From a virus: 35,730 bases of DNA. Position 1 is the stretch's first letter. Every line of letters starts with the position of its first letter. The DNA lies in IMG/VR virus record IMGVR_UViG_3300009174_000250, positions 1-35,730 of that record; one strand, written 5' to 3'. Made by a program: the position numbers and the translations under genes. Below are positions 1 to 35,730 of the stretch, one piece after another. The notes beneath the pieces were generated by a model. It was not told where the DNA came from and ran no database searches. It saw only the letters and a list, made by a program, of their open reading frames with translations.

Positions 1-1434
1 ATGTTCAAGAACGCATTTGCAAACCTGCAAAAAGTAGGTAAGTCGCTAATGCTGCCGGTGTCCGTATTGCCTATCGCAGGTATCCTGCTGGGCGTCGGTT
101 CCGCCAACTTTAGCTGGCTACCTGCGGTAGTCTCCCACGTGATGGCGGAAGCCGGCGGTTCCGTTTTCGCCAACATGCCGCTGATCTTCGCCATCGGTGT
201 TGCCCTGGGCTTCACCAATAACGACGGTGTCTCCGCGTTAGCCGCAGTAGTGGCTTACGGCATCATGGTGAAAACCATGGCGGTAGTAGCGCCTTTGGTG
301 CTGCACCTGCCGGCTGAAGAGATCGCGGCCAAACACCTGGCGGATACCGGTGTGCTCGGGGGGATTATCTCCGGCTCCATCGCGGCCTATATGTTTAACC
401 GCTTCTTCCGCATTCAATTGCCGGAATACCTGGGCTTCTTTGCCGGTAAGCGCTTTGTGCCGATTATCTCCGGCCTGGCGGCAATCGTTCTGGGCGTAGT
501 GCTGTCCTTCATCTGGCCTCCTATCGGTACGGCTATCCAGACCTTCTCCCAGTGGGCTGCGTATCAGAACCCGGTAGTGGCATTTGGTATCTACGGCGTG
601 GTTGAACGTGCGCTGGTGCCGTTTGGTCTGCACCACATCTGGAACGTACCTTTCCAGATGCAGATTGGTGAATACACCAACGCGGCGGGCCAGGTATTCC
701 ACGGCGACATCCCACGTTATATGGCAGGTGACCCGACTGCGGGTAAACTGTCCGGTGGCTTCCTGTTCAAAATGTACGGTCTGCCTGCTGCTGCGATTGC
801 CATCTGGCACTCGGCCAAGCCGGAAAACCGCGCAAAAGTCGGCGGTATCATGATCTCCGCTGCGCTGACCTCGTTCCTGACCGGTATCACCGAACCGATC
901 GAGTTCTCCTTCATGTTCGTTGCGCCGATCCTGTACGCAATCCACGCCATTCTGGCTGGCCTGGCGTTCCCGATCTGTATCCTGTTGGGGATGCGTGACG
1001 GCACCAGCTTCTCGCACGGTCTGATCGACTTTATCGTACTGAGCGGTAACAGCAGCAAAATCTGGCTGTTCCCAGTGGTCGGTATCATCTACGGTCTGGT
1101 GTACTACACCATCTTCCGCGTGCTGATTGCCAAACTGGATCTGAAAACACCAGGTCGCGAAGACACGGCTTCTGAGCAGGTTGCCCAGGGCGGTTCTGAA
1201 ATGTCTGCAGCACTGGTTCAGGCTTTCGGTGGTAAAGAGAACATCACCAACCTGGATGCCTGTATCACCCGACTGCGCGTTAGCGTGGCGGACGTGAGCA
1301 AGGTTGACCAGGCTGGCTTGAAAAAACTGGGTGCTGCCGGCGTTGTCGTCGCAGGCTCGGGTGTTCAGGCTATCTTTGGCACCAAATCTGACAACCTGAA
1401 AACGGATATGGACGAGTACATCCGTAACCATTAA
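1..1434 (+). CDS. ptsG: PTS glucose-specific EIICB component
   Basis: Inner-membrane glucose transporter of the phosphotransferase system; it imports glucose while phosphorylating it to glucose-6-phosphate, taking phosphate from EIIA-Glc. The protein is 477 residues, the length of E. coli PtsG. The first ~390 residues are the membrane EIIC domain with the [10 protein letters not shown] segment, followed by a linker and an EIIB domain from about residue 400. Cys421 in the motif DACITRLRV is the phosphorylated cysteine. The C-terminus (MDEYIRNH) is complete, so the neighbouring prophage has not damaged it. The window opens on its start codon, so its promoter is not visible. This is a host chromosomal gene and the best clue to the host: it is close to Serratia/Yersinia-type PtsG by recollection, not by a search. 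Confidence 0.97.
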
Positions 1435-1459
1435 TTCAGGTCAGGCAGGGGAGTTTTAA

Positions 1460-1483
1460 GGGAGGCGAAAGCCTCCCTTTTTT
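1460..1483 (+). terminator. Rho-independent terminator of ptsG
   Basis: A 7-bp GC-rich stem, GGGAGGC and GCCTCCC, closes a GAAA tetraloop and is followed by six or more T residues. It lies about 25 bases after the ptsG stop codon and ends host transcription before the prophage. Confidence 0.93.
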
Positions 1484-1563
1484 ATTGGTTTTTCTATTGA
1501 TTTATAAGTGTTTTTTATTTTCAATGTCCACATTGAGGCCGCAGGGTAAGTGAGTCCGTACAA
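1484..1563. other. Probable host-prophage junction (att region)
   Basis: In P2 the ogr gene lies next to attP, so one attachment half-site is expected between the ptsG terminator (ending 1483) and the end of ogr (1589). The stretch is AT-rich up to about 1530 and GC-rich after it. The att core cannot be fixed because the other prophage end lies outside the window. Confidence 0.4.
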
Positions 1564-1583
1564 CTGCCCACCTCTGCGGGCAG
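1564..1583 (-). terminator. Candidate terminator after ogr
   Basis: On the minus strand a CTGCCC/GGGCAG stem of 6 bp lies five bases after the ogr stop codon. Only a short T-rich tail (TTGT) follows, so it is a weak terminator candidate for the long FI-to-ogr late transcript. Confidence 0.45.
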
Positions 1584-1588
1584 CCTAA

Positions 1589-1810
1589 TTAGCCGAAGAT
1601 CAGTGAGGTTTGTCCGCTACTTTTGGGGTGAGGCTGAACAGGATCCACGGTTTGCGGTTGTGAAATCATACGGGTAAAGGTTTCATGACTCACGAATGTG
1701 CCCCCACAATTGATGTTGGTGCATTGGTTGTAACGTTCTTTAGTGGTTGAGGTGATATAGCTTGATGATCGGGTGTGTGCGGCCTGGCCGCAAAGTGGGC
1801 AATGCATCAT
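1589..1810 (-). CDS. ogr: Ogr/Delta-family late transcription activator
   Basis: A 73-residue zinc-binding activator of phage late promoters, homologous to P2 Ogr, P4 Delta and Serratia NucC. It binds dyads about 55 bases upstream of late start sites and contacts the RNA polymerase alpha subunit. The sequence MMHCPLCGQAAHTRSS and the second cysteine pair in CTNINC (Cys-x2-Cys ... Cys-x4-Cys) match the family, as does the RPHP-like segment QPHPKSSGQ. An in-frame extension upstream to 1867 exists, but the double ATG at 1810/1807 fits the family length and has GGAG upstream. It is the last gene of the late tail operon, next to the prophage end, as in P2. Its likely targets are the three dyads in this window (8695, 17873, 23533). 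Confidence 0.95.
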   Translation of the reverse strand: MMHCPLCGQAAHTRSSSYITSTTKERYNQCTNINCGGTFVSHETFTRMISQPQTVDPVQPHPKSSGQTSLIFG

Positions 1811-1883
1811 GGCGGGATTCTCCGAGATGCCCTGACTATGGTCAGTATTGCTAATAATTATGCACAATTATTGCTGTTTTGCA

Positions 1884-2975
1884 TCACTCCATTTCAAGAT
1901 CGTCAATCTTGACCTCCAAATCGAGGGCAGTAGTAAAACCGCTGTTGTTCAGTGAGTGAGTCACTTTAACCAACGTCCAGTTGGCCTCATCGATCTCTTT
2001 TTTGAAACCTGAAACCGTGACCGGTGCTTCCGGGTAAATGTCTGCGCGCCCGTGGGCAAGCTGAATAGAGAAGGTTGCAACACCACGCTGAATACGTTCC
2101 CAATTCGCCTTTGCCGCGCGCTGTGCATTGTATTTTGATGCGTAGGTATGACGCAGTACCAACACATTTTCATCGCTGCCGATCAGGTATTCCCCTTGTT
2201 TTTCATTGACAACAACGGGCTTTTTCACCCGACGGCGTTTAACCTTAACCTGTTCGCTTTTTGCTGTGCGGGTATTCAGCCAGTTGGCCACAACACCGGT
2301 ATAGGCCCCCCGATCGGTTAGCGTGAATTGATGGCTATCACCTGACTGGCGGTTAATGAGGATTGCCGGGATCGGTTTTCCCCCGGCGGTCATATTTTGT
2401 CCTTGCTTAAAAAACAGCAGATTGCCGTTTTTTATTGCGGCCACAGCGCCATTCTCTTTTGCCAGCCGGGTGATAAAACTCCCGTCTGATTCGGTAGTTT
2501 GGTCGATATGTCCGATCTGAATGTCTGCCACATTATTATTGATGACTGCCGCCAACTTATTTCGGCCGGCAATGGTTCGGACAATGTCCCCTAGGTTTTT
2601 TTTATGATAAGAGGCATCGCGCTGCACGTTCAATGTTTGCCGGAAATCGGCACTGCGGGCTGTTATGGTTAATACGTCAGGTACGCCAGCGTGACCAATT
2701 TCATCAACAACAAACGTCCCTTTATCGATCACTCCGGTATCTTTCCAGCCAAGTGCAACAGCCAGGCTGACGCCACGGCGGGGCAGCTTCAAATTGCCTT
2801 CGCTATCGTCAAGCTCAATATTGATCTGGTCAGCCTCAAAGCCCCGGTTATCCGTTAGCGTCAGGTTGATTAATTTTTCTTTCACCTTACCGGTGATATC
2901 AACGCCCTCAATGCTAAGCGAGTACGCCGGGGTATTGTCGCCGCCGAGTTTGTCTAACGTATCGATCAGGCTCAT
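1884..2975 (-). CDS. D: Baseplate hub / late control protein gpD
   Basis: A 363-residue homologue of P2 gpD, the phage counterpart of the T4 gp27 hub, which sits at the tip of the tail tube and joins it to the spike gpV. The N-terminus (SLSIEGVDITGKVKEKLINLTLTD, positions about 19-42) is the usual gpD beginning, and the protein ends in an acidic segment LEVKIDDLEME. The ATG overlaps the stop codon of U by ATGA, pointing to coupled translation. It lies between U and ogr, exactly the P2 order. Confidence 0.95.
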   Translation of the reverse strand: MSLIDTLDKLGGDNTPAYSLSIEGVDITGKVKEKLINLTLTDNRGFEADQINIELDDSEGNLKLPRRGVSLAVALGWKDTGVIDKGTFVVDEIGHAGVPDVLTITARSADFRQTLNVQRDASYHKKNLGDIVRTIAGRNKLAAVINNNVADIQIGHIDQTTESDGSFITRLAKENGAVAAIKNGNLLFFKQGQNMTAGGKPIPAILINRQSGDSHQFTLTDRGAYTGVVANWLNTRTAKSEQVKVKRRRVKKPVVVNEKQGEYLIGSDENVLVLRHTYASKYNAQRAAKANWERIQRGVATFSIQLAHGRADIYPEAPVTVSGFKKEIDEANWTLVKVTHSLNNSGFTTALDLEVKIDDLEME

Positions 2976-3436
2976 GACAGGAACCCGCCGACGGTATCGG
3001 AAACTTGCTCGGCCAGGTTTTCAAATTGCTGAGACAAATCGCCGAACATGTCTTTTAGTCCTTCATCCGTGCGCTTGAGCATGATGGTGAACTCAATACG
3101 ACGGGCTGAGCCATCCGCAAAAAATACAGTTTTGGTGCGGCTCAGGCTTTCGATCACGAACATGCCATGTATTGCGCCGCTCCCCTCAATCAATGACCAG
3201 GCCTTGCCGGTTTCCGCCATTAATTGGATAGCCATCAGGGAAATCCGGCCCCCGGTTAATGCCGGCAGCAAAACGCCGCTTAGCGTGATGGTTTCATCAT
3301 CCGGCCCCAGAAACTGGCTTTGTGGGCGAAGTCCGACGCGGCTATTGGTCGGATGCCGCCAGGCCATCTGGTGTTGAAACTCCTGGTATGGAACGGTTTG
3401 CAGCATGAACACGAACATGCCTAATGCCATCATCAT
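2972..3436 (-). CDS. U: Tail protein gpU (tail terminator)
   Basis: A 154-residue homologue of P2 gpU, needed for tail completion. The segment ALGMFVFMLQTVPYQ, the core NSRVGLRPQSQFLG and FFADGSARRIEFTIML follow the family pattern. I start it at the first of three consecutive ATGs (3436) because P2 gpU begins MMLALGMFVF and because GAGG lies about ten bases upstream; an in-frame extension to 3451 would overlap T and is less likely. It starts 11 bases after the T stop codon. Confidence 0.94.
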   Translation of the reverse strand: MMMALGMFVFMLQTVPYQEFQHQMAWRHPTNSRVGLRPQSQFLGPDDETITLSGVLLPALTGGRISLMAIQLMAETGKAWSLIEGSGAIHGMFVIESLSRTKTVFFADGSARRIEFTIMLKRTDEGLKDMFGDLSQQFENLAEQVSDTVGGFLS

Positions 3437-3447
3437 AGTTATCGTCC

Positions 3448-6369
3448 TCACTCGATATCGTTAAAACTGCTGTTTGCCCTGGATCTTGCCTGCCGTTCCC
3501 GTGCATCCAGTTGCCGTGCGACTTCCCGCGCAATGTCCTGTGGGGTGTGGTGGGCCTGAGCGAAAATCTGAATAGGGGCGTGAATGTCGATGTAAGTATC
3601 ACCGCCCTGGTGATGCGATGAAGTGGTTCCGCGTTGGTACTGGCTCCCTGGCAGGCTATAGGGATGCAAGAGGGCGCCCGCAGCGGTAGCAGGGCCACCC
3701 ATAAATAACGCGGCCACTGCCGCCATGGCTGCGGTATTCTTGCGACTGGTGACATTCGCCGGCCCGTTGACAATTTCCGGGCCATACTCGCCCACGACGC
3801 CAAATTTCCCCAAGGGGATCCTGCCGCCGCTGTCGTGTTCGCCGGTATACCTATTGCGTATTGCTGCCGCTGAATTGCCTTGCGGGCCTGGCGTCATGAC
3901 CACACCGGCCCGGCGTGCCGCATCGGCAACGCCGGGGTTTGTCTGTGCTAATAGACGGGTTTTATCCGATTTGGCTTTAACTTCATCCAGTTTATCTAAA
4001 ACCCACTTAATTGAATCTGCGAGCAATTTTAGCGGAGTAAGCGCTAATTCAATGCCTGACGCCAGAAACTCGCCGAACTTTTTCCCCGCCGATGCAGCAC
4101 TGTCCAGGTTGTCTTTCGTCGACTTCACCGGAGTTAACAGATCGGTGAACCAACCCCACAGGGCCTTAATCTTGTCACCAATCCAGGTGAATACCGGCAT
4201 CAGCGGCGCAAAAGCGTCTTTGATGGGGGCTGCCGCAGCTTTGAAACCGTCAACCACGCCACCCAGGAATGCTTTGATTGGATTCCAGTATTTATAAATC
4301 AGCAGGCCTGCGCCGACGACGGCGGCAGCAATCAACCCAAGCGGGCTAACCAAAATACCGAACATGCTCCCCAGGCCGCCCATGGCAAAACGCAGGAACC
4401 GCAACGGGGACGTAGCCAGCCAGGTAAAGACGCGGCCAATGCCTTTAATCCCTTTAGTTGCAGTTTGTAGCGGTGATGATGCGAAAGACGCGACGGCGCG
4501 CCCAGCGCTGCTAAGGTGTTGTTTGGAAAAGGTCAGTGCATTCTTTCCCGCTTCCAGCAGTTTTTGGCTAAAGCCTACAACCTGTTTTTTAGTGATCGGT
4601 GTGGTGCTGGCAAATTTCAGCATGCTGAGTGACAGTTGGGGCAATAGACGGATCCCCAGTATGCGTGTACTGAATCGGAGCAGGGCGAACGGCCCCAGTA
4701 GACCGACAACAGCGATGGCCAGTGTGCCGAAAACGGTGGTTGAAATGGCTGCCGCTGCGCCAATCTTGACGAGGGCGGCGCTGACTTTCGGATGAGCTTT
4801 CAGGAACTCAGCAACGCCATGTAAAAAGTTGCTGATGCCTTTTGCCGTTTTACGCAGCCAGGCGTCATTTTTTTCAAATAATTCAACGCTGATATTTTCC
4901 AGGGCGGCATGTAACATCGTCATGTCGCCTTTCATGTTATCCAGCATGGTGTTGGAAACCCGCTTTGCCTCCCCGTCATACTCACCCGGCGCGCCGCGCA
5001 TTTGTTGCAGCTTACCGTCCGATACCGCCCGCATCAGTTCACCAAATCCGGTGACGGCATACATACCGGCAATGTCTTTAAAAATCTTGCCGCGATCGAC
5101 GTTCCCCATTTTTGACGTTTTCTGATTGATATCTTTTAAAATATCGACCAGATCACGCATATTGCCGTCTTTGTCTTTGGTTGTTACGCCCAGCTTTTTA
5201 ACCGTGGCACTGTTACCGATACGGCTCAGAATGGCGCGCATCGCTGTACCTGCCTGGCTCCCCTGAATACCGGCATTACCCATGATCGCCGTGGCAGCGG
5301 ACACGGTTTCCAGGCTTTGCCCGTACTCACGCCCCACACCGGCGGAATATTTCAGTGATTCACCCAGCATGGGGATATCAACGTTATTTCGGGTAAACAG
5401 GGCAGTGAGTACGTCTGCAACCCTGTCCATTTTTTCCGCAGGGATCCCCATGGCCGTTTGGATGTTTGACGCAATATCTGCCGTGGTGCCAAGGTCAATG
5501 TCACCGGCAGCGGCCAGATTCAACATCCCTGGCATCGCCTTTAAAACTTGTTGGGGTGAGTAGCCTGTTCTGCCAAGAAAATATTGCCCCTCGGCCACCT
5601 GGAGATCGGTGAATTTCGACGATAGCGGCAAGGTTCGCGCCTGGTGCCGTAATGACTGCATTTGCGGATCGGCTTTGGTTGGGATGCGCGTCACTGCCTG
5701 GGTTTTACTCATCATCGCATCGAAGTCATAGCCCACATGCAGAGCGCCAACCAGTCCACGGCCCATGGCGCGCCCGGTGGCCATTGACGTATAACCCACC
5801 CCGGCGGCCATCACTTTGCGCTGATTGCTTTCATCAAACTGATGGCGCGCGGCATTCAGCCGCTTTTGCTGCTGGGCCTGCTGGTCTAATCGTTTCTGCT
5901 GCGCGGCTAATGCACCCGTCACCCCGGTGATGTTTGACCGCAGAGAACGCTGAGCCTCACCCAATCGATTTGTTGCCACGCCGCTGTTTTGCAGAGCGGT
6001 GCGCTGGTTTTGCAGTGAAAGCCGTAAATCCGCGAATTTCTGTTGCAGCTTGGCCGCTTCTTCCCTGGCTTTCTGAAATTGGCGGGCCTGTTTGGCGGTC
6101 GGGCCTTCTGTGGATTTCAATGCTACAGCCAGATCGCGCGCTTTTTCACGGGCAGCGTTCAGCGCTTGCGCAGCGGCGGCAACCTGGGTCTTTGTCTTGC
6201 GGAAACCGTCAATTTTTCCAGCCTGAGTATCAAGCTGTTTTAACTGGTCTTTTGTGGCTTTAACAGACGCGGCCAGCGCTTTGTTGCTGGCTTGCATGGA
6301 TTTAAACGGGCGGGTGATTTTATCGACCGCACTCAGTAAAACCTGCAAGCGTAGGTTTTTGTCACTCAT
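3448..6369 (-). CDS. T: Tail tape measure protein gpT
   Basis: A 973-residue tape-measure protein, which sets tail length and is thought to be ejected ahead of the DNA. The first ~190 residues are rich in Ala, Gln, Lys and Arg and predict long coiled coils; a conserved TP901-like tape-measure core follows (the MLGESLKYSAGVGREYG and GIQGSQAGTAMRAILSR segments around residues 330-390). Hydrophobic segments lie near residues 540-570 and 670-700. A GTG at 6372 precedes the ATG at 6369; the ATG is preferred, and it overlaps the end of the E+E' frame (stop at 6362). It has the usual place between E' and U. Confidence 0.95.
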   Translation of the reverse strand: MSDKNLRLQVLLSAVDKITRPFKSMQASNKALAASVKATKDQLKQLDTQAGKIDGFRKTKTQVAAAAQALNAAREKARDLAVALKSTEGPTAKQARQFQKAREEAAKLQQKFADLRLSLQNQRTALQNSGVATNRLGEAQRSLRSNITGVTGALAAQQKRLDQQAQQQKRLNAARHQFDESNQRKVMAAGVGYTSMATGRAMGRGLVGALHVGYDFDAMMSKTQAVTRIPTKADPQMQSLRHQARTLPLSSKFTDLQVAEGQYFLGRTGYSPQQVLKAMPGMLNLAAAGDIDLGTTADIASNIQTAMGIPAEKMDRVADVLTALFTRNNVDIPMLGESLKYSAGVGREYGQSLETVSAATAIMGNAGIQGSQAGTAMRAILSRIGNSATVKKLGVTTKDKDGNMRDLVDILKDINQKTSKMGNVDRGKIFKDIAGMYAVTGFGELMRAVSDGKLQQMRGAPGEYDGEAKRVSNTMLDNMKGDMTMLHAALENISVELFEKNDAWLRKTAKGISNFLHGVAEFLKAHPKVSAALVKIGAAAAISTTVFGTLAIAVVGLLGPFALLRFSTRILGIRLLPQLSLSMLKFASTTPITKKQVVGFSQKLLEAGKNALTFSKQHLSSAGRAVASFASSPLQTATKGIKGIGRVFTWLATSPLRFLRFAMGGLGSMFGILVSPLGLIAAAVVGAGLLIYKYWNPIKAFLGGVVDGFKAAAAPIKDAFAPLMPVFTWIGDKIKALWGWFTDLLTPVKSTKDNLDSAASAGKKFGEFLASGIELALTPLKLLADSIKWVLDKLDEVKAKSDKTRLLAQTNPGVADAARRAGVVMTPGPQGNSAAAIRNRYTGEHDSGGRIPLGKFGVVGEYGPEIVNGPANVTSRKNTAAMAAVAALFMGGPATAAGALLHPYSLPGSQYQRGTTSSHHQGGDTYIDIHAPIQIFAQAHHTPQDIAREVARQLDARERQARSRANSSFNDIE

Positions 6370-6849
6370 CACTTGCCCCGCTGCGGATAATAGCTCTGTG
6401 CCGCCACTCCAACAGTTCGGCCAGCGGCATCAGGTCGGTCACGGTTGGCGGCCAGTGGAAAACGGCGGCAATGTCCGCCGTCAGGTCTTCAACGGTTAGC
6501 TGTTGAGGAAATCTGATCTGACCGAACTCGGTAAGAAAAAAAGCGCCAACGCTTGGGATAACTGATACAGGTCTGCCGGATCCAGGCTGGAGACTTCGTT
6601 AGCCGTTAGGGCCGGGGAGGTGATACGCGGTAACACGGTGATCAGTGAATTGACGTCAGTTTCAATCAACTCCTGCAACCGGGTGCCACGTAACGCGCCG
6701 GCGTTAGGCTTGTTGACGGTCACTTCGGTGATCTGGGTAGTGCCGCGCAGGACAGGAACGTCCAGGATCACCGGTTTGTTCAACAATTCGGTAGCGGTAT
6801 TGCCCTGGCCATCATCAATTTCAGTGTTTACGGTTTTATCGCTTTTCAT
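6362..6849 (-). CDS. E': Tail assembly chaperone fusion gpE+E' (-1 frameshift product)
   Basis: A P2-type E+E' fusion made by programmed -1 frameshifting during translation of E. The zero-frame codons CTT-TTT-TTC at 6543-6535 contain the slippery heptamer T-TTT-TTC (6541-6535). After a -1 slip the frame stays open to a TGA at 6364-6362 and gives a 162-residue protein; the new part reads LTEFGQIRFPQQLTVEDL, then an FHWPPT segment, then ELLEWRHRAI. FHWPP and the LLxWRxxA pattern are what I remember of the P2 E' extension. The E' part has no start of its own. The fusion overlaps the start of T. In P2 and lambda the ratio of short to long product matters for tail assembly. Confidence 0.9.
6496..6849 (-). 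CDS. E: Tail assembly protein gpE
   Basis: A 117-residue short product of the frameshift pair that serves as tail assembly chaperone for the tape measure protein. Its order (FII, E, T) and the slippery run near the end of its frame identify it. The core (NKPVILDVPVLRGTTQITEV near residues 24-43; ADLYQLSQALALFF near 90-104) matches the family known as phage tail assembly chaperone E or 41. GAAGG upstream of ATG 6849 is a usable ribosome binding site. The zero frame ends at TAA 6498-6496. Confidence 0.93.
   Translation of the reverse strand: MKSDKTVNTEIDDGQGNTATELLNKPVILDVPVLRGTTQITEVTVNKPNAGALRGTRLQELIETDVNSLITVLPRITSPALTANEVSSLDPADLYQLSQALALFFLPSSVRSDFLNS
6535..6541 (-). promoter_or_regulatory. 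-1 ribosomal frameshift slippery site
   Basis: T-TTT-TTC in the E reading frame, inside a run of seven T residues on the minus strand. Both tRNAs can re-pair after a -1 slip (TTT to TTT, TTC to TTT). It joins E to E' as in P2 relatives. Confidence 0.85.
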
Positions 6850-6878
6850 TGTTTAACCTTCATTTTTTCTGGTTTATT

Positions 6879-6895
6879 GGCCCCAGACCGGGGCC
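6879..6895. other. GC-rich hairpin between FII and E
   Basis: GGCCCC and GGGGCC form a 6-bp perfect stem around AGACC between the FII stop (6927) and the E start (6849). No T tract follows on the minus strand, so it is not a full terminator. It could attenuate transcription or protect the 3' end, lowering E and T relative to the abundant sheath and tube; that role is inferred. Confidence 0.4.
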
Positions 6896-6926
6896 ATGGA
6901 AACACCTGTGCAAGTGGGCTGGCCAG

Positions 6927-7442
6927 TTACAGGCCGATAGCGCGGCGGTGTTCTGCCAGGCGGTCGACGCCATCCACGATTTCGATCATGTTCACCACGT
7001 CGATTTCAAGCAGGACAGCGCCGTCCATCGTCAGCTTGTAATAGGTATTTTTGGCGCTGAGTTTGGTTTGGGTGTTGTCGCCCTGTTTGTAGTTGCCGAA
7101 GTCAAACTCAGAAAAACGACCACGCATGACCACTTCTACGGCGACAATTTCGCCGGTGTCATCGCGCTGGAAAGAGCCAACAAAACGCAGCAGTACGCCA
7201 TCAACCTTGGCGATCCCCCACTGCTTATAAAGCTGAGCCTCAATGCCGCCGAGGGTGATTTCAGCATCCAGTGCGCTATCATCGATCCCCAGATCAACGC
7301 CGGCGCTGCCGTTCATGCCGCCGCCACGATACTGTTCAAGCTTTCGCGTCAGCTTCGGCAGGGTGATTTCTTCAACGACGCCCTGATAGTTATTGGCGTC
7401 GTTGAACAAGTTCAGGAATTTCAGTTTGCGTGGTAAGGCCAT
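6927..7442 (-). CDS. FII: Major tail tube protein gpFII
   Basis: A 171-residue tail tube protein homologous to P2 FII. It stacks as rings inside the contractile sheath. The beginning (ALPRKLKFLNLFNDANNYQG) and the core GSAGVDLGIDDSALDAEITLGG are typical, and it lies ten bases after FI in the same operon. The C-terminal half (VVMRGRFSEFDFGNYKQGD, then TYYKLTMDGAVLLEIDVVNM) also follows P2 FII closely. Confidence 0.95.
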   Translation of the reverse strand: MALPRKLKFLNLFNDANNYQGVVEEITLPKLTRKLEQYRGGGMNGSAGVDLGIDDSALDAEITLGGIEAQLYKQWGIAKVDGVLLRFVGSFQRDDTGEIVAVEVVMRGRFSEFDFGNYKQGDNTQTKLSAKNTYYKLTMDGAVLLEIDVVNMIEIVDGVDRLAEHRRAIGL

Positions 7443-7452
7443 CGCGTCCCCC

Positions 7453-8625
7453 TTAGCTGTTCACGTTCTGAGTAAAATTCATCAGATATTGGTCGGTGAT
7501 GCGCTGGCGCAGCAGCAGATTTTCAAGCGGCGGCACAGGCGTGTAGTTGTAGTCCAGGATCAGCTTGCCTGCTTTCAACGTGTCTTTATCGTTGGCGGCA
7601 TCATCCATCCAGCAGTCGCCGTCGATAATGTAGCCGCCGGATTTCAGCTCACGGAATTTGGCCTTGATGCTTTCGATAATGTCTTTGGCAAGGGAAGGGT
7701 GCATAGGCTGATCAACGGCCCACATTTGCGCCTCGGCCATGGTGTCGGCCAACACTTGCGCGGTGCGGGTGTAGTTCTCAAACTGGAACAGCGGATCATC
7801 AGAGCAGGTGCGGGAACCCCAGAAACGGAATCCATCTTTGCGGATCAACGTGGTAACGTCATTTTGGTTCAGCAGATTGGCGTCGGTGGCCGTATCCTGC
7901 AAATCCCAATATACGTCAGCACTGATGCCGGTCACGCCATTGACGCCAACGTTTGACAGGGTTTTGTGCCAGCCGGTTTGCTCATCAATCTTGGCGCGCA
8001 GCCCCAATGCGCGGGCAGTCGCGTAGGCGGTTGCCGATGCGTTGGTCACGCTATCCCAGCTCAGGAAGTCCGGCCAAATCAGCATGGCTTCACGCTGGCT
8101 GAAATTTTTACGGTAGTCGATGGCTTCTGCCACGGTTTTACAGCCGTAGGCACTCAGGTAAGCGAAACCGCGCAGGCTTTGCGCGATAGCCAGCAATTCG
8201 GAGGCTACAGCCTCATTATCATGACCGGGCACGCCCAGAATGCGGGGTTTTACGCCAAGCTGGCTTTGTGCGGCCAACAGGGCTTTCATACCTGTTTTTT
8301 TACCTTCGGTGGTCACGCCGCCGATGATGTTGGTAGTGGTTTCTGCTTCGGTTTCACCCTGCGCGACACGCACAACGATGGTAACGGGCTTTGTCTGGTC
8401 GCCGATGGCATCCAGAGAACGGGCCAGAGTGCCTGATTCGCCGGCTTTACCGCTGGCGGTCAATACGTCGGTAAGTAATACGGGCGTGTTTAACGGGAAT
8501 GTTTTCGCGTCGGCGTCATCACCGGTACAGACCAGCCCAACAATAGCCGTGCTGACGGTGGTGATGGTGCGAGTGCCTTCGTTGATTTCCTGCACGCGCA
8601 CGCCGTGATGATAGTCTTGGGCCAT
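7453..8625 (-). CDS. FI: Tail sheath protein gpFI
   Basis: A 390-residue contractile tail sheath (P2 FI is about 396). The N-terminus [20 protein letters not shown] is the classic start and the domain [20 protein letters not shown] appears near residue 335. The open frame extends upstream to 8712, but ATG 8625 matches the family and has GGAG seven bases before it. It is the first gene of the late tail operon FI-FII-E-T-U-D-ogr, driven by the Ogr-type promoter at 8695-8714. Confidence 0.96.
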
Positions 8626-8694
8626 TAGGTGGATCTCCTGTAACGGTGTTCCCCTATGGTGTCTGCGGCAGGCGGTTAATGCATGTGGTGGGCT

Positions 8695-8714
8695 TTGTGT
8701 GAAGGATGGCACAA
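8695..8714 (-). promoter_or_regulatory. Ogr-binding dyad of late promoter PF
   Basis: TTGT-N12-ACAA upstream of FI, with inner half-sites TTGTG/CACAA. On the minus strand the sequence CACCATA (8661-8655) begins 33 bases downstream and would serve as the -10 region, giving a start near 8648, some 23 bases before the FI ATG. The same CACCATA lies at the same distance from the dyad next to O. The match to the P2 Ogr consensus (TTGT-N12-ACAA core) is from memory. Confidence 0.85.
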
Positions 8715-8770
8715 GGTGCGTGTTGGGCGCTTAAGTGGCGGGAATGCATAACAATGACTGCGTTTAACGA

Positions 8771-8795
8771 AAAATGAAAGCCCCGGGCGGGGCTT
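8771..8795 (-). terminator. Terminator insulating the accessory operon from PF
   Basis: AAGCCCC (8778-8784) pairs with GGGGCTT (8789-8795). On the minus strand the stem is followed by TTCATTTTT. It would stop leftward transcripts of the accessory pair at 9149-11270 before they enter the FI promoter. Confidence 0.75.
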
Positions 8796-9148
8796 ATGGG
8801 GGGTAGCTCAAGACTTGATCTTGCACTGCTACGGCACAGAGCCCAAACCAATCTGACAGGGAGCACAGTGCCAAGAGCGGAAGTTGCAAATATAATTATA
8901 TATTAGCTAACAACGAAACTTACAGGATCAGATTACCGTTTATTCATCACGACCTGTTTCATTTCAGAACTACGGCATGTGCTTACGCCCAGACAAAGCT
9001 TTCCTATCGAAAAATAATAAAACTACTCACCAACTTACATTCATCCCCACAGCAGCTAATAGATGATTTGCGATGATATATATGAGTATGCTCTAACAGA
9101 GCTAGAACAACTCTGGTGATGAAATCATTATTTATGTAAATAATAAAA
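8796..9148. other. Non-coding stretch, no gene seen
   Basis: AT-rich from about 8885 onward; base composition changes here from phage-like to island-like, marking the left edge of the accessory island. I see no supported gene or RNA. If P2 fun(Z) once lay here, no trace of it remains. Confidence 0.5.
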
Positions 9149-9886
9149 TCAATCATTGTCTAGAATTTTCCCTTCGGGAGATACGTTTGTATAATTATCT
9201 CTCCCGCCACCTGCGTTTTGCACATCCCAATGATTATCATGAAGTAAATCCCAACACCATTCGCGATGTAATGAATCCATATAACCGTAACGCGGAGCAT
9301 TACCTTTTCGAGGTGTATTATTTCGCCTCCATGTATCAGGTGGTACAAAAGGAAATTCACCTTGGCAAGGAAGACTGTGTGGATAAATTTTGTACCACGT
9401 AAACTTGGCAAAATTTATCTGCTCAGGATTCTCTATTGTAATGAATTCGTCAAAATTAGCGCACCATGGTGTTGGGGTGAAGATTGCTTCTTCATTATAA
9501 TTATTCGGCAACGTATGTGTTGCAATTGCATTAAGGAAATTGTCAAATATTTTATTAATGTGTGCAGGAAGTTCATCACAACGGGTCAAACCTTCACCAT
9601 CTAATATAGGATGCTTGAGGATTTCTGCTTTACTAAGGAGAGGTTTTAAAAGACTGTACCAATCATTAATCCATCTTTTCCAAATCGGATCACTCATTAA
9701 TGTCCACGGATGAGTATTCTCAAATTCAGTCATAAGGGTTTGAGATATACACACAGTTAGTTCATTATTAAATGCGTTTTTTAAAAAGTCAACCAAAGGT
9801 TTTATAAAAAATTTTTCGATTTCCGCAGGAGTAATATTTTCTTTGATATCGATTATATGATGAGGGCAGAATGTGACTTTAGCCAT
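9149..9886 (-). CDS. Putative effector of a two-gene ATPase system
   Basis: A 245-residue protein that I cannot assign to a named family with confidence. Residues 1-160 are soluble and mixed, with LTVCISQTLMTEFENTHPW near 43-61 and a Trp-rich stretch PIWKRWINDWY at 67-77. The C-terminal ~45 residues carry EWCWDLLHDNHWDVQNAGGG (209-228) followed by Y-x-NVSPEGKI (232-241). A pattern of W-D-x2-H, HWDVQ and N-V-x-P-x-G-x-I resembles the ends of polymorphic-toxin and colicin E3-like RNase domains; this is a recollection of motif shape, not an alignment. The ATG is one base after the ATPase stop codon, so the two are probably translated together. It is very AT-rich compared with the phage genes. 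Inferred role: the toxic arm of a defence module that the ATPase controls. Confidence 0.7.
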   Translation of the reverse strand: MAKVTFCPHHIIDIKENITPAEIEKFFIKPLVDFLKNAFNNELTVCISQTLMTEFENTHPWTLMSDPIWKRWINDWYSLLKPLLSKAEILKHPILDGEGLTRCDELPAHINKIFDNFLNAIATHTLPNNYNEEAIFTPTPWCANFDEFITIENPEQINFAKFTWYKIYPHSLPCQGEFPFVPPDTWRRNNTPRKGNAPRYGYMDSLHREWCWDLLHDNHWDVQNAGGGRDNYTNVSPEGKILDND

Positions 9887-9887
9887 G

Positions 9888-11270
9888 TTATTTTTCCCAC
9901 GGAGCTTTTAAAGAGTCATTTTTTGAGATTCGAGCTTTTATTATTGAATCCGCTATCTTAGTCGATTCATCAAGAAAACCATCAGGGTATTCTGGGAACA
10001 TGCCATTTTCATCAATATGGAATTGTCTTATGGTTGCCCCTTCCGTTTCTTTCTCGGAAGAGCTTTCAACGAAGGCTATATTGATTTTATCCTTTAAATC
10101 TACCTTTTCAATTACTCTAAGGCGGAGTCGGCTAATCAGTTCAGCGCTATGGGTTTCAACAATAATACGCCTTTCATCTGCAATAAAAGCTAAAAACAAA
10201 TCAGCCAAATTTGCCGCACTTGAAGGGTGTAAATGAATTTCTGGTTGTTCTAATAAAATCAAGTCACCAGGATTGCTCAATAAACACATTAATATAATAG
10301 GAATTACTTGGGAATAACCAAACCCAACATCAGAAATTGTCACATCAGCATTGCAATCCTTATTTTTTAGATTAATTTTATAAATTAAATCACCTATTCT
10401 TGATGGTGTTATTTCTTGGCTTAACCCCATCATTCCAATGCAGATATTTAGAGCTTCTTTCAACTTATACTCTTTTCCTTGAAACTTTACGGACTCATTT
10501 TGCCGCGCCCACAATACATGGGCGGCATTCTCCCCAGATGGGAGTAACTCATATGCTACCTCAGTGAAGTGCACATACGCTCTTTTTGGTAAAGCTCTCA
10601 ATGGTCCAAGGTATTTTATATTGCGTATGTCCTCAATTAATGTGTCGGTTAATTGCTTTTCACTCTTGAAGAAGAACTCTATTGGAAATGTAACTTTATT
10701 CACGCTGGTTTTATCATTACTTGTTTTTTCTATTAAATTGAACGAAAAAACAACTGGATAAAAAGAAGATAAAACAGTCTTCGTATCGCTTATTCTCATT
10801 CGTTCATTTTCAAATAAAGGTGACATAAAATCAGGGGAGTCTTTCTTTTTTAATGTATGATTTAGAAGGTTTATTTTTTTATTTTCCCCATCCTCATTAT
10901 GCATTTCAACTTTATACTCACTCACAATTGGCAAGTAGTGCTCTAATTTCTTAGCATTGCCAAATGAAAGATTAATGCGACCTTTTCCTGAGCGGTTTGA
11001 GACTAGAAACTCATATCCAATACCAGCTCTATTTACACTAGGCATTGAAAATGAAACTTCTTTTAAGTTAGAAAAAGTGAGGTATTCCCCCTCTAACTCC
11101 AACTCGCCACCATCTCTTTTTATTAAAGTTTGCTTCAACAATAAAAGACTCTGAAGTATAGAGGATTTACCACAGCTATTTTTACCCGCAATAACAGTGA
11201 GATCATTTATTTTAAATGAATCTAATTTTTTAAAGGATTTAAAGTTTTTTAAAGTAAGTTCTTGAATCAT
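9888..11270 (-). CDS. OLD/DUF3696-like SMC-type AAA ATPase
   Basis: A 460-residue ABC/SMC-type ATPase. Motifs in order: RecF/SMC-like start LTLKNFKSFKKL (5-16), Walker A GKNSCGKS (29-36), signature SDVGFGYSQV (313-322), Walker B LILLEQPEIHLHP (337-349) and the switch VETHSAEL (371-378). The C-terminal DENGMFPEYPDGFLDE (420-435) is typical of the DUF3696 group (COG4938). No Toprim nuclease domain follows, so it is not a full OLD nuclease and probably acts as sensor or switch for the next gene. ATG 11270 has GGAG eight bases upstream; the open frame reaches 11303. It is AT-rich and lies in the tail-fibre to FI interval, where P2 carries fun(Z). Arrangement recalls ATPase-effector pairs such as PARIS (AriA-AriB), but the partner differs. 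Confidence 0.88.
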   Translation of the reverse strand: MIQELTLKNFKSFKKLDSFKINDLTVIAGKNSCGKSSILQSLLLLKQTLIKRDGGELELEGEYLTFSNLKEVSFSMPSVNRAGIGYEFLVSNRSGKGRINLSFGNAKKLEHYLPIVSEYKVEMHNEDGENKKINLLNHTLKKKDSPDFMSPLFENERMRISDTKTVLSSFYPVVFSFNLIEKTSNDKTSVNKVTFPIEFFFKSEKQLTDTLIEDIRNIKYLGPLRALPKRAYVHFTEVAYELLPSGENAAHVLWARQNESVKFQGKEYKLKEALNICIGMMGLSQEITPSRIGDLIYKINLKNKDCNADVTISDVGFGYSQVIPIILMCLLSNPGDLILLEQPEIHLHPSSAANLADLFLAFIADERRIIVETHSAELISRLRLRVIEKVDLKDKINIAFVESSSEKETEGATIRQFHIDENGMFPEYPDGFLDESTKIADSIIKARISKNDSLKAPWEK

Positions 11271-11646
11271 AAAACACTCCGTGAATAAAAAGTTAACCAT
11301 CAACCTTGCTTAACTCGAAAATAAATTTCACTTAATATCGAAATTTTGGTTTTTTACGATATTTTTAGTTAATTTCACACAAAGCACCATCATTCCGCAG
11401 GCACTAAGAAAATATTAAACGTTATTAAGACATTTTCAATATTTTTTATTAATTACATGTCCATCTATGCTTCATTCTATGTAAATAGGATATGCAGAAT
11501 GAGGTCAAGTTTACCAGACATTTTAGAACCATGTTAGTGAGTTTAGGAGAGTAAAAGCAACATCCGTTCCTTACTCAAAGCCGACTGTCAGATAAAATTG
11601 TGTTCTATCCGCGAAAGCTGTCAGTCCAAGTCTGAGCTAATACAGC
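11271..11646. other. AT-rich intergenic region with inverted repeat, upstream of the ATPase operon
   Basis: No supported gene. It must contain the promoter for the 11270 operon. AATATCG (11334-11340) and CGATATT (11357-11363) form a perfect 7-bp inverted repeat with a 16-base spacer, 64-93 bases upstream of the ATPase start, a plausible operator. A gene G-type fibre chaperone would be expected here in a P2 layout but none is present. Confidence 0.5.
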
Positions 11647-12822
11647 TTATGATACACGGTGCCACAGCATTTGCAGCTTGTGCCGCTCAACGATGCCGAT
11701 CGCCTGTCCTTGGCCCAGCGCGTCAGTTGTCCCCGAAACGGGGTGGCCGTGCGGGCCTAACTCCATTTCGTGATTGTGTTCGCCAGCTTCATCTGTTTCA
11801 CCTTCCTGGTAAGGGTCGAAGAATACCCGATTGTTGCCGCCCAGCTCATAATCACTGTTTCGTTTAGGTACGCCATGATGAACGTGTTTACCGCCAGGCT
11901 TGGTGCGCTTAGTCCCAAGGTCGGTATCTTGCGCCGTCCCTGATACGTCGATTTCTTCCGCCGGCAGGTTGGCGCGAGCAATTGTCACGGTGTCGCTGCC
12001 ACCCAGGGTACCAACATCGGAGCCGTCTGCTTTCGCCGTTCTGATCGTCAGGTGTTCGCCGGCATACTCCCACGTTGACCACGGCCAACGTTCATTGGGA
12101 TTTAAGTTTTGGTTGAACAAACGAGAAGATCCGACCGGGTTATCCAGCTCCCATGCCTGCCTCACTGCTGTGGCGACTGCGGCTTTGATTGCCGCTTTGA
12201 TTGCTGCTGGCGTTGCGGCTAAGTCTTCGCTATCACTGTCCGTGTCATTGCTCAACTGGGTAAAGCCTCTGGCTTTCAGCGTTGCGTCCGGGTGATTGCG
12301 CGATTGTTCATGGTCTGACAGTTGGTTATCGGTATAGTCTTTGACCTTTTCTTCCTGGGCATTGATGTCTTCGACCGTTGCCAGAATTACAGACGGATCA
12401 GCTATCAGTTCCACCGCCGCTGTGCTACTGATTTTCAACTGCATCCTGATGATTTGGAAACGGCCAGAGCCTTCGGCCAGCAATGGCTTATAGGTTTCTG
12501 GCATGTTGCCAACGGCGATGCATTCACCATCGTCTGCGTATAGCGCCAGCTCACGTAGCCAGAAGCCGCCAATTTGTGGCGGTATGATCATTTCAGCCTC
12601 GATCACGCTGGCATCACTGTCGGCGATCACCAGCTTATTCAGTATGCCCCGGTACTGTTCACCGATCAGACCGACACTGGCGCTACCTGGCATCGACAAA
12701 AGGCCACCGCCATCACCGACGGCCATTTCTCCGATGGCTACCGGCGTGCCTGTTACCGCCGCATTTGCCAGACGTTCGGCACCTGCGGCAGTGATCAGCG
12801 TGAGAAACTTTTTATCGGCCAT
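11647..12822 (-). CDS. Tail fibre protein, P2 gpH-like
   Basis: A 391-residue tail fibre. The N-terminal ~150 residues (ADKKFLTLITAAGAERLANA at 2-21, GFWLRELALYADDGECIAVG near 84-103) form the baseplate-binding domain shared with P2 H (DUF3751). A linker around 180-225 holds a helical Ala/Lys-rich tract. The C-terminal part (GGSDTVTIARANLPAEEIDVSG, followed by His-rich HVHHGVP and HNHEMELGPHGHP) resembles the collar/receptor tips of enterobacterial fibres, in which HxH motifs bind metal. It is shorter than P2 H (about 669 residues), and the usual end of such fibres is replaced by RHKLQMLWHRVS. AGGTGGGG precedes the ATG. It is the last gene of the cassette. Confidence 0.88.
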   Translation of the reverse strand: MADKKFLTLITAAGAERLANAAVTGTPVAIGEMAVGDGGGLLSMPGSASVGLIGEQYRGILNKLVIADSDASVIEAEMIIPPQIGGFWLRELALYADDGECIAVGNMPETYKPLLAEGSGRFQIIRMQLKISSTAAVELIADPSVILATVEDINAQEEKVKDYTDNQLSDHEQSRNHPDATLKARGFTQLSNDTDSDSEDLAATPAAIKAAIKAAVATAVRQAWELDNPVGSSRLFNQNLNPNERWPWSTWEYAGEHLTIRTAKADGSDVGTLGGSDTVTIARANLPAEEIDVSGTAQDTDLGTKRTKPGGKHVHHGVPKRNSDYELGGNNRVFFDPYQEGETDEAGEHNHEMELGPHGHPVSGTTDALGQGQAIGIVERHKLQMLWHRVS

Positions 12823-12833
12823 ATCCCCACCTG

Positions 12834-13550
12834 TTAATTAACGAATTCGCCGCGTAAGCTCATGACCGTCTTCAGTTTGTCACGCTTATCTGTCTGCTCT
12901 TCGGCGGTCAATACTCTGTCATAAACAGCGAATGCGCCCATGATCCCGGGCAGGCCCATGTTTTGCTCTGGGCTGGGAGAACCATTCAACATCAACGGTC
13001 GGGTCGATTTGTTTCGCTTCGTGATTGGCGTTACTGCGCGATTACCTGCGGCGCGCGTAATCGATGCTTCGGTATTCGAAATTGTTACTGTGAAACGCGT
13101 CCACCCCCCGACGGCTCCGCCGTTCTCGACCGAGGTCACGGAAATGGTTCCCGCCGGGCCGTTGTTCACATCACCAGTGGCGACTTGCAAAATCAGTACA
13201 CCATTGGGTTCAATGCGCAACTGAATGCCCGAAAATGGCGCGACACCGGGATAGAAGTTGGAAAAGAGACGACCGCTAACGGCGGGTTTATTCATATTGA
13301 TGCAAAGCGCAAACGTCATTTCGTCGGTTTCAATAATGCCCGTATCTGCGCCATGCACTGAATCGGCAACCGTGTGCATGCCTAGCGGGGTAAATTCGTT
13401 TTCTGTCACCAGATTATGCGCGTTTCCGCTGGAATCATATTTATCCTGCATGCCGTAGGTTGCGACGCTTGAATTATCATTCAGCAGCATTTCTGGCTCA
13501 CCCAAATCCAGATCCCCGGCACTAATAACACCCTCACAAAGAAGAATCAT
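12834..13550 (-). CDS. LamG-like (jelly-roll) protein in the tail fibre cassette
   Basis: A 238-residue protein with a concanavalin/LamG-like pattern: MTFALCINMN at about 77-86, a segment GGWTRFTVTIS near 147-157, and the closing motif GAFAVYDRVLTAEEQ at 208-222, which is typical of LamG domains. Such domains bind sugars. It has no baseplate-binding N-terminus or collagen-like shaft of its own. Its ATG overlaps the stop codon of the SGNH fibre (ATGA), so it is probably made with it and could sit on it as a separate receptor-binding subunit. That role is inferred. Confidence 0.75.
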   Translation of the reverse strand: MILLCEGVISAGDLDLGEPEMLLNDNSSVATYGMQDKYDSSGNAHNLVTENEFTPLGMHTVADSVHGADTGIIETDEMTFALCINMNKPAVSGRLFSNFYPGVAPFSGIQLRIEPNGVLILQVATGDVNNGPAGTISVTSVENGGAVGGWTRFTVTISNTEASITRAAGNRAVTPITKRNKSTRPLMLNGSPSPEQNMGLPGIMGAFAVYDRVLTAEEQTDKRDKLKTVMSLRGEFVN

Positions 13551-15343
13551 ACTGCCTCCAGTTTTAATAGCCCGATCTGACCGATGCTGGTCTTTGCCGC
13601 ATTTGCCACGATAGTGACCTTTATTTCAGTTACCCCTGCCGGGACAACGATGTCGTAGCTGAAAGTCCTGAAACCTTCAGTAGACTGATTCCAGGGGCGC
13701 ATACCGGCAAGGTTCGTATTGCCAGGATCATTGGCCTCAAGGAAACAGGCTGTCGCATTGTCCTTATCGACGTCAAAATTCACTTTAAAACTGAATTTTC
13801 GCGACTCGCCGGGCGTAACAGGGACAACCTGCGAGACTCGCGCGCTCGTGTTACCCGTTCCTGTTACAACAAGCACATTGCCGACAACAGCCGGATCAGT
13901 GGTGATTTCCACTTTTCCACTTTCTACTGTCCAGTTTGCAGGCGTTCCACCTGACACATCTAAAAACAGGGGGTTCAAAATCGCATTTGCTCCGCCCTGA
14001 GTGACGGGGTTAGCAATGGCCAACTGCGGATAAACCGGCATCATATAAGGCGCAAGCACCGCTGCCAGAGCCTTACCCATATGGAAAGCACCTAAGGCGG
14101 TGGGGTGAGACGGGTCTGGTTGGCCATTAGACTCAAGCACGCCGTTATATCCGGCTTTCCATCCATCCGTTGCCGGGTCGACAGTGACCGATCGCATATC
14201 AACGAAGGGGAATCCCCGCTTGATGGCAATTGCACGTAAGAATGCGTTAATTTCGTTTTCACGATTTTTCAGTGCGGGATCTGGATTATTCTGTGCAGCC
14301 ATAGAACAGACCACAGGAATAATTCCATTTTTCCGAAACTCGGTAAGGATATATTTGATGTTGTTTTTTATTACAGGTAAGGAATAGATAAAGCTCCCGT
14401 TGCTGTTTTTCTTAATGACGTCATTTCTTCCACCGAGAAAAGTAATAAACCGTGGCTTTGCCGCGATTGCAGGTTTTAAATGGACGCGGATCATATCCTC
14501 TGTAGCCATGCCACCTGTCGCCCACTGCCCAACATATTGAAGCTGTCCATCGCTAAATAATGAGGCCCACATTTGCCACGACTTGGCGTTATACACCCCA
14601 TTTGTTATGCCATTATCCGTTAACGAGTCGCCAAACCCTCCAAAGGTGTTTTGCAACAATCCCAATTGCGTTTCAATCGGAATCCCACGGTATTCTAGCG
14701 TGCCTGCGCCATCGTCACGAACGGCCAGTAGCCGGAAACCGCCAGCAATGAGATTGAAGAGGAAACCAGGTCGAGCACTGCGCAGCACTGACGGGCCGAT
14801 GATCAACTCTCGCAGAACGTTCATGTAATCAGAGAATGATTTCCCAGGCAGTTCTTTATTCCCGAATTTATCGATGGAGAAGAGGCTTTTACCCTGTCGG
14901 CTAACAAAATCGACGGGTTTTTTATTGCGCTCAATGGTCAACAGTCCCCGCGTTCGCTTATCGGTTGATGAAGCTAAAGCCTCCACTGCTTCAACAAATG
15001 CGGCGGTGACAATTTTTTTACCGGTCGGTGTAGCGATACCGTTAACATTTTCGTATTGCTCCACCCAATAATCAGTGATGGGTGAGTTGACGGTAAATAG
15101 CCTGCGGGTTTCGGTGCCGGCAGTGATTGCTGCCTGCGCTTCTTCGGCACTGTCATAAATTTTGGCATCACTCATCACTGACGTGTTGAGTTTGTCCACG
15201 TCATTTTTTAATGCCCGGGTGCGGTTTGCCAGTTGCCGGGTGGGCTTATTTGCCACGCCATCACGACCGCCAGATACTTCATCGCCGCGCTGGATTTGAT
15301 ATATCGAATCTTCCCATTTTGCTTCTTCGCTCAGCTCAGACAT
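13547..15343 (-). CDS. Tail fibre with embedded SGNH/GDSL esterase
   Basis: A 598-residue fibre. Residues 1-50 (SELSEEAKWEDSIYQIQRGD, then GGRDGVANKPTRQLANRT) are a baseplate-attachment domain seen in many prophage fibres. Residues ~235-430 are an SGNH hydrolase: GDS with nucleophile Ser240 in FGDSLTDNG, Gly278 in ATGGMATED, Asn307 in GGRND, and DPSH with Asp410 and His413. The last ~150 residues look like a carbohydrate-binding beta-sandwich. The likely role is removing acetyl groups from host surface polysaccharide during adsorption. The open frame begins at 15454, but ATG 15343 has GGGGGA just upstream and overlaps the end of I by eight bases. It takes the place where P2 has H. Confidence 0.9.
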   Translation of the reverse strand: MSELSEEAKWEDSIYQIQRGDEVSGGRDGVANKPTRQLANRTRALKNDVDKLNTSVMSDAKIYDSAEEAQAAITAGTETRRLFTVNSPITDYWVEQYENVNGIATPTGKKIVTAAFVEAVEALASSTDKRTRGLLTIERNKKPVDFVSRQGKSLFSIDKFGNKELPGKSFSDYMNVLRELIIGPSVLRSARPGFLFNLIAGGFRLLAVRDDGAGTLEYRGIPIETQLGLLQNTFGGFGDSLTDNGITNGVYNAKSWQMWASLFSDGQLQYVGQWATGGMATEDMIRVHLKPAIAAKPRFITFLGGRNDVIKKNSNGSFIYSLPVIKNNIKYILTEFRKNGIIPVVCSMAAQNNPDPALKNRENEINAFLRAIAIKRGFPFVDMRSVTVDPATDGWKAGYNGVLESNGQPDPSHPTALGAFHMGKALAAVLAPYMMPVYPQLAIANPVTQGGANAILNPLFLDVSGGTPANWTVESGKVEITTDPAVVGNVLVVTGTGNTSARVSQVVPVTPGESRKFSFKVNFDVDKDNATACFLEANDPGNTNLAGMRPWNQSTEGFRTFSYDIVVPAGVTEIKVTIVANAAKTSIGQIGLLKLEAV

Positions 15344-15944
15344 TATTTCCCCCGGAATAGTGATAGCCGCGACCAAAGCGCGGAATGCCGTTGTATTTAA
15401 CGCTGTCGTCCGGCTCGTAATCGGCGGGGTAGACAGTGACGATATCGCCGTCATGCACAGAGACGGCGGAATAAATAAAGCCGCTGACCTTCGTCGCGAT
15501 ACTTAATTGCGCAATGTGTCGGCTAACGGGTCTGGCATCACCGATCAACCGTTCAAGCTCACGGACAATTTCCTCCGTGATCCCGATGTCGTTCACGTCG
15601 ATAGTGAGACGGAATGTGCCGCGCGGGTCGGCGACCTGCCACCATTCGGCGATTGACATTGAATAGCCCATCGCCTCAATCACGCGCCGGATGGCGGCGA
15701 TCGTTCCCTTGCGGCGATGGATATAAAAGGCGTCTTTGACCGCCTTGCGCTTTTCCGCTGGCGTCCATTTCTCATCCCAGCGATCGACCGAAAACGCCCA
15801 GGCCAGATAGGGCAGGAACTTGACCGGGCAACGGTCAGGGTTCCACAGGTCACGCAGTGGGGTATTCAGATCGCTGATGCCAGCGCAGGCTTGTGCCGCG
15901 CGCCGTTCAAGCGGGGAAGAACCGGACGGTAACAGGCTATTCAT
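15336..15944 (-). CDS. I: Baseplate protein gpI
   Basis: A 202-residue homologue of P2 gpI, which links the wedge (gpJ) to the tail fibres. LLPSGSSPLERRAAQA at the N-terminus, the NPDRCPVKFLPYLAWAFSVDRWD segment near 34-56 and HRRKGTIAAIRRVIEAMGY near 75-93 are characteristic. It overlaps J by eight bases and the SGNH fibre by eight bases, showing a compact translated unit. Confidence 0.94.
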   Translation of the reverse strand: MNSLLPSGSSPLERRAAQACAGISDLNTPLRDLWNPDRCPVKFLPYLAWAFSVDRWDEKWTPAEKRKAVKDAFYIHRRKGTIAAIRRVIEAMGYSMSIAEWWQVADPRGTFRLTIDVNDIGITEEIVRELERLIGDARPVSRHIAQLSIATKVSGFIYSAVSVHDGDIVTVYPADYEPDDSVKYNGIPRFGRGYHYSGGNNV

Positions 15945-16845
15945 CCGAACCGCCGATCCTGATGCGATAATCGGTGCAGTTGGCCGCCTGGGTGCGGTCT
16001 AACACCACGTCAGCCAGCGGTGCAGCCAGTTCAACGCGTTGCACGCCCTGCGTATGCAGTGCCGCATAGATGGCCGACAGGCGAATGTCGCGGCCTAACC
16101 GGCGCTGCTCATTGATGTAGCTTTTAAGGCGCAGTTCAGCATCGGCCATAATGGGTTCGATTGCCGGGCCGGGGTAAACGTACAGCGTGGCGTCGATCTG
16201 GTAATTGACGATCTGGGCGGATTGCACGGTCAGCCGGTCGGCTACCGGACGGACTGCCTCGTCATTCAACGCAGCGCTGACGGTGGCCAGCAGTTCGGGG
16301 GATGCGGTGCCGTCACCGTCGCGAGACAATACGCTGATCGTGACTTCTGCCGGTGCCGGACTGATGGCGGAGGCATCCGCGACTTTGCCGTCCGCACTTT
16401 GTGCATGAAATTCATACGCCCCGGTCGGGCCGGCGACGCTCATCCCTTCAAATGCGGCTGGGATGCGCTGACGGTAATCGGCGTCTGACTCTTTCACTTC
16501 TTCAACCGGCGGGATAGCCTCGGCATCTGCCGGGACGATCGTTAATCGTGGCGTGTTGTTGTTTGCGCCAAGCTGTTCAAGGTCATTGCCGATGGCGTAG
16601 GCCACCATGACCGCCTGTGCGGCTTCGTTGACGCGCTGGCGCAGCAACATTTCCCGATAAGCCGATTCTTGCAGGACTTTGACGATCGGCTCGGATTCAA
16701 AACCCAATGTGCGGCGTACCGCCTCCCGTTCTTCTTCGGGGTACAGGCTGATTAACCGCTCTTTTCGTTCGGAAAATAGCGTCTCAAAATCCAATGCTTC
16801 AATGACATTGGGGCGGGGGAGTTGGCTCAGATCAATGGTGGCCAT
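15937..16845 (-). CDS. J: Baseplate wedge protein gpJ
   Basis: A 302-residue baseplate assembly protein, P2 gpJ family. MATIDLSQLPRPNVIEALDF begins as in P2 J, and SEPIVKVLQESAYREMLLRQ RVNEAAQAVMVAYAIGNDL (about 51-90) is strongly conserved. It is counterpart to T4 gp6. The start codon overlaps the W stop codon by one base (TAATG). Confidence 0.95.
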   Translation of the reverse strand: MATIDLSQLPRPNVIEALDFETLFSERKERLISLYPEEEREAVRRTLGFESEPIVKVLQESAYREMLLRQRVNEAAQAVMVAYAIGNDLEQLGANNNTPRLTIVPADAEAIPPVEEVKESDADYRQRIPAAFEGMSVAGPTGAYEFHAQSADGKVADASAISPAPAEVTISVLSRDGDGTASPELLATVSAALNDEAVRPVADRLTVQSAQIVNYQIDATLYVYPGPAIEPIMADAELRLKSYINEQRRLGRDIRLSAIYAALHTQGVQRVELAAPLADVVLDRTQAANCTDYRIRIGGSDE

Positions 16846-17192
16846 TATTGCCCCCTGACCGGTAATGAAAACTGGATACGCCCGGCGGTGTCTGTCCGGT
16901 TGCCGACCAAATCAACCACCATTTCCCCGTCAACGCTGGAAGCGAGATTGATCGCCGTAAGGGAAATGCGGGTTTCCCAGCGCAGAACTGCGCCATAAAT
17001 GGCGGCCATCATCTGGAGGTTAAGGGCGGGATTTTGTGGCTGGTCAATCAGGGTCGATAGCTGCGAACCGTAGTCACGACGCATGACACGGCTACCAACA
17101 GGCGTGATCAAAATATCGCTGACCGACTGGCGGATGTGTTCGATCTCGCTGACAGCCTGGCCATCGTTACGGTTCATGCCGAGATACATCAT
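16845..17192 (-). CDS. W: Baseplate wedge protein gpW
   Basis: A 115-residue homologue of P2 gpW and T4 gp25 (lysozyme-like fold without catalytic function). The family core EIEHIRQSVSDILITPVGSR near 17-36 and VMRRDYGSQLSTLIDQPQN are clear. Its ATG overlaps the V stop codon (ATGA). Confidence 0.95.
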   Translation of the reverse strand: MMYLGMNRNDGQAVSEIEHIRQSVSDILITPVGSRVMRRDYGSQLSTLIDQPQNPALNLQMMAAIYGAVLRWETRISLTAINLASSVDGEMVVDLVGNRTDTAGRIQFSLPVRGQ

Positions 17193-17827
17193 GATGCTGG
17201 CCCCCCGGTATTACCGCCGCCGTTCTGCACGTTGCCGTGATAATGGATGTGGATGATCACGCCGTTGGAGTTAAAGCTGCCACCGGTGTGGGTGATATTC
17301 CCGAACATTTCGCCGCCGTATTTGAGCAACAGTGAGCCGGCAATCAATTTATTGGTGCATTCCACGACGGGGGCATCCAGGGTGATCATCTGATTGGCCG
17401 TCACCACCACGACGTTGGCGGTGGCGCTAATCTTTTCAGATGCCTGAATATCGGCGTATTTCATGCCCTTTGCCGTCAGCGTGCCGTTTTCAGGTTCGTA
17501 CTCAATAACCGCACCGTCCGGGAAATCAAGGCGGACAGCATCGGGTGACGCCGAGGGGGCGGGATACTGATCTGAAAATATGCCCGGCAGTACAAAGCCA
17601 GTGGTCAAATCACCGAAGATGCTCAGCACGATCACCTGTTCGCCAACTGACGGGGCAGACCAAAAGCGCACGCGACCGGCACGCAGCGTCAACCAGTTCA
17701 ACCAGTCGGTTTCATTTTTCCCGATCTTCACGCGGCAGAGGCCTTTGGCCGTGTCCACTTCGGAGACGGTGCCAATGCGCACAATGTTAGCCAGGAGGCG
17801 TTTTAGTTCGGCGATGGATGCTTTCAT
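17189..17827 (-). CDS. V: Baseplate spike protein gpV
   Basis: A 212-residue cell-puncturing spike. An N-terminal OB fold (RIGTVSEVDTAKGLCRVKIG at 17-36; WLTLRAGRVRFWSAPSVGEQ) leads to a beta-helix with DFPDGAVIEYEPENGTLTAKG and a C-terminal tip NSNGVIIHIHYHGNVQNGGG, where the HxH residues probably bind iron as in P2 V. The frame is open to 17890, but ATG 17827 matches P2. There is no clear ribosome binding site, and the promoter geometry places the transcript start almost on the ATG. It heads the V-W-J-I-fibre operon. Confidence 0.94.
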   Translation of the reverse strand: MKASIAELKRLLANIVRIGTVSEVDTAKGLCRVKIGKNETDWLNWLTLRAGRVRFWSAPSVGEQVIVLSIFGDLTTGFVLPGIFSDQYPAPSASPDAVRLDFPDGAVIEYEPENGTLTAKGMKYADIQASEKISATANVVVVTANQMITLDAPVVECTNKLIAGSLLLKYGGEMFGNITHTGGSFNSNGVIIHIHYHGNVQNGGGNTGGPAS

Positions 17828-17872
17828 GTTGTCAGTGTGCCGCGTGCGGGCGCGTGGAGCATTTTGTGTGCT

Positions 17873-17892
17873 TTGTGCCAGCGATGGCACAA
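17873..17892 (-). promoter_or_regulatory. Ogr-binding dyad of late promoter PV
   Basis: TTGT-N12-ACAA with an extended perfect dyad TTGTGCC-N6-GGCACAA, upstream of V. At the spacing seen in PF and PO the -10 position reads CACACTG (17839-17833), which puts the start of RNA near 17826, at the V start codon. Confidence 0.83.
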
Positions 17893-17919
17893 GGCGGCGT
17901 GGTCAGTAAGGCGGGGTGA

Positions 17920-18375
17920 TTATTTAGCGATGTGTGTCAGCGCCAGATCCTTGATCCATTCAATATCGGCATCGGTGAAGCCCAACAACTGCCGGCGCGC
18001 ATAGCGCACGGTGGGGCCGTCTGGGCTGACTTTATCCCGCAGGCCGTAATGGTGGACGGCGGATAAATTGGTCACACCGGCGGCAAACGTTACGGCGGCT
18101 TCATCGGTGTTGGATTCGGTTTTCATAAAGCGTGCGGTGCGTAGCCGGGTAAACATTTTGCGGCGGATGCGCCCGTGCTTGTCCTGCCGTTTGTTTTTAC
18201 GCGGTATGTACGGCGAACCGTCCGGGTTCTTCTGTTCCTGGATGTGCTTTTGCTGACGCTGGCGCAACTCTTTGGCCACCTGGCGGGTGAATACCTGGCG
18301 CGATTGCGGGGAAAGCTGCTGTAGCAACACGGATAGCGTTTCGTCCAGCTTCTGGAAGTCACTTAAGCTGTCCAT
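17920..18375 (-). CDS. S: Tail completion protein gpS
   Basis: A 151-residue P2 gpS homologue required for completing the tail. The N-terminal helical part (DFQKLDETLSVLLQQLSPQS) and the basic middle (QKHIQEQKNPDGSPYIPRKN, then KMFTRLRTARFMKT) followed by VRYARRQLLGFTDADIEWIK near the C-terminus match the family. It overlaps R by 13 bases. Confidence 0.93.
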   Translation of the reverse strand: MDSLSDFQKLDETLSVLLQQLSPQSRQVFTRQVAKELRQRQQKHIQEQKNPDGSPYIPRKNKRQDKHGRIRRKMFTRLRTARFMKTESNTDEAAVTFAAGVTNLSAVHHYGLRDKVSPDGPTVRYARRQLLGFTDADIEWIKDLALTHIAK

Positions 18376-18830
18376 GTTGCCACCTTGCGGCCTTCCATCC
18401 AGATTTCATAACTGCTGAGGTTGCTCGGCGGTGGTGGCGGTTCATCCACATGCCTGACGTTCAGCTTGCCATTGTCCTCGCTGACGATCACACGTTCGGT
18501 CAGTTTCAGATCAATGCTGATATCCCGCGCGGCATTATTCAGGAAATCGGCTTCAAAGGTAAAGCCATCGCCGCGTTTATCCGGGTTGGCCATGATGTCG
18601 GGCTGATGGGTACGCAACCAATGCAGGATGGGCACGATCAACAGATTGGCGTCATCGGCATAGCTGGTCACGATAAGGTTCAGCGTGTACTGATATTCAA
18701 AGGACAGCGACGGGGCCAGGGTGGAATAAATCACCCCTTTATCGATAAAAATGTGCAGGCAATCGGGGTTTTGCTTCACGTACTTTACGGAACCGCTCAG
18801 GGCCGCGCGAAGTGAGTCCGGTTTTAACAT
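18363..18830 (-). CDS. R: Tail completion protein gpR
   Basis: A 155-residue homologue of P2 gpR, needed with gpS for tail joining. MLKPDSLRAALSGSVKYVKQ at the N-terminus and SLSFEYQYTLNLIVTSYADD near 41-60 are typical. It starts eight bases after the lysB stop codon. Confidence 0.92.
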   Translation of the reverse strand: MLKPDSLRAALSGSVKYVKQNPDCLHIFIDKGVIYSTLAPSLSFEYQYTLNLIVTSYADDANLLIVPILHWLRTHQPDIMANPDKRGDGFTFEADFLNNAARDISIDLKLTERVIVSEDNGKLNVRHVDEPPPPPSNLSSYEIWMEGRKVATWTA

Positions 18831-18838
18831 GATCGCTC

Positions 18839-19276
18839 CTACGGTTGCGCCAGGCAGACATTGCGGATGTAGTCTTGTAAGCCCGCTATTTGGCTGCTGG
18901 CGGTTTCGATTCGACTTCTGAGGGTGAAATAATCCCGCTGAGCGGCGTCAGTAAGTCGGGGGCCGTCTGCATCAGCCAGGCTGGCGGCGGTGGCGGTTGG
19001 ACACGTGGCGCTGAGCCGCATCCGGCGACGACCATCGGCAACATCACGCTGCAAATCATCAATTTTACTTTTCGCATCGGTTAATTCCCGGCTTCGGTTT
19101 TCGTCTATGGCAGCAACAGCACGCTGCGTCTTGTTTTGCCAATCAATCTGGCGGGTCAGCTTACCGTTGGCATCCTGCAATGTGTCGCGAACCTGGCGCA
19201 GCCCCTGATTGCTGTAGAACAGGAAGGCTAGCAGGCAGAGCAGGATCAGGACGATGGCGGCAATCATACGGGTCAT
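18839..19276 (-). CDS. lysB: Inner-membrane spanin subunit (LysB, Rz-like)
   Basis: A 145-residue i-spanin. An N-terminal transmembrane helix (MIAAIVLILLCLLAFLFY, about 4-21) is followed by a long charged coiled coil (about 25-85) reaching into the periplasm. It pairs with the small lipoprotein encoded within it to fuse inner and outer membranes at lysis. The start overlaps the endolysin stop codon by ATGA. Confidence 0.9.
   Translation of the reverse strand: MTRMIAAIVLILLCLLAFLFYSNQGLRQVRDTLQDANGKLTRQIDWQNKTQRAVAAIDENRSRELTDAKSKIDDLQRDVADGRRRMRLSATCPTATAASLADADGPRLTDAAQRDYFTLRSRIETASSQIAGLQDYIRNVCLAQP
18886..19077 (-). CDS. lysC: Outer-membrane spanin lipoprotein (LysC, Rz1-like), embedded in lysB
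   Basis: A 63-residue lipoprotein read in another frame wholly inside lysB. It has a signal peptide with Arg2-Lys3-Lys5, a hydrophobic stretch and the lipobox VVAGC, so Cys20 should be acylated. The mature part is proline-rich (RVQPPPPPAW), as in Rz1. The nested layout is usual for Rz/Rz1 and P2 lysB/lysC pairs, which supports translation of this short frame. Confidence 0.87.
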   Translation of the reverse strand: MRKVKLMICSVMLPMVVAGCGSAPRVQPPPPPAWLMQTAPDLLTPLSGIISPSEVESKPPAAK

Positions 19277-19758
19277 TTTTGCCCCCAGGTGCAGACCTCA
19301 TGCTCTATATCGCGGCGGTTCATCAGGCCTTTCCACGGTTTACCGCCGGCGTAAATCCACTGGCGGAGGCCAGCACACGCGCCGGCTGTGTCGCCTGCGT
19401 TCAGCTTGCGCAGCAGAGAGGAATGCTCGAAAGCGTAAACCCCCACGCTGTAGCTGAAACTGATCAGCGCGGCTTTCTGGTATTCCGTCGCCGGAACCTT
19501 TACCGATCGCTCAACCGAACGGGAAAAGGGGATCAGGTCTTTATCCAGCATGGCTTTGCATTGCGCCAGGCTGTAGCGCTTTCCGGGGATAATGTCGGGG
19601 CCGGTGTGGCCATAGCAGACTGTCAACACGCCTGCGACGTCACGATAAGGCTCAAGCCTGACGCCTTCCAGTTCAGGGATCATTAATGTGGCGATCGCCA
19701 GCGCACCAGTACCGGCAGCGCCAAGTAAACTTTTCCGCAAGGTAGGTGACATCGCCAT
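19273..19758 (-). CDS. Endolysin, T4-lysozyme type (probable SAR endolysin)
   Basis: A 161-residue glycoside hydrolase family 24 muramidase that cuts peptidoglycan. The catalytic triad fits E-x8-D-x5-T: Glu31, Asp40 and Thr46 in the segment ELEGVRLEPYRDVAGVLTVC YGHT. A weakly hydrophobic, Ala/Gly-rich N-terminus (LLGAAGTGALAIATLMIP, 11-28) looks like a signal-arrest-release anchor, so export may rely on Sec rather than on the holin. P2 itself has K at this position. The start overlaps the holin stop codon (TAATG); a second in-frame ATG lies at 19752. Confidence 0.93.
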   Translation of the reverse strand: MAMSPTLRKSLLGAAGTGALAIATLMIPELEGVRLEPYRDVAGVLTVCYGHTGPDIIPGKRYSLAQCKAMLDKDLIPFSRSVERSVKVPATEYQKAALISFSYSVGVYAFEHSSLLRKLNAGDTAGACAGLRQWIYAGGKPWKGLMNRRDIEHEVCTWGQK

Positions 19759-20024
19759 TATTCGGCCTCCTTACGGAACAGGCGGCGCTTTACCGGCGGT
19801 TCGGTGATGATCCCGGCGCTTACCCCTTTTTCATAGGCTTTGGTGCGCCGCCAGTCGAAATAGGTCTGTGTGAGATAGGTGATCAGACCCAGGATAAAAC
19901 CGCCGATCACCGCAACCTGATTCCAGTCCACATGGCGGAACCAGTCGACCAGACCGCCGGTGCAGAGTCCGCCGGCAATGCAGTAGTTAAGACCGGCGGC
20001 AAGTTTTTCCGTCATAATTTTCAT
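19758..20024 (-). CDS. Holin
   Basis: An 88-residue membrane protein. Two hydrophobic segments, GLNYCIAGGLCTGGLVDWF (about 11-29) and VAVIGGFILGLITYLTQTYF (about 37-56), are followed by a basic cytoplasmic tail ending KRRLFRKEAE. Size, topology and the place just before the endolysin fit a class II holin. GGAGGTGGAG is a strong ribosome binding site before ATG 20024. Confidence 0.9.
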   Translation of the reverse strand: MKIMTEKLAAGLNYCIAGGLCTGGLVDWFRHVDWNQVAVIGGFILGLITYLTQTYFDWRRTKAYEKGVSAGIITEPPVKRRLFRKEAE

Positions 20025-20048
20025 TCTCCACCTCCCGCCCGCAGGGGG

Positions 20049-20252
20049 TTAATCCCATAATTGAAGGGTTTGCACCGATGCGGCCTGAATGATATCCGGC
20101 ATGTCTACCGGGCAACCGTGGGGCAGAATTGGCCCCCGCTCGGCCAGGCCCGGATTGCTCAGCAATACCTGCTCGGTGACGCCCTGTGTTTTGCCGTAAT
20201 AGCGCTGGCACAGTGCATCAACGGTGTCGCCCTGATGCGCATAGACTTTCAT
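20049..20252 (-). CDS. X: Tail protein gpX
   Basis: A 67-residue LysM-like tail protein with the same length as P2 gpX and matching segments: QGDTVDALCQRYYGKTQGV and NPGLAERGPILPHG. It probably joins the baseplate hub. It overlaps the stop codon of L by one base. Confidence 0.95.
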   Translation of the reverse strand: MKVYAHQGDTVDALCQRYYGKTQGVTEQVLLSNPGLAERGPILPHGCPVDMPDIIQAASVQTLQLWD

Positions 20253-20773
20253 CAGATCAACTCAATCGTCATGCGCGGCAGTGCCTGGCAATCATTTATG
20301 GCCCAATCCGCATCGCGGCGCAGGTCGTCAACGGTTGGCTCCAGCGATTCGGCCCGCTTGTTGCCTGAATTAGTGGCGTCAAAGCTGCGAAAACGCTCGG
20401 TAAGGCTGGCCTGTGTCAGACAAAACACCGCGCGGCGGTAAAGCTGTACGCGGGTGCTCTCATCATCCAGACGGTCGGCAGGAACCTGATCCAACTCGCT
20501 ATAGCCCGCGCTTTGCTGCTGTTTTCGCCAGTTGGCCAGGCGATCGTTAACTTCATTGATGGCATTGCGGGCAGCTTCCAGCAGGCGCGGCTGTGTGATC
20601 GTGCCGTCCTGGCGCATATCTTCCCGGTACTGTTCCAGGTCGATATCCGGCCAGAAACCCGTATTTTTGATCACTGTGCTGACCGGTGGCACGGGAGCCG
20701 GTGTTACATCAATTTCCAGATTGTTGCCGGGGTTCTGGTCGCCCGGTGCGGGTTCAATTGCTATGCTGACCAT
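20252..20773 (-). CDS. L: Head completion protein gpL
   Basis: A 173-residue homologue of P2 gpL, the head-tail connector. The segment FWPDIDLEQYREDMRQDGTI near 42-61 and the region VQLYRRAVFCLTQASLTERF near 107-126 agree with the family. It comes after M, with a GC-rich hairpin between them. Confidence 0.93.
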   Translation of the reverse strand: MVSIAIEPAPGDQNPGNNLEIDVTPAPVPPVSTVIKNTGFWPDIDLEQYREDMRQDGTITQPRLLEAARNAINEVNDRLANWRKQQQSAGYSELDQVPADRLDDESTRVQLYRRAVFCLTQASLTERFRSFDATNSGNKRAESLEPTVDDLRRDADWAINDCQALPRMTIELI

Positions 20774-20792
20774 GGTTTTTTCTCTGTGAGTC

Positions 20793-20849
20793 GGGCGGTG
20801 GACGGGAGCGTTGATGCGGTTAAAACCTGTCGCGGCTCCCGTGCCGCCC
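20793..20849. other. Long imperfect hairpin between M and L
   Basis: Two nested stems: ACGGGAGC (20802-20809) with GCTCCCGT (20835-20842), and GGGCGG (20793-20798) with CCGCCC (20844-20849). No T tract follows, so it is not a plain terminator. It fills the only sizeable gap in the capsid operon and may be an RNA-processing or partial attenuation site that lowers expression downstream of the abundant capsid gene; this is inferred. Confidence 0.5.
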
Positions 20850-20866
20850 TCGCCGGGGGCGATTCG

Positions 20867-21523
20867 TTAACTTCCTGCCTGAATGATTTTTTCCAACTGC
20901 TTGATATCCGTTTTCACGCCAGAGTTTTCATCTTTGAGCAGGGCTTTTTTTAATGTGTCCAGGGCAAGCACGTTGTCACCGTCTTGACGCAGGGCATACC
21001 CTGCGAATTTATACAGCCGGGCTTTGACCTTGTCCGGCATATCCTGCCCTGTGAGCAACTGCTGAGCGCGGAGTAACTGCGCGGTATCCAGCGGCTTATT
21101 GGCCGTCATGCTGCGTTGTGCGGCGGCGGCCAACTCTTCGGCAATCAGGCAACCGGTAGAACGTTCGAAACCGTCCGGGGCAACCAAATCATGCTTGAGA
21201 GCGTATTCGCCGATATTCAGCGCGGTTTCCATGTCGCCCACGTCCAGCAACCAGACCAGCACGCGCATCAGAATGGCGTCCTGCCTGCCGGCATCACTTT
21301 GCAGCACACCGGCCACCCACGGCATGTAAGTGGGGATCATGCTGCGTTTCAGTTCCGCCTTAGTGTCGTGGGACTCAACACCGCTCAGCCTGGCCAAGTC
21401 CTGCTGCATCTTGAACAGCAGCAGGTCATAGTTGCCCAGGTGACTCAGGCTGGCCGCCTCACTCAGCGAGGAGGATTGCTGCGCAGCGATATATTGCTTA
21501 TGCCTGCGTGCCGGGCTGGTCAT
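20867..21523 (-). CDS. M: Terminase small subunit gpM
   Basis: A 218-residue P2 gpM homologue, which recognises cos and with gpP packages DNA. MTSPARRHKQYIAAQQ at the start and the helical middle LFKMQQDLARLSGVESHDTK, YMPWVAGVLQSDAGRQDAIL (near 70-89) follow the family. Located between N and L as in P2. Confidence 0.94.
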   Translation of the reverse strand: MTSPARRHKQYIAAQQSSSLSEAASLSHLGNYDLLLFKMQQDLARLSGVESHDTKAELKRSMIPTYMPWVAGVLQSDAGRQDAILMRVLVWLLDVGDMETALNIGEYALKHDLVAPDGFERSTGCLIAEELAAAAQRSMTANKPLDTAQLLRAQQLLTGQDMPDKVKARLYKFAGYALRQDGDNVLALDTLKKALLKDENSGVKTDIKQLEKIIQAGS

Positions 21524-21526
21524 GGA

Positions 21527-22585
21527 TTAACCCTCCGTCGGTGCCGGAGCGGCTGGTTTCAGGATGTTGATGTTTTCGATCAGCGCGGCGCATTGGTAGT
21601 CTTCCACCACATACGCCTCGTTGACCGATTCGTAGTTTTCAATGCGATCGCGTTTCGGGTTGTCGATGATGTGGCGGCGACGGGTGCCGTCCTGCCAGTA
21701 AATCGACAGGTTATCCAGACGGGTGATCAGAATGGTGTTATCCGGGAAGGAAGGGACGCGCACCGCCTGCAACCCACCGATGCGTTTTTGCGAGATAATG
21801 ACGTCCGCCGCCAGCATTTCGCTGTTTTCCTGCTCTTTGTTGACGATCGGGAAGTATTTATCCGCCAGCAGGGAGCGTCCGACGATGGCGACCAACTCGG
21901 TGTCGTCTTGGAACCAGGCGGCGATCAGTTCGTTGACGGCATCCATAACGAGGGCGTCCAGGTTGTGATAGTCGCCAGTTTTGCCGATGCGGATTTTTTC
22001 TGACACGACAGCGCCCGCCTCATCCAAAATCTTTGACATCACCTGATCCGGCGCGCCTTTGCGGATTTTTTCCAGCCAGCCAATATTCACGTCCTGCAAC
22101 AGCTTGTTGACGGTGAAATCGGATGTTCTTGCACGTTTAGTTCCGTTCCAGCCGATCATGATGCGATCCAGCGCCTGGCGTTTCACAATCTGGTTGCGAA
22201 TTTTTACCTGAAAATCCTTAAATTTGGCCCATGAATCCAGTTTTGAATACTTCAATGCGGTATCAAAGTTGGTCTGGGTACACATGTAGCCTTGTTCATC
22301 CAGATTGGTTGGATCGATGGGTTCACGGTCTTTTTCATCGGTGTTGGTAGTGCTGGCAACCGGGCGATCAATTCCCAGGCCGATTTTGTCACCGCTTTGT
22401 TCATCAACCGGTACAATATTGATTGTTTTCAGGAAACCGCTGCTTTCCTGGATTTTTTCTTCCAGGGTTTGGCTGACAGATGGCTCCACGGTGAACTTTC
22501 CCGCCACATCCAGGGCATCAATGCCGTTGATGGCGGCAATCTGGTTCACATACTTCTTGTACTGCTCACGGGTTACTTTTCTCAT
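21527..22585 (-). CDS. N: Major capsid protein gpN
   Basis: A 352-residue major capsid precursor of the P2 family. RKVTREQYKKYVNQIAAING at 2-21, SSGFLKTINIVPVDEQSGDK (about 48-67) and DRIMIGWNGTKRARTSD near 140-156 are hallmarks. In P2 the first 31 residues are removed by gpO. It lies between O and M. Confidence 0.96.
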   Translation of the reverse strand: MRKVTREQYKKYVNQIAAINGIDALDVAGKFTVEPSVSQTLEEKIQESSGFLKTINIVPVDEQSGDKIGLGIDRPVASTTNTDEKDREPIDPTNLDEQGYMCTQTNFDTALKYSKLDSWAKFKDFQVKIRNQIVKRQALDRIMIGWNGTKRARTSDFTVNKLLQDVNIGWLEKIRKGAPDQVMSKILDEAGAVVSEKIRIGKTGDYHNLDALVMDAVNELIAAWFQDDTELVAIVGRSLLADKYFPIVNKEQENSEMLAADVIISQKRIGGLQAVRVPSFPDNTILITRLDNLSIYWQDGTRRRHIIDNPKRDRIENYESVNEAYVVEDYQCAALIENINILKPAAPAPTEG

Positions 22586-22640
22586 TTCTCTTTTCCTTTA
22601 ATCGGCTAGAACGGTGCTACCACCGCCTGTAATTGATTGC

Positions 22641-23438
22641 TTAACAGTCGGTTAGCTCAGCGCTTTCGCCACCCGTTGACAGTTCGCGGCGTTTGTCGCT
22701 GCGGTCGGTGGTGCTGAGTTTGGTTTCCAGCCCAGAAAATGCCGTTTCGCTGGCGGTCAGTCGGTCTGTCAGCTTTTGAATGGTGTCTTTCATGCCATCC
22801 AGACCGGAAAGTTTTTCCTCGGCCTGCTGCTGCTTTTCGGCGACCAACTCCACGGCCTGATGAACGTCGATAAAGCGTGCATCATCAGAGGCCTGTCGTT
22901 TGCCGAACATGGCTTTAATGCTGGCGAGCAGGTTTGGTTTTTCGGTTTCCGATGTTTCGAATTCGAGGGTGGTTTCTTCTGCGGCAGAGAAAAACAGACC
23001 TTGCTGCGCCAGGTGATTTGAGCTGAATTTCATTGCTTCACTGCCGAGTGATGCAGGGTTATCCGTGAACGCGAGGCCGGTCAGATAGGCTTTGTTGGTA
23101 TCTGCGAATTTTTCGTAATACTCAATGCTGGTGAAAATCTTCTGACGCTTATTGTTCAACTCCACCAGGCCATCCGTTGCATCAACCTTGGCGTAGAGCG
23201 CCAACTTACCTTTCAACGGGCCATCGCTGATTTCATCGGTACTCAGGGCTAGCACATCGCCATAAGCACAGAAGGTGCTGTCAGGGAAAATGCTCAGGTA
23301 ATGCTCAAGGTTGACGCGTGCAGGTTTGAATTGCTGATTATAGGTTTCGGCTATCTCTTTGATGTGCTGGCGCTGGATCTGACGGCCATCACTGGTTGCC
23401 CCCTCGACGGCGACACGGAAAGATTTTGAAATTGGCAT
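22641..23438 (-). CDS. O: Capsid scaffold and maturation protease gpO
   Basis: A 265-residue scaffold with an N-terminal serine protease and a coiled-coil C-terminal scaffold half, as in P2 O. The triad corresponds to Asp17 (in TSDGR), His46 (in NLEHY) and Ser104 (in FTSIE), equivalent to P2 Asp19, His48 and Ser107. The conserved RQASDDARFIDVHQAVELV stretch precedes the coiled coil. ATG 23438 matches the family N-terminus PISKSFRVAVEG; the frame is open up to 23522, but that region holds the promoter. It heads the O-to-S operon. Confidence 0.94.
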   Translation of the reverse strand: MPISKSFRVAVEGATSDGRQIQRQHIKEIAETYNQQFKPARVNLEHYLSIFPDSTFCAYGDVLALSTDEISDGPLKGKLALYAKVDATDGLVELNNKRQKIFTSIEYYEKFADTNKAYLTGLAFTDNPASLGSEAMKFSSNHLAQQGLFFSAAEETTLEFETSETEKPNLLASIKAMFGKRQASDDARFIDVHQAVELVAEKQQQAEEKLSGLDGMKDTIQKLTDRLTASETAFSGLETKLSTTDRSDKRRELSTGGESAELTDC

Positions 23439-23532
23439 TGGATAAGCCCCGATCATGTAAGCGAATGTGGCCGGTGTTGGCCGTGTTTGGCTTATGGTGG
23501 CCGGGGGCTGGAATGGGGACAACGCAGCGGCC

Positions 23533-23552
23533 TTGTGTGGTCAATGGTACAA
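23533..23552. promoter_or_regulatory. Ogr-binding dyad shared by divergent late promoters PO and PP
   Basis: TTGT-N12-ACAA between the divergent genes O and P. On the O side CACCATA (23499-23493) starts 33 bases from the dyad, exactly as at PF. On the P side, the same spacing gives TAGCCTT (23586-23592), a poorer -10. Transcription starts near 23486 (for O) and near 23599 (for P) would leave leaders of about 48 and 30 bases. No second dyad is seen, so one site may serve both directions. Confidence 0.82.
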
Positions 23553-23628
23553 GGTGCATTAAGGGTGTTGGCGGTAGCGGGTAGGTAGCCTTTCGGCATT
23601 GAAACGTTGAATTTCAGGCTGATTGCAC

Positions 23629-25398
23629 ATGAACGCTATTACTATCAGTGCCGATTTGGATCCCCGTCGTCAAGCTATGTATCTCTACTGGCAGGGGCTG
23701 CGAGTGGCCCGCATCGCCGAGATGATCGGGGAGAAGTCCGTCACGGTACACAGTTGGAAACGCCGCGACAAGTGGGACGATTACGGCCCACTCGACCAGA
23801 TGCAAATCACGACCGCCGCCCGCTACTGTCAGTTAATCCTGAAACCGGAGAAGGAAGGGCGCGATCTTAAAGAAATTGACCTATTGGCCCGTCAGGCGGA
23901 GCGACACGCCCGCATAGGGAAATACAACGGCGGCGGGAATGAGGCGGATCTTAACCCCAACATTGCCGCCCGTAACGCTGGCCCGCGCAGGCGCACGCAG
24001 AAAAATGCCTTTACGGATGAGCAACACACCCGGCTGAAAGAAATCTTTTTGGAACAGATGTTTGAGTATCAGCGAAGTTGGTATCAGGCCGGACTGTCGA
24101 AAGAATTCCGCATTCGCAACATTCTGAAAAGTCGCCAAATCGGTGCAACCTACTATTTTGCCCGTGAAGCCCTGATCGACGCTCTGGACACGGGGCGTAA
24201 TCAGATGTTTGTTTCTGCCTCAAAAGCACAGGCGCACCAGTTCAAAAACTACATCATGGCCTTTGCCCAGGAGGTTGATGTTGAGCTGCGCGGGGAAACT
24301 ATCATTCTGCCAAACGCGGCGGAAATGCACTTCTTAGGCACCAACTCCAACACCGCCCAGGGGCGACCGGGCAACCTGTATCTGGATGAGTATTTTTGGA
24401 TACCTGGCTTTAAGAAGTTGCGCCGGGCTGCATCGGGCATGGCGTCGCAAACGCGCTACCGTTCAACGTACTTTTCCACACCGTCCAGCATGACCCATGA
24501 AGCCTATTCATTCTGGAATGGCACGCTGTTTAACAAGGGCAAATCGAAGGACAGACGTCGGGAAATTGACGTTAGCTATAAACGTCTGGCCAGCGGCCTG
24601 CTCTGTGAAGATAAGCAGTTTCGCCAGATTGTCACCATTGAGGATGCGTTACGCGGTGGCTGTGACCTGTTTGATCTGGATGAATTGCGCGAAGAGAACA
24701 GCGATGAAGACTTTGAAAACCTGTTCATGTGCAATTTCATTGATGATACCGCGTCGGTGTTCCCGATGGGGGAAATGCAGCGTTGCATGGTCGACAGTTG
24801 GGAGCACTGGACGGACGTTAAACCCTTCGCATTGCGCCCGGTGGCGGCGCGGGAAGTCTGGATTGGTTATGACCCTGCCAGTTCTGAAAACGGCGACAGC
24901 GCAGGTTGTGCGGTTATCTTGCCGCCGTTGATTGCCGGCGGCAAGTTCCGCGTGCTGGAGCGCCATCAATGGCGCGGCATGGATTTTTCCGCCCAGGCCA
25001 AAAATATCAAGGCGCTGACCGAGCGCTATAACGTGACCTATATCGGCATCGATAACACCGGCCTTGGCCGCGCGGTGTCGCAACTGGTGCGCCAATTCTT
25101 CCCGGCGGTTAATGCCATCAACTACAGCCTGGAAATGAAAACCGATCTGGTACTGAAAGCCCGCGATGTGATCCGCTCTGGTCGTCTGGAGTTTGACGCC
25201 GGTGCGCTGGATATCGCCCAGGCGTTTATGTCCATCCGCAAGCAGATGACCGCAACGGGCCGGCGGGCAACCTATGTCACCAGTCGTGCCGAAGGTGTTA
25301 GCCACGGTGATGTGGCCTGGGCGGTCATGCACGCCTTATTCAATGAACCGCTCGAAGGGGCAACCGGTAGCAATACAGGTTTTATGGAGATTTTTTAA
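23629..25398 (+). CDS. P: Terminase large subunit gpP
   Basis: A 589-residue packaging motor. An N-terminal helix-turn-helix region (VARIAEMIGEKSVTVHSWKR) starts near residue 26. The ATPase part has the Walker-A-like SRQIGATY (168-175). The RNase-H-like nuclease part carries IGYDPASSENGDSAG, YIGIDNTGLGRAVSQLV and EGVSHGDVAWAVMHAL with the expected acidic residues. ATG 23629 is preferred over an upstream TTG at 23623. It lies directly before Q. Confidence 0.95.
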   Translation: MNAITISADLDPRRQAMYLYWQGLRVARIAEMIGEKSVTVHSWKRRDKWDDYGPLDQMQITTAARYCQLILKPEKEGRDLKEIDLLARQAERHARIGKYNGGGNEADLNPNIAARNAGPRRRTQKNAFTDEQHTRLKEIFLEQMFEYQRSWYQAGLSKEFRIRNILKSRQIGATYYFAREALIDALDTGRNQMFVSASKAQAHQFKNYIMAFAQEVDVELRGETIILPNAAEMHFLGTNSNTAQGRPGNLYLDEYFWIPGFKKLRRAASGMASQTRYRSTYFSTPSSMTHEAYSFWNGTLFNKGKSKDRRREIDVSYKRLASGLLCEDKQFRQIVTIEDALRGGCDLFDLDELREENSDEDFENLFMCNFIDDTASVFPMGEMQRCMVDSWEHWTDVKPFALRPVAAREVWIGYDPASSENGDSAGCAVILPPLIAGGKFRVLERHQWRGMDFSAQAKNIKALTERYNVTYIGIDNTGLGRAVSQLVRQFFPAVNAINYSLEMKTDLVLKARDVIRSGRLEFDAGALDIAQAFMSIRKQMTATGRRATYVTSRAEGVSHGDVAWAVMHALFNEPLEGATGSNTGFMEIF

Positions 25399-26436
25399 AT
25401 GAGCAAACGCAACCGGGGCCACAAAAACACCCAGCCGATCACGCAGAAACAAAGCGGCGCGCAGCATGTGGAGGCGTTCACCTTCGGCGACCCGATCCCG
25501 ATGCTGGATCGGCGTGAAATCCTGGACTATCTGGAATGCAGCATTGTTGACCGTTGGTACGAACCGCCGATCTCTTTTAGTGGCCTGGCGAAGACATTCC
25601 GCGCGGCGGTGCATCACAGTTCACCGATCACCATGAAGCGTAATATTTTAGTGAGTATGTTCAAGCCGCACCGGCTGCTGTCAAAACAGGATTTTAGCCG
25701 CTACGCACAGGATTTTATGGTGTTCGGCAATAGCTTTATTGAGGGGCGCTATAACCGGTTGGGCGGTCTGATGAAGCTGGCCCCCAGCCTGGCGAAATAT
25801 ACCCGGCGTGGTGTAGAAACTGACTCTTACTGGTTCGTGCAATCGTGGATGGAGCCGCATCAGTTTGCGGAGGGTTCTATTTTCCACCTGTTGGATCCCG
25901 ACATTAACCAGGAGATTTACGGCGTTCCCGAATACCTTTCCTCGCTTAACTCCATCTGGCTTAACGAGGCGGCGACGCTGTTTCGCCGGAAATACTACCT
26001 CAACGGCAGTCATGCTGGCTTTATCCTGTACATGAACGATGCTGCGCACAAGCAGGAGGATATCGACAACCTGCGCAAAGCGCTGAAAGAGTCGAAAGGG
26101 CCGGGTAACTTCCGCAACCTGTTTATGTATGCGCCTGGCGGCAAGCCGGACGGGTTACAGTTGATCCCCCTGGCCGAAGTCGCGGCAAAGGACGAGTTTT
26201 TGAACATCAAGAACGTGACTCGTGATGATCAGCTTGCGGCCCAGCGCACACCGCCGCAACTGATGGGGATTTTACCGAACAATACCGGTGGTTTTGGTGA
26301 TGTTGAGAAAGCTGCGCGTGTTTTCGCGATTAACGAGCTGGCCCCGCTGCAAGAGCGGCTGTGCGAGTTAAACGAGTGGGCAGGGGAAGAGGTGATCAGT
26401 TTCAAACCCTATGAGCTGCTGAAATCAGATGTTTAA
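25399..26436 (+). CDS. Q: Portal protein gpQ
   Basis: A 345-residue portal protein (P2 Q is 344). The family segments MVFGNSFIEGRYNRLGGLMK (near 110-129), YGVPEYLSSLNSIWLNEAAT and RTPPQLMGILPNNTGGFGDV (about 285-304) are present. The start codon abuts the P stop codon. Confidence 0.95.
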   Translation: MSKRNRGHKNTQPITQKQSGAQHVEAFTFGDPIPMLDRREILDYLECSIVDRWYEPPISFSGLAKTFRAAVHHSSPITMKRNILVSMFKPHRLLSKQDFSRYAQDFMVFGNSFIEGRYNRLGGLMKLAPSLAKYTRRGVETDSYWFVQSWMEPHQFAEGSIFHLLDPDINQEIYGVPEYLSSLNSIWLNEAATLFRRKYYLNGSHAGFILYMNDAAHKQEDIDNLRKALKESKGPGNFRNLFMYAPGGKPDGLQLIPLAEVAAKDEFLNIKNVTRDDQLAAQRTPPQLMGILPNNTGGFGDVEKAARVFAINELAPLQERLCELNEWAGEEVISFKPYELLKSDV

Positions 26437-26499
26437 GCGACTAACTTAATAAATATAATGAGCCATAATTAAATTAACGTCTTTTCGTTCTTAGCCGAT

Positions 26500-26541
26500 T
26501 ATCACTAGACAACGAATAATCTCTGTCGTTGTCTAGTGATA
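26500..26541. repeat. Perfect 16-bp inverted repeat downstream of Q
   Basis: TATCACTAGACAACGA (26500-26515) and its exact complement TCGTTGTCTAGTGATA (26526-26541) flank a 10-base spacer, in the 165-base gap between Q (+) and the convergent accessory gene at 26602. No T tract on either side. It could be a convergent terminator, a recombination site at the edge of the island, or a protein-binding site. Confidence 0.85.
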
Positions 26542-26601
26542 CACTGCATCTATGAACGAGTATTTCAATTGCATATATCAATAGCTTTTTAGATAAGTGG
26601 G

Positions 26602-27897
26602 CTATTTGAATTTTGAAATGCATGGATCAGACGTTTCGCTGAAGTCCATCATAACCCAATCATCATCCTGACTTTCTTCTTTTAAAAGTGTTATTGATAG
26701 AGGTAACCTTCCTGAGTTAAGCTTGTTTGTAAGAGCATTGATGACATATTTATGTTCATTTATAAAATCGGCTTGATTCACCGACCCAGTCATAAGTTCT
26801 AATATTGCTCTTGATGATAAGGTTATTTTTCCATTAGACATATTGAATGCTCCAAATTTAGATGGACTAGGAAGGAAGTTGTTATGCTGTAATAGACCTA
26901 AAGAATTTTTTGCTGTTCGCTGCGGATGAGGAAAAGTACCTATGGCTTTCTTTATTTGACAATGCAACTTTTCACAAAAAACGGCCATGTCATTTTTCGC
27001 GTAAAAAACATCCAATCCAAATGCGTGCGTGCTTGAATTGCTCAAATGATTTTGATGATGACTTATGTGCATTATAGCGACGAAATCAAGTCGATCATTT
27101 TTAGAAAAGAAATGATTAACTATATCTTTCACACTAAAATTTGTTACTCCGGATTTATATTTTTTTCTTAACTCATTGCAATCCCCATCGCAAATAAACA
27201 CTCCTTTAATACCTTGGTAACCTGATTTTTTTAACTGTTTATTTTTGTTTGTTAGCGAGTTATAAATAGGGTTTTTATCAATTGAGTAAATGCTTGTGTA
27301 ATCTAAATACCCTCCTGTAGTATAATTACTTGATGGGTTATAACTGATTGATATATTCGCAATCTCGTTTTTTACGGTGATACTTTGATGGGATGAAACA
27401 TCATTTACAATACCATCTATAAAATCAATTAGATATTCTTTTATGAATGAATGAGTTAGGTTTTTTGGGGGTAAGGATATTTTTACTTTCTTTGATCCTC
27501 GCTCTCCTTTTAATTCACCAGAGACGCGAATGTCAAAGCCATTTAAATACTTCAAACCTCTTCTTTTGGAAAAAAGGCCAAGCTCATTCATGAAATAGCG
27601 ATAATCATTGTTTTTTTCCTGATCACTATCAGAAACTGTAGTGATGTCAGCAAGAAATTCAATTTCATTATTGGTAAAGGTAATGTCCGGGTTGGTAGTT
27701 CCACCGTGGTTTTTTTCATGGGTGACATTGCCTATTTTAGAAAGCAAATTTAATAGAAACACCTCCCAATAGAAAGGAAAGCTATCGATCTTACCAGAAT
27801 TTAACTTTCCTATTAGTGTGCTAATTGCCTCTTCTGACATAAATAAACGATTTTCATCAATCATTTTCTGAAATGTTCGCCTTGAAAAGAATGGCAT
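26602..27897 (-). CDS. Accessory protein with possible PD-(D/E)XK-like N-terminus
   Basis: A 431-residue protein that I do not recognise. Near the N-terminus: YWEVFLLNLL (Glu45), then TTNPDITF (Pro70-Asp71) and EIEFLADITTV (Glu80, Asp84). This spacing recalls a PD-(D/E)XK nuclease core, but the expected lysine is Thr86, so activity is doubtful. The middle has FICDGDCNELR (about 234-244). No membrane helices or signal peptide. Very AT-rich, clearly unlike the adjacent phage genes, and in the Q-A interval where P2 carries tin and old. ATG 27897 is preferred to GTG 27903 because AGAGG lies eight bases upstream. It is convergent with Q and seems to have its own promoter; a single-gene phage-exclusion function is inferred from position only. 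Confidence 0.75.
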   Translation of the reverse strand: MPFFSRRTFQKMIDENRLFMSEEAISTLIGKLNSGKIDSFPFYWEVFLLNLLSKIGNVTHEKNHGGTTNPDITFTNNEIEFLADITTVSDSDQEKNNDYRYFMNELGLFSKRRGLKYLNGFDIRVSGELKGERGSKKVKISLPPKNLTHSFIKEYLIDFIDGIVNDVSSHQSITVKNEIANISISYNPSSNYTTGGYLDYTSIYSIDKNPIYNSLTNKNKQLKKSGYQGIKGVFICDGDCNELRKKYKSGVTNFSVKDIVNHFFSKNDRLDFVAIMHISHHQNHLSNSSTHAFGLDVFYAKNDMAVFCEKLHCQIKKAIGTFPHPQRTAKNSLGLLQHNNFLPSPSKFGAFNMSNGKITLSSRAILELMTGSVNQADFINEHKYVINALTNKLNSGRLPLSITLLKEESQDDDWVMMDFSETSDPCISKFK

Positions 27898-28198
27898 TTT
27901 CACCTCTAAACTAAGTTGGATTTATAAAACAGTTAAGAATTCTAACAGATAATGAATGAAATATCTATTATCCTAGTCTACCCTCGTTGGTTATGGTAAA
28001 CGCTATAATAAAATTACCACATTATTCGTTGCTGACTGTAAAATATGTTCGATTTACAATGTGGAATATTACCATGGAAATTATAAGCCAATATACAATA
28101 ATTAATTTGATTGCTTTATGGTGCGCGATTTATTCATCGTAAATTGCTTTCCCATGTTTAATTTATTATTAATAGGCATATGTACAGTGGTATGCTGC

Positions 28199-28274
28199 TG
28201 TGACATGTCACGGGCAATTTTTCCTATGAAAAAGACACGTCACACGCCTATTGAAAATAAAAATGTGACGTGGC
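28199..28274. repeat. Three iterons TGTGAC(A/G)TG(T/G)C
   Basis: TGTGACATGTC at 28199-28209 (+), TGTGACGTGTC at 28234-28244 (-) and TGTGACGTGGC at 28264-28274 (+), 35 and 30 bases apart. Repeats of this size and spacing are typical of protein-binding clusters. Confidence 0.7.
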
Positions 28275-28327
28275 AGGATTGCTTAACGTTACCCGGCATA
28301 CATTGCGTTGTCACTCTTCTGTAAAGC

Positions 28328-28370
28328 GTGTTTTTTATCTGGTTTGATCCAGATTTCAAATAAAAAACAC
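28328..28370. repeat. Nested palindrome
   Basis: Outer arms GTGTTTTTTAT (28328-28338) and ATAAAAAACAC (28360-28370) enclose ATCTGG/CCAGAT (28337-28342, 28349-28354). The T tract comes before and the A tract after the stem on both strands, the reverse of a terminator. Confidence 0.75.
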
Positions 28371-28497
28371 TGCATATCCCAAGTGCAACAATCCGCATAC
28401 TTTCCTGCATGGCTAATCATCCTTTCAAGCTACAGCCATCAAGGTTTGACGCGTTATTCCTACTGCATAAAAAGTGAATTCTTAAGTATGCAGCGCG

Positions 28498-28516
28498 GGG
28501 GCGGGGGGGACGGCAC
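28498..28516. other. G-rich run, weak cos candidate
   Basis: The 19 bases GGGGCGGGGGGGACGGCAC share GG..G..G.GGGGA..GCAC with the P2 cohesive end as I remember it, about 13 of 19 positions. Against this, given the gene order the P2-like end should read on the minus strand, while this reads on the plus strand. Low confidence. Confidence 0.25.
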
Positions 28517-29094
28517 GGATTAGGGGATCGATGGGGATCATTTCGCCTACCTCATGCCCCATAAGGTCGTCTCTGTTGCCTGATCAGATTTCTACGGGGA
28601 GATCAGCTTCAAGGTGGGAATCGTTGACGTAAAGAAAAGTGCTCCACTATGTGTTGTAGAGGCGCTTTGGTGAGGACTGTAATGAACTGGGGTTTATGTC
28701 GGTCTACTGCGGCTTTTCATTTTTACGAGTATTAATTCAATTCGATTGCGTCATTAAATTAGTTCAGGTTTAACTGGCAGCGTTCTGTGTTAGAACACGA
28801 TTAAACCAGACGGTCGACAACGAGCGATGTACCGACATTGTGTTATGTTCATCACTTGACATCGATAGAAAGTCAAAGTGCTGAAGTATCAAAAGTATGT
28901 GGACTAAAAGTAGTATGCTTACTCTAGGATTACCACTTCAAGTGGGGCATCCATTAAGATAAATTTATCACCTTCTGAATGTAGTCCTCAGTTTGAAGAA
29001 AAACAGCACATTGTAAGTTGGTGATCTGCATTTCGCTGTCAACGCGTCTAAGGTCCAGCTTTTCATATGTCGGCTGGGAGAAGGAATTTACGGG

Positions 29095-31374
29095 ATGACC
29101 ATGCAAGAGCTACAAGCACGATTCAAGATTTTTTACGCATCCATTACATTGCGTTTTTACAGCATAAGGATTCGGTTTTACCAATGGCGTCTCAGTCATG
29201 GACTGAAGCTTACGACATTCTTGCTGTTGGGAGGGATTCTACTAAGTGTGTTAGGGATACCTCTACTCCAGCGTGTGGTCGGAGTCTATTTCAGCAATAG
29301 CGAGCGTTTGGCTGCATTAAGAACCCTTCTTGGCGGCACCGGATCGGCGCTAATCGGGGCAACAGCTATTGCGTTCTCGCTCGTTGTTTTTGCAATGCAG
29401 ATCAATGTTGAGCGAATGCCGCATGGTTTATTTAGGAGGCTAAGTGCCGACAGAAGGCTACTTGGATCATTTCTTGGTTCTTTCTTTATAGCCCTCATTG
29501 TTGCTTCTATGTCTATGATTAAAAATGGAGGTTTTGCGGTTCACGCTATTGTTGTGGCTACGTGGGGAACACTCTTAATCTTGCTACTGTTTCTCTACGC
29601 ATATCGACGTGCCCTCCAACTTATCAATCCAATCGAACAACTTTCCATCATGTCGAGCGCTGTCCGACGTGATCTGCATAAATGGAATCATCTCGCAGAT
29701 AAAGCCGTAATCCTGATGAATGAAAAGTCGCCTCCCAATGTCGGTAATGACGGTGAAGAAATTCATTTTAATGTCGCCAAGGCTAATTTCTTCAAAGTTA
29801 ACGCCGACTGGACTAAAACAGCGGACCAAGCAATTCACTATGCAATTTCCTATGCAAAGCGCTTTGCGGAACAAGGTGACTATGAAGTTACTGAATACGC
29901 CTTTAACTGCATTATGCTCGTCAATGCTACCTATTGTGCAACAAAGCACGGTACCTTTGTCGGACATAATCCCTTCTACGAAATACCGGATGCTACTGAT
30001 GGTTTTATTAATACATCGTTAGAGCTAATGCGGCAGACAATGCAAACTGCATTGAGTAAGGGAGACGAACGACTGGCGGGAAGCACGCTGCGTGGTATCG
30101 GCGGCCTTTATGGCGTGTATCTGATGATAGAGTATCCGGGACGTGACCAAAGTAAGCACCATGCATCGCTTGCGGCGAGTTACATGGGATCTGCAGTCGA
30201 ATCTATTGCTCCACATAACATGCCAGACCTCATGATGGAAGGTATCCGGCTGATGGGGAAGGCGTCAATACTAGCGCTGGACCACACCGACCCGAGCGGG
30301 ATTATCGGCATGGCTGGGAAGATTGCTACCCTATCAACCGTCGGTGTATTCAATGCAAATCATCAACCCGTGACGTTGACGGCATTCGAGCAGTTTGCCG
30401 ACATCACTTACCATCTTCTTGTAAAGGGAAAGCATAATATCGATTATCCGATCGGCCAATTGCGTTCGAATGTGACCGAATCGGCGAAGCGTTTTTTGGA
30501 ATCTTCGGACACGCCATTCAGTTCACGACATTGCAATACGCTAGGACCTTATTTTTCAAGCACAAGCTTTTCATCACTCCGGAGTAGACTCACATCTCTG
30601 GTCAACAAGTTAATAGAGGCGCCTGTAGACAACACACGTGCTGTTGAGCTTATTGCCAACATTGAGACTTGGGCTGACCGGCTTAACGCTTCTCAGAAGG
30701 AGCTTCTTTTACTTGCCGTACAGAAGCGATCCTCTTTCATCTTTGATATTATCTCCTGGGCTGTTGGGATTTCAGAGCTGCTGAATGCACTATCGAATGC
30801 GCCTGCCTGCTCACCGTATCTGAAAGATAAGCTTAGAAATCATGCCGACTGGCTCATTTCGACACTGTCGTGGCTTCCGGACGACAAGGAATCAGTAACT
30901 TTCGTTGAGAATTACTCGCTTACCGAGAATCTGGTCGAGGCGGCATTAGACGGCTTTGATCGTAACTGCCTAGAGTTCTATGAAAGTTGCAAGCAGCTCT
31001 TGATTGGTTGGGCGAAGAAGGGCGGTAGACATGAATCTGGCCAGGGAATTCTGGAAAAATCAGTGCAAGGGCTAGTAGCCCTTGTTATAAGTGAAGGGTC
31101 TGCTATTGCAACAACTGAGCTGAAATCCCAGTTCCGAGCAATGCTCGCCAGTGATAAAGCCCCCGCTATTGAGGTACGAATTCTCGCCGCTACTCGTCTT
31201 GTAAAGAGCACCAACGAGCTTCGACACCATGCCGCTAAGCATTCTCGAATCGATTACATACTCGCAAAACTGAATCACACAGATGTGAGTACACTGATAT
31301 ATGAGATGGCAGGAATTCTCTCGCCAGATCTTCAGTTTAGTACTCGCCCCGGTAAGGGCGAATCTGAGAAGTAA
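29095..31374 (+). CDS. Accessory membrane protein, DUF2254-like N-terminus
   Basis: A 759-residue protein with four predicted membrane helices (about 38-58, 80-103, 122-142 and 150-170) and a long soluble cytoplasmic C-terminal part of ~580 residues rich in helices. The segment GSALIGATAIAFSLVVFAMQ (83-102) followed by a LFRRLSADRRLLGSFLGSFF stretch recalls DUF2254 membrane proteins. GGGAGAAGGA precedes ATG 29095. Base composition is closer to the phage genes than that of the gene at 26602, so the two were probably acquired separately. It sits in the tin/old position between Q and A and is transcribed against the early operon. A superinfection-exclusion or abortive-infection role is inferred from its place; no enzymatic motif is visible. 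Confidence 0.82.
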   Translation: MTMQELQARFKIFYASITLRFYSIRIRFYQWRLSHGLKLTTFLLLGGILLSVLGIPLLQRVVGVYFSNSERLAALRTLLGGTGSALIGATAIAFSLVVFAMQINVERMPHGLFRRLSADRRLLGSFLGSFFIALIVASMSMIKNGGFAVHAIVVATWGTLLILLLFLYAYRRALQLINPIEQLSIMSSAVRRDLHKWNHLADKAVILMNEKSPPNVGNDGEEIHFNVAKANFFKVNADWTKTADQAIHYAISYAKRFAEQGDYEVTEYAFNCIMLVNATYCATKHGTFVGHNPFYEIPDATDGFINTSLELMRQTMQTALSKGDERLAGSTLRGIGGLYGVYLMIEYPGRDQSKHHASLAASYMGSAVESIAPHNMPDLMMEGIRLMGKASILALDHTDPSGIIGMAGKIATLSTVGVFNANHQPVTLTAFEQFADITYHLLVKGKHNIDYPIGQLRSNVTESAKRFLESSDTPFSSRHCNTLGPYFSSTSFSSLRSRLTSLVNKLIEAPVDNTRAVELIANIETWADRLNASQKELLLLAVQKRSSFIFDIISWAVGISELLNALSNAPACSPYLKDKLRNHADWLISTLSWLPDDKESVTFVENYSLTENLVEAALDGFDRNCLEFYESCKQLLIGWAKKGGRHESGQGILEKSVQGLVALVISEGSAIATTELKSQFRAMLASDKAPAIEVRILAATRLVKSTNELRHHAAKHSRIDYILAKLNHTDVSTLIYEMAGILSPDLQFSTRPGKGESEK

Positions 31375-31524
31375 AGATTGAGTCAAAGCGCAATATTGAA
31401 CGGCCGCTTCTGCTATCAAGCTGGCTGTTCGATTGGGTATCACTCAGGTCGCAAAAGTGTGAACTTAAATATGAGCGAATACACGCCAATCTACCGCGGC
31501 TGATATTCTCGTCTGACGAAGGTT

Positions 31525-31869
31525 CTATAGAGTTATCAGCATTAGCTTTTTGTATCCGGCCGTCTGCCAGCACTGTGAGTCACCTTGCATACAGCAGCCA
31601 GCTGGATCACCAGGTAAGGTGTCACCACACTTCCTGCAACTACTTTTATGTAGTTCAGCCATTTGCTTATGCAACAGCTTGTTGTCTTGCCGGATGAGGC
31701 CGATCAGATATTCCATTATCTCGTAAGGTTCCCGGGCAATCCTGCGTTGCTGGCAACCTTCCAAAATCATTGCCATTTCCTGACTGTCTACGCGCAGAGT
31801 GAGCGTAGTGATGCCATTCGCCTTGTCACGCTGGCGCTGGGCGCGTTTACGTTCTGCTGATGTGGTCAT
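31525..31869 (-). CDS. Small zinc-finger/ribbon-type protein downstream of gene A
   Basis: A 114-residue protein frequent after gene A in P2-like prophages of enterics. The N-terminus TTSAERKRAQRQRDKANGIT is very basic, followed by a segment (TTLTLRVDSQEMAMILEGCQ) that resembles a short beta strand and helix of DNA-binding proteins. The C-terminus has cysteine pairs CRKCGD and GCC (about 80-95), probably binding zinc. It starts directly after the A stop codon in the same operon. Function unknown; DNA binding is inferred. Confidence 0.85.
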   Translation of the reverse strand: MTTSAERKRAQRQRDKANGITTLTLRVDSQEMAMILEGCQQRRIAREPYEIMEYLIGLIRQDNKLLHKQMAELHKSSCRKCGDTLPGDPAGCCMQGDSQCWQTAGYKKLMLITL

Positions 31870-31870
31870 G

Positions 31871-34393
31871 CTATTCCTCCGATTTCTGTTTTATTGCTTC
31901 TTTTCTCAGGTGGTCGCCAACAAGGCGTGTTTGCTTTGGTATCTGCCGATGCCATAGCGCAGTGAGCCGCGTCAGCGCGGTAGTGGCTGTCGGAGTTGAT
32001 TGCTGGTATAGACAACCATCTGCCCGCGCTCGATAGCGCTGACCGTCGATAGTGACCGTTGCCCCCTTGGCTACCGATTTCAGAATGCAGGCATCCAGAC
32101 TGAAACCAATGGACTCGGCGAAGCTGCCGATCTGGCGCTCCAGCTTGCTAAGTGGTCGCTTGATTGTGTTAATGCCAGCGCTGGCCGTGGATGGCCGGTG
32201 ATTTTCAGCTTCCTGTCCATCATCCAGACTGAAATAAGCCAGGGCGCGTTGTTCTTGTTCGTGGCGCACTTGCTCCCGCCACAGCTTAATGCTGGCCGTA
32301 TCTAGTAATACCGACCTTATTGGTGGCAGATCTAGCCCCTCGTCAGGTAATGCGAAGCCCTCGGCGACGGCCATAAATGGATTTTTCACTGATTCTGGCG
32401 GTGTGCTGCGTATTCGCCGGAGCAACAACCGCCGTTCTTTGTCGGTTATTCGCTCAAAATCGAGGTTTTCAGTCGGTGGAGGTGGCTCCTTAACCTGTTT
32501 GGTTTTTAGCCTTCCCGGCTGCACCGTACAGTTATTGACAGAACTCCGAGAGGGCGCAGGCGCGCCCTTAAGGTCAACGGCCAGGTCAACGGAACGGGCA
32601 GGAACAAACTTCCATTCCTTTATGCGGGTGATGATCGGGGTATCGATACCAACCGGGGGAGAAAATACACCCCGGATCCGGATCACGTCTTCGCCATAGT
32701 CGTTGGTGGCTTCTGCCTGCCCGTAATAGGTGCGGACAATGAGATCATCACGTCGGACAAAAGGGCCACCCTGGGCGTTGACGTATTCAGCCCAACGGCC
32801 ATCGTCGGCTGCATCATGCACAGCGGCAAATTCGACACTCAGGCCAAGTGCGGTTTCATGGTCAGCCATGCGGCGCAATTCGCGGTAGACCGTCACCGGC
32901 GCGCCGCCTATAAACTGAAACTGTCGGATACGCCAGCGTGCCGCCCAAGCTGATACGGCGGGAGCAACTTCTTTCAACTCTTTGCCGCTATCGTCGTCCA
33001 GCTCGCCATCGAGCGCGTAACCGTCGATGTTCTTCGAGATATATTTGGCGATGTAACCGGTGGCGCTGCCTTTTTCCGGATCTATAGCTTCGGCGTGGAA
33101 ACGGGCTTTTCTTGAGCGTTCGCTGTAAAGTTCGTCAGCGTCTTCCGCGCAGGCATAAGCGCGCAGGATGTTGCGCACCTGACCAACTACCTCGGGCCGC
33201 ATGAATAGCAGCATATGCCAGTGAGGCGTGCCGTCACCGTGCGGCTCAGCCACACGGATCCCGAAGATACGGAACCCTTTACGATGTAGCTTGGCGCGTG
33301 CGCGTTCCCACACATTACGCAGATAGCGCTGCGTTTCGTCCGGGCTGGCTCCACACCACTTGCGATTGCGGTGGCCATGTCTGTTGGTGGCGTGGAAGCG
33401 GGAAGGGGCTGTCAGGGTGTAAAACTCCCCCACGAACCCCATTTCGTTGCAGATATCCTCAAAACCACGAATGCGGTTCATTAGCTCGCATCGGCGAATA
33501 GCTGGATTTGCAACGCTGTGATCGTACTTGTCGATCAGCGATATGCGGTTGCCTTCGTCGTCTTCCAGTTCCATCGATTTTAAGAATTCACGGGTGCGCC
33601 GCTTCTGTTCCCGCCAGTCGCTTACGGTTGGCCGACTGGCATAGGGTGTTGCTTTTTTGCTGACGTGACCGATGGCAATATGCAGGTGCTCTTTCCAGCG
33701 GTCAGCATGGCGTCGCAAGCGGCGCAGCCACCAATCTTCTGACATCATGCGCATGACTGCCGGTGTGGTGTTCTCCACTGTCATTTTCCAGCTGGCTACC
33801 TGGTAGGTTTTCCACAGTGGCGGCTTTTGCTTAAACCTGCGGGTGAGCGCGGCAGCCCCTTTATAAAGCGCCATAACGTTCAATAATTCAGAAGACCGGC
33901 CAGTCTCTTCATCGACTACGCTCAGTTCTTGCTTGATGACAGCGGCGATATCTTTCGCCAGCAGTTCAATATCAGCTCGCCCAGCGTCTGGCAGATGGTT
34001 AAAGCGGTGGCACAGGGCGGCATCGCTGTTGTTATCGGAGGCGCGGTATTTATCACTGACGAGATCAAGCCGTGGCAATACACGCTCAACGAAGTTTTTC
34101 GTCAAGTATGCATTGCCCCGGCGGATGCCCTGGGATTCTTCCAGCTTGTTGATGTGGTAGCGCACATCGCGTTGGATCAGCTGTGGTTGTTGTTCTAACA
34201 GATGATGTGCGCGAAGGGTGGCGGCGACCTGCTCTTCGGTCTGTTTATCGATCTCGGGCGGTCGATTTAATGACGAGTCGATAACCGGAAGCGGAGCATT
34301 CCATGAGAATGCCCATTCAAAAGCAGGCGCGCCGCTACCAGGGTATGGCAGCGGTGGGGTGGGAGCGTGACGGCCACCGGAATTTCTAGCCAT
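31871..34393 (-). CDS. A: Replication initiation endonuclease gpA
   Basis: An 840-residue rolling-circle initiator of the P2 A family (P2 A is about 761). The HUH motif is His391-Trp-His393 in GTPHWHMLLF and the two active tyrosines are Tyr447 and Tyr451 in GYIAKYISKNIDGY, the same four-residue spacing as P2 Tyr450/Tyr454. It nicks the phage origin, which in P2 lies within this gene, and starts replication with the host Rep helicase. The N-terminal ~230 residues are variable. It is downstream of the small early genes 34430-35535 on the same strand. Confidence 0.95.
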   Translation of the reverse strand: MARNSGGRHAPTPPLPYPGSGAPAFEWAFSWNAPLPVIDSSLNRPPEIDKQTEEQVAATLRAHHLLEQQPQLIQRDVRYHINKLEESQGIRRGNAYLTKNFVERVLPRLDLVSDKYRASDNNSDAALCHRFNHLPDAGRADIELLAKDIAAVIKQELSVVDEETGRSSELLNVMALYKGAAALTRRFKQKPPLWKTYQVASWKMTVENTTPAVMRMMSEDWWLRRLRRHADRWKEHLHIAIGHVSKKATPYASRPTVSDWREQKRRTREFLKSMELEDDEGNRISLIDKYDHSVANPAIRRCELMNRIRGFEDICNEMGFVGEFYTLTAPSRFHATNRHGHRNRKWCGASPDETQRYLRNVWERARAKLHRKGFRIFGIRVAEPHGDGTPHWHMLLFMRPEVVGQVRNILRAYACAEDADELYSERSRKARFHAEAIDPEKGSATGYIAKYISKNIDGYALDGELDDDSGKELKEVAPAVSAWAARWRIRQFQFIGGAPVTVYRELRRMADHETALGLSVEFAAVHDAADDGRWAEYVNAQGGPFVRRDDLIVRTYYGQAEATNDYGEDVIRIRGVFSPPVGIDTPIITRIKEWKFVPARSVDLAVDLKGAPAPSRSSVNNCTVQPGRLKTKQVKEPPPPTENLDFERITDKERRLLLRRIRSTPPESVKNPFMAVAEGFALPDEGLDLPPIRSVLLDTASIKLWREQVRHEQEQRALAYFSLDDGQEAENHRPSTASAGINTIKRPLSKLERQIGSFAESIGFSLDACILKSVAKGATVTIDGQRYRARADGCLYQQSTPTATTALTRLTALWHRQIPKQTRLVGDHLRKEAIKQKSEE

Positions 34394-34429
34394 GCATGAT
34401 GGCCTGGTGCTTTACCAACGTGAATTTGA

Positions 34430-34660
34430 TCAAAGCTTCTTCCTCACGCTGATTGTTTCACTTGGGCCGATCATCCTTGTAATCTCCACGAGGTTTTCAG
34501 CTCGGTACTGCTTACCGTTTTGCATCATCACGAAATACTGCCCCTCATTAGTTGTTGAAGGGTGGAAGTAAGCGACGTCTTTTTGTTGAACAACAAAATC
34601 GCGAGAATTACAGTTGAATGTAAAAACGCCAGTTGGCGCGGCACAGGAGTGTGTTTTCAT
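34430..34660 (-). CDS. Small hypothetical early protein
   Basis: A 76-residue protein, not recognised. FTFNCNSRDFVVQQKDVAYF near 14-33 and QYFVMMQNGKQYRAENLVEI predict a small beta-rich domain. The frame is open to 34723, but ATG 34660 is seven bases after the stop codon of the zinc-finger gene upstream and avoids a 56-base overlap. A 36-base gap separates it from gene A. Confidence 0.65.
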   Translation of the reverse strand: MKTHSCAAPTGVFTFNCNSRDFVVQQKDVAYFHPSTTNEGQYFVMMQNGKQYRAENLVEITRMIGPSETISVRKKL

Positions 34661-34667
34661 ACAGGCG

Positions 34668-34961
34668 TCACTCGGTACTACTCGGTTTGATTTTTTGCAT
34701 CCAGCCAGCGTTAACATCCTCATTTCGTGGTGAGGGCCTCCCCTGGAACTTCATATGCTGGGATTTGGCTTCACGTATTGCTTGGCAGTGCACGCAGGTA
34801 GTTACGCCATGAATTAGGCGCCTGCGAGGTTCAGGAATAGATGAGCCACATTCTTCGCAGTGAAGTGCCGAAGGCCCGCAAGGCTGTGAGCGAGCGTTTT
34901 TGATTTGAGCGTCAAGAATTAGCTGATGCCGTTCCTGTGCCATGTCGATTTGATCCGCCAT
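34668..34961 (-). CDS. TraR/DksA-type C4 zinc finger protein
   Basis: A 97-residue protein with a C4 zinc finger, CEECG...CVHC (Cys-x2-Cys, 17 residues, Cys-x2-Cys) at about 34-57, preceded by a short helix (MADQIDMAQERHQLILDAQI). TraR/DksA relatives bind the secondary channel of RNA polymerase, and phages of the P2 group commonly have one in the early operon. AAGGA lies nine bases before the ATG. It could tune host transcription in favour of the phage; that is inferred. Confidence 0.92.
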   Translation of the reverse strand: MADQIDMAQERHQLILDAQIKNARSQPCGPSALHCEECGSSIPEPRRRLIHGVTTCVHCQAIREAKSQHMKFQGRPSPRNEDVNAGWMQKIKPSSTE

Positions 34962-34970
34962 CAGGCATCC

Positions 34971-35120
34971 TTAGTCGTAATTACGTTCTTCTGGTTGCAT
35001 ACACTGGCGGTTAAATACCCGGCAGAACTTGCAATAGCGGTAGATAAATAAGCCAACCAGACCAAAGGCGATAACAGCCCAGATGCTGGCTATGGTTATG
35101 GCCAGGCCTAAACCCGTCAT
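34971..35120 (-). CDS. Small single-span membrane protein
   Basis: A 49-residue protein with one transmembrane helix (TGLGLAITIASIWAVIAFGL and following, about 2-25) and a Cys-rich, charged tail. ATG 35120 overlaps the upstream stop codon as ATGA, so I chose it over the longer start at 35165. Function unknown. Confidence 0.72.
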   Translation of the reverse strand: MTGLGLAITIASIWAVIAFGLVGLFIYRYCKFCRVFNRQCMQPEERNYD

Positions 35121-35338
35121 TTTCGGTACTCCACGTTGTAAGTTTCGTGAGTCATTAACCGCCAATCCTTACCGCCGTTTTTACTCAGTAATCGCCAGCG
35201 ATAACCGATATCTATTTTCAGGTAGCCGTGTGGCTTAATACGGCGAAACACTCGATTACCTCGGCGAAATTGCGCTAATAAAGAAATGGCTTTGCGGTAG
35301 ACGTCAGGTTTGGCAGGAGTGCCAGCAAGAGTTACCAC
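35117..35338 (-). CDS. Hypothetical early protein of P2-like prophages
   Basis: A 73-residue basic protein with PDVYRKAISLLAQFRRGNRV and IGYRWRLLSKNGGKDWRLMT. I recall similar small proteins in enterobacterial P2-like prophages, without function. The start is GTG at 35338, overlapping the stop codon of the upstream gene by five bases. Confidence 0.78.
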   Translation of the reverse strand: MVTLAGTPAKPDVYRKAISLLAQFRRGNRVFRRIKPHGYLKIDIGYRWRLLSKNGGKDWRLMTHETYNVEYRK

Positions 35339-35535
35339 AGTGCGGCCCCCTGAGATTTATTGGCTCCAACATTTTGACGGGCACTTATCCAGCTTTTCAG
35401 AATGGAAAGAATTTGATCGCGGGAAGCATTGTCGGCTTCCAAACGTTCAATCCGAGCGCTCAATAACTCCAACAGTTGCAACCGCGAGGCGCGGCGGGCT
35501 TCCGTTAGTAATTCCATTAACGCAACGTCATTCAT
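35332..35535 (-). CDS. Hypothetical small helical early protein
   Basis: A 67-residue protein, mostly one helix (EARRASRLQLLELLSARIER), not recognised. ATG 35535 has GGGGG ten bases upstream. It is the first intact gene of the early operon seen here and lies 75 bases from the insertion sequence end. Confidence 0.72.
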   Translation of the reverse strand: MNDVALMELLTEARRASRLQLLELLSARIERLEADNASRDQILSILKSWISARQNVGANKSQGAALW

Positions 35536-35568
35536 AAAACCCCCTGAATTTAGGATGTGGGAAGCCCG

Positions 35569-35607
35569 CTACCAGAAGGCAGCATTTGTTAGTTCGAGTG
35601 GTTTATA
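35569..35607 (-). pseudogene. Possible 3' remnant of an early gene cut by the insertion sequence
   Basis: Between the IS end (35611) and the next gene, one frame on the minus strand reads YKPLELTNAAFW and a TAG stop (35571-35569). It may be the C-terminus of an interrupted cox/B-region gene. The frame is too short to be sure. Confidence 0.25.
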
Positions 35608-35610
35608 TAC

Positions 35611-35730
35611 GTAAGCGTTAAGTGAGCGCCGTATTGACGGCTATTTATTGGTGAGGTCTACATTCCATGGCAGGAGTTCGGCCACTTTGTTCGACGGCCA
35701 CTCAGGTAGCACGCTCAGGATATGGCGAAG
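35611..35730 (-). mobile_element. End of an IS66-family insertion sequence
   Basis: GTAAGCGTTAAGTGAGCGCC at 35611-35630 looks like an IS66-type terminal inverted repeat (these start GTAAGCG), and the neighbouring minus-strand frame encodes the C-terminus of an IS66 transposase. Only this end is inside the window. IS66 elements make 8-bp target duplications, so TTATATAC at 35603-35610 may be one copy. Confidence 0.8.
35641..35730 (-). CDS. tnpC: IS66-family transposase (TnpC), C-terminal fragment cut by window edge
   Basis: The last 29 codons, with the stop TAG at 35643-35641. The residues LPEWPSNKVAELLPWN match the pattern near the end of IS66 TnpC proteins (V-N-x-(L/I)-x-ELLPW). The rest lies to the right of the window. 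Confidence 0.85.
   Translation of the reverse strand, partial: LRHILSVLPEWPSNKVAELLPWNVDLTNK

Follow-up and report, generated by a model that had tools for sequence, protein, structure and literature searches.

What role does a long DUF2254-like membrane protein play in a P2-like prophage, and is its gene true cargo of the phage? We addressed this question in a window of 35,730 nucleotides (the whole stretch analyzed; IMG/VR record IMGVR_UViG_3300009174_000250, positions 1 to 35,730). The open reading frame of the original prediction, at 29095-31374 on the + strand, was recovered exactly: it starts with ATG, runs for 759 codons with no internal stop, and is preceded about 9 nt upstream by the purine-rich GGGAGAAGGAA, while a consensus scan of the upstream region returned no sigma-70 promoter. 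Comparison with two relatives (68-72% identical) revealed 172/124/389 differences at the three codon positions against L002 and 73/62/214 against L004. This strong third-position bias indicates selection at the protein level, and 29095-31374 is a real, intact gene. The protein matched none of the 5027 models of PADLOC-DB 2.0.0 at E 1, had no match in PHROGs and was sequence-related to no solved structure. Together, the reading frame, Pfam, AlphaFold and codon comparison nevertheless delineate a candidate defence gene whose product would combine a DUF2254-type membrane bundle with a HEAT/ARM-like solenoid.

Hydropathy analysis revealed four hydrophobic segments (residues 39-57, 85-103, 122-140 and 149-167), predicted to be transmembrane helices (residues 39-167; 29209-29595, +) and leaving about 590 residues on their C-terminal side, in agreement with the four-helix membrane anchor proposed earlier. 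Both termini and the loop between TM2 and TM3 are predicted from the charge distribution to lie inside. An alignment of 13 sequences showed that this predicted cytoplasmic loop (residues 102-119; 29398-29451, +) contains six invariant residues (Q102, N104, R107, F113, S117 and D119), and that conservation in the family is highest at residues 81-120, which cover the loop facing the solenoid.

Pfam analysis assigned DUF2254 (PF10011) alone, with residues 41-185 aligned to positions 9-161 of the 368-position profile at 28.7 bits, against a curated gathering cut-off of 28.8. All eight full-length family members scanned gave the same match (E ≤ 0.01, best 1.4e-7). The membrane part of DUF2254 is present, comprising four helices and a conserved loop after TM2, on which the profile alignment, hydropathy and the structural model agree; past profile position 161, none of positions 162-368 aligned. 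The assignment of the protein as DUF2254-like thus stood for its membrane third and failed for the latter half of the profile, which is replaced here by a solenoid of about 550 residues, longer than the entire Pfam model. To our knowledge, DUF2254 has no known role. When the membrane part was modelled alone (pLDDT 78), its structure matches were generic bundles, and none was a solved channel or pore clearly resembling it. The Orai channel and NINJ1 appeared among these matches at Z 8-10, mixed with unrelated helical bundles, and were rejected as relatives.

AlphaFold modelling from an alignment of eight family members yielded a mean pLDDT of 84.4 over the whole model and a pTM of 0.75. In this model, long N-terminal helices form the membrane bundle and are followed by about twenty paired helices, which make up a predicted cytoplasmic all-helical solenoid (residues ~208-759; 29716-31371, +), consistent with the long solenoid-like cytoplasmic part that had been anticipated. 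HEAT/ARM chains dominated the natural structure matches. Foldseek and VIA-align matches spread over PP2A-A, importins and designed repeat proteins, with Z up to 11.5, a range usual for helical models, so the solenoid appears HEAT/ARM-like in general and points to no single family. The predicted curved stack of helix pairs resembles natural HEAT/ARM proteins up to about Z 11, but identity is only ~8-12%, rmsd is high, and de novo designed repeats score equally well. As modelled, the resemblance is one of shape and not of relationship.

The genomic setting matches the earlier description of cargo in the tin/old interval transcribed against the early operon. The gene lies in the A-Q (old/tin) interval on the strand opposite to gpA, the replication endonuclease (31871-34393, -; PF05840, 1.5e-118), and to the orf91-like regulator (31525-31869, -; phrog_536, 6.4e-40; 85-92% in close relatives). 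The portal protein gpQ (25399-26436, +; phrog_68, 3.5e-163) forms the right border of the hot spot. To map the interval, we collected 79 gpA relatives from viral contigs and compared the 23 close ones by blastn between orf91 and gpQ. Only three pieces were conserved: the orf91 end (to ~31499), a block at 28199-28755 (70-87% identity in the 23 relatives) and gpQ from ~26424. The interval in this phage group therefore consists of two independent slots around a cos-proximal block, filled or empty separately. We call the block no more than cos-proximal because no match to the P2 cos sequence turned up, even with up to 3 mismatches allowed.

The 759-residue protein is encoded by the sole gene of the A-proximal slot (slot 1; 28756-31498, 2.74 kb), whose conserved left flank is the orf91-like regulator. 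This slot is empty in 4 of the 23 close relatives (L038, L040, L041 and L099), where the flanks are joined directly with 9-10 bp left; it measures 497 bp in L033 and holds unrelated cassettes of 1.25-3.7 kb in the remaining relatives. Five of nine representative slot 1 cassettes matched PADLOC defence families, namely Hp1/Hp2 (L028), RmrA (L029), PD-T4-7 (L030), a CBASS cyclase (L036) and retron NDT II-A (L105). Slot 2 of the prophage carries a 433-aa cargo gene (26602-27903, -; phrog_33687, function unknown; 33% G+C), and in roughly a dozen relatives this slot is around 90-140 bp long.

In E. coli P2-like phages, the A-Q interval is a hot spot of antiviral systems, several of which were shown to be active (Rousset et al. 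2022, PMC9122126). The gene studied here resembles P2 old/tin and the other A-Q systems in being a variable one-gene cassette between gpA/orf91 and gpQ, opposite to gpA and absent from relatives in which the slot is empty; it differs in that its product matches neither Old nor any other PADLOC family in sequence. A search for the same gene in other P2-like Q-A intervals gave a negative result: none of the 79 gpA relatives carries it, and its exact Q-A location is shared with no other phage found.

Elsewhere in the prophage, a second low-G+C cargo (9149-11303, -; 35%) lies between tail genes. It encodes a 471-aa AAA ATPase matching PADLOC NsnB (3.8e-63), HEC-03B and PDC-M55A, together with a 245-aa unknown partner, and is probably another defence pair. 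On its left flank the window carries host ptsG (1-1434, +), which matches a Serratia marcescens record at 90%; insertion of the prophage seems to have taken place immediately after this gene, and the record ends before int/C on the right side.

Relatives of the protein are scattered and rare. Carriers include a Rhodanobacter MAG (68%), P. putida (52%) and a Desulfuromonadaceae MAG (41%), and an Alcaligenaceae relative (72% across the N-terminal half) is split between two contigs with an integrase-core sequence at the break, probably an insertion element. Profile searches of sampled genomes detected a relative in 3/369 Gammaproteobacteria, 3/299 Pseudomonas and 2/399 Burkholderiales, so that the gene is rare everywhere, at 0.5-1% of genomes in three large draws. 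Some relatives lie in integrase-bearing islands, and a distant one is carried by pAQU1-type conjugative plasmids (profile E 3e-57). Annotated phage records contained no relative, and the DNA of 28000-31600 had no match in E. coli genomes.

Among viral contigs, scans with a single sequence or a five-sequence alignment returned no match; only the profile built from eight members reached relatives, on four contigs. The initial absence from other phages was thus a limit of sensitivity. One relative accompanies P2-like late genes, including a tail tape measure and a gpD 31% identical to that of this prophage (L121), and another a Mu-type transposase (L124). The other two contigs are also prophages: in L123 the relative neighbours a repressor-like gene and an early region with similarity to many phages, and the L122 record also carries an integrase. 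In the family tree, the L122 copy pairs with a copy from a BREX operon (L019), and the copy of the present prophage pairs with that of Rhodanobacter. These pairings are unlike the host tree and indicate that the gene moves.

Several chromosomal relatives adjoin known defence systems. In L019, a complete type III BREX operon (BrxF-BrxC-PglXI-BrxHI-PglZ-BrxA) is followed 10 bp after BrxA, on the same strand, by a relative, with GajA ~6 kb beyond. GajB and GajA adjoin the relative in L021, a decayed copy lies 2 kb from GajA/GajB in L025, and type I restriction genes with PDC-S14 and PDC-S26 lie directly upstream of the relative in L004. In the P. putida region, Qat genes are found farther away. 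Despite its position past BrxA, the gene is no known BREX component, and the other copies have no BREX genes alongside. No known defence system lay within 10 kb, in the sequence scanned, at five of the nine main chromosomal loci. A comparison of all neighbours against one another found no partner gene conserved across loci, the Pseudomonas islands sharing only regulators and a few unknowns, which suggests that the protein works alone or with host factors.

Other genes at these loci merit mention. A 165-aa protein of unknown family, shared at 40% identity, lies near both relative and Gabija in L021 (5288-5782) and L025 (12327-12824). A 1524-aa protein without a PADLOC match, encoded beside the Qat genes of the P. 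putida island (L110, 9991-14565, -), is possibly an undescribed large defence protein. The pAQU1-type relative (L108, 5501-10962) sits between traN and a HEC-05 gene with a beta-lactamase gene, a site that is probably an accessory-gene hot spot; it had no PADLOC match at 1e-5.

To assess this neighbourhood against background, the control consisted of nine fixed stretches of 20 kb, drawn from six of the relatives' genomes, with ORFs of at least 250 aa and a defence match threshold of 1e-30. Apart from three RtcR-type regulators, 0/86 control ORFs matched defence families, compared with at least 10/52 near relatives, a count that leaves out the HsdR of L004 (PADLOC 3.2e-30). The RtcR-type matches, which share an AAA domain, were rejected as defence genes and counted in a second test. 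Gene-level enrichment gave p 3e-5, or 0.003 with the RtcR hits counted, although genes of one operon are not independent; at the locus level, the association was 4/9 versus 0/9 in the control (p 0.041) in a small sample. An association of this kind, judged from gene neighbourhoods, can also flag toxins, genes that counter defence, or cargo in general.

Taken with the hot spot, the type III BREX, Gabija and type I restriction-modification systems adjoining relatives agree with the original suggestion of defence, and the gene quite probably has such a role. We give roughly even chances to a more specific reading, in which the protein is a stand-alone membrane-acting anti-phage protein with a solenoid sensor and a DUF2254 membrane effector. 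As a single-gene module carried in the A-Q hot spot, it would place its four-helix bundle in the inner membrane with both termini cytoplasmic, and the HEAT/ARM-like solenoid would hang into the cytoplasm. There the solenoid might bind either something made by the phage or host machinery that has been disturbed, and relay the signal by way of the conserved TM2-TM3 loop (Q102-D119). The bundle would respond by altering or breaking the membrane barrier, and the infected cell would halt before phage production. The joining of solenoid to bundle, the loop conservation, and the rarity, mobility and defence neighbours of the gene fit this sensor-effector scheme; sensing by the solenoid coupled to a membrane effect, as the model suggests it, falls a little short of an even chance.

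Membrane effectors are familiar in abortive infection, for example RexB and CBASS- or TIR-linked transmembrane proteins. The present protein resembles these effectors (PMC9122126) in being membrane-anchored in a defence locus, and differs in that a single polypeptide, lacking any recognised enzyme, would serve as both sensor and putative effector. The effector step is suggested by this architecture and by how other transmembrane defence proteins behave (PMC9122126); the predicted fold, with no clear channel or pore match, does not itself support it.

The main rival to the sensor-effector mechanism is superinfection exclusion, in which the protein would act at the membrane to keep the DNA of related phages from entering or replicating, without killing the cell and to the benefit of the prophage, not of the host. 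Cargo status beside the old/tin position, the membrane anchor and the presence of the gene in several prophage kinds fit this explanation, but copies also occur outside phages, in the BREX operon and in islands with restriction and Gabija genes, where excluding one phage kind is less obviously useful, and we regard exclusion as unlikely. Those same loci raise the idea that the protein assists or partners larger systems (BREX III, Gabija, type I RM), for instance as a guard active when they are inhibited. The copy 10 bp past BrxA in the same orientation and Gabija beside two other copies point that way; since the neighbouring systems vary by locus with no conserved partner, and the prophage copy stands alone in slot 1, this role is improbable.

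Two further explanations deny the gene a part in defence. The DUF2254 protein might serve ion balance or envelope stress as lysogenic cargo riding mobile elements, in keeping with the lack of a known DUF2254 role and with loci free of known defence neighbours (L002, L020, L022 and L005); the enrichment near defence systems over the control, and how well the gene fits a hot spot populated by defence cassettes, make this decidedly unlikely. A chance piece of host chromosome acquired by recombination, the case held to count against the original prediction, would account for the absence from all 79 P2-like gpA relatives and for a G+C content of 47%, versus 54-56% in gpQ and gpA. However, the slot has exact borders and holds a single intact gene with a conserved coding pattern and no other host gene, and four other viral contigs carry relatives; the empty-site comparison and these phage relatives largely refute a host fragment, which is extremely improbable.

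Returning to the sensor-effector reading, we tentatively extend it to the family: its members may represent a new immune protein that acts alone, its HEAT-like solenoid sensing infection and its DUF2254 bundle serving as a new kind of membrane effector, and that moves freely between prophages (P2-like, Mu-like and others) and islands with BREX, Gabija or restriction genes. A partial literature search, covering main texts, returned DUF2254 only in connection with knots and a Salmonella classifier and nowhere tied to defence, and the novelty of the link is accordingly provisional. With relatives whose slot is empty and a copy linked to BREX, the defence role can be tested directly. If protective, the gene would be a compact one-gene defence common to phages and bacterial defence islands, and, if the reading is true, this would be the first function for any DUF2254 domain.
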